DNA from: a virus
Strand: one strand, 5' to 3'
DNA length: 64,000 bases
Virus record (IMG/VR): IMGVR_UViG_3300021168_000494
Location: 1-64,000 of that record
The translations under genes were made by a program, and so were the position numbers. The notes below the pieces were generated by a model, which was not told where the DNA came from, ran no database searches, and worked only from the letters and a program-made list of their open reading frames with translations. Positions 1 to 64,000 of the stretch are shown in pieces (the stretch's first letter is position 1; every line of letters starts with the position of its first letter).

Positions 1-225
1 GCGAGAGACGCGATAGCCGCGATAGCCGCGAGAGCCGCGAGAGACGCGAGAGACGCGATAGCCGCGATAGCCGCGAGAGCCGCGAGAGACGCGAGAGACG
101 CGATAGCCGCGAGAGCCGCGAGAGACGCGAGAGACGCGAGAGACGCGATAGACGCGAGAGACGCGATAGCCGCGAGAGCCGCGAGAGACGCGAGAGACGC
201 GATAGACGCGATAGACGCGATAGCC
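1..225. repeat. 9-bp minisatellite, 25 tandem units
   Basis: Twenty-five perfect-length 9-bp units of consensus GCGAKAGMC run from the first base to position 225. Only two positions vary (G/T at position 5, A/C at position 8), giving four unit types. The array is in frame with the gene that follows and encodes Ala-(Arg/Ile)-(Asp/Ala) tripeptides with no stop, so it is coding. It probably continues upstream of the window. Copy number could change by slippage without breaking the reading frame. Confidence 0.95.
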
Positions 226-885
226 TTGCACAGATTTACTTCTTGGTGTATCAATCGGTCCTTATGGTGGTGGGAATCGGAAATTTCCTGGCTTGCTACA
301 ACATATCTTGGGGCGCTTCAACTCAACAAATTTGAAGTTCAGGCGTGGTCCGAACCGATTTTTGATGCATTCATTGCTGGCGCATGGTTGCTGCACTGGA
401 CCGAGGACACTCTTTTTTGGGTGGCGAAACCAACAGTACACGTTGAGCGAACTGAGAATGTACGCCGACTACATAATGATTCCTATGCCGCGGTGGAATC
501 GGACTTAGAAAATCTCTATTTCTGGCATGGTGTCTTTGTGCCAGCCTTCGTTGTGGTGAAACCGGAATGGATCACTGCAAAACACGTTTTGGAAGAAGAG
601 AATGCCGAAGTTCGTCGAGTGATGATCGAACGAATGGGGATGGAGAGATTTATTTCGGATGCTGGCGCAAAGCAGATTCACAAGCATGATATGGGTGAGT
701 TGTTCAGCATTGATCTTCCGAATGACCCGGAGAGAGTTCTGCGCGCTGTCCGTGTTAAAGACCCATCGACAGGCCGGATTTATTTCCTACGTGTGCCGCC
801 GCAAATCAAGCGTGCCGACGATGCCGTTGCATGGACGTTCGGCTTTGATCTAGCCAAAGAATATCGCCCATTGGCCGAAACGTAA
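1..885 (+). CDS. DUF6745-like protein with Ala-rich tripeptide-repeat N-terminus (5' partial)
   Basis: The frame is open from the window edge and stops with TAA at 883-885. The first 75 codons are the tripeptide repeat, expected to form an alanine-rich helix. The remaining ~220 residues hold a globular domain with FWHGVFVPAFVV, the WI/E..NAEVRRVMIERMG block and YFLRVPP...AVAWTFG near the end. I recognise these as the DUF6745 pattern, found in phage and bacterial proteins that often begin with such low-complexity repeats. Function is unknown. A TTG at 226 could serve as a start, but the in-frame repeat argues that the gene begins further upstream. Family assignment is from memory. Confidence 0.72.
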   Translation, partial: ARDAIAAIAARAARDARDAIAAIAARAARDARDAIAARAARDARDARDAIDARDAIAARAARDARDAIDAIDAIALHRFTSWCINRSLWWWESEISWLATTYLGALQLNKFEVQAWSEPIFDAFIAGAWLLHWTEDTLFWVAKPTVHVERTENVRRLHNDSYAAVESDLENLYFWHGVFVPAFVVVKPEWITAKHVLEEENAEVRRVMIERMGMERFISDAGAKQIHKHDMGELFSIDLPNDPERVLRAVRVKDPSTGRIYFLRVPPQIKRADDAVAWTFGFDLAKEYRPLAET

Positions 886-932
886 GACTTCGTCGCACTG
901 CAAGCCTTTAAGAGCGTTCATGGAGACGAAGA

Positions 933-1445
933 ATGGGTGAAGCGTTTTCCTACGAAGTAAACGGTGGCGAGAATCTAACCGATCACTGGCTCACGCCACC
1001 GGAACTGATCAAGGCGGCCGGCCTATCATTGTCGGAGTGGATCCGTGCGCCTATGCGAAGCAGCCCTGGTCGACGGCCACGGAGATGTACAAGCTGCCCG
1101 AGCAGAACGGCCTGTTGCTTCCCTGGGAAGGCTGCGTGTTCTGCAATCCACCGTATGGCCCCGAGGTCGAGAAGTGGGCGCGCCGGCTGGCGCTGCACGG
1201 ATAACGGTCTGCTGCTCGTGTTCGCGCGGACTGAAACACTATCCTTCAGGCCCGTGTGGACCTATGCCACAGCGATCCTGTTCTTCTATTCCCGCATTCG
1301 GTTTATTCGGCCAGAAGGTGGCAATGCAGAGGGCGGAGGTACGGCCCCATCGGTGCTCGCGGCATTCGGCCACCAAAATATCGAGCGGTTGCACCGCGCA
1401 AAACAGTGGAAAGATGGCGCGATCGTCACAGGCTGGTTGCGATGA
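933..1445 (+). pseudogene. Dam-like phage DNA N6-adenine methyltransferase, two frameshifts
   Basis: The start region encodes DHWLTPPELIKAAG. A second frame from about 1022 to 1203 encodes VDPCAYAKQPW and the catalytic motif NPPYGPEVEKWARRLALHG, then stops. The first frame resumes with NGLLLVFARTETL and PSVLAAFG, ending at 1445. Joined, these pieces match the layout of the phage Dam family (PF05869-like: TPPE, DPCA, NPPYG, ARTET). One base is missing near 1022 and one is extra near 1200, so the shifts compensate. The gene is either broken or carries two sequence errors. GGAGA precedes the ATG, and its stop overlaps the next start (ATGA). Confidence 0.75.
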
Positions 1446-2482
1446 AGAAGTATTTCGACGATGGCGCGATCACGATTTATCACGGTGATGCCCTCGCAAC
1501 CCTTGCGTGGATGCCGAAAGAATCCGTTCATTGCTGTGTGACCTCACCTCCCTATTGGGGTTTACGCGATTACGGTGTGCCTGGCCAACTAGGGCTTGAG
1601 GCCACACCCGAAAAATATGTCGACAGCATGGTCGCCGTTTTCAGTGAAGTCAAAAGAGTGCTGCGCGACGATGGGACTCTGTGGCTGAACGTCGGTGACA
1701 GCTATTCGGCATCACCGAAAGGAACTCTCCGCGGCCAAGAAAAAAGCACGTTGACATCGACCGAGACGCAGGAAAAATCCCCAGTGGGAATAAACAAACT
1801 AGTCGACGGCCTGAAGCCCAAGGACCTGATCGGCATCCCGTGGATGCTCGCCTTTGCTCTTCGCGCTGACGGATGGTATCTCCGCAGTGATATCATTTGG
1901 GCGAAACCGAATGGAATGCCAGAAAGTGTGACAGACCGCCCGACACGCTCGCATGAACATTTGTTCCTTCTCACCAAGAGTGAACGCTACTTCTTCGATG
2001 CTGCTGCGATCCGAACACCTCCGCGAGCCGGTACTGTCCTGAGACTTTCGCAACCTACATTGGATCGCCAGGTCGGCTCTAATCGTGCAAATGGCGGGAG
2101 GAAAACAAACGGGCCGATGAAAGCGCGCATTCCTGAGCGGAAAAAAGAACGCGGCCATCCCCGACCGATGGAAGGGAATCTGGATGCCGAGCCTCGCGAC
2201 CACCAGGGCCTCGGTGGCGCCAACATCCGTGACGTGTGGTGGATCTCGCCGGCAACTTTCAGCGAGGCGCACTTCGCTACTTTCCCCGAGGACCTCGTGT
2301 TGCCATGCATCCTAGCCGGTTGCCCTGCAGGAGGAACAGTACTTGATCCGTTCCTCGGCTCTGGAACGACCGCGATGGTGGCCGAGGCGAACGCGTGCAA
2401 AGCCATCGGGATCGAACTGAACGAGGAATACATCAAGATCGCCCTTGGCCGAGTAAAGCAAAAAGGATTGGAGTTCGCATGA
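1442..2482 (+). CDS. site-specific DNA methyltransferase (N4/N6, beta-class order)
   Basis: This 346-residue protein has the amino-methyltransferase catalytic motif TSPPYWGLRDYG near residues 34-45 and the SAM-binding motif DPFLGSGTTAMVAEAN near residues 301-316. The catalytic motif precedes the SAM motif, which is the beta-class arrangement. DxxL/IWxKPN and RSHEHLFLLTKS lie between, as usual in this family. It should methylate an exocyclic amino group of adenine or cytosine in phage or host DNA. No restriction endonuclease is next to it, so it looks like a solitary phage enzyme protecting against host restriction. The ATG overlaps the preceding stop. Confidence 0.9.
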   Translation: MKKYFDDGAITIYHGDALATLAWMPKESVHCCVTSPPYWGLRDYGVPGQLGLEATPEKYVDSMVAVFSEVKRVLRDDGTLWLNVGDSYSASPKGTLRGQEKSTLTSTETQEKSPVGINKLVDGLKPKDLIGIPWMLAFALRADGWYLRSDIIWAKPNGMPESVTDRPTRSHEHLFLLTKSERYFFDAAAIRTPPRAGTVLRLSQPTLDRQVGSNRANGGRKTNGPMKARIPERKKERGHPRPMEGNLDAEPRDHQGLGGANIRDVWWISPATFSEAHFATFPEDLVLPCILAGCPAGGTVLDPFLGSGTTAMVAEANACKAIGIELNEEYIKIALGRVKQKGLEFA

Positions 2483-2637
2483 AGGGAACCTACGCGACCC
2501 AACAGCGCTGTATCGGTTGCGGGAAGCCCGGATGCTTTCTCTGTTACCACTGCCACGAATTCCACAAAAAAACAGTGGTGCGAGTCGAGAAGCTGTGGGG
2601 TACGCTCTTCCGCAAGTTCAGCACAAGGATATTCTGA
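2479..2637 (+). CDS. small zinc-finger-like protein
   Basis: A 52-residue protein starting at an ATG that overlaps the previous stop and ending at a TGA that overlaps the next ATG. It contains CIGCGKPGCFLCYHCHEFHKK, a dense Cys/His run able to bind one zinc ion. Function is unknown. The tight translational coupling on both sides supports it as a real gene. It is one of several Cys-rich miniproteins in this phage. Confidence 0.6.
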   Translation: MKGTYATQQRCIGCGKPGCFLCYHCHEFHKKTVVRVEKLWGTLFRKFSTRIF

Positions 2638-3140
2638 TGAAACTGGCACTTCGGTTTGTTCGGGGAACTGGGTTGGACAGCAAGATCATTGAGTGGGAGA
2701 CGCGCGCCTGGACGTCGCACGTTGAATTCGCGTACCGCAATGATGAAGGAGGATTTGACAGAACTTTCGGGGCACAACTCAAAGGTGGAGTACTGTGGCG
2801 GTTGGTGTCTGATCCCTGCTATGCGGATGTGGTGCGAACAGAAACGTGGGAAATCGAAATTGGTTACGACCAGAAGATGCGCCTCTACGAAGTGATCACC
2901 GAGACGATGGGACTGCCTTATGACTGGCGCGCTATCATCGCCTTTGCTTTCGGAGAGCGGGACTGGCGCGAGCCGGATTCCTGGTTCTGTAGCGAGTGGG
3001 CGTCGATGATGCTCGAGAAACTGGGCGTTGCGAAGTTCCCGCAGAAAGTTCCTTTCGACAGAATCACGCCCCGGGACGTCTATCTGATTTTCACAGGCCT
3101 TCCTAGTTCACAATGCGTAGCCACCACCGGGGGGAAATAA
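2637..3140 (+). CDS. permuted papain-like (YiiX/YebB-like) protein
   Basis: This 167-residue protein has the order expected of circularly permuted papain-fold enzymes: an early SHVEFAY segment (catalytic His), GAQLKGGVLWR, then a late DSWFCSEWASMMLEKLG segment (catalytic Cys). NlpC/P60-related enzymes of this type act on amide bonds of peptidoglycan or lipids; the phage substrate is not evident. The start ATG overlaps the preceding stop. No signal peptide is seen, so it probably acts in the cytoplasm. Family assignment rests on the motif pattern only. Confidence 0.6.
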   Translation: MKLALRFVRGTGLDSKIIEWETRAWTSHVEFAYRNDEGGFDRTFGAQLKGGVLWRLVSDPCYADVVRTETWEIEIGYDQKMRLYEVITETMGLPYDWRAIIAFAFGERDWREPDSWFCSEWASMMLEKLGVAKFPQKVPFDRITPRDVYLIFTGLPSSQCVATTGGK

Positions 3141-3141
3141 A

Positions 3142-3336
3142 GTGCACGCCTTAGAGATCATCAACGAGACGCAGAGATTTGTGCAAACCAAAGCCCCAAA
3201 CTATTTCTTTCCGCAGTGGGTCGCTGAAGCTGTGGGGTGCTCATACGCAGAAGCCTTCCTAGCATTGATCGTTTTGGAGCAATGGAAAAAAGTCGGACGG
3301 CGTAGAGATGGACGCTGGTTTTTGGTGGTATCGTAG
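3142..3336 (+). CDS. small winged-helix-like hypothetical protein
   Basis: A 64-residue protein from a GTG preceded by a strong GGGGGGAAA site. The sequence suggests helices (QWVAEAVGCSYAEAFLALIVLEQW) followed by a basic strand pair (RRRDGRWFLVV), which would fit a small winged helix-turn-helix. I cannot name a family. It lies between the papain-like gene and the ParB-methyltransferase gene in the same direction. Confidence 0.55.
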   Translation: MHALEIINETQRFVQTKAPNYFFPQWVAEAVGCSYAEAFLALIVLEQWKKVGRRRDGRWFLVVS

Positions 3337-3367
3337 GCGAGCACAGCAGGACCAACATCGGGGGAAT

Positions 3368-4831
3368 ATGAAGAAGCCGAAACCGCTTGAGAAAATCTCC
3401 GATTTAAAACCGGACCGAACTAATGCCAACAGGGGTACGGACAGAGGGCGAAAGATGGTTGCGGAATCTCTGGCCAAGTACGGCGCCGGTCGGTCGGTGC
3501 TCGTGGATCGCAACGGCCACATCATCGCTGGCAACAAGACCGTGGTGGCGGCCGGCGAACGCGAAATACAGGTCGTGCAATCCGATGGGAAGAAGCTCGT
3601 CGTCGTTCAGCGCACCGACCTTGAGATGAATTCAAAGGAAGCGCGCGAGTTGGCGATCGCCGATAATCGCGCAGCGGAGGTCGGACTCGACTGGGATATC
3701 GACGTCCTCAAATCCCTCGACGTGAATCTGCCGGCATTCTGGACAGAAGCGGAACTGCGGAAGCTGATCGGTGAAGACGCACCGCTCGAGGGACCCGACG
3801 CCAGGATGGATGAGGCCGAGGCCCTGCGGATCAAATGGCAAACCGCGCCAAACCAGCTTTGGTTCATCCCACCGGATCACACGCTTTACTGCGGCGATGC
3901 TGCGAAGTTCGATGACTGGAAATTAGTGTTCGGTGATCGGCGTGCGGAGATGTGCTTCACAGACCCACCGTGGAACGTGGGCATCGGCCAGGACAGTAAC
4001 CCACAGCATCGCCAACGCGCTGGCCTTCGCAATGACCGTCTACCGGCCGAAGATTTCCAGGTGATGATCAATTCCGCAGTGGACCAGATCCAAAAATTCA
4101 GCAAGGGCGACGTCTATCTCGTGCTTGGAGCCAGCGAATGGCCCATGCTCGACGGAGTGATGCGCGGCCACGGATTTCACTGGTCGTCGACGATTATTTG
4201 GGTCAAGGATTCCTTCGTGATCGGGCGCAGCAAATATCACCAGCGATACGAGCCTGTGTGGTATGGCTGGCATACGAAAGGCAAAAGCACTTTCTGCGGT
4301 CTAAGGAACCTTGATAATGTGTGGGAAATCCCACGACCGAAAGCATCCGAGCAACACCCCACGATCAAACCCCTCGAGCTCGTCGCGCGCGCCATCAAGA
4401 ACTCCTCCGCACCTGGCGACCTCGTCTGCGATCCATTCCTCGGCGCCGGCAGTACGATGGTCGCAGCCCACTCCCTTCAGCGCACCTGCTACGGTATCGA
4501 GATAGAACCAAAGTACGTCGCCGTCACCCTTGAACGCCTTTCTGAAATGGGCCTTAGTCCCAAGCTGGTCGGCACTGGCCCCGAATTGGTGAAACATGCC
4601 CAAGAATCGCTCCAAGCCGCGCAAACCCCGCAAGCCTCGGGGAAATCCCCCACCCGCTCCACAAAGCCCCGCACAGGCCCAGGAAAGCCCAAATCCGGCC
4701 AATCCCGTGGCAACAGGGGAGAAAACACGCGTAGTGTTGCCCACGGGCCAGGTAATGAGCCCGGAGTTCCTCGCGCAGCAGTGGAAACCGGGGCAAAGCG
4801 GAAATCCGAACGGGCGGCCGCGGAAGATTAG
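3368..4831 (+). CDS. ParB/Srx-domain DNA methyltransferase fusion
   Basis: This 487-residue protein starts at an ATG after GGGGGA. Residues ~1-130 form a ParB/sulfiredoxin-like domain (ISDLKPDRTNANRGTDRG, GAGRSVLVDRNGHIIAGN, ELAIADNRAAE). Residues ~150-400 form an N6/N4 methyltransferase with FTDPPWNVG and the SAM motif VCDPFLGAGSTMVAAH. ParB-methyltransferase fusions are common in phages; the ParB part may hydrolyse nucleotides or contact DNA. It lacks the helix-turn-helix that binds parS. The last ~78 residues are a Ser/Pro/Lys-rich tail that overlaps the next gene in another frame, so this tail may be poorly conserved. Confidence 0.88.
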   Translation: MKKPKPLEKISDLKPDRTNANRGTDRGRKMVAESLAKYGAGRSVLVDRNGHIIAGNKTVVAAGEREIQVVQSDGKKLVVVQRTDLEMNSKEARELAIADNRAAEVGLDWDIDVLKSLDVNLPAFWTEAELRKLIGEDAPLEGPDARMDEAEALRIKWQTAPNQLWFIPPDHTLYCGDAAKFDDWKLVFGDRRAEMCFTDPPWNVGIGQDSNPQHRQRAGLRNDRLPAEDFQVMINSAVDQIQKFSKGDVYLVLGASEWPMLDGVMRGHGFHWSSTIIWVKDSFVIGRSKYHQRYEPVWYGWHTKGKSTFCGLRNLDNVWEIPRPKASEQHPTIKPLELVARAIKNSSAPGDLVCDPFLGAGSTMVAAHSLQRTCYGIEIEPKYVAVTLERLSEMGLSPKLVGTGPELVKHAQESLQAAQTPQASGKSPTRSTKPRTGPGKPKSGQSRGNRGENTRSVAHGPGNEPGVPRAAVETGAKRKSERAAAED

Positions 4832-5150
4832 CGATCCGCTAGAAGAGTTCCTTGCCGGCGAAGTACCGAATGACCCGCAAAAACGCTCGTATTTGAAGGT
4901 TCTGATTGAGGCGGCCGTGAAGCGCGCGATCACGAAGAGCGATGCGCTGGTGCAGGAGATATTCAATCGCGTCGAGGGCAAAGTGACCCAGGCCGAGGAC
5001 GAGAAAGCCGCTGCCGGCATGAAGGTGATCCTCATCGACATACCGCGACCGGATCGTTCGATGATAAACGTGACGCCTGGCCGGCCAATCGCTGCAGCAG
5101 GTGGTGGTCAGGCTGCGGAGGCTCCGGTGGACCCGCGGCCAAAGGACTAG
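4596..5150 (+). CDS. DUF5681-domain protein
   Basis: This 184-residue protein begins with a basic Lys/Arg/Pro-rich tract and carries WKPGQSGNPNGRPRK near residues 66-80, the hallmark of DUF5681. A predicted helical region follows (LEEFLAGEVPNDPQKRSYLKVL). DUF5681 proteins are frequent near phage methylase and packaging genes; a role as a small terminase or DNA-binding partner is only a guess. Its first 236 nt overlap the methyltransferase gene in a different frame. No gene overlaps its 3' half. Confidence 0.75.
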   Translation: MPKNRSKPRKPRKPRGNPPPAPQSPAQAQESPNPANPVATGEKTRVVLPTGQVMSPEFLAQQWKPGQSGNPNGRPRKISDPLEEFLAGEVPNDPQKRSYLKVLIEAAVKRAITKSDALVQEIFNRVEGKVTQAEDEKAAAGMKVILIDIPRPDRSMINVTPGRPIAAAGGGQAAEAPVDPRPKD

Positions 5151-5184
5151 GGTATATACTTCGCTCGGAAGTACGGTATATACT
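5151..5184 (+). promoter_or_regulatory. paired GTATATAC palindromes upstream of 5209
   Basis: Two copies of the 8-bp palindrome GTATATAC lie at 5152-5159 and 5176-5183, 24 bp apart. Both sit in the short gap between the DUF5681 stop and the ATG at 5209. Each is followed by T, so TATACT could act as a -10 element. The same motif recurs upstream of other genes at 6609, 7509, 40861 and 59690. The paired spacing also fits operator sites for a dimeric repressor. Confidence 0.5.
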
Positions 5185-5208
5185 CTGCCCCTGCGGAGGG
5201 TTAGGGAA

Positions 5209-5394
5209 ATGAGTTATGACCAGCAATGCGAAGAACTGGCAAGGCATTTCCTCGAAGGTGTTACGGGGGAGGATCCAGAGCCCGGAGAAACCAGTGCTTT
5301 GGCTCAACACAAAAAAGTCACTGCTTTGGCTCAACACATCCAAGATGCCGTCGAGGATTGGTTTTCGGATCAGGCGCGGAAGAAGGAGGGCTGA
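5209..5394 (+). CDS. hypothetical protein, 61 aa
   Basis: The ATG follows GGAGGG by 8 bases. The small acidic protein contains a short internal duplication, TSALAQHKK followed by TALAQHI, produced by a 16-base direct repeat (TGCTTTGGCTCAACAC) repeated 27 bases apart. The stop overlaps the next ATG. It is the first gene behind the paired GTATATAC sites, so it may lead a small transcription unit. I recognise no family. Confidence 0.6.
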   Translation: MSYDQQCEELARHFLEGVTGEDPEPGETSALAQHKKVTALAQHIQDAVEDWFSDQARKKEG

Positions 5395-5633
5395 TGGGCA
5401 GAACCGACTCATTCTCGACGCTAGAGGAACGGATTCAGTGGCTCCTGAAGCACCGGCACTTTCTTAGCGGCCGACCGAACAAACACAAGATCGTGCTCGC
5501 GATGAAGTTTGACGGGCTGGTGTCCAAGCTGACGTACTGGCCCGACGTAAAGCTCGACGACGCGATCGAACAGGCGCGGCTGCGCTGGTACAAGGAAACC
5601 AACGGTCGACCGCTGGTGGCGAGGCGCCCATGA
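5394..5633 (+). CDS. hypothetical protein, 79 aa
   Basis: Starts at an ATG overlapping the preceding TGA and ends at a TGA overlapping the next ATG. The protein is basic and mostly helical (LEERIQWLLKHRHFL, DDAIEQARLRWYKET). I see no catalytic motif. Coupling on both sides supports translation. Confidence 0.6.
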   Translation: MGRTDSFSTLEERIQWLLKHRHFLSGRPNKHKIVLAMKFDGLVSKLTYWPDVKLDDAIEQARLRWYKETNGRPLVARRP

Positions 5634-5944
5634 ACGAGCAAATCATCGTGATTCCTGGTAATCCGGACGAACGCGGACTCGTGGCGATCTGGTCCGATAC
5701 CCGACCGCATCCGTCCCATTGCTGGCTCCGCGCAGCCCAACAACATCTTCCACTTCAAGAACGTGAACTATTTCCAGCAACTCGAGTCCGCAGCGACCTG
5801 CTGGCACATGGCCGAGGCGATTAACAGGATCCCGCGTCCACCTCGGCGTGCGATTGACTGGGGATGGGGCAAGGGATGGCCCGGATGGCGAACACGAGGC
5901 AACGTGGGAGTGGCACGACCCCGAGGAAGATGAGGAGCCAAAAT
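5630..5944 (+). pseudogene. conserved phage hypothetical gene split over three frames
   Basis: The ATG-initiated frame encodes MNEQIIVIPGNPDERGLVAI and then HPSHCWLRAA. A second frame from about 5738 continues with PNNIFHFKNVNYFQQLESAA and RAIDWGWG. A third from about 5883 ends DGEHEATWEWHDPEEDEEPK at a TGA overlapping the next ATG. Together they make a coherent ~104-residue protein of a type I have seen next to small phage accessory genes. Two single-base insertions explain the break. The last frame's stop in perfect ATGA register with the next gene argues that the undamaged gene ended there. Confidence 0.6.
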
Positions 5945-6179
5945 GAAAACAACTGAGTTCTTTATCAGAGTGACGATGGAAGATGACGAATCGTCGGCGC
6001 AGGTCAACATAGGTGCGCATCCGAGCCCACCGCGCCTCGCCGCACTGATGGTGGCTGCCGAACACCTAGCTAACGCGATGGCGATGGAGGGCGCGGACTA
6101 CGAGAAGTCCCTTCAACTACTCTGTGAGGGCGCGCGGAAAGCAAAAGTGCTGATCAGCCACGGACATGAAACGTCGTGA
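5943..6179 (+). CDS. hypothetical protein, 78 aa
   Basis: The ATG overlaps the previous stop. A short strand-forming N-terminus (TEFFIRVTMEDDE) precedes two helices (LAALMVAAEHLANAMAM and YEKSLQLLCEGARKAKVL). There are no catalytic residues I can point to and I know no family. It ends in a GTGA overlap with the next gene. Confidence 0.65.
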   Translation: MKTTEFFIRVTMEDDESSAQVNIGAHPSPPRLAALMVAAEHLANAMAMEGADYEKSLQLLCEGARKAKVLISHGHETS

Positions 6180-6394
6180 CGATCCTGAATTCTAATTCGC
6201 TCCGCGACAACGCGCCGAAGCTGGTGCCGGGATCCCGCTGGCGTACCCGCGCACGACCACACAAATACGTCGAACTCGTTTCTGCAGAGCCTGGCGTCGT
6301 CACGATCCGCGGCCAGTATCGACAGCGGAAGAATCCGAAGACCCGCAAGGTGAGCCGCTATGGCTTCCTGCAGGTATTCGTGCCGGTGGAGTAG
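6176..6394 (+). CDS. small basic beta-rich protein, 72 aa
   Basis: A GTG start overlaps the previous stop. The basic protein contains PGSRWRTR, VELVSAEPGVVTIRGQY and RYGFLQVFVPVE, suggesting an SH3-like or OB-like beta barrel. Similar small beta proteins are frequent in phage accessory regions. Function is unknown. Confidence 0.55.
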   Translation: MTILNSNSLRDNAPKLVPGSRWRTRARPHKYVELVSAEPGVVTIRGQYRQRKNPKTRKVSRYGFLQVFVPVE

Positions 6395-6398
6395 AAGA

Positions 6399-6572
6399 AT
6401 GGACGAGAAACAGTGGACGAGGATGCAAGACGCTATGGAGCGGAAGACCCCCACGAACGGGGAAGCGGCTCGCCGGCCCTACTGTGCGAAACACCATCGA
6501 GCGAAGATCGACATTGGAGGCGAGAAAAAGTGTCCAGACTGCGTTAAGGAGAAGACAAATGCATCGCCGTGA
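6399..6572 (+). CDS. small zinc-binding-like protein, 57 aa
   Basis: The ATG lies four bases after the previous stop. The C-terminal half has CAKHHRAKID followed by CPDCVKEK, a Cys/His zinc-ribbon pattern. A second possible reading frame beginning at 6559 (ATG, 12 codons, stop at 6597) sits inside its end behind AAGGAG and might be a leader peptide for the radical SAM gene; support for that is weak. Confidence 0.55.
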   Translation: MDEKQWTRMQDAMERKTPTNGEAARRPYCAKHHRAKIDIGGEKKCPDCVKEKTNASP

Positions 6573-6607
6573 GCCTATTTCCACGTTCTACCGCTGACTT
6601 CCTGAAC

Positions 6608-6617
6608 GGTATATACT
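6608..6617 (+). promoter_or_regulatory. single GGTATATACT motif upstream of radical SAM gene
   Basis: The palindrome GTATATAC at 6609-6616 lies 9 bases before the ATG at 6626 and matches the motif at 5152, 5176, 7509, 40861 and 59690. It supports choosing the ATG at 6626 over the GTG at 6569. No clear -35 hexamer is visible at 17 bases upstream. Confidence 0.45.
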
Positions 6618-6625
6618 CCAACCCA

Positions 6626-7483
6626 ATGGACCTGATTCAGATATCTGGAGTCGAGCACGACTTGATCCGGGTCTTTCCGGAGCGAAACAAATGGACACCC
6701 GAGGATGATTGGGCGTTCGTTGGCTTTCCTCCGTTCTTCCGACCGGGCACACCGGATACCCCAGTTCATATCAGCGTCACATTCACCTGGCACCGTAAAC
6801 TCGCGCAGCAACTCGCTGGCAGTTGGAGGATGTATTACAAGAACGTTCGGATCGGTGGACCGGCCTATGATGATGAAGGTGGAGAGTTCATTCCCGGCCG
6901 ATACATGAAAAAAGGCTGCACAATCACGAGCCGCGGTTGCCCAAAGCGGTGCGGATGGTGCAAAGTTCCGTTTTCGGAGGGGCCTCTTCGCGAGATGAGC
7001 ACGATTCCGGCCGGTTGGATCATTCAGGACAATAATATTCTTGCGTGCAGCGAAGGCCATTTGGAAAAAGTGTTTGCCATGCTCCGAGAACAAAAACGAA
7101 ACGTTTCTTTCAATGGTGGCCTCGACAAACACTATCTGAAACCGTGGCACGTAAAGTTATTTGAATCAGTTCCGGTCGATGAACTGTGGTTCGCGTGCGA
7201 TCAGACAAAAGACTTCCCCGCTCTTGAGAAGGCCCGTGAACTATTGGACGGATTCCCGATGCGGAAACGGCGCTGTTACACCATGATCGGATATGACGAT
7301 GAAACGCTGGCTCAGGCCGAGCGCCGGATCGAACGCGTGTTTGAACTCGGCTTCATGCCTTTTTCGCAACTCTACCAACCACCGACGTTCGACATGCCCA
7401 CCAAGATTTATGGCCTCGACTGGAAAGCAGTCAATCGAAAGTGGTCGCGCCCTGCAGCCTACATGAAAACTGTGGCTGGCTAG
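6626..7483 (+). CDS. phage radical SAM superfamily protein
   Basis: This 285-residue protein contains RGCPKRCGWCKVP about 105-115 residues in, a CxxxCxxC cluster motif for the [4Fe-4S] centre that cleaves S-adenosylmethionine. It is followed by QDNNILACS and VSFNGGLDKHYL, typical of radical SAM barrels. It should generate a 5'-deoxyadenosyl radical; the substrate is unknown. I chose the ATG at 6626. A GTG at 6569 overlapping the previous stop would add 19 residues but would place the GTATATAC motif inside the gene. A second copy pair of this motif follows its stop. Confidence 0.78.
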   Translation: MDLIQISGVEHDLIRVFPERNKWTPEDDWAFVGFPPFFRPGTPDTPVHISVTFTWHRKLAQQLAGSWRMYYKNVRIGGPAYDDEGGEFIPGRYMKKGCTITSRGCPKRCGWCKVPFSEGPLREMSTIPAGWIIQDNNILACSEGHLEKVFAMLREQKRNVSFNGGLDKHYLKPWHVKLFESVPVDELWFACDQTKDFPALEKARELLDGFPMRKRRCYTMIGYDDETLAQAERRIERVFELGFMPFSQLYQPPTFDMPTKIYGLDWKAVNRKWSRPAAYMKTVAG

Positions 7484-7484
7484 G

Positions 7485-7517
7485 GGTATATATTCTCCAT
7501 TGACAACGGTATATACC
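7485..7517 (+). promoter_or_regulatory. paired GTATATAT/GTATATAC sites with TTGACA
   Basis: GTATATAT (7486-7493) and GTATATAC (7509-7516) are 23 bp apart in the gap before the GTG at 7537. A perfect TTGACA lies at 7500-7505, and TAGGAT at 7524-7529 is 18 bases beyond it, so one palindrome would fall between a -35 and a -10. That is the usual place for a repressor operator. The layout resembles the pair at 5152/5176. Confidence 0.45.
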
Positions 7518-7536
7518 CTCCTCTAGGATAATCCCC

Positions 7537-7941
7537 GTGAAAACGTTTCTGCTGAAGTTGGACGACGCAGTCCACAAACTCTGGCTGGCCTCATCTAAAA
7601 AAGCCGGCCTCTCGCTATCGGAATGGATCCGTGGCAACTGCAATAGGGCTCTCCCGGCCCAGGAAGCAAAGGTGAGAAATGGTACGCATCCGAGTAATCG
7701 AACGGCGCCTTCCCCACGGGTGGGAAGTGCTCCTCGAAATAAACGGCGTGATCGGCCGCGCCGAGGAGATGCTGTGCCTCGAGGAAATGAACTCGCCGTA
7801 TATGCCGAAACCCAAGCCGGTCTCGGAAAAGGTCACCGTACTGCAACCGTGGATACGCCATCCGGAGTCGTTCATCACTGTAACCGGCCCACCTGCCGAA
7901 TTTGCCAGTTCGCTCGAGAAGTAAAAGGATCGAAGAAATGA
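7537..7941 (+). CDS. ribbon-helix-helix-like protein with C-terminal Cys motif
   Basis: Residues 1-36 (MKTFLLKLDDAVHKLW, KKAGLSLSEWIRG) fit the ribbon-helix-helix fold of Arc/CopG-type DNA-binding proteins. The C-terminus has HHCNRPTCRICQFAREV, a zinc-binding-like motif, and the stop overlaps the next ATG, so the frame appears intact at both ends. The Arg/Pro-rich middle (residues ~50-100) overlaps another plausible gene in a different frame (7679-7924). The protein sits directly behind paired operator-like palindromes, so autoregulation is possible. Confidence 0.65.
   Translation: MKTFLLKLDDAVHKLWLASSKKAGLSLSEWIRGNCNRALPAQEAKVRNGTHPSNRTAPSPRVGSAPRNKRRDRPRRGDAVPRGNELAVYAETQAGLGKGHRTATVDTPSGVVHHCNRPTCRICQFAREVKGSKK
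7679..7924 (+). CDS. nested hypothetical protein, 81 aa
   Basis: This frame lies wholly inside the ribbon-helix-helix gene. It has its own AGGTGAG site before the ATG and encodes a well-behaved sequence (VRIRVIERRLPHGWEVLLEI, GVIGRAEEMLCLEEM, VTVLQPWIRHPESF) rather than low complexity. The host gene is Arg/Pro-rich over the same span, which is what one expects when this inner frame is the constrained one. Either both are translated or an indel has merged two genes. Confidence 0.5.
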   Translation: MVRIRVIERRLPHGWEVLLEINGVIGRAEEMLCLEEMNSPYMPKPKPVSEKVTVLQPWIRHPESFITVTGPPAEFASSLEK

Positions 7942-8162
7942 CCCAGGTCGTCCAGCCCGAACGGTGCCGTGTCTGCGGATGTACGCCATTGGATGCGTGC
8001 GTGCTTCAAATCGGCCCCGATGAGACGATGGCTTGCCGTTGGTACGATCTCGATCACACTCTTTGCACGAATCCCCAGTGCGTCGGTACGATCCCCCTCG
8101 TCGAACTAGAGGCGATGCCGCTGATCCGGTTGGCTGTTGGTGGTTCGGTCGCCGGTGCCTGA
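7938..8162 (+). CDS. small zinc-finger-like protein, 74 aa
   Basis: Starts at an ATG overlapping the preceding stop. It carries CRVCGCTPLDAC, then CRWYDLDHTLCTNPQC, a conserved-looking Cys/His pattern (CxxCxCxxxxxC...CxWxDxxHxLCTNPxC). I have seen this arrangement in small phage and actinobacterial proteins; function is unknown. The acidic/hydrophobic C-terminus overlaps the start of the next gene. Confidence 0.65.
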   Translation: MTQVVQPERCRVCGCTPLDACVLQIGPDETMACRWYDLDHTLCTNPQCVGTIPLVELEAMPLIRLAVGGSVAGA

Positions 8163-8352
8163 ACGTGCGCACTGCGAATGTCCGTTTGCTCGGTGCCATA
8201 CGACCTCGGATGCGCCGTGTCAAATATATTTTGATCATCTCGTTCCGATTAGATGGAAGGTGAACGGCAAGGTCAGAATCATTTGGGTGTGCGAGGCTTG
8301 CAGTGCGACGGTCGTGGCGCGCGGCTCCCAGGACCTCGAGAAGGTTTACTGA
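8152..8352 (+). CDS. small zinc-binding-like protein, 66 aa
   Basis: The frame contains HCECPFARCHTTSDAPC and later WVCEACSAT, six cysteines and two histidines suited to one or two zinc ions. The GTG at 8152 is chosen; a GTG at 8137 would add five residues. It overlaps the preceding gene by 11 bases. Function is unknown. Confidence 0.55.
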   Translation, partial: PVPERAHCECPFARCHTTSDAPCQIYFDHLVPIRWKVNGKVRIIWVCEACSATVVARGSQDLEKVY

Positions 8353-8362
8353 AAGGAACGCT

Positions 8363-8551
8363 ATGAAGCTACCAGCTAAAATATTTGTGAAGTGGGAAGC
8401 TGACGGCAGCGATCCGTTTCTGAACGCGAACACGACGAAGTCGGCGCTGGCCGATAAGGATGAAGCGGTTCGAATCGGCGAGTATCGGTTGGTCCGATCC
8501 TCGACGGTGCATCTTAAGCCGGTGGAGACTGACCCGGAAAACCACTCGTGA
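8363..8551 (+). CDS. hypothetical protein, 62 aa
   Basis: The ATG follows GAAAGGA by six bases. The protein is hydrophilic with strand-like segments (AKIFVKWEADGS, VRIGEYRLVRSSTVHL). This looks like a small beta-rich phage protein. No motif or family is recognised. A GTG at 8548 overlaps its stop but leads only into the N-terminal extension of the next gene. Confidence 0.6.
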   Translation: MKLPAKIFVKWEADGSDPFLNANTTKSALADKDEAVRIGEYRLVRSSTVHLKPVETDPENHS

Positions 8552-8634
8552 TCGAAGGCTACCCTGGCCAGAGTTTTTGGCACGAACACAACCCACGGAT
8601 TCGCCGCGCCGAAGAGCGCTTCGAAAGGAGAAAC

Positions 8635-8853
8635 ATGGCAATCACCAAAGCGCAGTTAGAGAACTGGTTCACCTACCACAGCCCGAGCAAGGAGCAACTC
8701 CCGAAGTATGAGGCGATCCGCAACGCTGGCCTGAACCTCGCCGAGATCATCGTCGAGAACTCACCACCGAGCGCCGACCAGACCGCAGCCGTCCGGAAGG
8801 TTCGTGAGGCTTGCTTTACTGCCAATGCGGCTATAGCTTGTCAGGGCGAATGA
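8635..8853 (+). CDS. acb2: Acb2-family cyclic-nucleotide sponge (anti-CBASS/anti-Thoeris)
   Basis: A 72-residue protein with a strong AAAGGAG site before the ATG. The sequence FTYHSPSKEQLPKYEAIRNA, then NSPPSADQTAAVRKVREA and TANAAIA, matches the two-helix pattern I know for Acb2 (T4 Vs.4-like) proteins. That family binds cyclic di- and trinucleotides as a hexamer and starves CBASS and some Thoeris effectors of signal. It is a free-standing single domain of the usual short length. A GTG at 8548 would give a 29-residue extension with no support. It is followed in ATGA overlap by an HNH gene. Confidence 0.85.
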   Translation: MAITKAQLENWFTYHSPSKEQLPKYEAIRNAGLNLAEIIVENSPPSADQTAAVRKVREACFTANAAIACQGE

Positions 8854-9275
8854 CCTGTAGCGAATGCAAAGCCGACAAGGACGCGGATGATTTTTATGTT
8901 GATCGTTCGCGTCCTCGCGGTAGAGTCGCCCGATGCAGACTCTGTTATTCGATTCGACAGAAATCAAACCGCATCGCAAAGCCAGAGCGGCGATTCTCGG
9001 AAGCGAAGTGCAACGCAGTGCGACGCGGAATTGAATGGCGGCTCACTTTCGAGGAGTATGTGGCGTGGCTTTGGAACGCAGACTGCTTTTACTGCGGGGA
9101 ACCAGCGAAAGGTGGGATCGACCGGATGAACAATGAACTCCACTACGATGCCCACAACGCCCTTGCGTGCTGCAAGCTGTGCAACTCGATGAAGGGGAAA
9201 ATGACGATGCACCAATTCCTCGACCGGATTCAAAAGATCGTCGCTGCCACCTCGATGGTGGTCAACGGCGAATAG
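8850..9275 (+). CDS. HNH endonuclease-like protein
   Basis: This 141-residue protein has an N-terminal zinc knuckle (CSECKADKDADDFY, CRLC) and a C-terminal HNH-type fold: CFYCGEPAKGGIDRMNN, then NALACCKLCNSMKG. The IDR/N/N and CC..CN residues match small phage HNH proteins. It could be a homing-type nuclease or a packaging-associated nuclease; its position close to the packaging genes fits both. The ATG overlaps the Acb2 stop. Confidence 0.75.
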   Translation: MTCSECKADKDADDFYVDRSRPRGRVARCRLCYSIRQKSNRIAKPERRFSEAKCNAVRRGIEWRLTFEEYVAWLWNADCFYCGEPAKGGIDRMNNELHYDAHNALACCKLCNSMKGKMTMHQFLDRIQKIVAATSMVVNGE

Positions 9276-9285
9276 GAACACGGGG

Positions 9286-9381
9286 ATGGCGAGCGACAAA
9301 CAACGGGTGACTCTCCTGCTGGTGTTGCTCGCCGTTCTCGCAATCTGCATTTTCCTGGTAACGAGCGAGGCACAAAAATGA
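9286..9381 (+). CDS. 31-aa single-span membrane peptide
   Basis: ATG after GGGG; encodes MASDKQR followed by about 20 hydrophobic residues (VTLLLVLLAVLAICIFLV) and a short polar tail. Its TGA overlaps the next ATG. It is likely an inner-membrane miniprotein. Function is unknown; the pairing with a second membrane protein recalls two-component membrane genes, but nothing proves it. Confidence 0.55.
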   Translation: MASDKQRVTLLLVLLAVLAICIFLVTSEAQK

Positions 9382-9770
9382 ACGCGCATCAAATCGAACT
9401 CGGCCTAGCAATAGCGTTGTTCTTGGCCTGTGTTGCGATCATCTGGCAAAACGGCATCATCGTTCGACTCCACAAAAAGAACGAAGCGCAGCGCCAACTC
9501 ATCGAGGCGCAGCCAGCAAAGCCCGAACCGCCGCATAAGCCTTCGCGTATCCGCGTGTACGTGCCTGGAACGACGCCGGCATCGCATGTGGTGTACGGCT
9601 CGCGGTTGCAGTATGGCGATAACGGAAGGCTTGCGGTCGTCGACGAGGAAGACAAGCTGGCCGCATCGTTCGGCCCCGGGTGGATCGCTGCGATAGTCGA
9701 GCAGGAGCCCAAGACGACGGAACCGAATCCGCTCGAGCGACCGAAGCCAACGCCAAAAGAGGCCACATGA
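9378..9770 (+). CDS. membrane-anchored hypothetical protein, 130 aa
   Basis: An N-terminal transmembrane helix (LGLAIALFLACVAIIW, residues ~8-23) is followed by a short coiled-coil-like stretch and a Pro-rich soluble C-terminus. The ATG overlaps the stop of the membrane peptide. The topology resembles Rz-type spanins, but no lipoprotein partner is visible and it is far from the lysis genes. Unknown function. Confidence 0.6.
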   Translation: MNAHQIELGLAIALFLACVAIIWQNGIIVRLHKKNEAQRQLIEAQPAKPEPPHKPSRIRVYVPGTTPASHVVYGSRLQYGDNGRLAVVDEEDKLAASFGPGWIAAIVEQEPKTTEPNPLERPKPTPKEAT

Positions 9771-10123
9771 AGTTCCGCAAATTGCCGGTGGTCGTTGAGG
9801 TGGTCGTTGAGGCCACGCAGTGGTTCAAGAATGGCGATCATCCGCTCGATGCGTGCACGCTACTCCACGAGAAGTTTTTGAGCGAAGGAAAAATCGTTCG
9901 TTATTTCCGGCGCCCTGATGTGCCCGGGGCTGTTCGCTGTAAGCACTGCGGCGAGACGATGCTCATTCACGGGTGGATCGACACGAAGGAAGGTGGCCAC
10001 ATCGTCTGCCCTGGCGATTGGATCATCACGGGGGTTGCCGGCGAGCACTATCCTTGCAAGCCGGATATTTTTGCGAAAACATATGAACGAGTCCCTATCG
10101 CGTCACCGGATTTGCAACCGTGA
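9767..10123 (+). CDS. conserved phage protein with PGDWIITGV motif
   Basis: This 118-residue protein begins MKFRKLPVVVEVV and ends with GDWIITGVAGEHYPCKPDIF and KTYERV, a signature I recognise from a very common small phage protein of unknown function. It also has CKHCGETMLIHGWIDTKEG in the middle. In other phages it is often encoded among early accessory genes. The ATG overlaps the preceding stop. Confidence 0.75.
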   Translation: MKFRKLPVVVEVVVEATQWFKNGDHPLDACTLLHEKFLSEGKIVRYFRRPDVPGAVRCKHCGETMLIHGWIDTKEGGHIVCPGDWIITGVAGEHYPCKPDIFAKTYERVPIASPDLQP

Positions 10124-10248
10124 AGGCCCGGATCTACAAACGGCATCTGACGTGGTATCTCGAGGTGCCGAAGGTCGGGATGTGGCAAGCGAACGATTTT
10201 GAGGCGATATTTCGGCAGTGGCAGGGTTTTCTGAGGTGGGCGCAATGA
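10120..10248 (+). CDS. 42-aa hypothetical protein
   Basis: GTG overlaps the previous TGA and the TGA overlaps the next ATG. The peptide is rich in Trp and aromatic residues (WYLEVPKVGMWQANDF, FRQWQGFLRW). The overlaps on both sides are the main support. Confidence 0.5.
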   Translation: MKARIYKRHLTWYLEVPKVGMWQANDFEAIFRQWQGFLRWAQ

Positions 10249-10496
10249 TCTATTTCACCACTCCCGACGAGAAGCACGTCCTGATCCTGAGCATCGACAA
10301 CCTTGACCGTCTCCGCAAAGGCCAGCCACTCGCGAGCCCGGATTCAAAGGTGCTCGTCTGCTACACCCACGATATCGCGTGGTTTCGGAACGAACTCCTG
10401 CGAGAGTTCAACACGAACAACCGCACGATCGCCACGGCCAAACTCGACGAACTCCTACGCGAGGGATTGAAGCGACCGATTACCCGGGAGGAATGA
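10245..10496 (+). CDS. hypothetical protein, 83 aa
   Basis: ATG overlaps the previous stop. The N-terminus is strand-rich (MIYFTTPDEKHVLILSI) and the C-terminus helical and basic (WFRNELLREFNTNNR, LDELLREGLKRP). I see no catalytic motif and know no family. It ends in an ATGA overlap. Confidence 0.6.
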   Translation: MIYFTTPDEKHVLILSIDNLDRLRKGQPLASPDSKVLVCYTHDIAWFRNELLREFNTNNRTIATAKLDELLREGLKRPITREE

Positions 10497-10789
10497 TGCC
10501 GAAGTGGAAGCCACGGGTACCGTTCCGCAACGCCCACGGGCGCCTCTATCGCAGCGTTGAAGTGAAGATCATCATCGGCGAAAAGGTCACGAAGCATCAC
10601 AAGTCCGCGCCTCCTGGCCTAGGATTTACCGACCTGAATATCCGTGACGCCGCCGACGCGATGATCGAGCACCTCGAGAAGAAGTTTCCGGGCGTCGAGT
10701 TTCGGGAAGTGCAGATCGCTCCGAACGCGTTCAATTACATCGCGGAGGAGCCGAAAGAGGCCATTGAAGAAATTGGTGGCGAGAAGTAG
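10493..10789 (+). CDS. hypothetical protein, 98 aa
   Basis: Two ATG codons in a row follow GGGAGG; either may be used. The protein has a basic N-terminus (KWKPRVPFRNAHGRLYRS), a mid-region helix (DAADAMIEHLEKKFPG) and an acidic tail (EEPKEAIEEIGGE). No family is recognised. It is the last gene before the packaging module. The 85 bases after it contain a GGGGCTG/CAGCCCC hairpin (10826-10857) without a T-run. Confidence 0.6.
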   Translation: MMPKWKPRVPFRNAHGRLYRSVEVKIIIGEKVTKHHKSAPPGLGFTDLNIRDAADAMIEHLEKKFPGVEFREVQIAPNAFNYIAEEPKEAIEEIGGEK

Positions 10790-10874
10790 ACTTCCCGAAG
10801 TGCCGGATGGATCCGGGGGCTGTAGTCCTGGGAGGGAAGGCAGCCCCTGGCGCATATCGTGTTAACCTTTCCCC

Positions 10875-12479
10875 GTGAACGAGCTAGTTCCATACGTCCC
10901 CGGCCGACCGATCCGCATCTCTGATTTCTATCAGCCTTGGGAACACCAAAGACTCTTTCATTCGATGCCGGCCAAACATCGGCTCCACGTCGGTGGCTTC
11001 GGATCCGGCAAGTCGCGGCCGCTTCTGATGGAAGCGGTCCTCCACTGTATGGAGTTCCCCGGCTCGAATTCGATCATCCTCCGCAAGACGATGCCCGACC
11101 TAAAGCGGACGGTTATCGACAAGTTCGAAGCCGACGTCCCCAAATATGTGTACGAGGCCGGCAGTCAGGCGCGTGGCACATTCAACAAGAGCGACCACAT
11201 CGTCTACTGGCCACCGGACCCTGTGACCCATCGGCAGAGCAAACTTTATTTTGGGGCGTGCGAACGCGTCGAGGACGTCGGCAAGTATCTCTCGACCGAG
11301 TTCGTATTCATCGGCTTCGAGGAGTTGGGCGAGTTCCCTTATCTGATTTACGACGCTATGGAGGGCCGCAACCGCTGCACGATCCCGGGCGCTCGCCCCT
11401 GCATGGCCGGCGTCACGAATCCTATGGGCATCGGATGGGGCTGGATCAAGAAACTGTGGATCGACAAGAAACCAATTCACGGGATGGACCCGGAGAAGTA
11501 CAACCCTGCCGATTATCAATTCCTGCACTCCACGGTTGATCAGAACGAAATCCTGAAGCACGACGAGGCGTACATTGCCTCGCTCGAGAAATCTCCCCTG
11601 CGCGACAAAATCCGGTGGGGGAACATCGAGACGGTCAGCGGCCAATACTTCGACAACTGGGAAGAGCGGCGCCACGTCCTGCCGGCGAGCGCCTTCAAGT
11701 TCGAATCCTGGCAGCCGGTGTGGGTGGGATGGGACTACGGCTTCGGCCACTTCGCCGTGATGAGTTTCTGGACCAAGGCAATCCTGAAGCCGCGGTTTGA
11801 AGGCGAGAAGCCGCGGTGGGTGAACGTGACGCTGCTCGAGCTCATCCTGCACGAGAACACTCCCGAGGAACAGGCGGCCGCCTTGATATCGTCGATCCCG
11901 CGCCTCCGGGACCCCGACACCGGGGAAGACGCCGGCTACGCCTGGGATATCGAGTCCATCCACTTCTCCTGGGAGCGTTTCAACAAGAGCACGAAGGACA
12001 AGAGCGGAAATATAATCAGCGTGGCCGACCAGGTGGGCGATATCCTCGCAGCGGCCGGCTTGCCGCGGCCAACGCGATCAAATACAGACCGCGTTTCCGG
12101 CTGGACCAAGATGTACTCGATGCTCGAGATGGACGACTGGTTCCTGCTCGAGGGGCAGTGCCAGAACCTGGCCGAGTCGATTCCGCTGCTCGTCCGCGGC
12201 GACGGCGTCACATGCTCGATGGAGGACGTCGTCAAGCCGAAGGGCGTCAGCTTAACTGATGACTGCGGCGATTCGATGCGCTATGCTGTCGCCGGTGTTC
12301 TACTGGATGCGGCCGACAAGCCCAAGGAAGTTCAGCTGCGGGAAAAGTTGGCCGGGATCAAGGACGAGTTCACGCGATCGGTTGTCGCCTATCGAGAGTG
12401 GAATCTGGAACAGGCGCAAGGTAGGAAACCTCCGAAGCAGGTGATTCAACCAACGTGGATGCGTCGAGTGAAAAACTGA
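10875..12479 (+). CDS. terL: terminase large subunit
   Basis: This 534-residue protein has a Walker A motif GGFGSGKS at residues 40-47, a Walker B-like FVFIGFEELGEF region near residue 140, and an RNase H-like nuclease half with WVGWDYGFGHFAVMSFW and a late acidic DDCGDSMRYAVAG. It should power DNA translocation into the prohead and cut the concatemer. GTG is the start. The length is normal for phage TerL. No unmistakable small subunit is adjacent; the DUF5681 protein is a possible partner. It ends inside the following zinc-ribbon gene. Confidence 0.93.
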   Translation: MNELVPYVPGRPIRISDFYQPWEHQRLFHSMPAKHRLHVGGFGSGKSRPLLMEAVLHCMEFPGSNSIILRKTMPDLKRTVIDKFEADVPKYVYEAGSQARGTFNKSDHIVYWPPDPVTHRQSKLYFGACERVEDVGKYLSTEFVFIGFEELGEFPYLIYDAMEGRNRCTIPGARPCMAGVTNPMGIGWGWIKKLWIDKKPIHGMDPEKYNPADYQFLHSTVDQNEILKHDEAYIASLEKSPLRDKIRWGNIETVSGQYFDNWEERRHVLPASAFKFESWQPVWVGWDYGFGHFAVMSFWTKAILKPRFEGEKPRWVNVTLLELILHENTPEEQAAALISSIPRLRDPDTGEDAGYAWDIESIHFSWERFNKSTKDKSGNIISVADQVGDILAAAGLPRPTRSNTDRVSGWTKMYSMLEMDDWFLLEGQCQNLAESIPLLVRGDGVTCSMEDVVKPKGVSLTDDCGDSMRYAVAGVLLDAADKPKEVQLREKLAGIKDEFTRSVVAYREWNLEQAQGRKPPKQVIQPTWMRRVKN

Positions 12480-12628
12480 CGAGATGCGAAACCTGCGGGA
12501 AGGAATTTCCGGCATTCAGCGTACCGTTCAACGGTGGCGAGATAGACTCGAAGCATTGCCGGGAGTGTCGGGCGAAAAAGAAAGTGGAACTCAAGTCATA
12601 CCGGAAGCCGAAGCAGACCGAAAAGTAA
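12455..12628 (+). CDS. zinc-ribbon miniprotein, 57 aa
   Basis: A frame distinct from the neighbours encodes CETCGKEFPAFSVP and then KHCRECRAKKK, a clear CxxC...CxxC zinc ribbon followed by a basic tail. GTG at 12455 is the nearest start, overlapping the terminase end by 25 bases. Its TAA overlaps the next ATG (TAATG). Position next to TerL suggests a packaging accessory role, but this is inference. Confidence 0.65.
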   Translation: MDASSEKLTRCETCGKEFPAFSVPFNGGEIDSKHCRECRAKKKVELKSYRKPKQTEK

Positions 12629-12837
12629 TGGCTCCTCAGAAACCAACCCGGATCGGACCCGACCGACAGATCGTAACCGATGCGATCACTCTGGCCGACA
12701 AAATGGGTTGCTCCCTCGTGGCCGATGCTCTCGAGTGGAGCGTAGAGCATGGTACCTGGGTGGTCCCGACCGACAAGGACCTTCCTGCGGATTTCACCAT
12801 CGTACCCGAGCGGAAAGAGCTCACCAATGGAAAATAG
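12628..12837 (+). CDS. hypothetical protein, 69 aa
   Basis: ATG overlaps the zinc-ribbon stop. The protein has a helical segment (QIVTDAITLADKMGCSLVADAL) and a conserved-looking end (HGTWVVPTDKDLPADFTIV). No family is recognised. It overlaps the next gene by 11 bases. Confidence 0.6.
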   Translation: MAPQKPTRIGPDRQIVTDAITLADKMGCSLVADALEWSVEHGTWVVPTDKDLPADFTIVPERKELTNGK

Positions 12838-13045
12838 CCCAGTCGAAGTCGCCTTTGTTCCAGTCTTCAACGATGAAGGATTTCTCGTGGGAGTCTACAA
12901 AAAGGACGATTCGGATCACCATCACCACTGGATGTTTGACGGGGATGGCGAAGGCGCTGTTTGCCACGCCTGCCAATTGCACATCCGCGTTTATACCGTT
13001 CAGGAAGCGCTGGAGTTAAATGGACCGCAGAAACTTTCTTCGTAA
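12827..13045 (+). CDS. small Cys/His-containing protein, 72 aa
   Basis: The ATG follows GAAAGAG. The sequence VAFVPVFNDEGFLVGVY leads to four histidines in a row and a CHAC pair (DDSDHHHHW, AVCHACQLHIR), a possible metal-binding site. It overlaps the next gene by 26 bases. Function is unknown. Confidence 0.55.
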   Translation: MENSPVEVAFVPVFNDEGFLVGVYKKDDSDHHHHWMFDGDGEGAVCHACQLHIRVYTVQEALELNGPQKLSS

Positions 13046-13373
13046 CATGCTCGGCGTCGCCGCAGCCACTGCGCTGCCGTCCGAAGTGTTTCCGTTCCGC
13101 AAAATATTTCTTCCAGCGGCTCCTACTGTGGCGTCGACCATGATCATCGAAGGCCCCTGGATTGATCCGGGCCGCGTCGACATACTGGACTGGCAGTACT
13201 GGGGCAGAACGTTCATTCCTGATGAATTCATCGAAGAACTTGTCCCATATCTCACTGGTGTCTGCCCTGTGCTGACAGCCGATGGCCGAAACCGAACGGC
13301 GACGGCTTTCGTACTGCACCAAGAGGACGCCAAGAGGAAGGTGGACCATTTCCTTCAGAGATTTATTTCGTAG
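13020..13373 (+). CDS. Tat-signal-bearing hypothetical protein
   Basis: The N-terminus MDRRNFLRNMLGVAAATALP is a textbook twin-arginine signal (RRNFL plus a hydrophobic stretch). The rest contains VDILDWQYWGRTFIPDEFIEEL and a central VCPVLTADGRNR. A similar phage protein family starting with a Tat-like leader is known to me but has no assigned function. It may be exported folded across the inner membrane, or the resemblance may be fortuitous. Length 117 aa. Confidence 0.65.
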   Translation: MDRRNFLRNMLGVAAATALPSEVFPFRKIFLPAAPTVASTMIIEGPWIDPGRVDILDWQYWGRTFIPDEFIEELVPYLTGVCPVLTADGRNRTATAFVLHQEDAKRKVDHFLQRFIS

Positions 13374-13848
13374 TCGGCACGTTGCCTGGCTCGAAAACGA
13401 GATACTCGCGATGACGCTGCGGCACGCAGCTGCGGACCTACAGACGCAGGAAAAGCACGAGAAAGAGATCGCCCGGATCGAATCCCTCAACCAAATCATC
13501 CAGTACGAGGCGATGCGCGAACTCGCCGAAGTGAAAAAGGCTCACGCAGTGGAGTTGTTCCGTGTTATAGAAGAGAACCAGAGATTGCGAGATGATGCCA
13601 AGCGTTTGCAGCTTCTCGCGATCCCGGCACTAAAGAACGTCGAGCTCGAACCAGATAAGACCCCGCCTCCATCGCCGCAGGAAGGTGTTTACCTCGGCAC
13701 TCCCTGGCAGCGGGTCCTTGCAAGAGAACTAGAAGCGCAGGAGCGTGCGGCGAAGAACAAATTTACGCGCCCAGTTCCTGCAGAGGGAGCATCCGAACCT
13801 GCCAACGCCACACAAGGGAACAACGCCCCAAGCGACGTGCCATCCTGA
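13282..13848 (+). CDS. coiled-coil hypothetical protein
   Basis: After a basic segment, residues ~35-110 form a long charged helix (HAAADLQTQEKHEKEIARIE, AMRELAEVKKAHAVELFRVI) likely to be a coiled coil, then a Pro-rich tail. The ATG at 13282 overlaps the previous gene by 92 bases but includes a plausible FRDLFRSRHVAWLENEI start; an ATG at 13411 would give a shorter form. Function is unknown. Confidence 0.6.
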   Translation: MAETERRRLSYCTKRTPRGRWTISFRDLFRSRHVAWLENEILAMTLRHAAADLQTQEKHEKEIARIESLNQIIQYEAMRELAEVKKAHAVELFRVIEENQRLRDDAKRLQLLAIPALKNVELEPDKTPPPSPQEGVYLGTPWQRVLARELEAQERAAKNKFTRPVPAEGASEPANATQGNNAPSDVPS

Positions 13849-13855
13849 AAGGAAA

Positions 13856-14272
13856 ATGCGGGCGAAAGGCCTTTGTCGAGCGTGTTACGAGAAGGAACGC
13901 CGTGGGCCAGGGAAATACCGCATAGATGGCAGGAGCAAAGTGCCGGGCTATAAACAAAAGTGGCATCGAACTCCCAAAGGGAAAGAGTCCAATCGAAATG
14001 CTTACACAAAATATCGCTTCGGCATTTCGAGAGACGAATACGAGAGGCTTCTCAAAGCATCCGATGGGCTGTGTGGCATTTGTAAACGCCCAATGGATAT
14101 GAGCAAAGCCGGGAGACATTCGGGGGAAGGGCCAGTTCTTGATCACGGGCACGAAGAGAGAAAGATTCGAGAATTTACACACCGTCGATGCAATGCGGCC
14201 ATCGGGCTCTTGAAAGAAGACCCAGTGACCTGCAGGTTGGCGGCTGAGTACATCGAGAAACACAGGAGGTAA
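13856..14272 (+). CDS. endonuclease VII-like (recombination endonuclease) protein
   Basis: The protein contains YRFGISRDEYERLLKASDGL, then CGICKRPMDM, VLDHGHEERKIREFTHRRCN and AAIGLLKEDP. This matches the Endo VII His-Me fold with zinc cysteines and the DHxH catalytic histidine (here DHGH). It should resolve branched DNA during packaging. The ATG at 13856 has GAAAGG upstream. The usual N-terminal Cys (ATCHPERKMRAKGLC) begins a few codons earlier in the same frame, so the true start may be upstream at a non-standard or GTG (13745) codon. Confidence 0.8.
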   Translation: MRAKGLCRACYEKERRGPGKYRIDGRSKVPGYKQKWHRTPKGKESNRNAYTKYRFGISRDEYERLLKASDGLCGICKRPMDMSKAGRHSGEGPVLDHGHEERKIREFTHRRCNAAIGLLKEDPVTCRLAAEYIEKHRR

Positions 14273-14273
14273 T

Positions 14274-14756
14274 ATGGCTGTTCTTGCGAAGGACGGAAGT
14301 CGCCACCACTCGGCGAGCCGAGCAAGCCTTCATGACAAGTTGACCGAGAAAAAAGGCCCCGCAACCGTAACCCCGATGAAGAAACCCGAGGGCAAGGATC
14401 CGGCAGCGGCTGCAAAGGCGCCGGCGATCGCCCAGGATCATCCACACATGCCCGGGCCGCACCAAATCCCGACGCAGACTCCGATCGCGGAGCACGTCGA
14501 GGAACACGGGCCGGCAACCCACACGTTCCACATGCACGACCACGGTGGCGAAGGAAAGCATCATGTCACCTCTCATCACGGAGCTATGGGCGAGAACATG
14601 CACCACTCCGAACACGAATCCCACGAAGCGGCTCACGATCACATGGCCGTGGCGATGGGCGCCGAATCACCGGATCACGAACAGGGCGAACCACACGACT
14701 ACGAAGCGCCCGAAGCGTCGGCGGCCGGCGAACGAATCCCTGGCCTAGCGAGTTAA
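14274..14756 (+). CDS. histidine-rich protein, 160 aa
   Basis: An ideal AGGAGGTAAT precedes the ATG. About 25 of 160 residues are His, dense in the second half (HVEEHGPATHTFHMHDHGGE, HHGAMGENMHHSEHES). There is no predicted fold or signal peptide. It lies in the head module just before the portal group, so it may be a minor virion or assembly protein able to bind divalent metal ions. I know no family. Confidence 0.65.
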   Translation: MAVLAKDGSRHHSASRASLHDKLTEKKGPATVTPMKKPEGKDPAAAAKAPAIAQDHPHMPGPHQIPTQTPIAEHVEEHGPATHTFHMHDHGGEGKHHVTSHHGAMGENMHHSEHESHEAAHDHMAVAMGAESPDHEQGEPHDYEAPEASAAGERIPGLAS

Positions 14757-14781
14757 CGCCATTCCCTGGACACGGCGGCAG

Positions 14782-14928
14782 GTGAAGTTTCTCTTCTCGT
14801 CCGGTTCGCCGCTCACCGGATCGCAAAAAGAAAAGATGCATGGGGAGTTACACGCTAACCCTGCGATGGGTCACATGAAGAGAGGCTCTTCGCGGATGGC
14901 CGAAGCGTTCAGAAAGGCACGTCGATGA
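14782..14928 (+). CDS. 48-aa basic hypothetical protein
   Basis: GTG after GGCAGG encodes MKFLFSSGSPLTGSQKEKMH and ends AEAFRKARR. Its TGA overlaps the next ATG, which supports translation. It is basic and Met-rich. No family is recognised. Without this gene the 14757-14924 gap would be empty. Confidence 0.5.
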   Translation: MKFLFSSGSPLTGSQKEKMHGELHANPAMGHMKRGSSRMAEAFRKARR

Positions 14929-15251
14929 ACGAGAACGAAGTAGTTGAGGTCAACGCCAACGGATCCTTCATCACTCCGCAGATTGCATCGTTCGCAGCTA
15001 CGCTGTGGAATGACAAGAATCCAAAAAACGGCGTCGCGTACATCGCCCTAGGAGAAACACAACTTCGGAAACTCGAATCTCTCTACATGGGACCAGAAGG
15101 CCCAAGGAGACCGGACGTTGAGATCTCGAAGCACGCGCAAACCCTAGCTCACATCCCGATCCGCGTCGACAAATTGGTACCTGACACCGAGATTCACATG
15201 CGCGATTCGCAGGATCGGCTTGTGGCCAAAATCGTCACGTTGGAGAAGTGA
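14925..15251 (+). CDS. hypothetical protein, 108 aa
   Basis: ATG in the overlap with the previous stop. The sequence is mixed alpha/beta (FITPQIASFAATLWNDKN, LGETQLRKLESLYMG, HIPIRVDKLVPDTEI). No recognised family. It belongs to the pre-portal group of small head genes. Confidence 0.6.
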   Translation: MNENEVVEVNANGSFITPQIASFAATLWNDKNPKNGVAYIALGETQLRKLESLYMGPEGPRRPDVEISKHAQTLAHIPIRVDKLVPDTEIHMRDSQDRLVAKIVTLEK

Positions 15252-15260
15252 TGTAGGAGG

Positions 15261-15902
15261 GTGATGGTGGGTGGGAAAACGCTCGTTCATATCGCGCCGG
15301 CAGCTGGCGTACAGAGATGGGCGCTTGCGTTTGTCGGGGGAGGGGACACGAGCAACCAGCCGAAAAGCTGCTTCGTTTGTCCCTTCATGTATCTCAATCA
15401 GAAACGCTGTCAGATTCACGGGCCAAAGATCGTCATCGACAGGCTGAAGAAGAGTGGAGATGTTTACACCCCAGTTTGCGTCTACCAGCGAGGCGGGACC
15501 CCTTTGGTCGTCGCCGACGATCAGGTCGTCTACAACGCTACAACGCTCGGGGCCGAGGCAGCGGACCAGACCGGATTGGAGTGGTCGAAAACACCTACGG
15601 GAACGAACTGCGGTGGATTCCGGGAAGGGGCCATCTGCGAATGGTTTATAACGGAGGACGAGAAGGGGAAGGACGGAATTTGCGGCCTCATGTCCAAGGA
15701 TCAGGACGAGACCAGTAACGCAATGAGCGATCACAAGGGCCGCGACGTCGATTGGGACGACTGCTGCGACGGACACGAGGGAGAACACATGGAGTGGCGG
15801 GAAGCACAGAAGATTCTCGGTGGCACGACGGAAAAACAGAAACCGTCAAGACTAGCTAAGGCTTTCAAAGCAGAGAAGCTCAAGGAAAGTGCCGCAACTT
15901 AA
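15261..15902 (+). CDS. Cys-rich head-module protein, 213 aa
   Basis: The protein has SCFVCPFMYLNQKRCQIHGP and later TPVCVYQRGG, NCGGFREGAICEW and CCDGHEGEH, so about nine cysteines. Small Cys-rich proteins with a CxxC...C..HG pattern are often encoded upstream of portal genes; a metal or Fe-S site is possible. GTG 15261 is immediately followed by an in-frame ATG, and either may start. GTAGGAGGGTG provides the ribosome site. Confidence 0.6.
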   Translation: MMVGGKTLVHIAPAAGVQRWALAFVGGGDTSNQPKSCFVCPFMYLNQKRCQIHGPKIVIDRLKKSGDVYTPVCVYQRGGTPLVVADDQVVYNATTLGAEAADQTGLEWSKTPTGTNCGGFREGAICEWFITEDEKGKDGICGLMSKDQDETSNAMSDHKGRDVDWDDCCDGHEGEHMEWREAQKILGGTTEKQKPSRLAKAFKAEKLKESAAT

Positions 15903-15919
15903 AAACAGGAGGGAATAGG

Positions 15920-16180
15920 GTGGCTCAAATGACCAAGACTATTATAAATAATGCTCCCGCCTCTTTACAGGCGTTCCAGATTCTTCGCATTGGTGCAGTG
16001 GATCCCGCCACGTCGCAGCGCCAGCTATTTTTGTCGAACGGAAGTCACGTGCAGATTTCATCGAAGCAAGCCACTCAGTTTTTGCCCAGTGTTGGTGACT
16101 ACTACGTCGTGCCGTCCGAGGGCCACCCGTACTGTGTGGCCCAGTCGACCTTCCTGCAGAACTACGTGGTCGGATCTTAG
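15920..16180 (+). CDS. hypothetical structural-type protein, 86 aa
   Basis: GTG after GGAGGGA. The protein is uncharged and beta-rich (LQAFQILRIGAVDPATSQRQ, FLPSVGDYYVVPSEGHPY). This fits a small virion component, but I know no family. The next gene follows behind a good ribosome site. Confidence 0.6.
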   Translation: MAQMTKTIINNAPASLQAFQILRIGAVDPATSQRQLFLSNGSHVQISSKQATQFLPSVGDYYVVPSEGHPYCVAQSTFLQNYVVGS

Positions 16181-16190
16181 GAGGTACATC

Positions 16191-16388
16191 ATGGCGAACA
16201 GATGGATGCAAGCCGAAGCGAGCCGCGAAAAACACGCCGGCACAAAAGGTTCTTTCACGCGGATCGCCCACTCACACGGTCGCTCGACGCACGCCGAAGC
16301 CGAGCACGATAAGCACAAACCGGGAAAGATCGGCCAGAAAGCCAGGATGGCGCTGGCATTTGCGAGTGCGCGTCACCACGGGAGCTAA
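16191..16388 (+). CDS. small basic head-module protein, 65 aa
   Basis: TAGGAGGT lies eight bases before the ATG. The basic, His-rich protein (REKHAGTKGSFTRIAHSHGR, EHDKHKPGKIGQKARMALAF) resembles short basic proteins encoded just before phage portals. Its role is unknown; DNA or RNA contact is possible from charge alone. Confidence 0.55.
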   Translation: MANRWMQAEASREKHAGTKGSFTRIAHSHGRSTHAEAEHDKHKPGKIGQKARMALAFASARHHGS

Positions 16389-16397
16389 AACAATATC

Positions 16398-19040
16398 GTG
16401 GCCTTCAAAACCGAACCAGCCGTCGCCGAGGAAGAGACAGCAACACAAGGTGGCGCCGATACGAAAGATAACGACGAACCAAAGTACGGAATAGGTGTCC
16501 TCGCCGGCCTCGAGTGGTCGCCAGTCCCGAACGCTGAGTTAACAACCGAGCAGAAGAATCTCATCCAGACTATCGTCAAGAAACATGAGAAGCGCGATTA
16601 TCCAGCGCGTTTGATCGAAGTGATCGCCGCTTGGGAAGCGGCTCTCTTCTACCGCGGCTTCCAATTCCTGATCCCGCAACGTGGTGGGGGATGGGTGATC
16701 CCGGGCGAATCGAGCGGATACGGTCCTTCGATGCAGATGGATCTTGCCCTCCTGCCGACGAACATCTATTCGGCGCGCGCACAAATGATCATCGCGGCCC
16801 TTACCCGCACCGTCCCTGGCGTGCGATTCGCCCCGCAACGCGCAGACTCAGACGCGCAAATAACGACGGCCGAATCCGCAGAGAAATTCGTGAAGGTCAT
16901 CGCTCGGAACAACGATTTGATCCAGATCCAGACTGACGCGGCCAGGTACCTGTGGACAGACGGACGTTTTCTGTACTGGTCGCGCTTCGTGAAAGACGGT
17001 CAGAGATTTGGATGGGAAGAGGACGACGAGCCCGATGATTTGGTCCCTGAAAACGAGCCAGGCCCATCACCTACGCCAGTCGAGGGTGAGGCTGCTGCGG
17101 CAACACCGGAATCTGCTGAGACTGCGCAGGAAGGTACACCGTCAGCGGAAGGCCAGGGATCGCCGCTAGAGACTTCCGAAATTTCCCCCTCAGATGAGGA
17201 GGAAAAACAGGAAGGCGAAGAAGGCACCGGCGAGGAAGAGGGTGAAGAGGAAGAAGAGCCGGTAAAGCGCACGCCCCGCGGTCAAGAGGTCCGCACAGCA
17301 CACGGAAAACTGGAAGTGAAACTCTCGCCGATGAGTGCGAATGAACTCAGCGAGGTCGATGTTCTCCTTTTCGAAGGTGAAGTGGATGAATCAAGAGCGC
17401 GCGGCATGTGCCCGTGGGTCGCCAAGGATATCAAAGGAGCGACGAATGCTGCCACGGCCTCGGGAGAGATCGCGCGGCTTGCTCGCCAGAACGTAAAACT
17501 CGGGATGCAGTCGACCTATGTGACTAGCGATTCGATCGCCGCCGACGTCACTATGAAGCGCGTGTGGATGCGCCCAAGCGTCCTGATGGAAATCGCGGAT
17601 GAAGTAAAGCGCGACGAACTGATCGCCCTTTTCCCGAACGGCTGTTACGTCTGCTATGCCGGCGAAACGTTTTGTTTCGCGCGCAACGAGTCGATGGATG
17701 ACGCCTGGGCGTTGGGACAAGCCTACTCTGGCGACGGCCAGAACAGGAACGCGATGGGCACGTCGACGATGCCGATCCAGAAGCGCCTGAACAACTGGCT
17801 CGACCTGATGAACGATATCTTCGTGCGGACCATTCCGAAGAAGTGGATGGACTCAAGGGCGTTCGCAGTCGAGGCGATCCGGCAGCAGACGAATGTGCCC
17901 GGGGATATCGGATCCTTCAAACGGCAACCAGGCACGCCGGTCGCTGAATTGATCTTCGTCGAACCAGCCGTCAATCCACCCGCCAACCTTTCGGAGTTCA
18001 TCAAGGAATATTCGGGGCCTCTCGCGGAACTTCTCTCCGGGGCGTATCCAGCGCTTGCAGGAGGGGACGTCGGCACAGCTGATAGCGGGGTCGCGATCGC
18101 CACTCAGCGCGATTCCGCGCTTGGCCGGCTGGCGCCAACCTGGCACCAGATGAAGAACGCCGAAGCGACGTCCATGAAACAGCTTGTGCGGTGGGCCGCG
18201 AAGTGCCGCGACAAGTCGATCAATGAACGAGTGCCTGGCGGTGAAACGATTTCACTCGAGATCAACGACCTCAAAGGCAACATCATGGTGTTTGCCGAGA
18301 GCGACGAGAACTTCCCGGAGACGTACACGCAGCGTAAGAACGCGCTGATGACAGTCTTCAATGACGCTGCGAAAAATCCCCAGTTGCTCGAGGTCTTCTT
18401 TAACGCTGCAAACCTCGAACTCCTGCAGAACATGTTCGGGATGGCTGATTTCTACATTCCGCAGGTGGCCGCTCGTAATAAACAGCTTGGCGAGATCGAG
18501 GTGCTGCTGAAGAGCACGCCTGTGCCGAATCCCCAAGTGGAACTGCTCAAACAGAAAATCGCGCAGATGAAAGAGGCCGGCGTGGATCCGCAGGAACTCG
18601 CAGCGGCCGAGCAACAGGTCGAAGCGATGCCGCAGCAGGTGAGTTCGATCGAGATTGACGCAAAGCGCGAGGACAACGACACCGAGGCTCTGACTTGCTG
18701 GCAGTACATCAACAGCCCGGAGGGCCGCGGCGACAAGCAAAAGAACAAAGACGGATTCGATAACGTGTGCCTCCACTACGATGCGCACGTCGCAGCCGCC
18801 GAGGCAAAGGCTGCGGCTGCTGGCCAGCCCGGGAAACCCCCGAGTGTCAGCATCGGATACAAGGACGTCGCCGCACTCGACAAAGGCGCGTCTGATCAGA
18901 TTTTGCAAAAGGCTGGCGTTACTCCGACTGCTGGTGCACAGGCCCCGCCTGCTGTTCCAGCACCAACCGGAGAAAAGCCGGTCGCAGCGCCGATCCCGAC
19001 AGGAATGCCGGAAGGCGCTGGTGGTCCACCAAAACACTAA
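16398..19040 (+). CDS. portal protein
   Basis: This 880-residue protein directly upstream of scaffold and capsid genes fits a portal (head-tail connector) of the large P22-like size class. Support includes the GYGPSMQMDLALLPTNIYSA segment, LNNWLDLMNDIFVRTIPKKW and a long C-terminal helical region. Residues ~206-298 form a very acidic Glu/Pro-rich insertion (EEDDEPDDLVPENEP through EEEGEEEEEP), and the last ~60 residues are Pro/Ala-rich. GTG start. Assignment rests on gene order, size and local patterns rather than a single diagnostic motif. Confidence 0.78.
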   Translation: MAFKTEPAVAEEETATQGGADTKDNDEPKYGIGVLAGLEWSPVPNAELTTEQKNLIQTIVKKHEKRDYPARLIEVIAAWEAALFYRGFQFLIPQRGGGWVIPGESSGYGPSMQMDLALLPTNIYSARAQMIIAALTRTVPGVRFAPQRADSDAQITTAESAEKFVKVIARNNDLIQIQTDAARYLWTDGRFLYWSRFVKDGQRFGWEEDDEPDDLVPENEPGPSPTPVEGEAAAATPESAETAQEGTPSAEGQGSPLETSEISPSDEEEKQEGEEGTGEEEGEEEEEPVKRTPRGQEVRTAHGKLEVKLSPMSANELSEVDVLLFEGEVDESRARGMCPWVAKDIKGATNAATASGEIARLARQNVKLGMQSTYVTSDSIAADVTMKRVWMRPSVLMEIADEVKRDELIALFPNGCYVCYAGETFCFARNESMDDAWALGQAYSGDGQNRNAMGTSTMPIQKRLNNWLDLMNDIFVRTIPKKWMDSRAFAVEAIRQQTNVPGDIGSFKRQPGTPVAELIFVEPAVNPPANLSEFIKEYSGPLAELLSGAYPALAGGDVGTADSGVAIATQRDSALGRLAPTWHQMKNAEATSMKQLVRWAAKCRDKSINERVPGGETISLEINDLKGNIMVFAESDENFPETYTQRKNALMTVFNDAAKNPQLLEVFFNAANLELLQNMFGMADFYIPQVAARNKQLGEIEVLLKSTPVPNPQVELLKQKIAQMKEAGVDPQELAAAEQQVEAMPQQVSSIEIDAKREDNDTEALTCWQYINSPEGRGDKQKNKDGFDNVCLHYDAHVAAAEAKAAAAGQPGKPPSVSIGYKDVAALDKGASDQILQKAGVTPTAGAQAPPAVPAPTGEKPVAAPIPTGMPEGAGGPPKH

Positions 19041-19061
19041 GACAAATATCGGGAGGAACGT

Positions 19062-20537
19062 ATGGAAGAGATACTGAACGGAGCGGGAACGGCGGTCGCA
19101 GATGGCGCGGCAGCTGGTGGTGATGCTGGTGGTGCGGGAACTGGGGGCGGCGCTGGAGAAGGTGAAGGCGCTGGAGAGGGCGCTGGAGAAAAACCTGGAA
19201 CTGGTGAAGGTGGAGCGGGAGGAGATGGCGCCGGCGCTGGAGAAGGAGCCGGTGAAGGAGAAGGCGAAGGAGCCGGCGAGATCGAGGGCGCTGCAGCTGG
19301 CGAAGGAGAAGGCGAAGGCGAGGGCGACGAATTTGAAAGTGCGGATGGCCGCAAGGTCGACTCCAAAACCCGTGAAGCGCTGGCCGCACTCAAGAAAGTA
19401 AATCCTGCGGCCGCGAAGCAACTCTTCGCGGATCATGGGCGAGCTCAGGCCATCGTCAAGGAAGTCGGCGCGCAAAATCTCAGCGATGCCGTAAACAAGG
19501 TGCGCCAGATCACCGCCACGCTCGAATCGGTTGGTGGCGAGGAAGGCTTGGAAGGGCTGCAAAGCGAGGCCGAGGACTACCGGAACGAAATCAAACAGTT
19601 TTCGGAAGGCGATCCTGCTCTCCTGAATCAGCTTCACGAAGCCAATCCCGACGCGTTCGCCACGTCCATCACGAACGGCCTCGCACTGATCATGGAGAAA
19701 TCGCCGGCGAAATTGGACGCCGTTCTCCTGCCAGCACTTGTGCCGCGGCTACAGAAGGCCGGGATGTTTGACTCCGTCGATCAGTTGGCTGCGCTGATCA
19801 AAGAGGGCAAAGGCCAGGAAGCCTATGATCTAACGGCGAAAATCAAGGCATGGCTCGACAACGCGAAACATCTGTCGGAAAAAGCCGCCACGACTCGCAA
19901 CAATGTGGACCCGAGGAAAGAAGCCCAAGACAAACGGGATTCCGAACTCACGGCGAAAGAACAGAAGATCTACGAGGGCCAGATCGGCAGCGACGTGAAC
20001 AAGTTGAACAACACTGCAACTGCACGCGTCGTCGAACCGTTCTTTAAAGACCTGAAGCTAAAGACGGAAGGTCGGCGCGAATTCATCAACGCGCTGAACT
20101 CGCGGATTTGGAAGACCATGCGCGAGGACAAAGCGTTCCAGCGCGCTGGCAACGCCCTGAAGGCCAAAGGTGATGCTGGCCGCACTGCGCGATTTGTGAG
20201 TGCCAAATTCGTCGAACTCCTCCCCGAGCACTTCCGGGCACTGCGGGACGCCATGTACCCTAATTACACCCGCGGTGGGACAAAGGTGGCCCCGGGCGCA
20301 GGAAAGGCCAACGGTGCGGCAGGCGGGGTCGCTGGCGGGGGTAACGGGACAGGTGGGGGTGCAGGGGCCGGGAAAGCGCCGGCCGGCGTCACCCTCGTCA
20401 CCAAAATGCCGAAACCCGAGGATATCGACTGGAGCAAGACGACCGAGGAAATGTATCACGTTGGCCGTGGGAACGGCGAAGCGATCCTGAAGAGTGGGAA
20501 AAGACTTCGCTGGAATTGGGCGACCGTCGAACGGTAG
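19062..20537 (+). CDS. scaffold-like protein with Gly/Glu-rich N-terminus
   Basis: Between portal and capsid genes, a 491-residue acidic, mostly helical protein follows GGGAGGAACG. Residues ~15-90 are almost only Gly, Ala and Glu (GAGEGEGAGEGAGEKPGTGE), encoded by imperfect GGAGAAGGC repeats. The middle is helical (LAALKKVNPAAAKQLFADHG; ITNGLALIMEKSPAKLDAVL), and the tail is Gly-rich before a basic end (KSGKRLRWNWATVER). Such composition and position suit a procapsid scaffold, whose basic C-terminus usually binds the coat protein. Confidence 0.72.
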   Translation: MEEILNGAGTAVADGAAAGGDAGGAGTGGGAGEGEGAGEGAGEKPGTGEGGAGGDGAGAGEGAGEGEGEGAGEIEGAAAGEGEGEGEGDEFESADGRKVDSKTREALAALKKVNPAAAKQLFADHGRAQAIVKEVGAQNLSDAVNKVRQITATLESVGGEEGLEGLQSEAEDYRNEIKQFSEGDPALLNQLHEANPDAFATSITNGLALIMEKSPAKLDAVLLPALVPRLQKAGMFDSVDQLAALIKEGKGQEAYDLTAKIKAWLDNAKHLSEKAATTRNNVDPRKEAQDKRDSELTAKEQKIYEGQIGSDVNKLNNTATARVVEPFFKDLKLKTEGRREFINALNSRIWKTMREDKAFQRAGNALKAKGDAGRTARFVSAKFVELLPEHFRALRDAMYPNYTRGGTKVAPGAGKANGAAGGVAGGGNGTGGGAGAGKAPAGVTLVTKMPKPEDIDWSKTTEEMYHVGRGNGEAILKSGKRLRWNWATVER

Positions 20538-20578
20538 AATCAGGCCCGGAGAGTCAGTGGTAGGTTCTCCGAGAGGGA

Positions 20579-20648
20579 TGGAGCACGTTGCCCCTTCTGA
20601 TGCCTTTGGTGCTGTGAGCATCGCGTCAGATCACCGTGCTCCATTTTT
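20579..20648 (+). terminator. structured terminator after scaffold gene
   Basis: TGGAGCACG (20579-20587) pairs with CGTGCTCCA (20635-20643), and inside it TCTGATGC pairs with GCGTCAGA allowing one G-U. The outer stem is followed by TTTTT. The whole 20538-20700 gap has no gene. The two-tier stem makes it larger than a typical terminator, so a small stable RNA is possible. Confidence 0.55.
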
Positions 20649-20700
20649 GTGTTCTGTTTTGGTCTTGTGCCCCGCGCGATAGCAGGTTAGGATTCAACGG

Positions 20701-21174
20701 ATGTCGGAACACGAACATAACGAAAAATCCCGACTGACAAAGATCGAAGAGATTCTCGAGTGTCTGCATGAAGACGTGAAGCGGATGCTCCGATGGATCG
20801 CTCTAAAGAAGATCGACTTTATTCAAGTTGGAGGCAGTATGAATTTCTCAATCGTTCGAGGCGCAGCGGGAACTTTCACTGCAGTCTTGACGCCAGCCAA
20901 TGGCACCCAGGCACCGAGTACTCTTCCTGCATGGGCCGCAGATGATACGACCATCGTTCTCAATCCGAGCGCTGACGGGCTGTCTTGTGAAGTCACGGCG
21001 CCGCTCGGTGGAACGGTTACGGCGTTCCATCTCAGTATCAAAGCGACGTCGTCCGACCCGAGTGTTGGAGTAAGCGGAGTGGTCAACGCGAATCACGCGA
21101 TTACGATCACCGAGCCGACTCCTCCACCGCCGACGCCGTTGCAGAGCATCGACTTCGTCCAGTCCGCTGGCTAA
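20701..21174 (+). CDS. Ig-like capsid decoration protein candidate
   Basis: Residues ~1-40 are helical and charged (SRLTKIEEILECLHEDVKRM). Residues ~50-140 form a beta-sandwich-like domain (AAGTFTAVLTPANGTQAPST, LGGTVTAFHLSIKATSSDPS) typical of bacterial Ig-like folds on phage capsids. The motif IDFIQVGG before the domain is echoed by IDFVQSAG at the end. Location just before the capsid gene supports a decoration role. It may bind the capsid surface or host polysaccharide. Confidence 0.6.
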   Translation: MSEHEHNEKSRLTKIEEILECLHEDVKRMLRWIALKKIDFIQVGGSMNFSIVRGAAGTFTAVLTPANGTQAPSTLPAWAADDTTIVLNPSADGLSCEVTAPLGGTVTAFHLSIKATSSDPSVGVSGVVNANHAITITEPTPPPPTPLQSIDFVQSAG

Positions 21175-21190
21175 AGTCTCGTCGCTCACC

Positions 21191-21229
21191 AATCCCCGGG
21201 CGCGCACTTCCACGGTGCCCGGGGATTTT
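21191..21229 (+). terminator. rho-independent terminator
   Basis: A perfect 11-bp stem AATCCCCGGGC (21191-21201) with GCCCGGGGATT (21217-21227), a 15-base loop and a TTTT run. It ends transcription of the decoration gene and isolates the tRNA-like element and capsid gene that follow. Confidence 0.8.
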
Positions 21230-21236
21230 CCAGTTT

Positions 21237-21409
21237 GCTCCGGTAGCTCAGTGGTGCAGAGTCCGGTCACATGCGTCCCGCTTCGGCTGGCTGCAACGGC
21301 GATCAGACTCCGCTAGAGCACCTCGTATTTAACGAGGGGGTCGTGGCGGGTCGCCACCGCGCGCAGGGTCGCAAGGCTCGGCGAGGTTCAAAACCCACCC
21401 GGAGCGCCA
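21237..21409 (+). tRNA. tRNA-like gene (Lys-UUU-like) carrying two internal insertions
   Basis: The acceptor strands GCTCCGG (21237-21243) and CCGGAGC (21399-21405) pair perfectly, followed by G and an encoded CCA. D-stem GCTC/GAGC, anticodon stem CCTCG/CGAGG and T-stem GTGGG/CCCAC with loop TTCAAAA are all perfect, but only if ~58 nt in the D-loop (about 21256-21313) and ~39 nt in the T-stem (about 21347-21385) are left out. The remainder is exactly 76 nt. The anticodon loop TATTTAA gives anticodon TTT but has A where U33 is expected. The first insert is closed by GCAGAGTC/GACTCCGC; in the second region GTGGCG-GGT-CGCCAC can sequester the T-stem strand. Confidence 0.6.
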
Positions 21410-21414
21410 TTTCT

Positions 21415-21454
21415 CCGCTAATTTTATCAGCCCACGAACTGATAAAATTAGCGG
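21415..21454. repeat. perfect 16-bp inverted repeat
   Basis: CCGCTAATTTTATCAG (21415-21430) and its exact complement (21439-21454) flank an 8-base loop CCCACGAA. It begins five bases after the CCA of the tRNA-like gene and has no T-run on the plus strand. It could stabilise the 3' end of the RNA, bind a protein or serve as a recombination site. It is AT-rich compared with its surroundings. Confidence 0.9.
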
Positions 21455-21455
21455 A

Positions 21456-21471
21456 CGTTCCACGTGGAACG
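21456..21471. promoter_or_regulatory. parS-like palindrome, copy 1
   Basis: CGTTCCACGTGGAACG is a perfect 16-bp palindrome whose inner 14 bases GTTCCACGTGGAAC match the chromosomal parS consensus, notably the Pseudomonas form TGTTCCACGTGGAACA. ParB/Spo0J proteins bind such sites. No ParB with a helix-turn-helix is encoded in the window. An identical 14-mer occurs at 38716. Confidence 0.65.
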
Positions 21472-21492
21472 CTCCCTCAATTCAAAAAAACT

Positions 21493-21521
21493 TTGACAAT
21501 AGGCAAGGGCGGGTGTACTTT
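21493..21521 (+). promoter_or_regulatory. sigma70-like promoter for capsid gene
   Basis: A perfect TTGACA (21493-21498), a 17-base spacer and TACTTT (21516-21521). Transcription would start near 21528, giving a ~160-base leader before the capsid ATG at 21689. I see no gene in 21522-21688; frames there are short and lack ribosome sites. Confidence 0.55.
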
Positions 21522-21688
21522 CACTCTCAACAGAGCGCACCCTGCGAGCGGGATAAACTAGACGCCACTCTGCATTGTTCCAAAGCACATCGGGGGATCG
21601 ACAAATCTGCGTGCTTGACTGCGCGTGGATCGCCAACGTGCTCGTGCGGGGAGACGGCCACTGTTGAGCCAATGCAGAGGTTCCCACT

Positions 21689-23026
21689 ATGGCAAATCCT
21701 TTGGCAGAAGCGGCCGTCGAGGCCGTAGAGCTAGAGAATTTTGCGAAAGGGATCCCGGACCTGGTCTACAAAGGCCACACGGTCTACAACTTCATCAAGA
21801 AAAAGAGCAAGACGTACCCGACCTCCGTCACCACGCAAGCCGGTGGCGTTTCGCGTCCGTCGTTCCGCATTCCTGTCCGCATGCAGTCCGGTGCGGCCAT
21901 CTTCCAGGCGACCGGCAACGGTGACGCCCTGGGACGCGGGACTGGCTCCTTGTGGGTTGCGGGAGACCTTTCGCCGATCGGTTTGTTTGCCGGCTGCGAG
22001 ATCACGTATCTTGCCCGGATTGCGACACAAGGCCCGAAGCGCAGCCTGATCAGCTTGCGCGCCGAAGAGTTGAAGAACTCCTTCAACCAATTCATGCAGG
22101 GGCTGGATGCTCAGTTCCTGAGTGACGGTTCCGGTGCCATCCTTCAGATCCCTTCCACTGCGACGATCAATAACAACACGCTCGGCGGGTCCAACCCGTC
22201 CTCGATCGTGGGCCTCGGTGGCCAGGCAAATCAATTCCAGGAACAGCAGGTGGTTCAGTTCTTCCCAACCGAAGGCGGGTCGGCACGCACCACGCCGGCG
22301 ACTGCGACGGTTTCCTATGTCGATGGCGCGAACGACACGGTGTACTTTTCGACGGCTCTGCCGACGAACACAGCCACTGGCGATTTCGTCATGATTCAGG
22401 GGAGCACGGGAGCGCTGAACTCGGGCCTTGCCGGGATTTACACCTATCAGGTGAACTCGAACACCGGCACGATCCTGAACCTTTCCCGGTCGACCTATCC
22501 TGGCCAGCTATCGACCCCGAACATCAACAAGAACGGGGCCGCCATCAACATGACCGACGCCTATAAGGCCGAAATTCTAATCGGCCGCGGACTCGGTGCG
22601 GACAACGAAGCTGTGGCTGACTTCGAATGGATCTGCGGACCCGACCAGGAACTGGCCGTGACGCAGCTTTACACGAACGTCCTGTCGCAGAACTACGTGC
22701 CGCCCGGGGACAAGGCGCTGGACATGGTGAAAAAGCACATGTCTCCAACCTACGGTGGACGCACGCTCAACGTGAGCTACACCGCGAAGGCGGGGCGCCT
22801 CGACGCTCTTTGCCCGGAGACTTGGGGGATCATCGAGACGGTCGAGCCTTCGCTGTACGATTTCGGAGACGGTGTCACCACGATGCCGATCCCGGACTAC
22901 GTCGGCCAGGGCAGCTACTTGACCTCTTCGATTTTCTTCTACAACGCGTTCCTGAACCTTTTCAACTCGAACATGAAGGCCGCCGTGTTCATCTCGAACG
23001 CTGCGCAGCCTCCACTGACGAGTTAA
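21689..23026 (+). CDS. major capsid protein
   Basis: A 445-residue protein following the scaffold-like gene, with the position and length of an HK97-fold coat protein. It has an N-terminal helix (AEAAVEAVELENFAKGIPDL) and an E-loop-like stretch (VTTQAGGVSRPSFRIPVRMQ). It also has ADFEWICGPDQELAVTQLYT and a C-terminal AFLNLFNSNMKAAVFISNAA. No single residue is diagnostic, so assignment rests on order, size and composition. It has its own promoter and long leader, suiting high expression. Confidence 0.8.
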   Translation: MANPLAEAAVEAVELENFAKGIPDLVYKGHTVYNFIKKKSKTYPTSVTTQAGGVSRPSFRIPVRMQSGAAIFQATGNGDALGRGTGSLWVAGDLSPIGLFAGCEITYLARIATQGPKRSLISLRAEELKNSFNQFMQGLDAQFLSDGSGAILQIPSTATINNNTLGGSNPSSIVGLGGQANQFQEQQVVQFFPTEGGSARTTPATATVSYVDGANDTVYFSTALPTNTATGDFVMIQGSTGALNSGLAGIYTYQVNSNTGTILNLSRSTYPGQLSTPNINKNGAAINMTDAYKAEILIGRGLGADNEAVADFEWICGPDQELAVTQLYTNVLSQNYVPPGDKALDMVKKHMSPTYGGRTLNVSYTAKAGRLDALCPETWGIIETVEPSLYDFGDGVTTMPIPDYVGQGSYLTSSIFFYNAFLNLFNSNMKAAVFISNAAQPPLTS

Positions 23027-23098
23027 ACCCTCAACCAACGCGCGTGATCGGGGGAGGAGTTGCGCCCTCCCCATCATTTCAAATCGGGGGAAATCATC

Positions 23099-23506
23099 AT
23101 GGCAATGGATAAGACGGATTCGACCGGTGTTTTGGATTCGAGTGCTCCAGTTGTGAAAGACCTTCGCCGGCTCGATGAGACCGGGGAACGCAAGGAAAAG
23201 TGGGAGATTGTTCCGCGGCACGAATGGGTTCTCATCCGTCAGAATCGTTCCGAGGAAGAGAAAACCGAAGGCGGGATCGTCAAGCCTGGCGAGGACTTCT
23301 TCCTGATGGATAAGGGGAAGCCGAAATCCCAACGCGGAGCGGTCGTCGCCGTATCAGAGAAGATCACGGACCTCCAGGCTGGGGACTTCGTGATCTTCAC
23401 CAACTTCCCGATCGACCTCGAGGATATCGAGGAATTGACCGGTGACCCGGAACTGAAGCTGGTCCGAGATGAAGAAGTGTACGCACGCGTGAAGCGATGC
23501 ACATAA
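23099..23506 (+). CDS. GroES-like co-chaperonin
   Basis: The 135-residue protein contains PRHEWVLIRQNRSEEEKTEG then GGIV, a mobile-loop-like FFLMDKGKPKSQRG, and GAVVAVS...DLQAGDFVIF. This is the Cpn10 order (P..DRVLV...EEKTxGGI...xGxVVAVG...GD.V). Phage co-chaperonins such as T4 gp31 replace GroES so that the host GroEL chamber can fold the coat protein, and this gene lies directly after the capsid gene. GGGGGAA precedes the ATG. No GroEL gene is seen. Confidence 0.75.
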   Translation: MAMDKTDSTGVLDSSAPVVKDLRRLDETGERKEKWEIVPRHEWVLIRQNRSEEEKTEGGIVKPGEDFFLMDKGKPKSQRGAVVAVSEKITDLQAGDFVIFTNFPIDLEDIEELTGDPELKLVRDEEVYARVKRCT

Positions 23507-24267
23507 AAGGTCCAGAGTCGCGGCGATGCCCGGAAGCGTTTCAGGCGAGGCTCACGCGCATGTTCGGCAAGAATCAGTTCGGTGATCCTCACTTCAAAAT
23601 CGTATGGGGCCAGTCGCAGTTCATCCGCATGGGGAACCTCTGGCGCGACAAGAAAGGGAACGAGCGCCTCGGCTACCGCGAACGCTATCAATGCCACGGG
23701 CAACCCTGTTGGGTGATCATGCGGTGGCACTCGCCGATGGAGTACGGATCGCCACGGGCCTATTACCTCAACAGCCACATCGCGGCCGAGACGCGAGTCG
23801 ATCCAGAAAGCGGAAAGCGCCTCGAGGCACCGAAGGGTTTCTACGTCACTGGTGAGTATCCTTACCGCGGCCGCTATGAAATCGTTCAACCGCTGATTTC
23901 GAAGGAGTTCATCGCCGGCAAACTGGTGGTGACTCACTTTCCGCTTTCGCATTTCCTGATCGACAGATTGATCCCGCTGATGGTTCAGTTGGCCAACCTT
24001 TCGCAAAGGCAGAAAGAGGCGATCCAGGCCGCAAACAAGGCCATCGAAGATAAGAAGGAAACGGAATTCGTCGCGGACATTTTGGAAAACAACATGCCGC
24101 GGTGGATGGGTCCAGTGTCTTACACGAGGCAGGGAATTAAAACCTCCGTGCTAACGCGAAAGATGGATCAGATCCAAAAGGTGTGGGACCGCATGAGCCG
24201 AGGCGGTCGCAGACCGAGGTTCAGTCGGGGCATGGCTCAAGGCGACCGACCGGTCGTCAAACACTAA
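23497..24267 (+). CDS. structural-module hypothetical protein, 256 aa
   Basis: Overlaps the GroES-like gene by 10 bases. The N-terminal half is mixed alpha/beta with an aromatic-rich core (GNLWRDKKGNERLGYRERYQ, QPCWVIMRWHSPMEYGSP). The C-terminal half is helical (NLSQRQKEAIQAANKAIEDK) and ends basic (RMSRGGRRPRFSRG). Proteins of this type occur downstream of capsid genes in related phages, but I cannot assign a role. Confidence 0.6.
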   Translation: MHIKGPESRRCPEAFQARLTRMFGKNQFGDPHFKIVWGQSQFIRMGNLWRDKKGNERLGYRERYQCHGQPCWVIMRWHSPMEYGSPRAYYLNSHIAAETRVDPESGKRLEAPKGFYVTGEYPYRGRYEIVQPLISKEFIAGKLVVTHFPLSHFLIDRLIPLMVQLANLSQRQKEAIQAANKAIEDKKETEFVADILENNMPRWMGPVSYTRQGIKTSVLTRKMDQIQKVWDRMSRGGRRPRFSRGMAQGDRPVVKH

Positions 24268-24285
24268 AAATATCGGGAGGAAAGA

Positions 24286-25164
24286 ATGGCAACATCAGCG
24301 GTACCACTCACTCACAGGTTGGCGCAGGATCAGCGAACGGCGAAGAAGAACGCCCTTGCGATGCAGGAGCGGCAGAACCACGGCGAGAACATCATCGAAG
24401 CGCAGGATCAGGGTCGCGAGCCTGGCTACGTGATTTATGTGTACAACATCCTCGACCGTGAATACGTGATCACTCAGCCACCGCTTTTCCCGGGCTTTGT
24501 GATCCCGGCATGCAAACCGGGACAGAAATTCTCTCACACGGTCCTGCCACCGTTCGTGAAAGAGCCGTACATGAAGCCAGGGTCGACGGAGTACTACTAC
24601 AAAAACGTCGACGGCCGGAAAGCAGCGACAAGTCTCCTGAATCCGGGCGCGTTTCCCGGAACCAATTGGGACAGCCAGATTCAGAACTGGGATTCCGAGG
24701 AGACTGCGATCACCGGATCTGCGAACAACCTGAATCTCTACGGTGCGTGGTGGTCACTCACGAAGCCGGAAGAGACGGAGAAATTGGACGCTGAAATCAA
24801 GATTTTCAGGGCGCGGGTGGGTACCACGATGAACGCTCTCGTGAAACAGGCCGAGCAACTTGCTGCAGCCGGCGACCTCAAGAGCATTTCTCCGGTCATG
24901 CATTTTGCGATGGACTATCTCGGTAAACAAGCTCCGTGGCACATGGCTGCCTACCACATGATCTCTTGCCCGAACTGCGGCGAGCCGGTCAAGGAAGGCA
25001 TCGCGTACCACAGGAATTCTTTTGGCGAACGTTGCATCGTCGACGAAGTGAAGTACAAAGCGATGGTGGCCAGACAGAGGGAGCTCGATGCTCCCGCGGC
25101 AGAGCCAGACGATGAGCCGGTTGGCGCCGGGGCGAAGAAGAGCAAGCCCCGAAAGGCGTCGTAG
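24286..25164 (+). CDS. structural-module protein with zinc motif, 292 aa
   Basis: GGGAGG precedes the ATG. A beta-rich N-terminal half (YVIYVYNILDREYVITQPPL, EPYMKPGSTEYYYKNVDGRK) is followed by a zinc-knuckle-like CPNCGEPVKEGIAYH...GERC near residue 230 and a charged Pro/Ala-rich tail. It may be a minor capsid or connector protein. No family is recognised. Confidence 0.6.
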   Translation: MATSAVPLTHRLAQDQRTAKKNALAMQERQNHGENIIEAQDQGREPGYVIYVYNILDREYVITQPPLFPGFVIPACKPGQKFSHTVLPPFVKEPYMKPGSTEYYYKNVDGRKAATSLLNPGAFPGTNWDSQIQNWDSEETAITGSANNLNLYGAWWSLTKPEETEKLDAEIKIFRARVGTTMNALVKQAEQLAAAGDLKSISPVMHFAMDYLGKQAPWHMAAYHMISCPNCGEPVKEGIAYHRNSFGERCIVDEVKYKAMVARQRELDAPAAEPDDEPVGAGAKKSKPRKAS

Positions 25165-25169
25165 ATCTT

Positions 25170-25231
25170 CTAGGAGGGGGGTCCCGTATCCCAACGTACC
25201 CCCGATTCGTGGGGCGCGTCCCTCCTCCTAG
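25170..25231 (+). repeat. inverted repeat in gap, terminator-like hairpin without T-run
   Basis: CTAGGAGG (25170-25177) pairs with CCTCCTAG (25224-25231), enclosing a smaller CCCC/GGGG stem. There is no trailing T-run. The 3' arm lies about 20 bases before the next ATG, so it may affect translation of the connector gene or partly attenuate transcription. Confidence 0.5.
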
Positions 25232-25251
25232 TCGCAAGTTGTGAGGGGAAT

Positions 25252-26073
25252 ATGACGAACGTTCAGCCGAGCGCATTTCCGGTTATCGAGGACGTCACAT
25301 CACTGTGGCGATCTCTCGTGAACGACACGTTCCCTGGCCTTCAGGGCACACAGGGGCGCATCGCTACTGATAACGCCCCTTTCACCCTGCCTTTCCTGAA
25401 TTCAGCAATCCGCAATCTCTCGCGCCGGCTTCGAAACGAAGGTGTGACCTTTCCGATCAAGGATGGCGTGGTCCTTGGGAATATCCCCGCAGTCGTCAAA
25501 GCGGACACCAGTGTTTTTATCAATATCGGTTTCAACGGAACGAACAACGGCACCACCAACAGTGCGACGCCGTTCCTTCCTCCCGATTGCATGCAGGTGT
25601 ACCTCGTGCGCCAGCGCGTTACGGGATCCGGCCTTCCATTCGTGGTCGTTCCCGAAGCGGCCGGCGGCTTGCAGTCTGGATTTCAAAATCAGTGGCTCGG
25701 GCAGTGGGAGTGGCGCCAGTACGCGATCTGGTTGAACGGATCCCTGCAACCGCAGGACCTCATGATCCGGTATCTCTCCGGGCAGCCACCGATCAACGTG
25801 CCGGCCGCCAATTTCGCGAGCACGCCCATTTTCATTCTCGATTCCGCAGACGCACTGGCTTATTTGATGGCCAGCGACTACGGATCTGCGCGCGGGGCAA
25901 ACCCCGCGGTGATCGCACGAGTCGAAAAAAAGGCCGATGACTTCATCGACGAGATGGCGCTTGAGTACATTCGCCGTTCACAGACGCAAAATTTCCAGCG
26001 GCTTTCCTATCAGGGCGGTGGTTCGAACGTCCAGGGTGACACGGGTCTTGGATCGACGGGGACACAAACATAA
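25252..26073 (+). CDS. head-tail connector/adaptor-like protein, 273 aa
   Basis: Located between capsid-associated and fibre genes. The N-terminal half is helical (VTSLWRSLVNDTFPGLQG, FLNSAIRNLSRRLRNEGV), and PPDCMQVYLVRQRV plus LNGSLQPQDLMIRYLSGQPP suggest a beta core. The late helix (RVEKKADDFIDEMALEYIRR) is common in gp6/gp16-type adaptor proteins. The role is inferred from order. Confidence 0.55.
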   Translation: MTNVQPSAFPVIEDVTSLWRSLVNDTFPGLQGTQGRIATDNAPFTLPFLNSAIRNLSRRLRNEGVTFPIKDGVVLGNIPAVVKADTSVFINIGFNGTNNGTTNSATPFLPPDCMQVYLVRQRVTGSGLPFVVVPEAAGGLQSGFQNQWLGQWEWRQYAIWLNGSLQPQDLMIRYLSGQPPINVPAANFASTPIFILDSADALAYLMASDYGSARGANPAVIARVEKKADDFIDEMALEYIRRSQTQNFQRLSYQGGGSNVQGDTGLGSTGTQT

Positions 26074-27093
26074 ATGTCGACCTTCTTCCGCATTCAGGGA
26101 TCGCTTAACTCTGCTCAGGGGCCAGCCCTCGACGGAGTGATCATCTACCTTTGCACGCAACCGGCAGTTACCTCGACGATCCCTCCATCACCGCTCGCGA
26201 CGATCTATTCCGACAACGCCGGCGCGAATCCGATCAATCAATCGGTTGCACCGGTCCAGACCGATGGCCTCGGAAACTGGTTCGCTTACGCGGCCACAGG
26301 CACTTACACGATCGTATTCTTCGATCCGATTGGCCGGATACCCGTCACAATATTTCCAGATCAGCAAGTCGTGTCTCCTGGCGGCGGATCCGTCACGAGT
26401 ATCGGGCTCACGATGCCGGCAGAGTTCACCGTTGCCGGATCGCCCGTCGCGAGCAACGGCACAATCGCAGTCACCAAGGCGAATGAGAACGCAAATCTCG
26501 TCTATGCCGGCCCTTCTTCCGGTGGTGCTGCAGCGCCGACCTTCCGAGCCCTTGTTGCTGCTGATTTGCCATCTGGTGGGGGAACAGTCACGAGCGTGAC
26601 GCTTGGAGTAAGTGCCGGCGCACTGTTCACGGCGTCCATCACTGGCACGAATCCGATCACCGGTGCCGGCACGTTCACGCTGAACCTGAATTTTGCGAAT
26701 CAGAATCCAAACACGGTGCTGGCCGGCCCCGCGAGTGGTGCTGCCGGCGCCGTCACGGCCCGAACACTGGTGGCAGCAGATATTTTTGTTCCTGTGCCGG
26801 TCGCGTTCAGTGCAACTCCTGTATTCAACGCTGGCCTAGGGGCTTGGCCGGTTTTCACGATGACGCTCACCGGTGCTGTGACCTCGAGCAGCGTAACGAA
26901 TGCGACGGCTGGTCAACACGCGACGTTCATCATCACGCAGGACGGGACAGGTGGCCATCCTTTCGCGTGGCCACCAAACTTCAAGGATCCACCGGCCGTT
27001 GCGCCCGATGCTACACTTGTAAGCGTTGTGATTTTTGTTTACGACGGCACGAATTGGCGACCGACCGGCCCCGGCTTCACGATGGCCGGATAA
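26074..27093 (+). CDS. tail fibre-like protein, 339 aa
   Basis: The ATG abuts the previous stop. The sequence NLVYAGPSSGGAAAPTFRAL-VAADLPSG and its echo TVLAGPASGAAGAVTARTLV-AADIF are a repeat I recognise from many phage tail fibres. The start contains a small carboxypeptidase-regulatory-like beta domain (PALDGVIIYLCTQPAV, GNWFAYAATGTYTIVFFDP). It probably forms a trimeric fibre segment. The C-terminal domain (PVFTMTLTGAVTSSSVTNAT, HPFAWPPNFK) could be a receptor-binding or capping domain. Confidence 0.72.
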   Translation: MSTFFRIQGSLNSAQGPALDGVIIYLCTQPAVTSTIPPSPLATIYSDNAGANPINQSVAPVQTDGLGNWFAYAATGTYTIVFFDPIGRIPVTIFPDQQVVSPGGGSVTSIGLTMPAEFTVAGSPVASNGTIAVTKANENANLVYAGPSSGGAAAPTFRALVAADLPSGGGTVTSVTLGVSAGALFTASITGTNPITGAGTFTLNLNFANQNPNTVLAGPASGAAGAVTARTLVAADIFVPVPVAFSATPVFNAGLGAWPVFTMTLTGAVTSSSVTNATAGQHATFIITQDGTGGHPFAWPPNFKDPPAVAPDATLVSVVIFVYDGTNWRPTGPGFTMAG

Positions 27094-27165
27094 TTTTCAC
27101 TCGCGCTTCGACTGGCGAGGAAGTACGCCACCTGGACTCCAGGGTTGGAAACAAAGGAGTAAATC

Positions 27166-27543
27166 ATGGCACTAGCAACACTCTCCGTGAAGCCTGGCTT
27201 CACCCAATCGAACGATCAGCGAACGCAAAGTTTTTGGGGAACGCTTCTCGTCAGCGCGCCGACCGACACCTATCCGAACGGGGGTTTTTTGCTCGACAGC
27301 GTGCTACTTGCGGCGCTTCTCCCGAATAGCAACTCGGGCATGATCGGATTCCAGGCGCAGGGTTCCGGGTCTGGCTACATCTATCAGCGTATTCCGTCCA
27401 CCGGTCGGCTGATGGTGCTGCAGATTCCTCCGAACGGATCGCTCACGACCGCGGCACCGCTGCAGCAATACCCCTCGCAGCAGGTGTCGGGCATTTGGGC
27501 CGACGTGATTGGCTTCGAAGCCGTCTACTTGAGAAACGCATAG
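27166..27543 (+). CDS. structural hypothetical protein, 125 aa
   Basis: AAAGGAGTAA precedes the ATG. An uncharged, Gly/Ser/Pro-rich beta protein (FLLDSVLLAALLPNSNSGMI, GSGYIYQRIPSTGRLMVLQI). It is probably a virion component in the tail region; no family is recognised. A GIY-YIG gene begins 13 bases after its stop. Confidence 0.6.
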   Translation: MALATLSVKPGFTQSNDQRTQSFWGTLLVSAPTDTYPNGGFLLDSVLLAALLPNSNSGMIGFQAQGSGSGYIYQRIPSTGRLMVLQIPPNGSLTTAAPLQQYPSQQVSGIWADVIGFEAVYLRNA

Positions 27544-27556
27544 TAGAATAAGGCCC

Positions 27557-28123
27557 ATGTTCATCTACGTTGTCACGAACGATGTGAACAGCAAATGTTA
27601 CGTGGGCCTTCACTTCGGAAGCGATTTGCGAAAGAGATGGTTAGAACATCTTTCTGCCGCTCGCATCGGCTTACGAAGTGCTCTCCATTGCGCGATGCGG
27701 AAACACGGCGTCCACAAATTCCACATCAGTTCGCTGTGGTCGGGAACGCTCTCAACAGAAAACCTAAAGTTATTAGAACGCTTTTTCATTAAGTCGCTCA
27801 AAACCAAATCTCCGGTCGGCTACAACACGACAGATGGTGGAGATGGAACTATCGGTTATCGTCACAGTGAAGAGGAAAAGCGAATTCGCAGCGAGAGGAT
27901 GAAAGGAAATATCTCGCTGTGGACTGGAAGAAAACGATCTCCTGAAATCGGCAGAAGAATCAGCACCGCAAAACGAGGAAAGAAACGAGGACCGCAATCT
28001 CCTGAATGGAGGGCTAAAATATCTGCCTCCCTGATCGGGAACAAGCGTTCTCTGGGACACAAATGGTCTGCAGACTCGATTGCAAAGCGAACAGCAACGC
28101 GAGCCGAGAAGGTGAACCATTAA
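27557..28123 (+). CDS. GIY-YIG homing endonuclease (Seg-like), copy 1
   Basis: This 188-residue protein begins FIYVVTNDVNSKCYVGLHFG, a GIY-YIG core (here YVV...YVG), with RKRWLEHLSAAR carrying the catalytic Arg and MRKHGVHKF-FHISSLWSG following. The C-terminus has repeated short basic modules (HSEEEKRIRSERMKGN, SPEIGRRISTAKRGKKRG), resembling NUMOD3 DNA-binding repeats. It is AT-richer than its neighbours. It sits between two virion genes and coincides with a damaged start of the next gene. It is related to the gene at 34743. Confidence 0.88.
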   Translation: MFIYVVTNDVNSKCYVGLHFGSDLRKRWLEHLSAARIGLRSALHCAMRKHGVHKFHISSLWSGTLSTENLKLLERFFIKSLKTKSPVGYNTTDGGDGTIGYRHSEEEKRIRSERMKGNISLWTGRKRSPEIGRRISTAKRGKKRGPQSPEWRAKISASLIGNKRSLGHKWSADSIAKRTATRAEKVNH

Positions 28124-28223
28124 CAATGCCGATACACCTCTAGCTCCCGTTCCGCTCGAACTGCTCGGGGGTCTCTATACCGAAGCCGCGCCTGAGTCTC
28201 TTCCCCTAGGCGCCAGCCCCATC

Positions 28224-31200
28224 GTGATTAATTGCGATTTTATTTTGGGATCAGTGCTCCTGCGGCCGGGGAAGCAGAGCGCATTCGTTTTCGGAAATTC
28301 CTTCATAAAGCAGAACACCAAGTTCGTCACGTCGATCCCGGGCGCGAACGCGCCGAATGAAACTCCGTGGTCCAATCCGACAAATGCGGAACTCGATACT
28401 CCGGGCACTTACGCCGAAGTGTCGCTGATGGGAGCGGGAGGCTTACCAAACTCGCAAGTCTTGGACTGCATAAATTACGCGATGAACATCCCTGCAACGG
28501 TTCAGGTCCTCGGTCTGCAGGTAGAGATCGACGGTTTGCAATCCGGTCTGCAGGCAGGCGCGCAGATTGCTGTCACAGTAGGAACGACCACGATCATTGC
28601 ACAGCTTGGCACTTTGTTCGGCACAACCGATATCGGCACTCCTCTCAGTAATTGGGGGCTCACGCTCACGCCGGCACTCCTGAACGATCCAAATTTCCCC
28701 GTGAAGATCGTTGGCAGCGCACCTTTAATTCCGAATATCGGCACCGGCACAACGCAACTCGATGCTTTCGCAGGTGCCGCAGCTGGTGGCAGCGAATCGT
28801 CAACGGTGGTGATATCGGCCAACCCGAGCGTCCCGAAGGATTGGGCTCTTCTCGCTACCGCGCAAAACGGAAACAAGTCGACGCAGAATCCCGGGATGTG
28901 GAGCATCCTGAGTCTCACGATCAGCGGAAATGTTCTGACGATCACCGTAAGTACGCCCTGCTCAATCGCTCCGGGCCAGACGATGACGATCGGCAACCAA
29001 AGTGGGGCGACGGCTTTTCTGAACGGGCAGACGGTCGTGGTCGGAACAAACAGCGGAACTGTGCTCACCGCGCCATTTGTACACGCCAATGCGGCGAACA
29101 ACGTTGGATTTATCTCCGCGAATGGCTGGACGGGGCTCGGATCCAACGGGAGTGCCGGCGCACTCATGATGCAGCAATTCCCGTCCGCTGCCCCCGTGAA
29201 TTTCAGTGGTGCACTTTCCGGGACGTTCTCCTGGGCCGCTGTCATGGGGCTTTTCGCAACGAACGGAATCCCTGCTCTTGTCCAATCTGCCAGCGGAAGT
29301 GGTGCGACGAGCAAACCACAAACCGAAGGCTTCCCGAATGCCACACAGGCTGGCAATTCACTATTTTTTGTCCTCCAAGCGAGTCTTATACCGGATGCAG
29401 TGCCGATACTCGGTTCGACATGCACGGACACCGCAGGGAACCTCTACACGCTCGTCGGGATGAGTCAAGGACCAATCGACGTGTCCAATTTTGGCTCGCT
29501 CGTCCTCATCTATTTCGCGCAAAACACTGTCTCGCTCCCGAACACAGGGCATATTACGTTGTCGTTAACGGACACCTTTGGTGCAGCTTCGGTTGCCTCT
29601 GCGACGTGGACCGTCCTCGAAATCTCGAATCTGGCGAACGTGCCAGCGCAGATCCCAACGGTGTTTGATATCGCAGCCGTGAAGCTGAAGGCGTGGGTCA
29701 GTCCGAATCCTCCACCGAGTTTCAATTACATCAAGACGTTCGCGGAAACGGGCGGCGAAGTTCTCACTCTGGCTCTTGGCAGCAACGGGATTTTCTACCA
29801 GGAAGACGCGATCAATAACCCAACGGTTTTGTTCCCGGTGTATTCCGCGATTGAGCCGAACACTTTTGCTCAGTCGGCGACGGTCGACGACCGCGAATTC
29901 ATCGCGCTATCGAATCTGCTGAACGGCACTGACATGCCGCGGACCTACACCCCTCCGAACTTTGACCGGCTCTCGCAGGTCGGTCCCGGTGCGCCACCAT
30001 CGGCATCTTCTTCTTCGGCCGCGAGCAATATTCTCTCGATCACGCAGCCCCCGGTGCAAAGCGATCCTGTAGAACCTGGCCACCTTTCTGGAATCCTGTG
30101 GTCATCTGGACCTGGAAGTACGGTCGCTGGCAACGTCCTCACGGTCTATTACGCCGGCACGAACAACCTAGCCGTGGCTGATCCGAATCTCGTGATCGGC
30201 GCTGGCGTGCAACTCGCGGCAATCAATTCAAGCCAATTCGGTGGCCAAACCGTGAACGGCGACTACATCATCACTGGAACTGGCCAGGGTGTTCCTCCCG
30301 GCGCCGCTCAGAGTCGCTGGTATTTCACGGTGATCATGCCGACGTCGCAGTCGATCAATCAGGCGAACCACATCGAGTCTCACGCACCCACGGGTACATA
30401 CCAGGTGACGACCGCCACTCTGACGGCTGCCGCACAGGTACCGAATTTGGAAGTTGGTGGGACACTGCAGATCGCCGGCACCGGAGGCGCACCGACTGCC
30501 GGCTACGACGGAAGCTGGACGGTGAATGCGACGCCGAACGCTTCGCAGCTTCTGATCACGAGCACTTCACTGAACGGCAACGTAGCCACTTATGGATACA
30601 CGTTGATCAGTGGCAGCGCCCCTGTTGCCGGCCAGCTTGTGACAATCACCGGGACGCTGAACGGAAACGGAATTTTCAATCAGAGCAACCAGGGGATCGC
30701 GTCGGCATCCCCGGGGTCCTTCTCGATCAATCTCTTCGGGAATAATGTGAACTCGGCGGCCGAAAACGGGTCGGGTGTGATCTTCGGCACGATATTCCAG
30801 TTCGACCCACTCGTGATCGTCGGCAACAAGACTGGTGGAAATCTGGTGACCTCGGGGATCATCGGCGCTGGCGTGCGAAAGGTGTGCTACTCCTTCCTCA
30901 CGAGGAACGGATTCATGACGCAACCGTCACCGATCACGACATTTGACGTGAACTCCGGGGCCTCGGCGATCACAATCTCCGATTTGCTGCCAGGACCGTC
31001 GAACGTGATTGCGCGCGTGATCCATCTGACAGGTGCGAATGGTGGGAATTTCTACAACATCCCTCAACCGGTCGTCGTGAACAATAACGGAGTGAAAGTC
31101 ACGAACTCGTCGACGTGGGTGAATGACAACACGAGCAGGAGCGTCACACTCAGTTTCTCGGATGGCGTACTGCTGGCTGCGGATCAAATCGACATTGAAG

Positions 31201-32975
31201 GGAACAACCTCTTCGAAAACTTCGAACTTGGCAGTTGTGTGGCCCTGATTCCGTATGCGGAGCGACTCTTCGCGGTCGGCGAGCAAAATAAAATCTTCAA
31301 CCTCCTGAATTGCTCTTTCGATGGTGGGATCGCCGGTGGATCCGGGAGCACAGCGAGCGTCCCGGCAGGATGGACAGTCGACCCGACGAATGGTAGCGGC
31401 GAAAGTGTCGTGGCATCTCCGCAGTTTGGGAATGCAGTCCAGATTTTCAATCAGACCGTGAGCACTCAGGCGCTTTACGGGATGATTACGCAACCGGCAT
31501 TCCAGGACGAGTTCCTTGTGCCGATCATCGAGCCGTCGACAACCTACAGCGTGCGGATCACCTGCTCGTGTCCGACCGGAGCGGCTTCTGGAAATCTCGT
31601 CGTTGATCTATTCAGCCCGTCGTCGGGCCTCATACTCGGGCAGTTCACTCTGTCGCTCGCCTCCATCGGCAGCACGATGCAAATTTTCACGGGGAAAATG
31701 CTGACGACGACTCTTTCGCCTGTGCCGGCCGACCTGTTGATCAGGATCTACGCTGCGAACATTCCAAATGGCGTTCAGATCCAAATCGACCGTGTCGAGC
31801 CGTTCCCAACCGAGACGCCGAACCTGAACACGCAGATCATCGGCAGTTACACCCAGGCGTTCGAGCAATTCGACCGGCTGAGTGGTGTGGTTCAAGCCAA
31901 CCAGCAGAATCAGCAGCCCGTCGTCACGGCCTTCACCCTCTTCGGCACACTTTACGTCGTGAAAAGCGGATCGTTCGTGGCTGTGAACGATAACGACACG
32001 ACGGAGCCGGCCAACTGGACTAAACCGCGGGTCGTTTCCAATTCCGTTGGAGGATTTGGGCCTTATTCCGTGACCTTCGGAGTGGATGATCCGAACTCTG
32101 GCGAGGAATGGTCGCTGATCGCCGGCCCTGCAGGTCTCTTCATTTTCTTCGGTGGGCAACCGGTCAAACTCAGTGAGGAAATCCAAGCGGTCTGGAATCA
32201 GATCAATACTGCCTTCGCTTACACGACGTGGGTCCGCAATGATGTGGCCAACCGGAGAATTCTTGTGGGAGTGCCGCTGAAGGCGTTGAACGCCCAGGGG
32301 CAGAATCCATCGTGGTTGCCGGCAGGGCTGCTCACCGACAATAATCCGTCAACGCCGAACGTGGTTCTCGAACTGAACTATAAACAACTGAACACCTCGA
32401 GCGCCCTAGCCGACAGCGTTCAGATCCACCGCAGCTATTCCGGGAAATTAATCGCCTCGGATATCGTGCGGAAGTGGTCCATCTGGCTTCTGAAGGCGCC
32501 ATGCGCTGCTTTCCTCCAGCGTGCGGACAACTCGATGCCGCTGTTCGTCGGGAATTCCGATGCCACGGGGAAAATTTATCAAATGATCGACGGTTTGATG
32601 CAGGACGACGGCGCTGCGATCAACCAGCTTTATGCGACGGCCGGTTTTGTGCCATCGGAAACCGGAGAGGCGCGGCAAATCGGCGTGACGCGGTACACCT
32701 TCGAATACATGACTCTTCTGATCCGCGGGAATGGCACCGTGATTTTGACCGTGTACCCAAATACGCTCGATACTCCCTATTCGCATGTGCTGTTGCCGAA
32801 CCTCACGTTGCCGGCCAGTACGAATGGCGACGCAGAAGTTCCAGTGAACGAGGTCGGAAACAGATTGTTCGTTCTGTTCAACTCGAACGCAGTCGGTTCG
32901 GGATTCAATCTGGCGCGCGTCGTGATGGTGATGACGAAGGATCCATGGAGTCCGGTCCGCGGCGTAAATTCGTAG
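28224..32975 (+). CDS. very large tail/host-interaction protein, 1583+ aa
   Basis: The frame encodes a Ser/Gly/Thr-rich beta-structured protein typical of phage tail or stopper proteins. Near residues 1030-1190 a carbohydrate-binding-like jelly roll is suggested (VPAGWTVDPTNGSG, EPSTTYSVRITCSCP, QIDRVEPFPTE). The end has FGPYSVTFGVDDPNSGEEWS and RKWSIWLLKAP, common in podoviral tail-hub proteins. The conserved-looking N-terminus LAPVPLELLGGLYTEAAPES lies upstream of the GTG at 28224 in the same frame; an ATG at 28126 would reach it if one base were restored near 28134. The true gene is therefore probably 28126-32975 with a frameshift. Confidence 0.75.
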   Translation: MINCDFILGSVLLRPGKQSAFVFGNSFIKQNTKFVTSIPGANAPNETPWSNPTNAELDTPGTYAEVSLMGAGGLPNSQVLDCINYAMNIPATVQVLGLQVEIDGLQSGLQAGAQIAVTVGTTTIIAQLGTLFGTTDIGTPLSNWGLTLTPALLNDPNFPVKIVGSAPLIPNIGTGTTQLDAFAGAAAGGSESSTVVISANPSVPKDWALLATAQNGNKSTQNPGMWSILSLTISGNVLTITVSTPCSIAPGQTMTIGNQSGATAFLNGQTVVVGTNSGTVLTAPFVHANAANNVGFISANGWTGLGSNGSAGALMMQQFPSAAPVNFSGALSGTFSWAAVMGLFATNGIPALVQSASGSGATSKPQTEGFPNATQAGNSLFFVLQASLIPDAVPILGSTCTDTAGNLYTLVGMSQGPIDVSNFGSLVLIYFAQNTVSLPNTGHITLSLTDTFGAASVASATWTVLEISNLANVPAQIPTVFDIAAVKLKAWVSPNPPPSFNYIKTFAETGGEVLTLALGSNGIFYQEDAINNPTVLFPVYSAIEPNTFAQSATVDDREFIALSNLLNGTDMPRTYTPPNFDRLSQVGPGAPPSASSSSAASNILSITQPPVQSDPVEPGHLSGILWSSGPGSTVAGNVLTVYYAGTNNLAVADPNLVIGAGVQLAAINSSQFGGQTVNGDYIITGTGQGVPPGAAQSRWYFTVIMPTSQSINQANHIESHAPTGTYQVTTATLTAAAQVPNLEVGGTLQIAGTGGAPTAGYDGSWTVNATPNASQLLITSTSLNGNVATYGYTLISGSAPVAGQLVTITGTLNGNGIFNQSNQGIASASPGSFSINLFGNNVNSAAENGSGVIFGTIFQFDPLVIVGNKTGGNLVTSGIIGAGVRKVCYSFLTRNGFMTQPSPITTFDVNSGASAITISDLLPGPSNVIARVIHLTGANGGNFYNIPQPVVVNNNGVKVTNSSTWVNDNTSRSVTLSFSDGVLLAADQIDIEGNNLFENFELGSCVALIPYAERLFAVGEQNKIFNLLNCSFDGGIAGGSGSTASVPAGWTVDPTNGSGESVVASPQFGNAVQIFNQTVSTQALYGMITQPAFQDEFLVPIIEPSTTYSVRITCSCPTGAASGNLVVDLFSPSSGLILGQFTLSLASIGSTMQIFTGKMLTTTLSPVPADLLIRIYAANIPNGVQIQIDRVEPFPTETPNLNTQIIGSYTQAFEQFDRLSGVVQANQQNQQPVVTAFTLFGTLYVVKSGSFVAVNDNDTTEPANWTKPRVVSNSVGGFGPYSVTFGVDDPNSGEEWSLIAGPAGLFIFFGGQPVKLSEEIQAVWNQINTAFAYTTWVRNDVANRRILVGVPLKALNAQGQNPSWLPAGLLTDNNPSTPNVVLELNYKQLNTSSALADSVQIHRSYSGKLIASDIVRKWSIWLLKAPCAAFLQRADNSMPLFVGNSDATGKIYQMIDGLMQDDGAAINQLYATAGFVPSETGEARQIGVTRYTFEYMTLLIRGNGTVILTVYPNTLDTPYSHVLLPNLTLPASTNGDAEVPVNEVGNRLFVLFNSNAVGSGFNLARVVMVMTKDPWSPVRGVNS

Positions 32976-32983
32976 GAGCGGCG

Positions 32984-33577
32984 ATGCCTGTCAGTCTTGA
33001 AAAAGAACGGTCATTCATCCAACAGATCCCGATCTTTGGGCAGTACCTCGACGACGCAGTTGGCAAACTCCAAGAGGGTCTGAACAATCTAGGTCTGCAT
33101 CTCTCTGCCGACCCGACCGGAAAAGTGACCGCTCCTCCGGTGGTGCAGCAGCTTACCGTCAAGACGAACGGAACGGGCCTCGTGCATGCTGTGGTCACCG
33201 ACAATAATCCAATTCAGAAAAACCTTCATTACTTCGTGGAATACGACACCACCCCATCGTTTGCACAACCGCACGTAAAACAACTAGGAGCGAGCCGTTC
33301 GATGGAGCCGATCACGCTGCCGGCACTCGATGACAACGGCAATCCGCAGAATTTTTATTTCCGGGCTTACTCGCAATATCCCGGAAGCGATCCGAGCGCG
33401 CCGATTCACTTTGGTGGAGATACGCCCACGGCCGTGAATCCTGGCGGGTCGCAGAAAATGACGCTGCTTCCGTCGACCGGAAGCGGAACTGCCCAACCGA
33501 CAGGGCAGCAGGGTGGCTCTGGATTTGGTAAAGTCCTGTTTCGGCCGGCGCCGGCGCCGAAGCGACAGAGCAAATGA
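32984..33577 (+). CDS. tail-associated hypothetical protein, 197 aa
   Basis: TAGGAG precedes the ATG. An N-terminal helix (FIQQIPIFGQYLDDAVGKLQ) is followed by a fibronectin-type-like beta domain (LVHAVVTDNNPIQKNLHYFV, FYFRAYSQYPGSDPSAPI) and a Gly/Pro-rich basic tail. FN3-like proteins next to large tail proteins are common in phages. It overlaps the next gene by four bases. Confidence 0.6.
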   Translation: MPVSLEKERSFIQQIPIFGQYLDDAVGKLQEGLNNLGLHLSADPTGKVTAPPVVQQLTVKTNGTGLVHAVVTDNNPIQKNLHYFVEYDTTPSFAQPHVKQLGASRSMEPITLPALDDNGNPQNFYFRAYSQYPGSDPSAPIHFGGDTPTAVNPGGSQKMTLLPSTGSGTAQPTGQQGGSGFGKVLFRPAPAPKRQSK

Positions 33578-33999
33578 TCAGAAATTTCGAAGATTCGGAT
33601 ATCGAGAAAGCGCGTGAGGTCCACGCAGCGAATGAACTGCCGGCGACTTGCTTTCCGAATCTGACGCAGACGTCGTCAGCCGGGAAAGAAGAGCCAAATC
33701 CCTTGTTCGTCGTGAAGTCGGTTTACGAACATGAAGGCCGACCGGCACTGTTCAGTTTTTTGAAGATCACGTCCGAGCTCTATCTGCTCGTGGATCACAC
33801 GGTGGGAACGCCGGAAGAGCGGTGGACCTGGCTGCAGGAATTTAAGGAGCACGTGAAGTGCGAAGCGTGGCGGCTCGGGCTCGAGCAGATGACTGCTTTT
33901 GTGCCGCGAGAAATTGAAGCCAGCTTCGAAAAACGATTACTGGAACTCGGATTCATCCGCTCCCCGTGGCAGTCGTACACGCTGAATATAGAAGAGTAG
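33574..33999 (+). CDS. GNAT-like acetyltransferase-fold protein
   Basis: The 141-residue sequence begins MIRNFEDSDIEKAREVHAAN and has the alternating strand-helix pattern of a GNAT fold (LFVVKSVYEHEGRPALFSFL, ELGFIRSPWQSYTL at the end). A clear acetyl-CoA P-loop (Q/RxxGxG/A) is not evident, so it may be inactive or divergent. Similar proteins lie in tail regions of many phages. The ATG overlaps the previous stop. Confidence 0.55.
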   Translation: MIRNFEDSDIEKAREVHAANELPATCFPNLTQTSSAGKEEPNPLFVVKSVYEHEGRPALFSFLKITSELYLLVDHTVGTPEERWTWLQEFKEHVKCEAWRLGLEQMTAFVPREIEASFEKRLLELGFIRSPWQSYTLNIEE

Positions 34000-34063
34000 T
34001 GAACAAGCCTCCCGATTTGTGGCATACTCTCAGTCGAATCGGGATCAGTGAGGAGCACCAGCT

Positions 34064-34723
34064 ATGGCCCGATTTCTTCTCAACCCGGCATTCGATATCG
34101 AGACCGGCAGACTCCTTTCCCACGACGGCGAATTTTTCGAGGACCCGAAGATCCTTTTTGATCGCGGTGCGGCTGGCGAAGCAAAACAGCAAGGCAAAGT
34201 TGCCGGTGGAGTCGCCGGAACAGCAGGTTCGAACGCTTCGCAGATCGGATCCACGATAACCCCAGTTCTCGAGCAGCAAGCCACTCATCCTACCGGCTAC
34301 GATCCCACCACGCTGAACAATATGCTCGTGTCGCAGCAGGAAGCGGCCGGGGGCGCAAATGCGACTGTCGGTGGCGAAGGAAAGTTGAACGCTCTTCGCA
34401 CGCGGACCGCAGGAGGCTTCGCCCCTGCATTGGCCGAAGCCGCACGATCAAAGGGGCGCACTCTCGCTACGGGTGCCCTGAACGTTCAGAATCGCAGTGC
34501 CGATCTCGCGCAGCAAAAACAGCAGGAAGCACTTCGTGCTCTTCAGGGTCTCTATGGGACGGATACATCGAACCAACTCCGGGCGATGGGCCTGCAAAAC
34601 CAAGACCTTGAGACCCAACTTCAGGCAGGAAAATCCGGCTGGCTCCAGAATACTGAGGGAATTTTGGGGACAATTGGTAACCTAGGTAGTCAAGCTGCGG
34701 GGGCATACAAAGCCACGTCTTAA
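34064..34723 (+). CDS. internal virion/ejection-type protein, 219 aa
   Basis: After an N-terminal domain (ARFLLNPAFDIETGRLLSHD), the protein is Gly/Ala/Gln-rich and helical (AALQGLYG-type; LEQQATHPTGYDPTTLNNML, LAQQKQQEALRALQGLYGTD). This composition is typical of short podoviral ejection proteins. It precedes two larger ejection-type genes. A CCCGATT/AATCGGG hairpin (34012-34042) lies in the 64-base gap before it. Confidence 0.6.
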   Translation: MARFLLNPAFDIETGRLLSHDGEFFEDPKILFDRGAAGEAKQQGKVAGGVAGTAGSNASQIGSTITPVLEQQATHPTGYDPTTLNNMLVSQQEAAGGANATVGGEGKLNALRTRTAGGFAPALAEAARSKGRTLATGALNVQNRSADLAQQKQQEALRALQGLYGTDTSNQLRAMGLQNQDLETQLQAGKSGWLQNTEGILGTIGNLGSQAAGAYKATS

Positions 34724-34742
34724 AGAGCGAGGCATTTTTCAA

Positions 34743-35180
34743 ATGCAGGTATATATCGTCACCAACGATCTGAACGGGAAAGCCTATGTGGGAGCATGTG
34801 CTATGCCACTCGACAGGCGTTGGAGCGGTCACCTATCTTGGGCGAGGAAAGGTCGAGGCTATTCCTTACATGCCGCGATGCGCGAACATGGGATAGAACA
34901 CTTCCACATTTCGAGGGTCTGGTCCGGGATGGTTCCGAAAGCCAAACTCAAACGGCTGGAAGAGTATTTCATCAAATCATTCCAGACGATGGTTCCAAAT
35001 GGATACAACGAAACCATTGGTGGGACCACGCGAATTTTCCAACCTTGTGCGGCGCAGAAAAAAGAGAAGATTTCCAAAACACTCAAAGGCCATCCGGTTT
35101 CAGATGAGACACGCGCCAAGATAAGCGAGAGAACGAAGATCGGCATGGCGCGTAGAATGCAGGAAAATCCGTGGCGCTAA
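34743..35180 (+). CDS. GIY-YIG homing endonuclease, copy 2
   Basis: This 145-residue protein begins MQVYIVTNDLNGKAYVG, continues LDRRWSGHLSWARKG and MREHGIEHFHISRVWSG, and is clearly related to the protein at 27557. The C-terminus keeps one or two basic modules (KKEKISKTLKGHPVSDETRA). It lies between two ejection-type genes and overlaps the next start by 10 bases. It is probably a free-standing mobile endonuclease. Confidence 0.88.
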   Translation: MQVYIVTNDLNGKAYVGACAMPLDRRWSGHLSWARKGRGYSLHAAMREHGIEHFHISRVWSGMVPKAKLKRLEEYFIKSFQTMVPNGYNETIGGTTRIFQPCAAQKKEKISKTLKGHPVSDETRAKISERTKIGMARRMQENPWR

Positions 35181-37009
35181 CCCTGCAAGATATCATGGCG
35201 GCACCGAGCGACCCCGATTTGCTGAATCAGCATCTCGAGGGCCTCGGTCTTTTGAAACGGCCCGAGCCACCTGCGCCGACGATCCCGCCAGCGATCGTGG
35301 CACCGATGATGGCGCCGAAGTCAGACGTCGCGCCCATGACTCCCCCGACCTCATTTCCTGTCGAAAAAAGTGCAGGTCATCCGTTGACGGGCCTCGCCCG
35401 TGAACTGGCCCTCGGCGCGACTGTGCAACCGAACATGCCTGAGCACAAGGTCGCGGATATGACGGCTCCCGATATGGGCGGGACGCCGGCGATGCCCGAG
35501 GGTGGAGTTGCTGTGAAACCGATGGCGCCACCGGTACTGTCGCACACCGAAAAAATGGCGCTGCCCACATCGTCGCCAGGCGCACCGATCGGAAGTGCTG
35601 CAGAAACAGCAAGCGAACTGGCCCGGATTCAGGAGCAAAAAGAACACCCGTGGGGAAGCCCGGACAATCATCCGGGGATCCTCGGGAAGATCGGCCACGT
35701 TGCCGGCAGGATCGGAAACATCGCTCTCGACACATTGGCGCCCGGGATCGCGCTGAACATTCCCGGGACAGACCTACAAAAAAGCGGTGAGGAAAATACT
35801 CTGAAGCGGGAACTCGCAACGCGCACGGCCGCCGAAGGCCAGGCTGGAAACCTCAAATCCGAAGAGGCTGCGCGCGACGTACAGACTGCGGAAGGAAAGC
35901 AGCGCCTCGCCAAAATGCAAGGCGAAGAAAATCTCGAGCGTGACACCGAGGGCAACGTCACTGGCTGGAAGGATGCCCAAGGCAAACTCCACGGTCTCGA
36001 TGAAGAAGGGACACCGCAGGGCGTGAAGGATATCGCGGAAGCGACGCAGAACAAGCCGCACTTCGAAAAATCGGCGAACGGCGATATCGTGCAGATCACT
36101 CCTGGGAAGAATGGCGCCGCGGCGACGTCCAACGTGGTTTACAAAGGCCAGCCGAATCAGAAGACCGAGACGCGGTCGATCGTTGGTGACGACGGCCACG
36201 CGCACGACCAGCTGATTGATATCACCCCGGGCAGCCCGACGTTTGGGAAGTCGCTCGCAGACCTCGGTCGTTCGAAAGAGGACAAACAGGAATCGCCGAC
36301 TCAGGCGCTTACGAAAATGAAAGCCGATGAAGAGCCGGTGATCGGCTACGACAAAGACGGTGTGATGCAGCTTATGCCGCGGGGCGAGGCGAAGGAAGCC
36401 GGCCTCTCGCACATCATCAAGGCGACGACGAAGGATCGCGAGGACGCGCAGCAGAATACGTCGGTCCTGAACGATATGGGCGCGAAGGTTCGGAATCTGT
36501 CCTCGAGCAGCAAGGCTCTCGATCAGGGGCTTTACGAGCGCACTCTGATCAAAACGGCACTGGCCGGTGGACCGAACGATCTGACAACTGCCGGCGCAGT
36601 CAAACTCATGTCGGACAAATCGAAGGCTTACGTTCAGGACGTGTTCTCTCTGCGCGAAGCCGCTCTTGCTTTGCCGAAGCAACTCACTGGTGGTTCGCGC
36701 GTGTCCGAGGTTCAGGCCCAGGCGTTGTGGAATACGATCCCGGGCGTCGGTGGTGACTCAAAGTACGCAGACAAGCAACTTCGGAAGTTCGACGAAAATC
36801 TCTCTCGTCTCTGGAAGAAAGTTCCGCGCGTTGAAGGGAACAAACCGGAGCGAGCCTTCCCGGAAAGGGCAGGTGGGGGTGCAGTGGAGAATTGGACACC
36901 ACCCAAAGGCGCACCAGACGCAACCAACGTTCCCGATAATAAAGTTTTGAAGGACAAACAAGGCAACATCGTGGCTCGAGCGAAGGGTGGCCAGTGGCAG
37001 CAGCCGTAA
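35171..37009 (+). CDS. ejection-type internal virion protein, 612 aa
   Basis: A GTG start. The first ~200 residues are Pro/Ala/Met-rich. Then a short hydrophobic stretch (IGHVAGRIGNIALDTLAPGI) and a charged helical body follow (TLKRELATRTAAEGQAGNLK, LNDMGAKVRNLSSSSKALDQ). The end reads DNKVLKDKQGNIVARAKGGQ. This design and its place between tail and lysis genes suggest a protein injected with the DNA. I cannot name a family. Confidence 0.6.
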   Translation: MALTLQDIMAAPSDPDLLNQHLEGLGLLKRPEPPAPTIPPAIVAPMMAPKSDVAPMTPPTSFPVEKSAGHPLTGLARELALGATVQPNMPEHKVADMTAPDMGGTPAMPEGGVAVKPMAPPVLSHTEKMALPTSSPGAPIGSAAETASELARIQEQKEHPWGSPDNHPGILGKIGHVAGRIGNIALDTLAPGIALNIPGTDLQKSGEENTLKRELATRTAAEGQAGNLKSEEAARDVQTAEGKQRLAKMQGEENLERDTEGNVTGWKDAQGKLHGLDEEGTPQGVKDIAEATQNKPHFEKSANGDIVQITPGKNGAAATSNVVYKGQPNQKTETRSIVGDDGHAHDQLIDITPGSPTFGKSLADLGRSKEDKQESPTQALTKMKADEEPVIGYDKDGVMQLMPRGEAKEAGLSHIIKATTKDREDAQQNTSVLNDMGAKVRNLSSSSKALDQGLYERTLIKTALAGGPNDLTTAGAVKLMSDKSKAYVQDVFSLREAALALPKQLTGGSRVSEVQAQALWNTIPGVGGDSKYADKQLRKFDENLSRLWKKVPRVEGNKPERAFPERAGGGAVENWTPPKGAPDATNVPDNKVLKDKQGNIVARAKGGQWQQP

Positions 37010-39861
37010 AGAAGGATCCTGAATTCACGATCGAGGACGACGACCAGCAAAAGCCGGCCGCTGGTGGATCTGACTTCTCCGTTGGAGATGATGAGACTGC
37101 TGCGCCCGAAGCGAAACCGGAAACTTTTCTCGACCGCGAGGCTGCGGGAAAGAACACGACTTGGGACAGGATCAAACACGGCCTGAATCCCCTCAGTTTT
37201 CTCACCGACACGAGCGAGGGTCTCGGAAAGATCGGGGATATCGCACAGAAAAAATCCGATGCAGCGCATGAAGCAGATATCCAAGCCACTGGCCGTGGAG
37301 AGAAGCCGCGTGGGACTCTCGGGTCGATCTTTAATCCATCGCAGGGTTATGATCTCGCGGCGCGAACTGCGCGGATGGCTTCTGGATTGACAGAGCCGAA
37401 GAATGTCGCCATAGGTGCTGGCGCGATTGCGGCTCCTGAAATCGTTGGGCCGGCTCTCGTCGCTCACGGTCTCAGCACTGCGGCTCCGATTGTTTCGAAG
37501 TACGCCTCGAATGTAAGCAAGGAGGATCTCGGTGGCGGCCTTTCACCTGAAGAAGCAGAAGAGGGACTGGGTGGCCTTGCCGAAGCGGCTGGCGGTGGTG
37601 CTGCGATCGGAGAAATCGGCGCGCGCGGTGGCCTCGGGAAAACGGCGACTGCGAAAGCTGGCGGTGCTGCTCTTGATGCTCTTGGGAATCCGTTGGGCCT
37701 GGGTCTCGAGGGACACGAACTCCTGACGAAGGGCGTGGGACCGCGTGCGCGCGCGACGGGATGGCAGGACGCGATCCAAAGTCCGGGCGTGCAGCGCGCA
37801 ATTCTGGAACAGCACGCACAAACTCCAATCACCGGCCTTGAAGATTTCAAAGACGCGATTCCACAGATGAAGGAAAAACTGTGGGATGAAAAAGTTCAGC
37901 CGGCACTCGATCGTCAGGGGCCGCGGCCCGTCGACATGAAGCCGGCCGCTAAAGCTGTCCGCGATGCGATAACTCCCGAGATGCGGCAATTTGACGAGGC
38001 TGGCGTGAAGACCTTAGAAAGTCTCGCGGACAAACTCGAGCGGTCGCGGACCGTCGCCGAGGCGAGCGATCTTCAGAAATACGCGAACGCGCAAGTCGAG
38101 AGTTACTTCAACAAGTATCCGACTGCGCGGCGATCCGCACTCGCAGCCAACCCGGACACGCTTGGATGGGAAACTGCGCGGCGCGCGATCCGCGAACAAC
38201 TGAACGACACGCTCGAACATGCAGGCGAAACGGAAACGGCCGAGGCCCGTAAGGATTACGGGCACATGACGACTCTCGAAAAGGAACTCGAGAAAAAGGT
38301 GAACGTCAATGATCGAAAGGCACCGACAGGCCTTTACAATTTCCTCGGCACTGCTGGTGGCCTAGCATCGCTTCTGGCCGGCCACGGAGTGATGGCTGCG
38401 GGTCTCTATGGCCTCGGGAAAGTTGCCGAACACTTCAACAAGCCGGATGTGATGATTCGCCGCGGGATCGAGAACCTCAAACCACCCGAGGCTCCTGCGT
38501 TCACGGCTCCAGCGCCTTTCGTTCCTCCGCAGTACGCAGAGCCGGCAAATCCGGCCCGGGCCGCCTTGCCAGCGCCAGCTGTGCCAGCAGGATACGACGC
38601 AGGACCATCCGGTCCGGTCCGGGGTGGCCGCTGGACCACGCCAGCAGGGTTGCTGCCTGAATCTGTGCCTCCAATTGGTGGACCTAAAGGACTTCTGCCC
38701 GGGATCGGCGAACTTGTTCCACGTGGAACGCCCCTCCCGGAGCCCGGAGCGGCCGAACTGGCCCACCCGGAGATGTTCCCGAAGGAGCCGATTGGGGCCG
38801 AGGCGCAGCCACAGACGTATCGTCGGCCCAAAGGGCGGCCAGGGGCCGGCCAGATGGCCCGTGGCTACACAGGGGAGGCCAAGCCGCGCGTAGTGGGCTG
38901 GACGGCCGATGGAGGGCCAATCTACGAGAAAACCCCCGGCCAGGCGGCTAAACCCCCGGAAACCGCCCCTGTGGGCGAAGGTGGGGGCGTTAAGCCGATG
39001 GTGCCTCCTGCCCGAGAAGTCGGGATCCAACCGCTCGGAAAAGGCTTCGAATTGGGCAAGGGCGAGGACCTCGGCGAGGGTCTCGGTACGCAGCATGAGA
39101 TTACGAAGAACGGGGAGCGAGTGGGCAGCATAACCGTTGAGCCGCGGGGCGATGGTGTGCTACACGTTCACTGGCTCGGTGGCGACCTTGGGGCCGACGC
39201 GATCCGTGGGCCGCTACTGGATGCGCTGAAGCAGGAATACCCGGAGACGACAAAGCTGACCTACGATCGCCGGCGCCTTGCGAAGGGCGCGAATGCGGCG
39301 ACGACCGAACCTCGGGAAATGAATCTCGGGGAAATCGGTGCAGAGCACGCGCCCACGGGATCGGTGTGGGAAGGGCTTTCGCAGGACGTGAAGGACGCAT
39401 TCGACAAAGAGAAACTTGGCCCAGTGAAAAAGACTGGGATGGAAGACCTCCAGGTTGGCGACACGTTCGTTGACCACGAAGGCGAGCCACGACGGGTAAT
39501 GGAGATCACCGAGGACGGGAAAATTCACACGGCAGACGGTACCGAAGTTACCTACGACGGGGACATCGAGCACTTGGGCGAAATCAACTCGCCTCGCGCG
39601 CAACTTGCGCGTGGTGGAAAGTTCATTCCGAAAGAAAAGCCAACTGCCAAGGCTTCTGAGGAAGTGAAAAAGGCGATTGAGGGCACAGACCTAGAATTTC
39701 GCGGACGTGACGAAATGGGGATCAATCATCTTCACGACCCGCAGACTCAAACGACACTAGCGGTTTACGACAAAGACCTCGACAACGCGAAGATTAAAGA
39801 ACGCCTCGAAGCGAAGCGTGATGAATTCTGGAAGACACCGCAAGAAGAAGAGACCCATTAA
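36994..39861 (+). CDS. large ejection-type internal virion protein, 955 aa
   Basis: GTG start overlapping the previous gene by 16 bases. An acidic N-terminus precedes hydrophobic Gly/Ala segments (NVAIGAGAIAAPEIVGPALV, GTAGGLASLLAGHGVMAAGL) that may insert in membranes. A helical domain (DFKDAIPQMKEKLWDEKVQP) follows, then a long Pro-rich stretch (residues ~500-690) and a C-terminal domain (GVLHVHWLGGDLGADAIRGP). This resembles large podoviral ejection proteins. A parS-like palindrome lies within its Pro-rich coding part at 38715. Confidence 0.6.
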   Translation: MAAAVKKDPEFTIEDDDQQKPAAGGSDFSVGDDETAAPEAKPETFLDREAAGKNTTWDRIKHGLNPLSFLTDTSEGLGKIGDIAQKKSDAAHEADIQATGRGEKPRGTLGSIFNPSQGYDLAARTARMASGLTEPKNVAIGAGAIAAPEIVGPALVAHGLSTAAPIVSKYASNVSKEDLGGGLSPEEAEEGLGGLAEAAGGGAAIGEIGARGGLGKTATAKAGGAALDALGNPLGLGLEGHELLTKGVGPRARATGWQDAIQSPGVQRAILEQHAQTPITGLEDFKDAIPQMKEKLWDEKVQPALDRQGPRPVDMKPAAKAVRDAITPEMRQFDEAGVKTLESLADKLERSRTVAEASDLQKYANAQVESYFNKYPTARRSALAANPDTLGWETARRAIREQLNDTLEHAGETETAEARKDYGHMTTLEKELEKKVNVNDRKAPTGLYNFLGTAGGLASLLAGHGVMAAGLYGLGKVAEHFNKPDVMIRRGIENLKPPEAPAFTAPAPFVPPQYAEPANPARAALPAPAVPAGYDAGPSGPVRGGRWTTPAGLLPESVPPIGGPKGLLPGIGELVPRGTPLPEPGAAELAHPEMFPKEPIGAEAQPQTYRRPKGRPGAGQMARGYTGEAKPRVVGWTADGGPIYEKTPGQAAKPPETAPVGEGGGVKPMVPPAREVGIQPLGKGFELGKGEDLGEGLGTQHEITKNGERVGSITVEPRGDGVLHVHWLGGDLGADAIRGPLLDALKQEYPETTKLTYDRRRLAKGANAATTEPREMNLGEIGAEHAPTGSVWEGLSQDVKDAFDKEKLGPVKKTGMEDLQVGDTFVDHEGEPRRVMEITEDGKIHTADGTEVTYDGDIEHLGEINSPRAQLARGGKFIPKEKPTAKASEEVKKAIEGTDLEFRGRDEMGINHLHDPQTQTTLAVYDKDLDNAKIKERLEAKRDEFWKTPQEEETH
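38715..38730. promoter_or_regulatory. parS-like palindrome, copy 2
   Basis: TGTTCCACGTGGAACG contains the same 14-bp palindrome as at 21457. It agrees with 15 of 16 positions of the Pseudomonas parS form TGTTCCACGTGGAACA. It lies inside the coding sequence, read as ELVPRGTP, in a low-complexity proline-rich region where DNA sequence is less constrained by protein function. Confidence 0.6.
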
Positions 39862-40049
39862 ATGTGCGCGCGGTGGCTGCCACGGCAGCCCGTGATCCGG
39901 CATTCGTGCTCCCAAATATCACCGGAAATGTGGCTGACATCGACCTTGTCCTCGCGGCTTGCCCGGATCTCGTCGGTGGTGCGATCAATCGCAGCGATCA
40001 CGTAATAAACCAAAAAGGCCAAGAACACGCAAAACGAAAGGAATTCCAT
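39858..40049 (-). CDS. antisense small membrane protein, 63 aa
   Basis: On the minus strand, GGGAGGTAACG precedes the ATG. The protein starts MEFLSFCVFLAFLVYYVIAA, one transmembrane helix, then a charged soluble tail (DRTTDEIRASREDKVDVSHI). Its stop overlaps the end of the large ejection gene tail to tail. It forms a two-gene unit with the gene at 40052-40198. Confidence 0.65.
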   Translation of the reverse strand: MEFLSFCVFLAFLVYYVIAAIDRTTDEIRASREDKVDVSHISGDIWEHECRITGCRGSHRAHI

Positions 40050-40051
40050 CG

Positions 40052-40198
40052 TTACCTCCCTGCGATCCAACGCTCGCGGAATTTAGCACAATAATCCGAG
40101 AAAGTGTCGGGCGCCGTCACAATCACCACCTGGTAGCCGCTTACGAACTTGCGCCAGAGGTCGGCGCGAAAGGCGATTTGTTCGGGTGTCTGCTTCAT
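40052..40198 (-). CDS. antisense small protein, 48 aa
   Basis: Minus-strand frame with TAGGAGGAC before tandem ATGs; the second (40198) has the better spacing. It encodes MKQTPEQIAFRADLWRKFVS, GYQVVIVTAPDTFSDYC and AKFRERWIAGR. Two bases separate its stop from the next minus-strand ATG. It lies head to head with the methyltransferase-like gene at 40244. No family is recognised. Confidence 0.6.
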   Translation of the reverse strand: MKQTPEQIAFRADLWRKFVSGYQVVIVTAPDTFSDYCAKFRERWIAGR

Positions 40199-40243
40199 CA
40201 TGTCCTCCTACCCACAGTCTGCTGATCGGGCGAGCTTTTGGGA

Positions 40244-40786
40244 ATGGTACAGTACGGTTGGTTGCTTAGTACCGAAGTACCGGAGGACGAAGTGCCGATG
40301 AATCGCATGGTGGACGGCCAGATCGTTGGCGACACGATTGGACGGTATGAAGCCGGGCAGAAGTTCAGACCTATCGAAAGCATCGAATTCATTGAGCAGC
40401 AAATCAGTGGACGGTGGGTCGTTCGCATTCCTCGTTTTCTCGCCGAGTATCACGGATGGTGGGATACGTGGGAAAAAGAACGGCACGAGTCGATGTTCGA
40501 GCACCTGAAAGCAGGGATGCTTTTCTACGAAGTTGGTGCGGCTGATGGGTGGCAAGCTGTGTTTTACGCTTCGATGGTCGGTGGAGCGTCGAACATGGTC
40601 CTGATCGAACCGACTCCTGAACTCTGGCCGAATATCAAAGCGATTTGGGAGCAAAATAATCTCTCGATGCCGCTGGCGACGTACTTGGGATTTTGCGGAG
40701 AGCACGACGCAGGGATCGGCACCGTCAAATTATCGTCGTGGCCGCAACTTCAGGGCTATCCTCCTGTGATGGTCCTCCTTCCGTAA
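40244..40786 (+). CDS. truncated FkbM-like SAM methyltransferase
   Basis: The protein contains AGMLFYEVGAADGWQAVFYA, the SAM-binding motif I (EVGAADG), and NMVLIEPTPELWPNIKAIWE, typical of FkbM-like O-methyltransferases. It stops at ~181 residues, before the C-terminal half such enzymes normally need, and a rho-independent terminator follows 25 bases later. It may be a remnant or a minimal enzyme. The ATG at 40244 is weakly supported; TTG 40238 is possible. Confidence 0.6.
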   Translation: MVQYGWLLSTEVPEDEVPMNRMVDGQIVGDTIGRYEAGQKFRPIESIEFIEQQISGRWVVRIPRFLAEYHGWWDTWEKERHESMFEHLKAGMLFYEVGAADGWQAVFYASMVGGASNMVLIEPTPELWPNIKAIWEQNNLSMPLATYLGFCGEHDAGIGTVKLSSWPQLQGYPPVMVLLP

Positions 40787-40810
40787 AATCGACGAATCAG
40801 GATTTCCACA

Positions 40811-40844
40811 TTGGGAACGCGTCTCGCCTCGTGTTCCCAATTTT
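40811..40844 (+). terminator. rho-independent terminator
   Basis: TTGGGAAC (40811-40818) pairs with GTTCCCAA (40833-40840), extended inward by GC/GT pairs, and is followed by TTTT. It separates the truncated methyltransferase from the glycosylation cassette. Confidence 0.75.
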
Positions 40845-40859
40845 CATTTACGGAGAAGC

Positions 40860-40869
40860 GGTATATACT
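40860..40869 (+). promoter_or_regulatory. GGTATATACT motif upstream of glycosylation cassette
   Basis: GTATATAC at 40861-40868 lies 11 bases before the ATG at 40880 and directly after a terminator. Taking TATACT (40864-40869) as a -10, TTTTCA (40841-40846) sits 17 bases upstream as a weak -35. It would drive the cassette that follows. Confidence 0.45.
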
Positions 40870-40879
40870 CTCGCCCGAC

Positions 40880-41098
40880 ATGGGACCCCAGGAGACCACT
40901 TCGGAAGAAGTGGCCGAGTTCAGGAAGGCGATGGATGCTCTGCGGGGGTGTGGTCGCGTGCCGCTCGGAATCCTAGCTTACAACGTAGAGAAACAAGAGT
41001 TCACTCTCACGCGATTTCCTGGCATCGGGATCGACGAAGTGGACGTTCTCCTCAAGACGATAAAAATGCAGGTTACGCAGACCGGAACGAAAACATGA
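40880..41098 (+). CDS. hypothetical protein, 72 aa
   Basis: First gene after the terminator and the GTATATAC motif. A helical N-terminus (SEEVAEFRKAMDALRGCG) and a strand-rich rest (VPLGILAYNVEKQEFTLTRF). Its stop overlaps the next ATG. No family is recognised; it may be a small leader gene of the glycosylation operon. Confidence 0.6.
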   Translation: MGPQETTSEEVAEFRKAMDALRGCGRVPLGILAYNVEKQEFTLTRFPGIGIDEVDVLLKTIKMQVTQTGTKT

Positions 41099-42996
41099 AA
41101 ATTGCGATCGTGACGAACTTGAACGGCATCGGGCTCACGCGGGATGAAGAACTCCTCGGAGATTACCTACACTCGAAAGGACACGGCGTCGTGGGCCTCC
41201 AATACGACCTCCCGCAAGAGGCGATGGATGGCACGCCGGCGTTTCAGGAAAGATACGACCTCGCGATCTTCCTCGAAGTGATCCCGCGGCACCTGCTCAA
41301 TCTGGCACCGGTGAAGTGGGCCTGGTTGAATCCAGAGTGGGTGAAGCCAGAGATGATCCGGTTGATCGACCGGAACATCGACAAAATCTTCGCCAAAACT
41401 CACGAGGCGTTTCGACTTTTTTCTCCACTCTGGCCGAAGCGCACGCACTACACCGGCTTCATGGCCCGGGATCAGTACAACGAAAACCTTTCGAGGTTCC
41501 CGTGGTTTTTGCACATCGGTGGGAATTCCTCAATCCGCGGAACTCAAGCGGTCGTGGATGCCTGGCGCTGGAAAAAGAACGGCAAGGCGCTGGACGCTCG
41601 CCTGTTCGTGATAAGCAGCGTACTCCAGGACAAGCCAGAACTTCCGAACGTAACTTATTTTGACCGCGCATCCGAAGATGCTCTGAAAGTGCTGCAGAAC
41701 GAGTGCCTCTTCCACATCTATCCGGCCGCCACGGAGGGATACGGGCACGCTTTGCACGAGGCCCTAGGCGTCAATGCCTTCGTGATCAGCACGGATGCCC
41801 CACCGATGAACGAGTTCGGTGCTGCGCTACGGTTGCCGGCGAGGAAAGCCGGCCGCTACAACCTAGCCGACCTCTACGAAGTCTCGGCTCTTGATATTTA
41901 CGACGCTGTCGAGAACATCCTGCGCCTCTACCCGGACCAGATCGAGCAGAATTCTAGGGATCATTTTCTTGTTCAAAATCAGATGTTCAAAGACATTCTC
42001 GACACACACATGCTGGACGTCCGTCCACGGCAGGCGCCCATTTCCGCAGGGAGAGCATTGAATCGGGTCGCTTTCCTCGGGAACTTCCTCACGACCGACA
42101 GCACCGAAAGCATGGTGCAGTGGGCACTCGAGGAGCGCCTAGGTGTCGAGGTCGAGACGTTGCAGGAAAACAAGGTGAACCTGCGGATGCTCGAAGAGGC
42201 GATGGAATGGAACGATATTTTCCTGTGGGTCCACACCCGGAATTTTTCCCAGGTCCCGGACAACGCGATGCTCATGTTCCTGCAGGATCTCCGCAAGCGG
42301 AAGATTCCCACGGTCTCCATGCATCTCGACAAATTTTGGGGCATCCCTGATCGAGAGAAGCGGATCGGCTTGGATCCATTCTGGAAAACAGAGTTCGTGT
42401 TCACAGCGGACGGATCGCACCAGGCTGAGTTTTTTGCGGCCGGCGTGAATCACATTTGGATGAAGCCGGCAATGAGCGAGGTCTACTGCCACCCAGGCGT
42501 TCCACGCGAAGAGTTCCGCTGCGACGTAGGCTTTGTGGGAGCGAAGGGATACCACGCAGAATACCCGTTCCGTCCGCAACTCGTGGAGTGGCTCGAGGAG
42601 ACCTATGGTGGCCGCTTCAGGCACATCACGGACGTCCGTGGGCACGCACTGAACGATTTCTACGCATCCTGCAAGGTGGTCGTTGGCGACTGCATCTTCG
42701 CTGGCACGCCGAACTATTGGTCTGATCGCTTACCGGAAACCTGCGGTCGTTTCGGGTTCCTGCTTCATCCGGGCGTCGAGGGCCTCGGCGACCATCCAGT
42801 CACCCGCTACGTCCCGCAGGACCTTGACCACCTGCATCATAAAATCGAATGGGCACTCAGCAACGACGTGGCAAGGAACTCGATTCGGCAACTGTGTGCT
42901 CAATACGTGCGGAATCGGGACACTTGGACAGACCGGATGAATGAGATCCTGCACATTGTACGAGGAGAGAACCATGCCAAATTGCACAAAGGCTGA
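41095..42996 (+). CDS. two-domain GT-B glycosyltransferase, 633 aa
   Basis: The first half (MKIAIVTNLNGIGLTRDEEL, IYPAATEGYGHALHEALGVN, STDAPPMNEFG) has the GT4-like E-x7-E donor-binding pattern. The second half (VPTVSMHLDKFWGI-type; FVFTADGSHQAEFFAAGVNH, RLPETCGRFGFLLHPGVEGL) resembles CgeB-like glycosyltransferases. So two sugar-transfer domains appear fused. No membrane segment is seen. It likely acts in the cytoplasm on a sugar-nucleotide donor. ATGA overlap with the preceding gene marks a coupled operon. Confidence 0.78.
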   Translation: MKIAIVTNLNGIGLTRDEELLGDYLHSKGHGVVGLQYDLPQEAMDGTPAFQERYDLAIFLEVIPRHLLNLAPVKWAWLNPEWVKPEMIRLIDRNIDKIFAKTHEAFRLFSPLWPKRTHYTGFMARDQYNENLSRFPWFLHIGGNSSIRGTQAVVDAWRWKKNGKALDARLFVISSVLQDKPELPNVTYFDRASEDALKVLQNECLFHIYPAATEGYGHALHEALGVNAFVISTDAPPMNEFGAALRLPARKAGRYNLADLYEVSALDIYDAVENILRLYPDQIEQNSRDHFLVQNQMFKDILDTHMLDVRPRQAPISAGRALNRVAFLGNFLTTDSTESMVQWALEERLGVEVETLQENKVNLRMLEEAMEWNDIFLWVHTRNFSQVPDNAMLMFLQDLRKRKIPTVSMHLDKFWGIPDREKRIGLDPFWKTEFVFTADGSHQAEFFAAGVNHIWMKPAMSEVYCHPGVPREEFRCDVGFVGAKGYHAEYPFRPQLVEWLEETYGGRFRHITDVRGHALNDFYASCKVVVGDCIFAGTPNYWSDRLPETCGRFGFLLHPGVEGLGDHPVTRYVPQDLDHLHHKIEWALSNDVARNSIRQLCAQYVRNRDTWTDRMNEILHIVRGENHAKLHKG

Positions 42997-43291
42997 TTGC
43001 GGGAAGCCCGGAACACGCGCGTTGAAACTCGAATTCTACGCGAGTGCGGATGCCCCACCGGCAACGGCGTTCATCAATCTTCCGGTCTGCGACGAGCACA
43101 ACCTGACCGATGATGAGGTCCGGGAGTTCCTGCGGATCAACTGGGAAGTGCTCTGCATGGGATTCGACCAGGTAGGAAACCTGAAGCCGGATCCAACGCT
43201 CACGAAGTTCGAATGGGCACCGTGGGCCGAAGCTGAAGAATTCTGGCGCGTGGGAATGGCCAAGCCGCGCACGACGTTCAGGAAAAACTGA
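42974..43291 (+). CDS. zinc-binding-like hypothetical protein, 105 aa
   Basis: GAGGAGAGAACC precedes the ATG; overlaps the glycosyltransferase by 23 bases. CTKADCGKPGTRALKLEF and LPVCDEHNLTDDEV give a CxxxxC...CxxH zinc-finger pattern known from short phage proteins. The C-terminal half (WAPWAEAEEFWRVGMAKPRT) is aromatic-rich. Its stop and the next ATG overlap. Confidence 0.55.
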   Translation: MPNCTKADCGKPGTRALKLEFYASADAPPATAFINLPVCDEHNLTDDEVREFLRINWEVLCMGFDQVGNLKPDPTLTKFEWAPWAEAEEFWRVGMAKPRTTFRKN

Positions 43292-44271
43292 TGAAGATAC
43301 TGATCACGGGCGCCGCTGGCTTCCTAGCCGCGCACTTCGTCGAATTCCTTCTCAAGAATACGGACTGGGAGATCGTCCTGTTCGACAGATTCACTCACGG
43401 GGCGATTCGATTGCAGGAACTGAAGGCTTTCGAATCTCCACGAGTGAGCCAGCACGCCATCAGGCTCGAGGACCGCGTGAACGAGCCAACCATGAACACC
43501 ATCGGCCAATTGGATTACATCGTTCACCTTGGCGGTCGCACTCAACTGAGCGAATCGCTGAACGCGCCCTTGGTGTTCATGGAGGCGAACATCCTAGGCA
43601 CCTGCCAGATGCTCGAGCTCGCGCGCCGGCAAAAGAACCTTAAGAAATTCCTCTACCTGTCGAGCGATGAGATGTATGGTCCGTCTCCTGACGGCAGCAC
43701 ATTGACCGAGCAGTCGCCTTACAATCCCCTCACGCCCTATGCAGCCACAAAAATATCCGCAGTCGAATTGACTCTGGCCTGGGGCAACACCTACGGGGTC
43801 CCGGTCGTCATCGCAACGTGCATGAGCCTCATCGGGGAGCGGCAACCAGCCGACAAATTCCTCCCGCGGGTGGTGCGCGCTGGCCTCACGGACAAAGCGG
43901 TCACGATCTACGTCGACCAGAAAAGTGGCCATCACTACGTTAGCGATTTCCTTCATGCCCGGGACGTAGTGTCTGCGCTAATGTTCCTGCTCGAGAATGG
44001 CAAGCCTCTCGACAAATACAACGTTGCCGGAATCCATCCTCATCGAAATTTGAAACTGGTCCTTGAGGTGGAAAGGATTTTGAAGAGGCCAATCCGGTAT
44101 GAACGCGTGAACGCCGCGATCGCGCGCCCTGGCTTTGCGATGCGGTCGGGACTGAACGGCACCAAGTTGCTAGGAATGGGATGGCGACCGCTTCGGTCCT
44201 TTGAACAAAGCGTCGAGGAAACCGTGCTGTGGATGGTTCGCCCGGAAAATCTGCACTGGTTGGGGATATGA
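43291..44271 (+). CDS. NAD-dependent epimerase/dehydratase (extended SDR)
   Basis: The 326-residue protein has the Rossmann motif ITGAAGFLAAHFVEFLL, the SSDEMYGPSPDG active-site Ser/Asp/Glu region and YAATKISAVE with catalytic Tyr and Lys. SDEMYG resembles dTDP-glucose 4,6-dehydratase (RmlB, TDEVYG) more than GalE. It should convert a nucleotide sugar for the neighbouring glycosyltransferases. Length is standard. ATGA overlap with the next gene. Confidence 0.85.
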   Translation: MKILITGAAGFLAAHFVEFLLKNTDWEIVLFDRFTHGAIRLQELKAFESPRVSQHAIRLEDRVNEPTMNTIGQLDYIVHLGGRTQLSESLNAPLVFMEANILGTCQMLELARRQKNLKKFLYLSSDEMYGPSPDGSTLTEQSPYNPLTPYAATKISAVELTLAWGNTYGVPVVIATCMSLIGERQPADKFLPRVVRAGLTDKAVTIYVDQKSGHHYVSDFLHARDVVSALMFLLENGKPLDKYNVAGIHPHRNLKLVLEVERILKRPIRYERVNAAIARPGFAMRSGLNGTKLLGMGWRPLRSFEQSVEETVLWMVRPENLHWLGI

Positions 44272-45155
44272 AAGTTCCGATCATCTGGCACGCGCAGGAG
44301 GACAGCCGCGGCTACTATGGCTGCACTGCGATGGTCAACGACCTGTTCGATCACTACGCTTGCGGACCGCACTATCCTGGGCGTGGTCGGATGCCGGAAG
44401 TGGACGGTGCCGTCGTCGTGGTTCACGGTGGCCGAGAACTCGGTGGCCTCGACAAATTGAACCTCGACCTGCAGAAATTCCCAAAATGGGTGCTGATCAT
44501 CGCCCTCGGCGACGAAGAGAGCAGCTTCCCGATCGAGAAGATGGAACACCCGAATAAGATCGTGTGGATACAGGAGCCGCTTCCTGGCCGGCATGATTTC
44601 GCCGATCGCTACATCGTCGACGGCTACGGCCACGACCATTGGAGGCACGTCGTTCAGTGCGAGAAGGACCTCGACTGGTTCTTCGGAGGGCAGATCACCC
44701 ACGGGCGCCGGCTCGCGTGTGTTAACGCCCTGCGGACGGTCGACTGGGGCGGGATCGTGATCGAGACCCGCGGATACTTTCAGGGGATATCCCTAAGCGA
44801 ATATTACCGGACGCTCTGCAGGGCGAAGATCGTGCCTTGCCCGTCCGGGCCTTTCTCACCGGATGCTGCTCGTCCGTGGGATGCACTGGAATGCGGTGCG
44901 GTGCCGATTCTGGATGACCACAGCCCGACTCGTCCGGAGCCCGGATTTTGGACATACGTTCTCGGCTCGCATCCGCTTCCGGTGATTCGGGACTGGTCGC
45001 TCCTGCCGACCTACCTGAAGGAGATCAAAGCCAACTACGAAAATCTCCAACCGATGTGCATGCAGTGGTGGGCGCGTTACAAATCGAATTTTAAAGTTCA
45101 ATTCGCCCAGGACCTTATGGAACTCCAGGAGAAAGCCCAATGTATAAAGACGTGA
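44268..45155 (+). CDS. exostosin-like glycosyltransferase candidate, 295 aa
   Basis: Sequence features such as VPIIWHAQEDSRGYYGCTAM, LSEYYRTLCRAKIVPCPSGP and PWDALECGAVPILDDHSP match the C-terminal donor-binding half of exostosin/GT47-like and related GT-B enzymes (RxWEAL..G..PV). Cytoplasmic. It is coupled to the epimerase upstream and overlaps the next gene by 16 bases. Confidence 0.65.
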   Translation: MKVPIIWHAQEDSRGYYGCTAMVNDLFDHYACGPHYPGRGRMPEVDGAVVVVHGGRELGGLDKLNLDLQKFPKWVLIIALGDEESSFPIEKMEHPNKIVWIQEPLPGRHDFADRYIVDGYGHDHWRHVVQCEKDLDWFFGGQITHGRRLACVNALRTVDWGGIVIETRGYFQGISLSEYYRTLCRAKIVPCPSGPFSPDAARPWDALECGAVPILDDHSPTRPEPGFWTYVLGSHPLPVIRDWSLLPTYLKEIKANYENLQPMCMQWWARYKSNFKVQFAQDLMELQEKAQCIKT

Positions 45156-45922
45156 TCACCGCTGTCATGACGACGTCGCCGATCCCGAGCCATCCGAGCA
45201 CGGTCGTCGTCGACCAGGTGATCGACAGCATCCAGCATCACCTCGGAGGCGTCGAGATCCTGCTGCTCTGCGATGGCGTGCGGGAACCTGAACACGAATC
45301 GCGCCGGCCAGCTTACGAGGAATACAAAAAGCGGATGCGGTACCGTCCGTGCGTGCGGCTCGCGGCCTGGGATCACAGCGTCCAACAGGCACAGATGTTC
45401 CGGCAGGCGCTGCCAAACGTCAAAACTCCGCTCATGCTTTACATCGAACACGACTACGCCCTCACACTCGATCCGATAGATTGGGAAGGGATCGTCAACG
45501 CGATTCAGCAGGAGCGAACGAACTGCGTGCGCTTTCACAACCTCGAGGAAATCCATCCACTGCACCAGCACCTGATGCTCGACTGCTTCGAGGGCGCCGA
45601 TGGGCACCACGGTGGACGGAAGATTTGCGAGCCTCCGCTTGTCTGTGGCGTGCCGATGATCCGCACCGTCCAGTTTTGGGGCTGTCCGCACCTGACAAAA
45701 ACAGAGTGGTACGTCCGACAGATGCTCGATCCGACGAAATTCAGCGACCGGAGCTACACGGAGATCGAGCCGGCGATGTACGGGCACGTCTGCGATTCCC
45801 CGTGGGAGGATTACAAGCTGATGGTGTATGCTCCGTCCGAACCTTCGATGCGCCGCAGCATCCACGTTGGCGGCCGCGGCCACGATAAAGACGATCCGAA
45901 GAGGGACTTTATATTTCGGTGA
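45140..45922 (+). CDS. GT-A-type glycosyltransferase candidate, 260 aa
   Basis: The protein starts ITAVMTTSPIPSHPSTVVVD, followed by IEILLLCDG-like GVEILLLCDGVREPEH and KTPLMLYIEHDYALTLDP, where the EHD triad could be the metal-binding DxD equivalent. This alternation fits a GT-A Rossmann-like fold. It lies in the sugar cassette and overlaps the previous gene. The acceptor is unknown. Confidence 0.6.
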   Translation: MYKDVITAVMTTSPIPSHPSTVVVDQVIDSIQHHLGGVEILLLCDGVREPEHESRRPAYEEYKKRMRYRPCVRLAAWDHSVQQAQMFRQALPNVKTPLMLYIEHDYALTLDPIDWEGIVNAIQQERTNCVRFHNLEEIHPLHQHLMLDCFEGADGHHGGRKICEPPLVCGVPMIRTVQFWGCPHLTKTEWYVRQMLDPTKFSDRSYTEIEPAMYGHVCDSPWEDYKLMVYAPSEPSMRRSIHVGGRGHDKDDPKRDFIFR

Positions 45923-45947
45923 ACCTGGTACGGTAAGAAAGGAAAAT

Positions 45948-46421
45948 ATGGCTGACGAAGATGAAGTCAAGAACGATGGGAGTGCAGAAGTCTACGACGA
46001 TCACTCTGTTGACAATTCCGTCCATCACGCAGTGAACCTTTGGCCGCTGGCTATCATTGGGGTTGTGGCCGCTGCGCTAATTGCGGCGAGTATTTTCCTG
46101 CCTGATGCCAAGCATCGAGCGGAGACGGTTCCCAATGGAAAGAGTTATCAGGCGATCGGCAACATCGTGGATTGTTTGCCACTGAGCCAATTTGGGAACG
46201 GCCCATATCGTAGTTTTGTCCGCACGCCAAGGGAAGAATTTTTCTCCGTTTATTGGAGGCGCGACTTCCAACCCCCAATTTTCGGCGCAGCGATTGGTGA
46301 ATTGAAGTACCACCAGTGCGGCCAGCAAGATGGAGTTACGGTTCACTGCTTCGATTCATTTGCTGTGAGTTCGCAGCGCGTGAAAGTACTTGATCTTAGT
46401 CCGGATCCAGCGAAAAAATAA
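45948..46421 (+). CDS. single-span membrane protein, 157 aa
   Basis: AAAGGAAAAT precedes the ATG. An acidic N-terminus is followed by one transmembrane helix (LAIIGVVAAALIAASIFLP, residues ~34-52) and a periplasmic-type domain with FGNGPYRSFVRTPREEFFSV and two Cys (HQCGQQ, VHCFDS). It might anchor or modify the glycosylation machinery or act on the envelope. No family is recognised. Confidence 0.6.
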   Translation: MADEDEVKNDGSAEVYDDHSVDNSVHHAVNLWPLAIIGVVAAALIAASIFLPDAKHRAETVPNGKSYQAIGNIVDCLPLSQFGNGPYRSFVRTPREEFFSVYWRRDFQPPIFGAAIGELKYHQCGQQDGVTVHCFDSFAVSSQRVKVLDLSPDPAKK

Positions 46422-46975
46422 TGAACATCGAAAAAGCACTGCGCGTACCGGGATGGATGAGCCCACCGGAGTTAGAGTGGCTCGCGGAACAGGCACACCA
46501 CAGCGACCTGATTGCCGAAATCGGTTGCTGGATGGGCCGCTCGACCCGGGCGATGGCCGACGCAACAGATGGCGCGATCGTGGCGATCGACACTTGGGAA
46601 GGGAGCGCCGAAAATCAAGACGAGTTGAAGGACAAGGCCCCCGATTACCTGTTCCAGGAATTCAATACGAACCTCGCGGATCATTTGAGGACCGGTCACG
46701 TTGTGGCGATGCGCGGGTCCTCTCTCTCCGCTGCTGCCGCTTTTGCCATGCAGAAAAAACGTTTCGACATGGTCTTTATCGACGCGGCGCACGACTACGC
46801 CAGCGTCAAAGCCGATATCCTCGCGTGGCTCCCGCTGGTTATTACCGGTGGTTTGATCTGCGGTCACGATTACGACTGGGGATGGCCCGGGGTTGTCCAC
46901 GCCGTCCGGGAACTAATTTCGCCGACTCCCAACCAGGCGGCCGGTGGTTCCTCGATTTGGTACAAGCAACTATGA
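46421..46975 (+). CDS. class I SAM-dependent methyltransferase, 184 aa
   Basis: DLIAEIGCWMGRSTRAMADA is motif I of the methyltransferase-24-type family, AIDTWEGSAENQDE is motif II, and FDMVFIDAAHDYASVKADIL the catalytic region. This family includes O-methyltransferases that act on sugars. Placed among glycosyltransferases, it may cap or methylate a glycan. The ATG overlaps the previous stop. Confidence 0.8.
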   Translation: MNIEKALRVPGWMSPPELEWLAEQAHHSDLIAEIGCWMGRSTRAMADATDGAIVAIDTWEGSAENQDELKDKAPDYLFQEFNTNLADHLRTGHVVAMRGSSLSAAAAFAMQKKRFDMVFIDAAHDYASVKADILAWLPLVITGGLICGHDYDWGWPGVVHAVRELISPTPNQAAGGSSIWYKQL

Positions 46976-48123
46976 ACTGGCCTTCCGTTTCAATCGCATT
47001 CCCCTGCTGGCGCCGTGGCGCATTGCTCGAGAAGACCCTTGATTCGATTCGCCGGCAGAAATATCCCGGGCCTCTTGAACTGATCGTGGTGGAGGAGGAA
47101 GACGATGGGTACACCAAAAAAGTCGCTGAAGCCTTTGGAGCAAAATACATCCACAACCCGCGGCTCGAGCCCTATCCCGTCTTTCAATCCATCACGGAAC
47201 TCTGGAACCTCTGCCTTCACGCGTGCACAGGCGAGATCGCAATCCTTCAAACAGCCGAGGTCCTCCACGAATCGTCGACGGTAATCGAGGAACTCGTACT
47301 CACAGTCGATGCCGGTAGCAAAATTCTGGCCACGCCGCTGATCAAAGACCTTGCCCAAGACGGATCCTTCGCTGGCTGGTACAACCACCCCCGGGAGGGC
47401 TCGCGCCCTGGGTGGGTTTCCGGTGCCGGTCCGCACGCCTTTCGCCGGCAGGAGATGCTCGAGATCGGTGGCTATGAAGAACTGTTTTACGGCTACGGGC
47501 ACGAAGACGATTATTTGTTCCACCTGCTGCGATTGAACGGCTGGTCGATCGAGTACGTCGACACGATCACCTGCGCCCATCAGTGGCATGAACGGATCAA
47601 GTTCGAGGACACGACCGGATACGCCAACCGCTCGCTAATCCGCACGCTCATCATGGAGATCGAGGACGGGAAACGAAAACCGGTCGCCAACCGCCAACCC
47701 CTCGAATATGAGATCGGCCCGGGACACCCGGAAATACGCGACGCCGTTTTACAAGCACTGGCACTTCCGATGAGCGAAACGTACAAACGGTGGGTTGAGC
47801 ACTGCTGGCTAGGTGGCGATCAGAATGTCGATCTCACGTTCGTGGCGCAGAGAACGATTGCCAACGAAGGCCAGGGCATTCTTTCACAGATCGGCGAAAT
47901 GGTCCTTGAAGCCGCTTGGGCGCGGCAACGTGCCGATGAAGCATTTAAAGTGTCCCGGTCCACCGATTTGCCGAGTTGGAGCGGGAGAGCAAGAATCTGC
48001 GGATACATCCACGAGACATGGGCCTCGCGATCCATTGCGCGAGCCAGAAAGCTGATGGAAGAATGCGAGAAGTCGTCCTCGTCACCACATACCGAAGGCC
48101 CGAACACCTCTACTGCTGTCTGA
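46972..48123 (+). CDS. family 2 glycosyltransferase, 383 aa
   Basis: VSIAFPCWRRGALLEKTLDS-IRRQKYPGPLELIVVEEEDDG is the classic GT2 N-terminal nucleotide-binding fold, and FYGYGHEDDYLFHLLRLNGW is the ED-containing catalytic segment. A C-terminal helical extension (RQRADEAFKV) follows. It should transfer a sugar from a nucleotide donor. The next gene starts 61 bases before its stop. Confidence 0.8.
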   Translation: MNWPSVSIAFPCWRRGALLEKTLDSIRRQKYPGPLELIVVEEEDDGYTKKVAEAFGAKYIHNPRLEPYPVFQSITELWNLCLHACTGEIAILQTAEVLHESSTVIEELVLTVDAGSKILATPLIKDLAQDGSFAGWYNHPREGSRPGWVSGAGPHAFRRQEMLEIGGYEELFYGYGHEDDYLFHLLRLNGWSIEYVDTITCAHQWHERIKFEDTTGYANRSLIRTLIMEIEDGKRKPVANRQPLEYEIGPGHPEIRDAVLQALALPMSETYKRWVEHCWLGGDQNVDLTFVAQRTIANEGQGILSQIGEMVLEAAWARQRADEAFKVSRSTDLPSWSGRARICGYIHETWASRSIARARKLMEECEKSSSSPHTEGPNTSTAV

Positions 48124-49025
48124 AACGGATCCGGGCGGCCGAACCACATATCGCCGTCGCAGTGTTCCCGGACCGCTGCACCGCCACAGATTTCGAGACG
48201 GAAGTGGCCCTGCGGACCTTCAGGACCGGTCTCACGCAGATCCATACCGTCCCGGACCACGACTACCACGGCAACACGATGAACACGATGGAGGCGTTCC
48301 GGTGGGCGTACAACGAAGGCTTCGACCGTGTTTTCTACGTCGAAGACGACGTCATGGTCCACCCGGATTTCTTCGCGTGGCACCGCGCGCAGCATGATCA
48401 GTGGCCAAGAATATTTGCGACGATGGCTTGGATTTTCAATCGCCACGCGCCGATCACCGACGACGTGATGTTCCAACCGTGGTATTACGCGATTGGCACC
48501 TGTTTTGCCCGGAAGAAACTCGAGCTCGTCGTGCAACACGCGAATCCGAAGTACTACGCAGACATGCCCGGATACGTGGAGAAAACCTTTCCTGGTAGCC
48601 AGCTGAACACGCCTTTCGGGATCCAGCACTACGAGCAGGACGGATTGATTCAGCGTGTCCTAGACCTCGACAAAACGCAGACGATATCCCCCGGGATCAC
48701 GAAGTGCACGCACATCGGGTCGTTCGGGTACAACCGCGGATGGGATAGCCGCGACGAGTTGTTCGCAAACTGTGGTGATTTCGGGGAGCGTTGCCAGCGG
48801 CTTGAGATGTTCATCGGTGATGCCTACTGGCGTGCGGAAGTGTTCGGCCGCGAGATCGTGGAACGCGAAATCGGCCATGAATTGCCAAAGCGAACTTTCA
48901 AATACAAAATCGGTCTGCCCGGAGGATGGGAAACGGAGGTCGTTTCCGAACGCAGCAAAGAGAGATTGCCGAAGCGAATTAACTCAGTTTCGCTCCCTCA
49001 AAATGCGATAATCACCAAGGTCTGA
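48063..49025 (+). CDS. GT-A glycosyltransferase, 320 aa
   Basis: MREVVLVTTYRRPEHLYCCL begins a GT-A fold, and FDRVFYVEDDVMVHPDFFAW has the acidic EDD cluster for metal and donor binding. YYAIGTCFARKK and QHYEQDGLIQRVLDL match the later acceptor-side region. GGAAGA precedes the ATG. It is the last gene of the cassette and is followed after one base by an HNH gene. Confidence 0.72.
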   Translation: MREVVLVTTYRRPEHLYCCLKRIRAAEPHIAVAVFPDRCTATDFETEVALRTFRTGLTQIHTVPDHDYHGNTMNTMEAFRWAYNEGFDRVFYVEDDVMVHPDFFAWHRAQHDQWPRIFATMAWIFNRHAPITDDVMFQPWYYAIGTCFARKKLELVVQHANPKYYADMPGYVEKTFPGSQLNTPFGIQHYEQDGLIQRVLDLDKTQTISPGITKCTHIGSFGYNRGWDSRDELFANCGDFGERCQRLEMFIGDAYWRAEVFGREIVEREIGHELPKRTFKYKIGLPGGWETEVVSERSKERLPKRINSVSLPQNAIITKV

Positions 49026-49026
49026 T

Positions 49027-49539
49027 ATGGCGTATGTAGACCTAAGCGGTCGCAGATTCGAGAAGTTTGTTGCCCAGTGGCCAGCTGGTCGCAAATGGCG
49101 CGCAGTTTATTGGCTCTGCCTTTGCGATTGTGGGAACCTCAGAGTTGTGGCCAGAGCCAATCTCCTTAACGGACATCAAAAAAGTTGCGGTTGCTTTCGG
49201 CAGGTGCGTCTCACCGAACACGGCCATGCTAGGACCTTACATTCTGGCGGCCTCAGTAGGGAGTATCGTTCTTGGCAGTCGATGAAGGATCGGTGCCTGA
49301 ATCCGAACGGATCACGTTACTCATCCTATGGTGGGGCGGGGATCAGAGTGTGTGGTCGTTGGGACAATTCCTTTCTGCATTTCTTGGCTGATATGGGACC
49401 ACGTCCTCCTAGAACAAGTCTTGATCGTTTCCCTGATCCAAATGGGAATTACGAGCCGGGGAACTGCCGGTGGGCGACGGCGAAGGAGCAAAGGCACAAT
49501 CGCAGGTTCCAAAAAACGAAAAGAGTGGTAGAGTCTTAG
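49027..49539 (+). CDS. HNH/AP2-type homing endonuclease
   Basis: This 170-residue protein has WLCLCDCGNLRVVARANLLN and SCGC (zinc cluster), EYRSWQSMKDRCLNPNG, YGGAGIRVCGRW, then LDRFPDPNGNYEPGNCRWAT. I recognise this complete pattern from very common phage homing HNH endonucleases. It sits between the sugar cassette and tail genes and may have mobilised the cassette or simply inserted at its edge. Confidence 0.88.
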   Translation: MAYVDLSGRRFEKFVAQWPAGRKWRAVYWLCLCDCGNLRVVARANLLNGHQKSCGCFRQVRLTEHGHARTLHSGGLSREYRSWQSMKDRCLNPNGSRYSSYGGAGIRVCGRWDNSFLHFLADMGPRPPRTSLDRFPDPNGNYEPGNCRWATAKEQRHNRRFQKTKRVVES

Positions 49540-49594
49540 CGAACACCGCCAGTTAATCGGGGCTGGCCTTCATTCCTGTTTTGGAGGCGTCCCG

Positions 49595-50296
49595 ATGACC
49601 GCTTATGTAACAAATCCGGTTGGAAAAGTCGTACCTCTCCTCCAGCCGAATGTTCCCTCCTTTGCCTGGGGATCGCGTCTTCCAGGAACAGACTGCAAGA
49701 TGCTGATCACTTCAGACTCCGTCTCTGCCAACGTGGTCACGCTGACCGTGACGATCATCAAGGGAAATATTCCCGCAGTCGGTGATCTGATTTTCACCTA
49801 TGGCACTACCAACAGCGCGGGTGGTCTCAACCAAACGACCGGGATCGCCATCGCATCCGTGAACATCAATGCTGGCACCGGGATCGGGACGATCACTTTT
49901 CCTCTTACGATCGCAAATCAAGGCAGCACTCCCGACGTCGGCTACGCGATCTCTGTTCCCGGCATCACCACTGAAACACCGACGCCTGGAAACGGTGGCG
50001 CATCGGCCTCGCAGCAATTTGCCCTGATGAGCGAAATCGGCAAAAACGGAACACCATTTTCTGTCGATGGGAAATTCGCCGGCGCGCCCGGAGCATTCGA
50101 GATCGACGTGCAAGTCGCTTCGATTGATCTGGACTCGTATTACCAGACGATCCAGAACGGAAACATGACGAGCGTCGATGCGACGAATAACACTTTCCAT
50201 CTCGATGGGACGCTGGTGAATGCACGCTTCGTGCGATTACTGCTGCGGAGCCGCACGAACACCGTTGCCCTATACGCGACGATCTCAGCCGGCTAA
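49595..50296 (+). CDS. structural beta-rich protein, 233 aa
   Basis: TTTTGGAGGCG precedes the ATG. The protein is Gly/Thr/Ser-rich with repeated strand patterns (ANVVTLTVTIIKGNIPAVGD, GTGIGTITFPLTIANQGS, NARFVRLLLRSRTNTVALYA). This suits a tail or decoration component. It has no signal peptide, in contrast to the next three genes. Confidence 0.6.
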   Translation: MTAYVTNPVGKVVPLLQPNVPSFAWGSRLPGTDCKMLITSDSVSANVVTLTVTIIKGNIPAVGDLIFTYGTTNSAGGLNQTTGIAIASVNINAGTGIGTITFPLTIANQGSTPDVGYAISVPGITTETPTPGNGGASASQQFALMSEIGKNGTPFSVDGKFAGAPGAFEIDVQVASIDLDSYYQTIQNGNMTSVDATNNTFHLDGTLVNARFVRLLLRSRTNTVALYATISAG

Positions 50297-50309
50297 GGAG
50301 AACTGTCCC

Positions 50310-52283
50310 ATGAAGAAATATCTTCTAGGATTTCTTAATCTCCTGTTTGCATCTCTGCTTTTTGCTCAACCGGGAACTCCTCCTGGTGGTTACGGTCCCG
50401 GGACAGGGAACAGTACCGGTGGGGGTGGCCTCACCCAGGTCTCTTCTCTTCCAGCCACGTGCACTCCATCCACAACGGCGCCAGTGCAACTGACTGTCGC
50501 TTCAGCTGGTTTACCAATCGGCATTTATGTCTGCACTGGGACGAACACATGGACCATTGATTCAAGCGTTGGACCGGGACCAAAATACGGGTCAGTCGTG
50601 ATCACGCCAGCGCAGTTGGTCAACACCTATGGCGCGCAATTTCAGGGAACGGTAGTTCCCGACATTACGACAACCAATCTCAGCACCACGGTCAGCGCGC
50701 CGGATGCACATTTTCAAACTGGCCGGTTTCCCGCAGTGGTCGGGATGTTTTTTGAAGCCATTTTCGGAACGGGTGGTGCCGGCTGTCAGAACGGTCAAGG
50801 CGTGGTCCTCTTCGGTGGTGCCTCCGTCACAACGATCGCTTCTATCGTGAATGACACGACGATTACGGTCGTCGGCACGGCCAACACCAGCGTTCCCGGT
50901 ACTGGATGTGCGGCCTGGGGATACGACGTGACCGCCGCGATTCTGGCTGCTCAGACAGCCGGTGGGTGCAGCGCCTATATTCAGATGCCAGCTGGCGTTG
51001 CTTTTTTCCAGTCTAACCCAATTCCAACGATATCGGCCTGCCCGAGTCTTACAAACACTGCGCTTGCATATCCTGGTCAAGGCATCAGTGGGCAAGGCAC
51101 CGCCGCACAAACCATCCTGATCCCCCGCGCCGACTTCGCTTACACAGGTGGAAGTTTCCCATGCAGCGGGCTTTCCGGCAGCAGTATCTCGTGCTTTGGG
51201 AATCCCAATGTTTACGAACAAACCTCTTTTGAGATTTGGGGACTGGGGAAGCCTGCCCCGAGTGCGTTGCCGAATACGTGGCTGATCCAAAGCGGGATAG
51301 CGAGTCGGCTATTTTACATGAATTATATCGGTTGGGACTGGTCAGGGGGCGGTACATCTCTAACTGGCATCGCGTTCAACAGCGTTACGGGGACGATGGA
51401 TACGGGCGGTTGCAATTACGTTGGCTCTGTCTGCATCGAAGCTGAAGCCGGTGTGACACAGTTTAAATGGTCGAACAACTTCTTTTCCGGTGCCAACTTT
51501 GCGACCAACAGTACGAATACCGTTAAACTTTTGACAGGATCTAACGGCGTATCCACGAGCAACGTGATCGCCGGGACTCTACAGCTGAATGCCGCCACGC
51601 TGATAGAAGACAACGACAACGTTCAGTGTAGCTCGGGGAGTTCTGGAGTTCTCCTCGGCGCCGGCAGCACGCTGTATCTACGAAACAATAATCAAGTGTG
51701 CGCGAGCAACCCAAATCCTGCTCACGGAATTTTAACCAGTGGTACCGGTAACACTCTCTACATCGGTTCTGGAAACGCAATCGGGGCTGGCGGGGCCGGT
51801 CAATTCTCCCTAGACTGGGCGGCCAACAACAGCATTTTTGAGCAGGGTTCCGGCAATTCCTACACCGCTGCAGGTGGAGCAACGGCTGGATGGAATGGGC
51901 TAGGGAGTTTCTTCGGTGATGGGAATGCGACCGGCACCGCACTTGCGGCCGCGAACATCACGCCCACATCCGGCTTCGGTACCGGATGCGCGACGGCAGG
52001 GCAGTGTATATCTGCCGTTACTGGTGCGACGAAGCTAGGTCAATTCACGGTCACTTACGGGACCACTCCATCTTCTCCGCAAGTCATCACGATTGTTTTC
52101 CCGAAGGCCTTTACTCCCGGAGTTGTTCCCATCTGCCGCCTTACTGATGTCGGAGGAACGAACGCTTTCCCGACGAGCATCATAACGACGACGTGCACCG
52201 CAACGGGAGCGAGTTTTACGATCACCAACACCCCGGTTGGTGGCAGCACGGATATTTTGCAAATTCAAGCGGGGAATCCATAG
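50310..52283 (+). CDS. secreted beta-helix-like protein with Sec signal, 657 aa
   Basis: TAAGGAG precedes the ATG. The N-terminus MKKYLLGFLNLLFASLLFAQ is a typical Sec signal peptide with a likely cut after LFAQ. A Gly/Pro linker follows (PGTPPGGYGPGTGNSTGGGG). The body has the Asn/Gly/Ser-rich ladder of a right-handed beta-helix (TLIEDNDNVQCSSGSSGVLL, STLYLRNNNQVCASNPNPAH). The C-terminal domain (TVTYGTTPSSPQVITIVFPK) resembles fibre tips. It may be a tailspike-like protein that is exported or a surface protein of the infected cell. Confidence 0.7.
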   Translation: MKKYLLGFLNLLFASLLFAQPGTPPGGYGPGTGNSTGGGGLTQVSSLPATCTPSTTAPVQLTVASAGLPIGIYVCTGTNTWTIDSSVGPGPKYGSVVITPAQLVNTYGAQFQGTVVPDITTTNLSTTVSAPDAHFQTGRFPAVVGMFFEAIFGTGGAGCQNGQGVVLFGGASVTTIASIVNDTTITVVGTANTSVPGTGCAAWGYDVTAAILAAQTAGGCSAYIQMPAGVAFFQSNPIPTISACPSLTNTALAYPGQGISGQGTAAQTILIPRADFAYTGGSFPCSGLSGSSISCFGNPNVYEQTSFEIWGLGKPAPSALPNTWLIQSGIASRLFYMNYIGWDWSGGGTSLTGIAFNSVTGTMDTGGCNYVGSVCIEAEAGVTQFKWSNNFFSGANFATNSTNTVKLLTGSNGVSTSNVIAGTLQLNAATLIEDNDNVQCSSGSSGVLLGAGSTLYLRNNNQVCASNPNPAHGILTSGTGNTLYIGSGNAIGAGGAGQFSLDWAANNSIFEQGSGNSYTAAGGATAGWNGLGSFFGDGNATGTALAAANITPTSGFGTGCATAGQCISAVTGATKLGQFTVTYGTTPSSPQVITIVFPKAFTPGVVPICRLTDVGGTNAFPTSIITTTCTATGASFTITNTPVGGSTDILQIQAGNP

Positions 52284-52291
52284 GAGGCACC

Positions 52292-52654
52292 ATGAAGAGC
52301 AGAATCTTACTCGGGCTATTTTGCTTGGCGCTGGTCCTCACCGTTCCAGTAAGGGCGCAAGGACCGACTTATTTCTACGTCGCAACCGCCGTGGACGTGA
52401 ACGGTTTCGAATCTGCGTTCTCGACTCAAGCCACCGCAGTGTTCAATCAAGGTCAGCACATCGCATCACTCACTTGGACCGCTTCTGTGGTTCCAACGGG
52501 CGGCGCGGCCATCGCTGGTTACAACATCTACCGAGCTAAAGTGAGCGGTGGACCGTACACCAAGATCAACACAGCACTGGTTACGGTGGTGACCTACTCG
52601 GACACATTCGTGCTGCCGACTGCACCTACTGGCCTGGCAGCACCAACCAGCTGA
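52292..52654 (+). CDS. secreted FN3-like protein, 120 aa
   Basis: GGAGG precedes the ATG. MKSRILLGLFCLALVLTVPV-RAQ is a Sec signal. The mature part is one fibronectin-type-III-like domain (HIASLTWTASVVPTGGAAIA, GYNIYRAKVSGGPYTKIN). This domain style is frequent in exported Acidobacteriota proteins, so it hints at the host group. There is no catalytic domain. Confidence 0.68.
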   Translation: MKSRILLGLFCLALVLTVPVRAQGPTYFYVATAVDVNGFESAFSTQATAVFNQGQHIASLTWTASVVPTGGAAIAGYNIYRAKVSGGPYTKINTALVTVVTYSDTFVLPTAPTGLAAPTS

Positions 52655-52682
52655 ATTTCAGCATTGCGTGCAAGGAGCTCTT

Positions 52683-53528
52683 GTGAAAAAGAAAATGTTT
52701 CTACTTTGGTTGCTGTTCGCGTTGCCTCTCGCAGCGCAGACCTCCATCCCGATCCAGAATCCATCGTTCGATGCCACCGTCACGTTCACCAGCACTGGAT
52801 CTTATGGTGGCTTCGAGTACGGCGTCGTGCCGTCGTGGACGCTCGCTCCAGGATCCAGTGGGGGCGTGCAGAGCCTCAGTACTGCTTACTTCACGGCTTA
52901 TCCCAACAGCGGCAATCAGGGCCTCTTCCTGAATAGCGGGAACGTGACACAGGACCTGGGGATCGCCGCCCAACCCAATACGAACTACTCGCTCACGTTC
53001 TATGTAGGCCATCGGCTGGATGGCGAGGCCGTTACTGCGACCGCACAACTCTTCATCGGCTCAACATCGCTCTGCTCGCTTGCTGTGAACGAGGCCAACA
53101 TTCCTGCCGGCGCCTTCGCTGCTTCCACCTTGACCTGCCCCACGGGAGCCACTGTCCCTAGCGGTGATCTGATTATCTGGCTAGGAACTTCCGGCACGCA
53201 GGCCAACTTCGATGCACTCTCACTAACTTCCTCTCCGATCGCGCAGCAGCACCACGCGACGCTGACCTGGACCGACACCGCGAATCCGGCCGGAACGACT
53301 TACAACGTCTACAGGGCATTCGGTGGTTGCCCGACCACGTTCTCGCTGACCTTGCTGGCCTCGAATGTCGCCACGCTCGGCACCAACCCACTGACCTACG
53401 TAGACCCCACGGTAACGAACGCGCAGAACTACTGCTATGGCGTGACGGCGGTATCGGGAGGCACCGAATCGCTGGCAGCGGTGACGGTCTATATTCCACA
53501 GCAGCCAAGTAATCTGAAGGTGCAATGA
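52683..53528 (+). CDS. secreted two-domain protein (jelly-roll plus FN3-like), 281 aa
   Basis: AAGGAG precedes the GTG. MKKKMFLLWLLFALPLAAQ is a Sec signal. Residues ~20-180 look like a carbohydrate-binding jelly roll (IQNPSFDATVTFTSTGSYGG, NTNYSLTFYVGHRLDGEAVT) and residues ~185-275 like FN3 (ATLTWTDTANPAGTTYNVYR). It shares the FN3 type with the gene before it. It may bind extracellular polysaccharide. Confidence 0.68.
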   Translation: MKKKMFLLWLLFALPLAAQTSIPIQNPSFDATVTFTSTGSYGGFEYGVVPSWTLAPGSSGGVQSLSTAYFTAYPNSGNQGLFLNSGNVTQDLGIAAQPNTNYSLTFYVGHRLDGEAVTATAQLFIGSTSLCSLAVNEANIPAGAFAASTLTCPTGATVPSGDLIIWLGTSGTQANFDALSLTSSPIAQQHHATLTWTDTANPAGTTYNVYRAFGGCPTTFSLTLLASNVATLGTNPLTYVDPTVTNAQNYCYGVTAVSGGTESLAAVTVYIPQQPSNLKVQ

Positions 53529-53538
53529 AGAGAGAGAG

Positions 53539-53853
53539 ATGAAAGGGAAAAAAATCGAGGTTGGACTGGATCGCGGTTGCGTTGGGATTCGGATTCCCAT
53601 CGAATTGCTGCTAAAAATCTTGCAACCGCGGATCCAGTTCGCTTCTCTTCAGGATTTCACACCGAGAGAGCAGCAGGTCCTCGACGGGATCTGTGAGAGT
53701 CTCTCAAACAAGGAGATCGGCAATCGGATCAACCTGACGGAAAGAACAGTGAAATTTCACGTGACAAGTTTGTTCGCAAAGGTAGGAGTTAAATCCAGAC
53801 GTGATCTCCAGATGCACTTCGCCGGGATCACGGTGAACGGAAAAAGAAAATGA
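53539..53853 (+). CDS. LuxR/GerE-type helix-turn-helix regulator, 104 aa
   Basis: Residues ~40-95 (FTPREQQVLDGICESLSNKE, IGNRINLTERTVKFHVTSLF, AKVGVKSRRDL) form a complete LuxR/GerE DNA-binding domain. There is no receiver or ligand domain; the N-terminal 35 residues are short and basic. It is encoded just before the lysis genes, so it might control late or lysis genes or act on a host regulon. Its stop overlaps the next ATG. Confidence 0.82.
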   Translation: MKGKKIEVGLDRGCVGIRIPIELLLKILQPRIQFASLQDFTPREQQVLDGICESLSNKEIGNRINLTERTVKFHVTSLFAKVGVKSRRDLQMHFAGITVNGKRK

Positions 53854-54269
53854 CCGGAACGCTGGCACCAAACATGGGCTTCATCGTGATCGGAGTGCTT
53901 TTTATCGCCACGCTGGTGGCGGTGATGTTCAAAGAGACGGTCCTAGAGTTTGTCAAAGCAAACTTTGGGTTGCTGGTTCTACTGACTCTATTCATGACGC
54001 TGCTCGCGATCTCCTTCCACGTTTTCCACGAATCGAGCGACAACACAGTCGGCAAGGATTTTCTCGCCTGGCTCGAGCAGAAAGCCGGGGAAGTCCTAGC
54101 CTCGATCATGACGGTCATCGTCGGGGCGCGGGCTGGCAACCAGCGTGCGTCGGACAGTGGCGGGAATGGGAACACCACGACGACCACGAGCGGATCGAGC
54201 ACCAAGACCACGACTTCAACCACAGCGGCTGTCCCGGTTGCGCCGGCCTCGCCATCCCTACACCCATGA
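53850..54269 (+). CDS. two-span membrane protein, holin-like, 139 aa
   Basis: Two hydrophobic helices (MGFIVIGVLFIATLVAVMF, residues ~9-27; FGLLVLLTLFMTLLAISFHV, ~39-58) are followed by an amphipathic stretch and a Thr/Ser-rich tail. Next to other membrane proteins and an endolysin it is a reasonable holin or antiholin candidate. There is no diagnostic family motif. Confidence 0.6.
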   Translation: MTGTLAPNMGFIVIGVLFIATLVAVMFKETVLEFVKANFGLLVLLTLFMTLLAISFHVFHESSDNTVGKDFLAWLEQKAGEVLASIMTVIVGARAGNQRASDSGGNGNTTTTTSGSSTKTTTSTTAAVPVAPASPSLHP

Positions 54270-54622
54270 CCTTTCACTATTATGGCGCATTGAAGGCGTT
54301 TGCATGGATACTCGGCGCAGCCGCTATACCGGCCGCAATTTTTTTCTCGCTGGAACCAACAGTGAAGGTTGCTCTCATCATGGCGGCGGCGATGGTGTTC
54401 ACTGCGCTGGTCGGTAGCGGGACTACAATCATCGTTGGCCGGATGAACCTAAAGGCCAGCGCAAGCCTTCACCAAACGATAAACAAAGTCGAAGAGCAGA
54501 CGAACAATATGAACACTGAATTGCGCCAGCAAAGGAACGAAGCCTCGAAGCGTGCCGATAACAAGGAAGGATTTATCGAAGGAGTGGCATCAGAGCAAGA
54601 GAGGACGAGAGACAAATCTTAG
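54266..54622 (+). CDS. two-span membrane protein with coiled coil, holin/spanin candidate
   Basis: Two transmembrane helices (FAWILGAAAIPAAIFFSL, ALIMAAAMVFTALVGSG) lead to a charged helical tail (LHQTINKVEEQTNNMNTELR, QQRNEASKRADNKEG). It overlaps the previous gene by four bases. The layout suits a holin. The 35-base gap after it holds nothing recognisable. Confidence 0.55.
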   Translation: MTFHYYGALKAFAWILGAAAIPAAIFFSLEPTVKVALIMAAAMVFTALVGSGTTIIVGRMNLKASASLHQTINKVEEQTNNMNTELRQQRNEASKRADNKEGFIEGVASEQERTRDKS

Positions 54623-54657
54623 TTGTGGGAAAATACTAGGGACCTGGGGGCCACTGA

Positions 54658-55041
54658 ATGGGAGCGAATTCTGAAGTAGATCGACGCAGGGATAATCACG
54701 ACCGCGAACCAGACCACTTTATCGTGGTAAGAAACTGGCACACGCTACTCATCGTTCTCAGTATCATAGTCAGCGCGGTCTTGGCGTTCGGATCCCTGCA
54801 CGACGATTCTGTCGAGTACAGGCGCCGGATCGAATCGCTCGAGAACAGGCCGCAGGTCAGCCAGGAGAGCATCGACAATCTGAATAAACGGCTTGAGCGG
54901 ATCGAAAAGAGGTGGGACGCGGAAGACCTCGAAAAGTTCAGGCAGATGGGTGAGCCTGGACTAAAGCGACAAAAAATAACGAGACCGGACGAGCTACTTC
55001 GTGATAGGAAGGTAAGTCATGCAACTGTCGGATCACTTTGA
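54658..55041 (+). CDS. membrane-anchored coiled-coil protein, spanin-like, 127 aa
   Basis: One transmembrane helix (TLLIVLSIIVSAVLAFGSL) with a charged N-terminal tail, then a periplasmic-type coiled coil (EYRRRIESLENRPQVSQESI, DNLNKRLERIEKRWDAEDLE). This fits an inner-membrane spanin (Rz-like) but lacks an Rz1 lipoprotein partner in view. It overlaps the endolysin start by 23 bases. Confidence 0.55.
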   Translation: MGANSEVDRRRDNHDREPDHFIVVRNWHTLLIVLSIIVSAVLAFGSLHDDSVEYRRRIESLENRPQVSQESIDNLNKRLERIEKRWDAEDLEKFRQMGEPGLKRQKITRPDELLRDRKVSHATVGSL

Positions 55042-55507
55042 AAGCAGCGAATTCGAGAAGGACGGCCCGATCCCCACGGACTGCCTCGAGATCGCAAAGC
55101 AGTTTTGCACTCTAGTCCTTGAGCCGATCCGGGCGTACATCGGGGAGCCGATGGACGTCACAAGCGGATACAGACCACCTGCAGCTAACGCGGCCGCTCA
55201 CGGCGTGTCGAACAGCGAGCACATTTGGACGCCGCGGTACTGCGCTGCAGATTGGGAGTTTGTCCCGAAGCCGGGATTCTCGATGCGATCAGTGTTCGAT
55301 TGGATCCGCGACAGCGCCTCCATTCCGTTCCACCAGGTGATCCTTGAGCACAGCGCCATCGGCTCGAGCATCATCCACATCAGCTACAACCTCGACAAGA
55401 TCGGCGTTCGCCAGGCCCTCGAAGGCTCGACTCATAACGCGTCGCCATACACCTCGTGGGAAGTCGCCACGTTTATTCCGCAAACCGGGGGACAGGAGAA
55501 CGCGTGA
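55019..55507 (+). CDS. M15-family peptidase, probable endolysin, 162 aa
   Basis: [43 protein letters not shown] and AADWEFVP carry the SxHxxGxAxD-type zinc site of peptidase M15A (D-Ala-D-Ala carboxypeptidase/L-Ala-D-Glu peptidase). The usual HxxGxAxD is replaced by [16 protein letters not shown], with His and Asp kept. A later [17 protein letters not shown] supplies the third His. It should cut peptidoglycan cross-links at lysis. AGGAAGGTAAGTC precedes the ATG. Confidence 0.82.
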
Positions 55508-55710
55508 TGGAAGAGGGAAAGGTGAAGTGGTTCAACGCATCGAAGGGGTTTGGATTCATCGGTCGGGATCGGGCGCCGGATGTTTTCGTTCACTACACCG
55601 GGATCACCGGGAACGGATACAAAAGCCTCGCCGAAGGGGATAAGGTCGAATTTGAGGTCGTGCAGGGTCCGAAAGGCCCCCAGGCGGCCAGTGTTCGAAA
55701 AATCGAGTAG
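55507..55710 (+). CDS. cold-shock domain protein (CspA family)
   Basis: The 67-residue protein [20 protein letters not shown] with [20 protein letters not shown] and [19 protein letters not shown] has both RNP motifs (KGFGFI, VFVHY) of bacterial cold-shock proteins at normal length. It binds single-stranded nucleic acid and can melt RNA structure. The first Met overlaps the endolysin stop. Confidence 0.93.
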
Positions 55711-55739
55711 AAGTGGGGAACTTAATTTAAGGAGACTCT

Positions 55740-56351
55740 ATGATTCTATCACGTAGGCAGTTTTTTGAAGTTTCAGCAAAAGGTACTCTCGGGACGGCGA
55801 TCTTGGCAGCGGAAGTCGGTGGAGCGGCTTATTTGCTTTCGGGATGCTCGTTCAACATTTCCAGCATTCTCGCATGGGTGCCCACGGCGACCAGTTCGAT
55901 CAGCAGCATTCTTACGCTGCTCGTTGGCGCGGGTGCCCTGGCGTGCTTGACCTGTTCCGTGCTGGCGAATATCGCTCTGGCGGCGATCTCAGCGGTCGGA
56001 ACGGCAGTGCAGGCGTACCAAAACGCTCCTGCTGCGAGCAAGGCAACGCTCCTCGGCAAGATTCAGACCGGTCTCCAAGCCGCGCTAACTGCATCAGGTT
56101 CGTTTTTCGAGAGCGCCAACGTACCGGATCAAAAACTCTTCGCCTTGATTGTTGGGATCGCCGGCCTAGTTCTCAGCGCCATCAGCGGATTCATCGCACA
56201 AGTTGGTGGAGTCACTCCGGTGCCGGCGACCTTCAGGTTGAGTAGACAGACGATTCCTTACTCTCCGAAGGTCTACACCCTTCGCGGCTATAAGAGCGAT
56301 TTCAACAAGTTGGTCAAGAGTTACGACCACGCTGAACTGGCGATGAGCTAA
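55740..56351 (+). CDS. Tat/lipobox-type membrane protein, 203 aa
   Basis: TTAAGGAGACTCT precedes the ATG. The N-terminus ILSRRQFFEVSAKGTLGTAI has a twin-arginine motif (SRRQFF), and LLSGC at residues ~32-36 is a lipobox. Hydrophobic segments follow (ILTLLVGAGALACLTCSVLA, LFALIVGIAGLVLSAISGFI). The protein may be an exported lipoprotein or a multi-span membrane protein. No family is recognised. Confidence 0.6.
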   Translation: MILSRRQFFEVSAKGTLGTAILAAEVGGAAYLLSGCSFNISSILAWVPTATSSISSILTLLVGAGALACLTCSVLANIALAAISAVGTAVQAYQNAPAASKATLLGKIQTGLQAALTASGSFFESANVPDQKLFALIVGIAGLVLSAISGFIAQVGGVTPVPATFRLSRQTIPYSPKVYTLRGYKSDFNKLVKSYDHAELAMS

Positions 56352-57076
56352 TGAAGTTCGGAAAACTCCCGGCCAAGCGAAGTCTAAAGATGGCTTCGCT
56401 CTCCAATCACATGAACATGAAGACCGTATCCTACCCGAGGGTACGGGCGTGGGAGAGACCCATTGCCCTCGGGATGCTGGCAAACGATATCGTAGGGGAT
56501 TGCACGGTTGCTGCGATGTATCACCTGCGAATGACCCAACGCTCGGTTGCTCAGGCCGGCACGCCCTTGATCGTCACCGATGCCGAAGCGATAGCGGACT
56601 ATTCAGCCATCACGGGTTACGTCGAAGGGGACGAATCAACCGACAACGGCGCTGCGTGCATGGATGTTCTCAACTGGTACAAGAAGGGTGGTGTCCTCCT
56701 TGGCGCATCCACGGTGGACATTCAGAACGTGGAGATGGTGAAAGCGGCAATCAACACGTTCGGCTGCCTTTACACAGGGTTTACCGTACCGCAGTCGATG
56801 GTGGATCAACTCCAAAGTGGAACCGACCCCGATTGGAGTTTCAGTTCGGGCGACAAGCCAACCAATAACGGCCACTGCGTAAACCTCGTGGGCTACGGCG
56901 CGGATGGTGTTGCACTCGATTCCTGGGGCAAGGTCTACCGCACGAGTTGGGAATTCTGGCAACAGTGGTTCACTGAAGCCTACGCAGTCGTGGTGCCAGA
57001 TTGGGTGAAGGCGAACGGTGAATCTCCAACTGGGCTTGACATGCCCGGGTTACTCGCAGCGTTGCCACAAAGCTGA
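56351..57076 (+). CDS. papain-like cysteine peptidase-fold protein, 241 aa
   Basis: NDIVGDCTVAAMYHLRMTQR carries a candidate catalytic Cys at residue ~50. NNGHCVNLVGYGADGVALDS then WGKVYRTSWEF gives the His and the D/N-S-W-G element of papain-like enzymes. This layout (GDC...GH.V...DSWG) is frequent in short exported bacterial and phage proteins. The substrate is unknown. It has no signal peptide. It starts in a TAATG overlap with the previous gene, so the two are translationally coupled. Confidence 0.65.
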   Translation: MKFGKLPAKRSLKMASLSNHMNMKTVSYPRVRAWERPIALGMLANDIVGDCTVAAMYHLRMTQRSVAQAGTPLIVTDAEAIADYSAITGYVEGDESTDNGAACMDVLNWYKKGGVLLGASTVDIQNVEMVKAAINTFGCLYTGFTVPQSMVDQLQSGTDPDWSFSSGDKPTNNGHCVNLVGYGADGVALDSWGKVYRTSWEFWQQWFTEAYAVVVPDWVKANGESPTGLDMPGLLAALPQS

Positions 57077-57110
57077 CCACCGGCGCAGCGTTCCCGATTG
57101 AACAGACGAA

Positions 57111-57148
57111 CCTCGGCTCCTCTGACTATCATTGGAGTCGAGGTTTTT
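57111..57148 (+). terminator. rho-independent terminator abutting a start codon
   Basis: CCTCGGCTCC (57111-57120) pairs with GGAGTCGAGG (57134-57143, one G-U) followed by TTTTT. The ATG of the small membrane protein begins right after the T-run. It closes the lysis operon, and readthrough would be needed to express the last gene from the same transcript. Confidence 0.75.
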
Positions 57149-57343
57149 ATGTCTATAATCACTCTCATCATAATTCTCGTGGTGATCGGCGTGATCCTGT
57201 GGCTGGTGAACACCTACATCCCGATGGACGCCAAGATCAAAAACATCCTAAACGTCGTGGTTGTGATTTGCGTCGTGCTTTGGCTGCTCAAGGTGTTCGG
57301 TGTTTTCAATATGAATCTAGGGACTGTTCCGCGCGTTAGGTAA
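57149..57343 (+). CDS. small membrane protein, two spans, 64 aa
   Basis: Two hydrophobic helices (IITLIIILVVIGVILWLV, residues ~3-20; ILNVVVVICVVLWLLKVF, ~34-51) separated by NTYIPMDAKIKN. This resembles the small membrane proteins of unknown function common in Gram-negative bacteria. Its ribosome site (GGAG/GAGG) lies within the terminator stem. Its end overlaps the convergent minus-strand gene by eight bases. Confidence 0.65.
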   Translation: MSIITLIIILVVIGVILWLVNTYIPMDAKIKNILNVVVVICVVLWLLKVFGVFNMNLGTVPRVR

Positions 57344-57632
57344 GCGACCACACGATCGACTTCCTACCGCTCGGGCCTTCTCTGCGGAGACCGGAGTCTT
57401 TCACGAGGCCCTTCTTCGCGAGAGGGGCCATTCGCGGTGATATCGACACAAGGGCGATCCCGGTGGCCTGAGAGATCTCGTGAGTTGTCCGCGGAGTCCG
57501 CAGGATATCGACCACGACAGCCTCGAGTTCCGTAGCGTTGACGGATTTAGCGGCCGCCTTCGCTGTCGGGGGATCCTTCCTGCGCGACCGTCCCGGCTTC
57601 GGGGTCTCCTGAAACAGGTTCTGCTGGACCAT
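57336..57632 (-). CDS. winged-HTH-like regulator, 98 aa
   Basis: Minus strand. GGGAGAAGAAAA precedes the ATG at 57632. A basic N-terminus (PKPGRSRRKDPPTAKAAAKS) leads to VVVDILRTPRTTHEISQATG, IALVSISPRMAPLAKKGLVK and RREGPSGRKSIVW. This is a wHTH pattern common in small phage regulators and replication-linked proteins. It overlaps the upstream gene by 86 bases. It is the last gene of the minus-strand operon. Confidence 0.72.
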   Translation of the reverse strand: MVQQNLFQETPKPGRSRRKDPPTAKAAAKSVNATELEAVVVDILRTPRTTHEISQATGIALVSISPRMAPLAKKGLVKDSGLRREGPSGRKSIVWSLT

Positions 57633-57861
57633 TTTTCTTCTCCCGTACTTCAATGCTTTTCGGTTTGGTGGTCGCCACGATGGCGATGCTCAGGTCCGGG
57701 TGCATCTGCATCACGTCACGCATCAGGGCCTCGGCGTGGGGCCGGCTGAAATCCTTACCGTCACAAATTATCAAATACGCGCAGTCCGGGCGCAGTTCGT
57801 ATCCCTTGACGAGCGGCGAGAGTTTCTGGAAGTCGTCGATGTTGATGGGCATTTCTTTCAT
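57547..57861 (-). CDS. hypothetical protein, 104 aa
   Basis: Minus strand; ATG overlaps the preceding stop. The N-terminal 75 residues look folded (DDFQKLSPLVKGYELRPDCA, YLIICDGKDFSRPHAEALMR, DLSIAIVATTKPKSIEVREK). The last 30 residues are acidic and unordered and overlap the wHTH gene. No family is recognised. Confidence 0.6.
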   Translation of the reverse strand: MKEMPINIDDFQKLSPLVKGYELRPDCAYLIICDGKDFSRPHAEALMRDVMQMHPDLSIAIVATTKPKSIEVREKKNGPAEPVSGDPEAGTVAQEGSPDSEGGR

Positions 57862-58034
57862 CGAACGTGATGGTCTGCATTTGTTCCCACAAAAATGCGA
57901 CCATCTCTCATTTCTTTAACCTCAACAAAATCCACGACGTCTTCATGTTGCGGAGTTGCTTCGCAGCAGTTTGTGACAATCTCGGCATCGGGTGGAAGTG
58001 CTGCCAATGTTTCGATCAACTCTAGGACTTTCAT
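57858..58034 (-). CDS. hypothetical protein, 58 aa
   Basis: Minus strand; GAAGGAGAATAAC precedes the ATG. The sequence MKVLELIETLAALPPDAEIV, TNCCEATPQHEDVVDFVEVK, EMRDGRIFVGTNADHHVR is a well-formed small protein of a type common in phage early regions. Its TGA overlaps the next ATG. Confidence 0.65.
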   Translation of the reverse strand: MKVLELIETLAALPPDAEIVTNCCEATPQHEDVVDFVEVKEMRDGRIFVGTNADHHVR

Positions 58035-58063
58035 TTGTTATTCTCCTTCGATTTTGACTGGTT

Positions 58064-58402
58064 TCATAGAAAGGCTCGCGGCGAGAAGCTGATCAGCACG
58101 TCGGCCGCACGGATCGGGAAAACGCCATCATCTTCAAGCTGTGCGGCAGCTTGCCTCGGAGTGACGTTGAATCTCTCGACTACGAAAGCGATCAATTTGT
58201 CGGATGGAGTGCCAACGATTTGATTCCAGTCTAGGCAATAAATTGGCTGGAAATCCTCGGGGCCGAGTTTTGCTCTGATCGGGAAAGGGCTTGCAAGGGG
58301 AACTTCATCGGAGTCGAAGATCTTGCGCCATTGGGGATATCGCGGGGAAGAAGGATTCAGATGTGCTCTCCAGAATTGGTACGTCAGACTCGTCGTGATC
58401 AT
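58064..58402 (-). CDS. hypothetical protein, 112 aa
   Basis: Minus strand; ATG in the overlap with the previous stop, AAAGGAACG upstream. The sequence contains YQFWRAHLNPSSPRYPQWRK, FQPIYCLDWNQIVGTPSDKL and FVVERFNVTPRQAAAQLEDD. The last part resembles a helix-turn-helix. No family is recognised. Confidence 0.6.
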   Translation of the reverse strand: MITTSLTYQFWRAHLNPSSPRYPQWRKIFDSDEVPLASPFPIRAKLGPEDFQPIYCLDWNQIVGTPSDKLIAFVVERFNVTPRQAAAQLEDDGVFPIRAADVLISFSPRAFL

Positions 58403-58656
58403 TTTTTCGTTCCTTTCGGTTTGCGGAATCGGTCGGCGTTAGGACAGCGACCGAAGTGACACTCGAGGCGTTGCGGGTCTTCATTCTCCGTGCCCGGGAT
58501 CACTGTGAATGGCATCTTTTTGTTCTTCCCGGTATGAGGGTCGATGTTGGGTGTTAGAAACCACAGCATGAGGGCGTTGCAACCGCGGCAGTGGGACTCG
58601 CCGTCGTATTTATAGCCGATGGATTCGAGTTCGTCGCGCGTATTGGGGAGCGGCAT
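58399..58656 (-). CDS. zinc-binding-like protein, 85 aa
   Basis: Minus strand. HCRGCNALMLWFLTP and ECHFGRCPNADRFRKPKG give a CxxC...CHxxxC zinc pattern. The N-terminus (PNTRDELESIGYKYDGES) is short and helical. Its TGA overlaps the next ATG. This pattern occurs in small phage replication-region proteins; function is unknown. Confidence 0.6.
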   Translation of the reverse strand: MPLPNTRDELESIGYKYDGESHCRGCNALMLWFLTPNIDPHTGKNKKMPFTVIPGTENEDPQRLECHFGRCPNADRFRKPKGTKK

Positions 58657-58662
58657 AGAACC

Positions 58663-58815
58663 TCACAGGAAGTATTCGTAGTGCAGGTCGCTTACGAGTT
58701 TGTAAACCACGACCGGATCAAGGTGTGGTTGGCGCCGGCAGATTTCCTTCGTAAGCTGAGTGTCGATCCCGACCCAATCTGGCTCGACGTCTAGGTCCGT
58801 GATATTCAGCTTCAC
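58663..58815 (-). CDS. hypothetical protein, 50 aa
   Basis: Minus strand; GGAGGACCATC precedes a GTG at 58815, which I prefer over the longer frame from 58869 that starts inside the previous gene. It encodes MKLNITDLDVEPDWVGIDTQ, LTKEICRRQPHLDPVVVYKL, VSDLHYEYFL. No family is recognised. Confidence 0.55.
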   Translation of the reverse strand: MKLNITDLDVEPDWVGIDTQLTKEICRRQPHLDPVVVYKLVSDLHYEYFL

Positions 58816-58858
58816 GATGGTCCTCCACCAGCGCCATCCGTCGATAGAACTGGTCCAG

Positions 58859-59638
58859 CTACTCCTCATCGTCAGCGTCGAAGAGTTCTTCCTGCGTCTC
58901 CTCGAGTTTGAGCCAGAAGTTGTTCTGCAGGTTGTGTTCCGCGAAGTTCGTAACGTCGCGGCTCAACTTCACCTGCAGCCGGAACGAGAGTCGGATCACC
59001 TGGCGAGCGGATCCCTCGCCCTTCCGTTCCACGATCGCAAGGCCGGCGTTGATCATTTTCGCGGCCGGTAGTTCGAGAGCCGCTTCCGTACTGTCATGCG
59101 AGAGGAAGAACTCCGCGTGCTGCCCGGGCAGTTCACGGAAATTCATACTCTTGCGGCCCTTCTTCGTGACGTCCTTGTACCCATCGGCGATGATCTTCGG
59201 CACCAGGTCCAGATGTGCGTCCTCGAGCGGCACCGTGATCTGCATCGCCACGGTGATATCGCCCTTCGGAGTTTTGCCGAAGATCGGTTTCAGGTAGAAG
59301 ACCTCCATGCGATCGCCGACAACTTTCGGCTTGGGAGGCTGCTCGGCTAGGAGGGAGCCCTTCTTCGCGGCCGGCTTGTCGAGTTCCTCGAGTTGGCTTT
59401 CGGCTGTTCGTGTAGGCGTATTGAAATCCGCTACAGGATCGAGCGGTCGAGGTCCGCGCGATCCGGTCTTTTTCGGTGCCCGTTTTCTGTCTGGAAGCAG
59501 ACTTTTTGACGGTTGCCCCTCCCCTTCCTTCGCGCCTTCGGCCGGCGTTTCGGTCGACGTTGCCGCTGCGGCCTGTGCCGGCTTGGGTTTCGGCGTGCGC
59601 TTCGGCTTGGATACAGACTTCTTGGACTTTTTTGTCAT
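58859..59638 (-). CDS. early-region protein with basic N-terminus, 259 aa
   Basis: Minus strand; AAAGAGGAAC precedes GTG/ATG starts (59641/59638). Residues 1-60 are Lys/Pro/Ala-rich and unstructured (SKKSVSKPKRTPKPKP). Residues ~105-255 look folded (DRMEVFYLKPIFGKTPKGDI, TVAMQITVPLEDAHLDLVPK, RQVIRLSFRLQVKLSRDVTN). The acidic end is EELFDADDEE. It sits in the recombination operon, so a DNA-related role is possible. The palindrome GTATATAC lies 49 bases upstream. Confidence 0.6.
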   Translation of the reverse strand: MTKKSKKSVSKPKRTPKPKPAQAAAATSTETPAEGAKEGEGQPSKSLLPDRKRAPKKTGSRGPRPLDPVADFNTPTRTAESQLEELDKPAAKKGSLLAEQPPKPKVVGDRMEVFYLKPIFGKTPKGDITVAMQITVPLEDAHLDLVPKIIADGYKDVTKKGRKSMNFRELPGQHAEFFLSHDSTEAALELPAAKMINAGLAIVERKGEGSARQVIRLSFRLQVKLSRDVTNFAEHNLQNNFWLKLEETQEELFDADDEE

Positions 59639-59687
59639 CACGTTCCTCTTTCGATTTTAGGTTTGAACTGCGGGGATACAGCGCGCT

Positions 59688-59699
59688 GAGTATATACTC
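59688..59699 (-). promoter_or_regulatory. GAGTATATACTC palindrome upstream of minus-strand gene
   Basis: The core GTATATAC (59690-59697) extends to a 12-bp perfect palindrome. Read on the minus strand, TTGATT, a 16-base spacer and TATACT form a good sigma70-like promoter for the gene starting at 59638. It is the only copy of the motif on this strand's operon. Confidence 0.5.
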
Positions 59700-59712
59700 T
59701 CGGCTCCCGGAA

Positions 59713-60414
59713 TCAACCGCTATCTGTTGCACGATGCTCGATCACGTGGAGTAATCCACATGCCAGACAGCGCGTTACGACACCGTAAATTCCAAGTTGG
59801 GCAAGCCATCGAACGGCCCCTTCGGCGACCTCCTGTTCGGCATATACCTGCAGAGGGCAAGGGGCACCAGGCTTTTTCACCCCCAGTTCCACAAGTTTTG
59901 CACATTCCCTTTCCGTCATCTCGCGGACAAATTTCAACTTAGCTGACTTACCCACTTTTCCACTGCGATAAAGACTTACAACAGGATCCTCCCCATCTAA
60001 AGATTTAGAAAACACTTGTGGTGATGATGAGTGCTGTGGATTTGTAGGAAATCTGTCGAGACCGCACTTAGCCGCTATGGTTTCTAGGACTTCTGGCATT
60101 TGGTTTTGCACAGCGGCATTGGAAAATCTGATAGTTTCGATGGATAACTTCTGAAGGATCCGGGCGTCGCGGATCGCGTCCTGCCGAGCGTTGTGGCTCG
60201 GCCCGTCGACCTCTATCGCCAATTGTCGGGAAGGGCAGTAGAAGTCTACGATGTAGCCCCGTAGAACGGCCTGACGGCGAAACTTCAGCCCTCCTAGGCG
60301 GTTGTACCGCAGGTGGTCCCAAAGTAGGCTCTCGTGGGCTGTGGGGGCCTTCCGCATGCGTTTAGCGAACTGTTTGATTTCAGGCCGAACCAGCCTTCGG
60401 AGACTCCTACCCAT
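59713..60414 (-). CDS. DUF559-type endonuclease with C-terminal extension, 233 aa
   Basis: Minus strand; GGGAGGAACG precedes the ATG at 60414. AKRMRKAPTAHESLLWDHLR, GLKFRRQAVLRGYIVDFYCP and LAIEVDGPSHN match DUF559, a PD-(D/E)xK-type nuclease family related to Vsr (D and ExD residues present), and RDARILQKLSIETIRFSN follows. The last ~100 residues add a second part ending TRCLACGLLHVIEH, possibly zinc-binding. It may act in recombination or against host DNA. Confidence 0.78.
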   Translation of the reverse strand: MGRSLRRLVRPEIKQFAKRMRKAPTAHESLLWDHLRYNRLGGLKFRRQAVLRGYIVDFYCPSRQLAIEVDGPSHNARQDAIRDARILQKLSIETIRFSNAAVQNQMPEVLETIAAKCGLDRFPTNPQHSSSPQVFSKSLDGEDPVVSLYRSGKVGKSAKLKFVREMTERECAKLVELGVKKPGAPCPLQVYAEQEVAEGAVRWLAQLGIYGVVTRCLACGLLHVIEHRATDSG

Positions 60415-60601
60415 CGTTCCTCCCGTTGCCGGCGCCCCTCGGATCCGGGAACAGTAGCGCGTAATCATGCGCGCGAATCGGCGTGATCCACTCCCACCAC
60501 CCATCGCCGGTCTGTCGGTCAAGGACGTGAATCCAGCGGCCCACGCGCCAGCGGATGAATCGCGCGGTCGGATCAGATAGCCTCTCGATCGTCAGTTCCA
60601 C
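60407..60601 (-). CDS. hypothetical protein, 64 aa
   Basis: Minus strand; GGAGGGCGAC precedes the GTG at 60601. It encodes MELTIERLSDPTARFIRWRV, GRWIHVLDRQTGDGWWEWIT, RAHDYALLFPDPRGAGN. A Trp-rich small beta protein overlapping both neighbours by a few bases. No family is recognised. Confidence 0.55.
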   Translation of the reverse strand: MELTIERLSDPTARFIRWRVGRWIHVLDRQTGDGWWEWITPIRAHDYALLFPDPRGAGNGRNDG

Positions 60602-60962
60602 GTCGCCCTCCGATCTCCCGGTTGTGTTTGTTGCGATGGCAGGGATGGATTGAGAACATCCCGTGTGCCCACTGGACATTCGTGCAGATCGTGCCGTCAG
60701 CCAAGCGCCGGCCAAAACAGTCGCAGCGCGCCATCGGTCGGCCGCTGCGGATGTGTTCAAGGTTCCCATCCCAGGCGGGGCAGAATTTCTTACAAAGGGC
60801 GCAAATGTACCGCGCGGCCAAGTAGACCTTCTCCCGGAGCTCACTCCGATCCGGGCCGGCCAGATAGATGTGGCCAGCGATCGAAATCCAGCTTGGAGCG
60901 TGGATCTCGCCGGCTTTGCGCGCAGCTTTAGTTGCGGCGACGTCCTTTTGGTTTTCGATCAA
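60573..60962 (-). CDS. HNH-like nuclease, 129 aa
   Basis: Minus strand; GAGGGGAAA precedes a TTG start at 60962. YICALCKKFCPAWDGNLEHI, ARCDCFGR, NVQWAHGMFSIHPCHRNKHN show CxxC cysteines, EH, a central WAH and a C-terminal CHxNKH, fitting an HNH nuclease with zinc cluster. A role in recombination or genome resolution is possible. It overlaps the previous gene by 35 bases. Confidence 0.62.
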   Translation of the reverse strand: MIENQKDVAATKAARKAGEIHAPSWISIAGHIYLAGPDRSELREKVYLAARYICALCKKFCPAWDGNLEHIRSGRPMARCDCFGRRLADGTICTNVQWAHGMFSIHPCHRNKHNREIGGRRGTDDREAI

Positions 60963-61224
60963 TTTCCCCTCGTCTCTGTGCTTCGACTTTGTATTCGAGG
61001 CGCCGGCGCAGGAGATGGTGCTCTTCGCACATGCCCTCGATCAAATAATCCGTGGCCAGTTCTAGGCCGAAGGCCGACACCCAACTATCCCACAGCGTTT
61101 CAAACGCCTCGATCGCCAGCCGATCCATTTGCAGACGCAACTCGCCGCGGATCATGTTCCGGGCCTTCCGGCGTTCGGCGAGGCCCTTGAAGAATTCCTT
61201 CTGCTCTTTGGACAATTCGTTCAT
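60928..61224 (-). CDS. hypothetical helical protein, 98 aa
   Basis: Minus strand; ATG at 61224 overlaps the methyltransferase stop. The protein is helical and basic (LSKEQKEFFKGLAERRKARN, MDRLAIEAFETLWDSWVSAF, EEHHLLRRRLEYKVEAQRRG). A longer frame to 61377 exists but overlaps the methyltransferase with low-complexity sequence. No family is recognised. Confidence 0.6.
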   Translation of the reverse strand: MNELSKEQKEFFKGLAERRKARNMIRGELRLQMDRLAIEAFETLWDSWVSAFGLELATDYLIEGMCEEHHLLRRRLEYKVEAQRRGEIDRKPKGRRRN

Positions 61225-61883
61225 TTTAGAATCGGGACGTGCCTCGCCAGCCGGCGTTTCAGATACCGAGGGAACTCCCACGCGCCCTGTTGCCGACAGG
61301 AGCGATGGAGGTTCTTGATCAGACGTGCGTGCTGAACCTGCAGATGTTCCTCGCCCTCGGTCCAGAGGTCGTGCCATCCGAAATCAAACTTCCGGCGCCC
61401 AGGGTAGAAGTTGAGGGCGTCGCCGTGGATCAGTTCCACGCGGTGGTTGCTGCGGAACTCGTGGCCCACCACTCGGAGGATTTGTTTGTCGATCTCGACG
61501 ACCGTGATGTGATCAACCTTCTTCGAGGCGAGTAAGCCACGCACGACGCAACCGAGGCCCAAGCCGGTGATGAGTACCGATCCGTGGGCGTTCATCCAAA
61601 TCGGCAGATGCTTGCGGAGTTCCGGGCGCGAATCCTCCATCACTAGGTCTCCGTGATTACTGAGATGGAGAGTTGACCACGATGTTCGCCAGAGTAGCGT
61701 GTAGGAGGGGAAACCAACCCGAGCGAAGCTGTTTGCGGCCAGCGCCTGGTGAAAGACCGACAGGTGTGCGTTCCTGCGTTGCATATCTTCGGCCCACACG
61801 CGTTCGATCATCCACAGGCCGAATACCTGTGGTCGGAGTGAAAGCGGAACGCGCGCTGCTTCTATGTAGTCGTCCGGTTTCAT
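61221..61883 (-). CDS. spermidine-synthase-like SAM-binding protein, 220 aa
   Basis: Minus strand. VLITGLGLGCVVRGLLASKK is a Rossmann motif I, and VDHITVVEIDKQILRVVGHE, RVELIHGDALNFYPG and FDFGWHDLW follow the order of polyamine aminopropyltransferases and related SAM enzymes. The N-terminal ~90 residues are specific to it. It could be a methyltransferase or a polyamine enzyme; the substrate is unknown. It is unusual in an early recombination operon. Confidence 0.68.
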   Translation of the reverse strand: MKPDDYIEAARVPLSLRPQVFGLWMIERVWAEDMQRRNAHLSVFHQALAANSFARVGFPSYTLLWRTSWSTLHLSNHGDLVMEDSRPELRKHLPIWMNAHGSVLITGLGLGCVVRGLLASKKVDHITVVEIDKQILRVVGHEFRSNHRVELIHGDALNFYPGRRKFDFGWHDLWTEGEEHLQVQHARLIKNLHRSCRQQGAWEFPRYLKRRLARHVPILK

Positions 61884-62185
61884 GGGAGCTCGAGTCCTGC
61901 TTTTGCGGCTGCGTGGCCGATCTTTATGCCAGCGTGGATCGCTGAACTCTGGATGGCCATTAGATTTCGCAGCGTCAAAACGTATGGGTGGTCCATCTCC
62001 GGAAGATCGTGCAGGTCAAATTTGTAGCCTGCGAGTTCGATTGCTCCGACGACGCATCCCTTCACTAGATATTCGAAGTCATGGCATGCGTGCAGGGAAT
62101 CGGCGAGGTGTTCTGTCACCTCACCTGGCTCTGTCAAGATGCTTTTGATTGCCTCGTTTAGTTTCTCGATTTCCTGTGGGGTCAT
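61880..62185 (-). CDS. hypothetical protein, 101 aa
   Basis: Minus strand; the ATG and stop both overlap neighbours (ATGA). Helical throughout: QEIEKLNEAIKSILTEPGEV, SLHACHDFEYLVKGCVVGAI, LTLRNLMAIQSSAIHAGIKI. No family is recognised. It lies directly downstream of the RecT-like gene. Confidence 0.6.
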   Translation of the reverse strand: MTPQEIEKLNEAIKSILTEPGEVTEHLADSLHACHDFEYLVKGCVVGAIELAGYKFDLHDLPEMDHPYVLTLRNLMAIQSSAIHAGIKIGHAAAKAGLELP

Positions 62186-63519
62186 TCATCCTCTCCCGGC
62201 TCGCGCCGGATCGGCGTGCGCCCATCTTCCTGAAAGTGCAAACTGCCCAAGCGTTTGATCCCCACGATATCCTTCCGGTTGTCGATCCAGAGTTCGGCAA
62301 CGGTGGAGACGAGGTCAACCTCGTTCGGGAAAAACTTCCGCAGGGTATCCGACCAGCAGTTGTGCCAAATGCCGTTCAGCCGGATGGAGACATAGGCAAC
62401 GTGCCGCTCCCGGGTCATGCCCTGAATGACCCTGTGGATCGTGCCGATCTCCAACGTCGCGTCCTTTGGGAGCCCGTGGGGAACCTTCGGCTTTGCCGGC
62501 TGTTGCGCCTTTTGGGCCGGGGAGTCCCCACGTTTGGGCGGTGTTACGTTCCTGGCGGCCGCTAGGCGCGAATCGGCCTCCTGGCCGCGTTGGAGGGCAA
62601 CATCGGGGCGTTTGGCCCCTGTGGTGCCCTTTAAAGCCTGTTGCTGTTGAAATACAGCGTCATTCTCGGCTTGCGTATGCTCGTCGGAAGGACACTGGAT
62701 TCGAAGGCATCCGTGGCGCTCGCACCATTCACCCCGTTTTTTGGCATCGAGAATTTGCTGTTGGCTGGCTTTGGATGCCCCGTACCCTGTGTCTAGGATC
62801 TTCCCGGACGGCGCCACGCCATCGTGAGATATCTGTCGGCCTCCGGGCGTGAGGTCCGCGAGCCGCTGGCTCATCTCCTCTTCGCTGTAGATATCCGAGA
62901 GATCGGGGAACACCTTGCGGAGGGCGTGGGACTCGGCGCACTTGGCCAGCATGTGCTTCGGCATCCGATTCCAGAAGTCTGCGCGGGTCTCTCTCAAATC
63001 GACAGGGGCGAACTCTTCCCAAAAGACAGTGGCAGCGCCCACCCGCTCTCCCTTTTTGCGGAAAGCCTCGACGGTCACCGAATCCGGGATCCTGCGCCCT
63101 GCCGGCGTCTTCCCATTGTCGCCGAGCGTTGGGTCATTAAAGGTCCACTTCGGCTCACCAGTTCCACCGAAGTCTCTGCGGTGACTGCGCGCGGCCATCG
63201 AACGGTAGCCACCGATCCCCACGATGATCACCATTTCGGCCGGCTGATTTCTCCGCGGCCATTTGATGGCGTACACCTGCTTCGTGAACGGATCGAGTTT
63301 TTTCTTTTTGCAGACCAGCATGAAGAGAGAAAACTCCTCGTCGGTGCAATCCTTCGCCACCGTCTTTTTGAGGAGGTCGATCTCTGCCGGTCGCAGCGTC
63401 CGCTCCTGGGAGGGATGCCGGATGATCGCCGTGGTGACCGTGGCCGGCGTTGGCTTGGGCCTTGGGGCCGCCTTACGCTGCTGCCGGTGGGGTCTGCGAG
63501 CCGGCGTCTTTTTTGCCAT
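62182..63519 (-). CDS. bet: RecT/Bet-family single-strand annealing protein, 445 aa
   Basis: Minus strand. Residues ~55-235 carry EEFSLFMLVCKKKKLDPFTK-QVYAIKW, VIIVGIGGYRSMAARS, VGAATVFWEEFA and MPKHMLAKCAESHALRKVFP with DLSDIYSEEEM, the conserved core of phage Bet/RecT recombinases. A basic N-terminus and a long Gln/Pro-rich C-terminal extension with CERHGCLRIQCPSDEH make it longer than lambda Bet (261 aa). It should anneal single-stranded DNA during phage recombination. No partner exonuclease is in the window. Confidence 0.88.
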   Translation of the reverse strand: MAKKTPARRPHRQQRKAAPRPKPTPATVTTAIIRHPSQERTLRPAEIDLLKKTVAKDCTDEEFSLFMLVCKKKKLDPFTKQVYAIKWPRRNQPAEMVIIVGIGGYRSMAARSHRRDFGGTGEPKWTFNDPTLGDNGKTPAGRRIPDSVTVEAFRKKGERVGAATVFWEEFAPVDLRETRADFWNRMPKHMLAKCAESHALRKVFPDLSDIYSEEEMSQRLADLTPGGRQISHDGVAPSGKILDTGYGASKASQQQILDAKKRGEWCERHGCLRIQCPSDEHTQAENDAVFQQQQALKGTTGAKRPDVALQRGQEADSRLAAARNVTPPKRGDSPAQKAQQPAKPKVPHGLPKDATLEIGTIHRVIQGMTRERHVAYVSIRLNGIWHNCWSDTLRKFFPNEVDLVSTVAELWIDNRKDIVGIKRLGSLHFQEDGRTPIRREPGEDE

Positions 63520-63757
63520 CGTTCTCCTCGATTCGCGTGCATTTGTAGTTCGGTTTGATGTGGACTAGGAAATAGCTGCCCTTCGATTCGGAGGCCATCA
63601 TCTCCGTCACCTTCTCTGCGGGGACGGCATGGTACCTGTAAACACGCCTTTTGTCCTCTTCTTTCCGGGCGCGGAACTCGACCTCGAGGTCCCTCGTGGC
63701 AGCGTCGTAGCCGACCGCTGCGAGGATTTTGCTGCTGATTTTGTGTCGTTGCATCAT
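63473..63757 (-). CDS. KTSC-domain protein, 94 aa
   Basis: Minus strand; AGGAATG leads into tandem ATGs. ISSKILAAVGYDAATRDLEV-EFRARK, YRYHAVPAEKVTEMMASESK-GSYFLVHIKPNYKCTRI fit the small KTSC domain (named after a lysyl-tRNA-synthetase C-terminal segment). The role in phages is unknown. It overlaps the RecT-like gene by 47 bases. Confidence 0.75.
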   Translation of the reverse strand: MMQRHKISSKILAAVGYDAATRDLEVEFRARKEEDKRRVYRYHAVPAEKVTEMMASESKGSYFLVHIKPNYKCTRIEENDGKKDAGSQTPPAAA

Positions 63758-63843
63758 TCCTCCTGATAGAATCCCGGGAGGCCAAGTCCCCTCCCAACCT
63801 CCCGGGCCTTTCCGCAGCGCTGCCCTAGATTTGCTGCGAAACC

Positions 63844-64000
63844 CTAGAATTTCTTGTCTTCTTCGACTTCGATCCCGCCGACCTCGGCGATCACTTCGGC
63901 GATGGTGAGTTTGCGATTACGGACCACTTCACCGATGGCGACGTCGTCCGGTTTGAGGTACTTCAGCTTCACTTCCTGGGGCCGCACGACTTTGAACGTC
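63844..64000 (-). CDS. hypothetical protein (5' partial at window edge)
   Basis: Minus strand; open from the window end and stopping with TAG at 63844-63846. The visible 51 residues read TFKVVRPQEVKLKYLKPDDV, AIGEVVRNRKLTIAEVIAEV, GGIEVEEDKKF. The acidic end and spacing to the KTSC gene suit an operon member. No family can be named from this piece. Confidence 0.55.
   Translation of the reverse strand, partial: TFKVVRPQEVKLKYLKPDDVAIGEVVRNRKLTIAEVIAEVGGIEVEEDKKF

What the first reader, a model, noticed from the sequence alone, without database searches (positions are those of the whole stretch)
21237..21409. A tRNA-like gene that is a perfect 76-nt cloverleaf only after removing two internal segments
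All four helices (acceptor 7 bp, D 4 bp, anticodon 5 bp, T 5 bp), the D-loop GG, the TTC-A T-loop, the discriminator base and an encoded CCA are present without a mismatch. They are interrupted by ~58 nt in the D-loop and ~39 nt inside the T-stem, and the remainder is exactly 76 nt. Bacterial tRNA introns are normally group I or II introns at the anticodon and far longer. The anticodon loop TATTTAA reads Lys-UUU but has A for U33, which tRNA-Lys-targeting anticodon nucleases might sense. Possibilities: a spliced tRNA, an inserted remnant, or a structured RNA that borrows the tRNA ends (stability, CCA, RNase P recognition). A local hairpin that sequesters the T-stem strand suggests an alternative fold.
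Basis: partly seen in the sequence, partly recalled or inferred. Interest (0 to 1): 0.88.

Follow-up and report, generated by a model that had tools for sequence, protein, structure and literature searches.

The report
Phage tRNA-like RNA with elbow hairpins
Just upstream of its capsid gene, this phage carries a tRNA-shaped RNA gene with two extra hairpins grafted near the bend of the tRNA; a sister phage keeps the tRNA frame but not a usable anticodon, so it is most likely a tRNA mimic rather than an intron-containing tRNA, and unrelated phages hold similar genes that ARAGORN misses.

Summary
At 21237-21409 every tRNA helix, the D-loop GG, the T-loop and an encoded CCA are present, interrupted by about 60 nt in the D-loop and 39 nt inside the T-stem. 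ARAGORN finds nothing in the full sequence but calls tRNA-Lys(UUU) once the inserts are cut out.

A sister phage (L001, MCP 96% identical) carries the same 173-nt element at the same place. There the tRNA core is nearly unchanged (2 of 48 sites; about 13 expected from the capsid gene's four-fold sites). The inserts drift at that rate but keep hairpins, with four double compensatory changes. The anticodon loop is not kept: A33 here, only 6 nt in L001. A spliced decoding tRNA is therefore unlikely; a non-decoding tRNA-like RNA fits best.

It is not alone. A Pseudomonas phage family (PAE2, prophage-plasmids) has a 124-nt tRNA-like RNA with a 49-nt D-loop hairpin, an invariant loop lacking U33, and seven compensatory pairs. 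Several other phages have otherwise normal tRNAs with a D-loop hairpin. No transcript, processing or function is shown. Decoy against tRNA-targeting enzymes is only a hypothesis.

The parts
21237..21243 (+). acceptor stem, 5' strand GCTCCGG
   Evidence: pairs perfectly with 21399-21405; identical in L001
21246..21249 (+). D-stem 5' strand GCTC, followed by A14 G15 T G18 G19
   Evidence: pairs with 21316-21319; identical in L001
21255..21314 (+). D-loop insert, about 60 nt, long hairpin starting right after G18 G19
   Evidence: 8-bp basal stem plus apical hairpin; double compensatory changes at pairs 24-73, 41-54, 44-51 against L001, two mismatches in the window copy
21316..21319 (+). D-stem 3' strand GAGC
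21321..21337 (+). anticodon arm CCTCG-TATTTAA-CGAGG (UUU anticodon position, A at position 33)
   Evidence: in L001 CTCGG-TAATAA-CCGAG, 6-nt loop
21343..21346 (+). T-stem 5' strand, GTGG before the insert
21347..21385 (+). T-stem insert, 39 nt, two hairpins (GCGG/CCGC, which also uses the last G of GTGG; and CGC..GCG capped by a GCAA tetraloop)
   Evidence: second hairpin kept in L001 with several pair changes, one double (132-141), one mismatch in the window copy
21386..21398 (+). G53, T-loop TTCAAAA, T-stem 3' strand CCCAC
   Evidence: one difference in L001 (last base of the T-loop)
21399..21409 (+). acceptor 3' strand, discriminator G, encoded CCA
   Evidence: discriminator is T in L001
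21192..21229 (+). terminator-like hairpin ATCCCCGGGC/GCCCGGGGAT + TTTT just upstream; absent in L001
21689..23026 (+). gene following the element, presumed major capsid protein (445 aa), used as the anchor for comparison
   Evidence: 31 related viral loci; no PHROG match, so 'MCP' rests on position after terminase, portal-like and scaffold-like genes (inference)

Best explanation
A phage-encoded, tRNA-derived, non-decoding structured RNA. The gene keeps what tRNA-handling proteins read (acceptor stem, D/T elbow, T-loop, CCA) but carries two extra hairpins that leave the molecule near its elbow, and its anticodon loop is free to change. Inferred steps: it is transcribed with the structural operon (in L001 it starts about 12 nt after the upstream stop codon), its 5' end is made by the host RNase P, the encoded CCA gives a tRNA-like 3' end, and the unspliced 173-nt RNA is stable. 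Inferred and least certain: it then works as a tRNA mimic that occupies a tRNA-binding enzyme, for example a tRNA-targeting defence nuclease. Shown: anatomy, conservation pattern and recurrence in unrelated phages. Not shown: transcription, processing, partner, function.
For: Same element at the same place in sister phage L001. tRNA core 2/48 differences against 13.3 expected at the MCP four-fold rate of 0.277, P about 3e-5; inserts 26/100, at that rate. Inserts keep hairpins with 4 double changes; under a random-substitution null based on the L001 fold, double changes P about 0.015. Anticodon stem rebuilt with other bases while the loop goes from 7 to 6 nt and lacks U33. The covariance model built on the pair also finds ordinary tRNAs at the same site in relative L022, with both inserts deleted, which fits a tRNA ancestry. 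An unrelated Pseudomonas family has the same design: D-loop hairpin after GG, anticodon loop CCCTTAA without U33, all 29 drawn pairs kept with 7 double changes, 1-72 mismatch kept; L218 has a third such loop, CCCTTAA, with a D-loop insert.
Against: Only two sequences of this exact element exist in the collections searched. Retention of pairs alone is not significant (29/36 kept, P 0.15) and the double changes only weakly so; the window copy folds little better than shuffles. Four-fold sites of a capsid gene are an imperfect neutral yardstick. No promoter was recognised, a terminator-like hairpin lies just upstream in the window, and no expression data exist. D-loop hairpins are compatible with normal anticodons in other phage tRNAs, so the insert alone does not exclude decoding.
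Confidence: 0.52

Rival explanations
1. A former tRNA gene (perhaps a suppressor like those in L022) that picked up insertions and is decaying; the inserts have no function.
For: Inserts drift at the four-fold rate; anticodon loop is not preserved; ordinary suppressor tRNAs lie at the same site in L022; only 2 of the 28 records checked carry the element.
Against: The core is far more conserved than the four-fold yardstick (P about 3e-5); identical insert positions and near-equal lengths after about 28% four-fold divergence; double compensatory changes.
Confidence: 0.17
2. An unspliced, still decoding tRNA: the ribosome tolerates hairpins at the elbow and the element reads AAA (Lys).
For: D-loop-hairpin tRNAs with normal anticodon loops exist in other phages (Asn GUU in L265, Glu UUC in L269 and L274, Ala UGC in L273, Arg CCU in L264); in L274 it is the only Glu-UUC tRNA beside 29 conventional ones found by ARAGORN.
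Against: No U33 in the window copy; 6-nt loop without a Lys anticodon and a changed discriminator in L001; T-stem interrupted, which none of the decoding examples show.
Confidence: 0.12
3. A tRNA with two short introns (D-loop and T-stem) removed by an unknown splicing activity.
For: Removal of both segments gives a cloverleaf that ARAGORN calls tRNA-Lys; archaeal tRNAs do have introns at such places (general knowledge).
Against: The L001 product would have a 6-nt anticodon loop; no tRNA splicing endonuclease or RtcB in either phage record; no bulge-helix-bulge seen by eye; inserts far too short for self-splicing introns.
Confidence: 0.07
4. A processing mark in the late transcript: the tRNA shape recruits RNase P to cut the polycistronic mRNA upstream of the capsid gene, and the excised RNA itself does nothing.
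For: Position between two structural genes; in L001 it starts about 12 nt after a stop codon; conserved acceptor, T-loop and CCA are what RNase P reads (general knowledge).
Against: A promoter-like motif and a conserved leader RNA already separate it from the capsid gene; does not explain the two structured inserts; most relatives lack it.
Confidence: 0.08
5. An attachment site: host tRNA sequence carried for integration.
For: Phage integration sites often lie in tRNA genes (general knowledge).
Against: No tyrosine integrase or resolvase/serine recombinase family match in either record; both halves of the tRNA, not only the 3' end, are conserved.
Confidence: 0.02

Closest known systems
Phage-encoded tRNAs (RF00005), including tRNA-Lys variants that escape anticodon nucleases (T5 tRNA-Lys against PARIS; PMC11455837, PMC10264068)
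   Same: cloverleaf ends, CCA, phage origin, Lys-like anticodon position with an altered loop in the window copy
   Different: two extra hairpins, interrupted T-stem, no U33, anticodon loop not conserved in the sister phage; [quoted passage not shown]
Archaeal tRNAs with noncanonical introns (general knowledge)
   Same: extra segments in D- and T-arms of an otherwise complete tRNA
   Different: no splicing endonuclease found, no bulge-helix-bulge seen, and the 'spliced' product would not decode in L001
Group I or II introns in bacterial tRNA genes (general knowledge)
   Same: interrupted tRNA gene
   Different: inserts of 39 and about 60 nt, outside the anticodon loop, no Rfam match
Viral and cellular tRNA-like structures (general knowledge)
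   Same: use tRNA shape and CCA-type 3' end without decoding
   Different: here a near-complete cloverleaf in a dsDNA phage, with hairpins added near the elbow

Membership tests
tRNA | 7-bp acceptor, D-, anticodon and T-stems, GG in D-loop, TTCRA T-loop, CCA | tested here: met
   with the T-stem interrupted by 39 nt
tRNA | recognised by tRNA models as it stands | tested here: not met
   ARAGORN 0 genes; no RF00005 match; ARAGORN calls it only after the inserts are removed
tRNA | 7-nt anticodon loop with U33 | tested here: not met
   A33 in the window copy; 6-nt loop in L001
tRNA | aminoacylated and used in translation | not testable with these tools
   needs RNA from infected cells
tRNA with noncanonical introns (archaeal type) | bulge-helix-bulge at the exon-intron borders | tested here: inconclusive
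   not seen by eye in the folds; no dedicated model was run
tRNA with noncanonical introns (archaeal type) | splicing endonuclease and ligase available | tested here: inconclusive
   absent from both phage records, host unknown
phage anticodon-nuclease-resistant tRNA | altered anticodon loop in a functional tRNA-Lys | tested here: inconclusive
   altered Lys-like loop in the window copy, but not Lys in L001
prophage attachment site | integrase encoded | tested here: not met
   no match to PF00589 or PF00239 in either record

The most novel reading that the evidence does not exclude
Phages carry an unrecognised class of tRNA mimics: complete tRNA frames with hairpins added near the elbow and an anticodon loop disabled at base 33, made as stable RNAs that bind and distract a host tRNA-handling enzyme (for instance a tRNA-cleaving defence nuclease). 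The window element and the Pseudomonas PAE2 family would be two independent examples.
Probability: 0.25. Interest if true: 0.85.

Novelty: new variant of a known kind. Interest (0 to 1): 0.6.

Why it matters
ARAGORN misses these genes and RF00005 misses the intact window element, so phage tRNA counts are likely incomplete. The class splits into otherwise normal tRNAs with a D-loop hairpin, which ask how the ribosome and EF-Tu tolerate it, and non-decoding mimics, which may be counter-defence RNAs. The Pseudomonas family sits in a described phage (PAE2) and in P. aeruginosa prophage-plasmids, so the question can be tested now.

Tried and rejected
Pattern CACATGCG..TGCAACGG in viral contigs: 119 stretches, only the L001 contig genuine. 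Pattern from the T-insert in viral and genome contigs: only the L001 contig plus chance matches, including one in Methylocella tundrae. Exact 3' pattern: only the L001 contig. BLAST of the element in phages and plasmids: no homologue. The D-loop-insert pattern with AGTNGG found only broken 5' tRNA pieces next to normal tRNAs. The D-loop-insert pattern in 398 genomes of the phylum of the Methylocella record: none, so no bacterial counterpart was seen there. One search used a wrong offset and was redone. Literature searches for D-loop-insert phage tRNAs found nothing relevant. The PARIS and anticodon-nuclease papers concern anticodon-loop changes; the one checked for it does not mention the D-loop, insertions or U33.

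Full report
Observation. The sequence at 21237-21409 is as described. ARAGORN finds no tRNA in the window and Rfam gives no tRNA match at gathering score or in a lax local search. With the two segments cut out ARAGORN calls tRNA-Lys(ttt), 75 nt with my cut. A permissive search for an acceptor, D-stem, anticodon arm and T-loop with free spacing finds one site in the window and one in 60 dinucleotide shuffles.

Conservation. The MCP-like protein that follows brought in 31 viral loci. One, L001, has the same 173-nt element at the same position. A covariance model of the pair finds in the window and the 31 loci these two copies, plus two ordinary tRNAs with a CTA anticodon in L022, matched with both inserts deleted and lying at the same place upstream of the same gene; the remaining matches are weak, two of them the reverse strand of the same hairpins. 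Whole records of the relatives gave no further copy. MCP nucleotide identity is 91%, four-fold sites 72%. Against that yardstick the tRNA core changes too little (2/48, P about 3e-5) while the inserts change freely (26/100).

Structure of the inserts. Aligned pairs show four double compensatory changes and several one-sided ones, with three mismatches in the window copy (pairs 22-75, 43-52, 129-144). L001 folds much better than shuffles (z -4.8), the window copy only slightly (z -1.7) (inserts alone). A null model with random substitutions gives P 0.15 for retained pairs and 0.015 for double changes. I take this as moderate, not decisive, support for conserved hairpins. The D-loop insert starts right after G18 G19 and the T insert sits at the loop end of the T-stem; from general knowledge of tRNA structure both would leave the molecule at the outer elbow, so they need not disturb the two ends.

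Decoding. The window loop is TATTTAA (A33). L001 keeps a 5-bp stem built of other bases but has a 6-nt loop, TAATAA, and its discriminator differs (G to T). With the inserts removed ARAGORN calls L001 a tRNA of undefined type. This argues against both a spliced and an unspliced decoding tRNA. No tRNA splicing endonuclease, RtcB, tyrosine integrase or resolvase family was found in either record.

Recurrence. A pattern for long D-loop inserts led to L239, then by BLAST to Pseudomonas phage PAE2, to two P. aeruginosa plasmid records and to L253 and L254. This 124-125-nt element has a 49-nt D-loop hairpin, a normal T-arm, an invariant CCCTTAA loop (Lys-CUU with C33) and an invariant T1-C72 mismatch; between PAE2 and L239 all 29 drawn pairs are kept, seven by double changes spread over acceptor, anticodon, T-arm and insert. 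In L254 it is followed by a terminator-like hairpin and T-run. L218 has a third, different element with the same CCCTTAA loop. A further pattern found otherwise normal tRNAs with a D-loop hairpin and U33: Asn GUU (L265), Glu UUC (L269, L274), Ala UGC (L273), Arg CCU (L264). In L274 it is the only Glu-UUC tRNA beside 29 conventional tRNAs found by ARAGORN. The same scanner finds none in shuffled loci. The pattern is absent from 398 bacterial genomes. So D-loop hairpins recur in phage tRNAs, and at least two lineages combine them with an anticodon loop that lacks U33.

Mechanism. The best reading is a non-decoding tRNA-like RNA that keeps tRNA ends for processing and stability; the decoy role is inference by analogy with phage tRNA-Lys variants that counter tRNA-cleaving defences (PMC11455837, PMC10264068). 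In the window a terminator-like hairpin precedes the element (21192-21229) and no promoter was recognised, so how it is transcribed is open; in L001 no terminator was found and the element follows the upstream stop codon by about 12 nt.

Limits. Two sequences of the exact element, no host, no RNA data, and a host-dependent splicing route cannot be excluded.

Noticed in passing
window 21567-21686; same place in L001-L022 and L030: Conserved structured leader RNA directly upstream of the MCP-like gene, motifs TTGA, CGCCAACGT, CGTTGAGC; 14 consensus pairs, 8 with changes on both sides in 17 sequences; no Rfam match. Preceded by a promoter-like TTGACA-17-TACTTT. Probably a new phage capsid leader RNA.
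   Followed up: partly
L021 6313-6938 and L022 6304-6959: MCP gene interrupted at about residue 102-104 by roughly 625-655 nt holding a LAGLIDADG-like ORF (GYMAALLDGEGSL), intron-like; no Rfam intron match at gathering score.
   Followed up: partly
L022 5515-5590 and 5655-5729: Two tRNA genes with CTA anticodon (amber suppressors; ARAGORN labels them tRNA-Pyl) at the place where the window has the tRNA-like element.
   Followed up: partly
L013 5604-5741, minus strand: tRNA-Leu-like gene with a very long anticodon arm, upstream of the MCP-like gene in a related phage; RF00005 37.6 bits.
   Followed up: partly
window 21456-21471 and 38716-38729: Two exact GTTCCACGTGGAAC palindromes, parS-like from general knowledge; similar sites in L025, L028, L030. 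The window also has a ParB-like/methyltransferase fusion gene at 3308-4828.
   Followed up: partly
window 21414-21455: Perfect 17-bp hairpin right after the tRNA-like element, absent in L001; fold z-score -8.3 for the stretch 21400-21480.
   Followed up: no
L271 840-944 of the reverse complement: tRNA-like chimera that seems to hold two anticodon arms; two CTA-anticodon tRNAs on the same small locus.
   Followed up: no
L226 1231-1338: tRNA-like gene with an extended anticodon arm.
   Followed up: no
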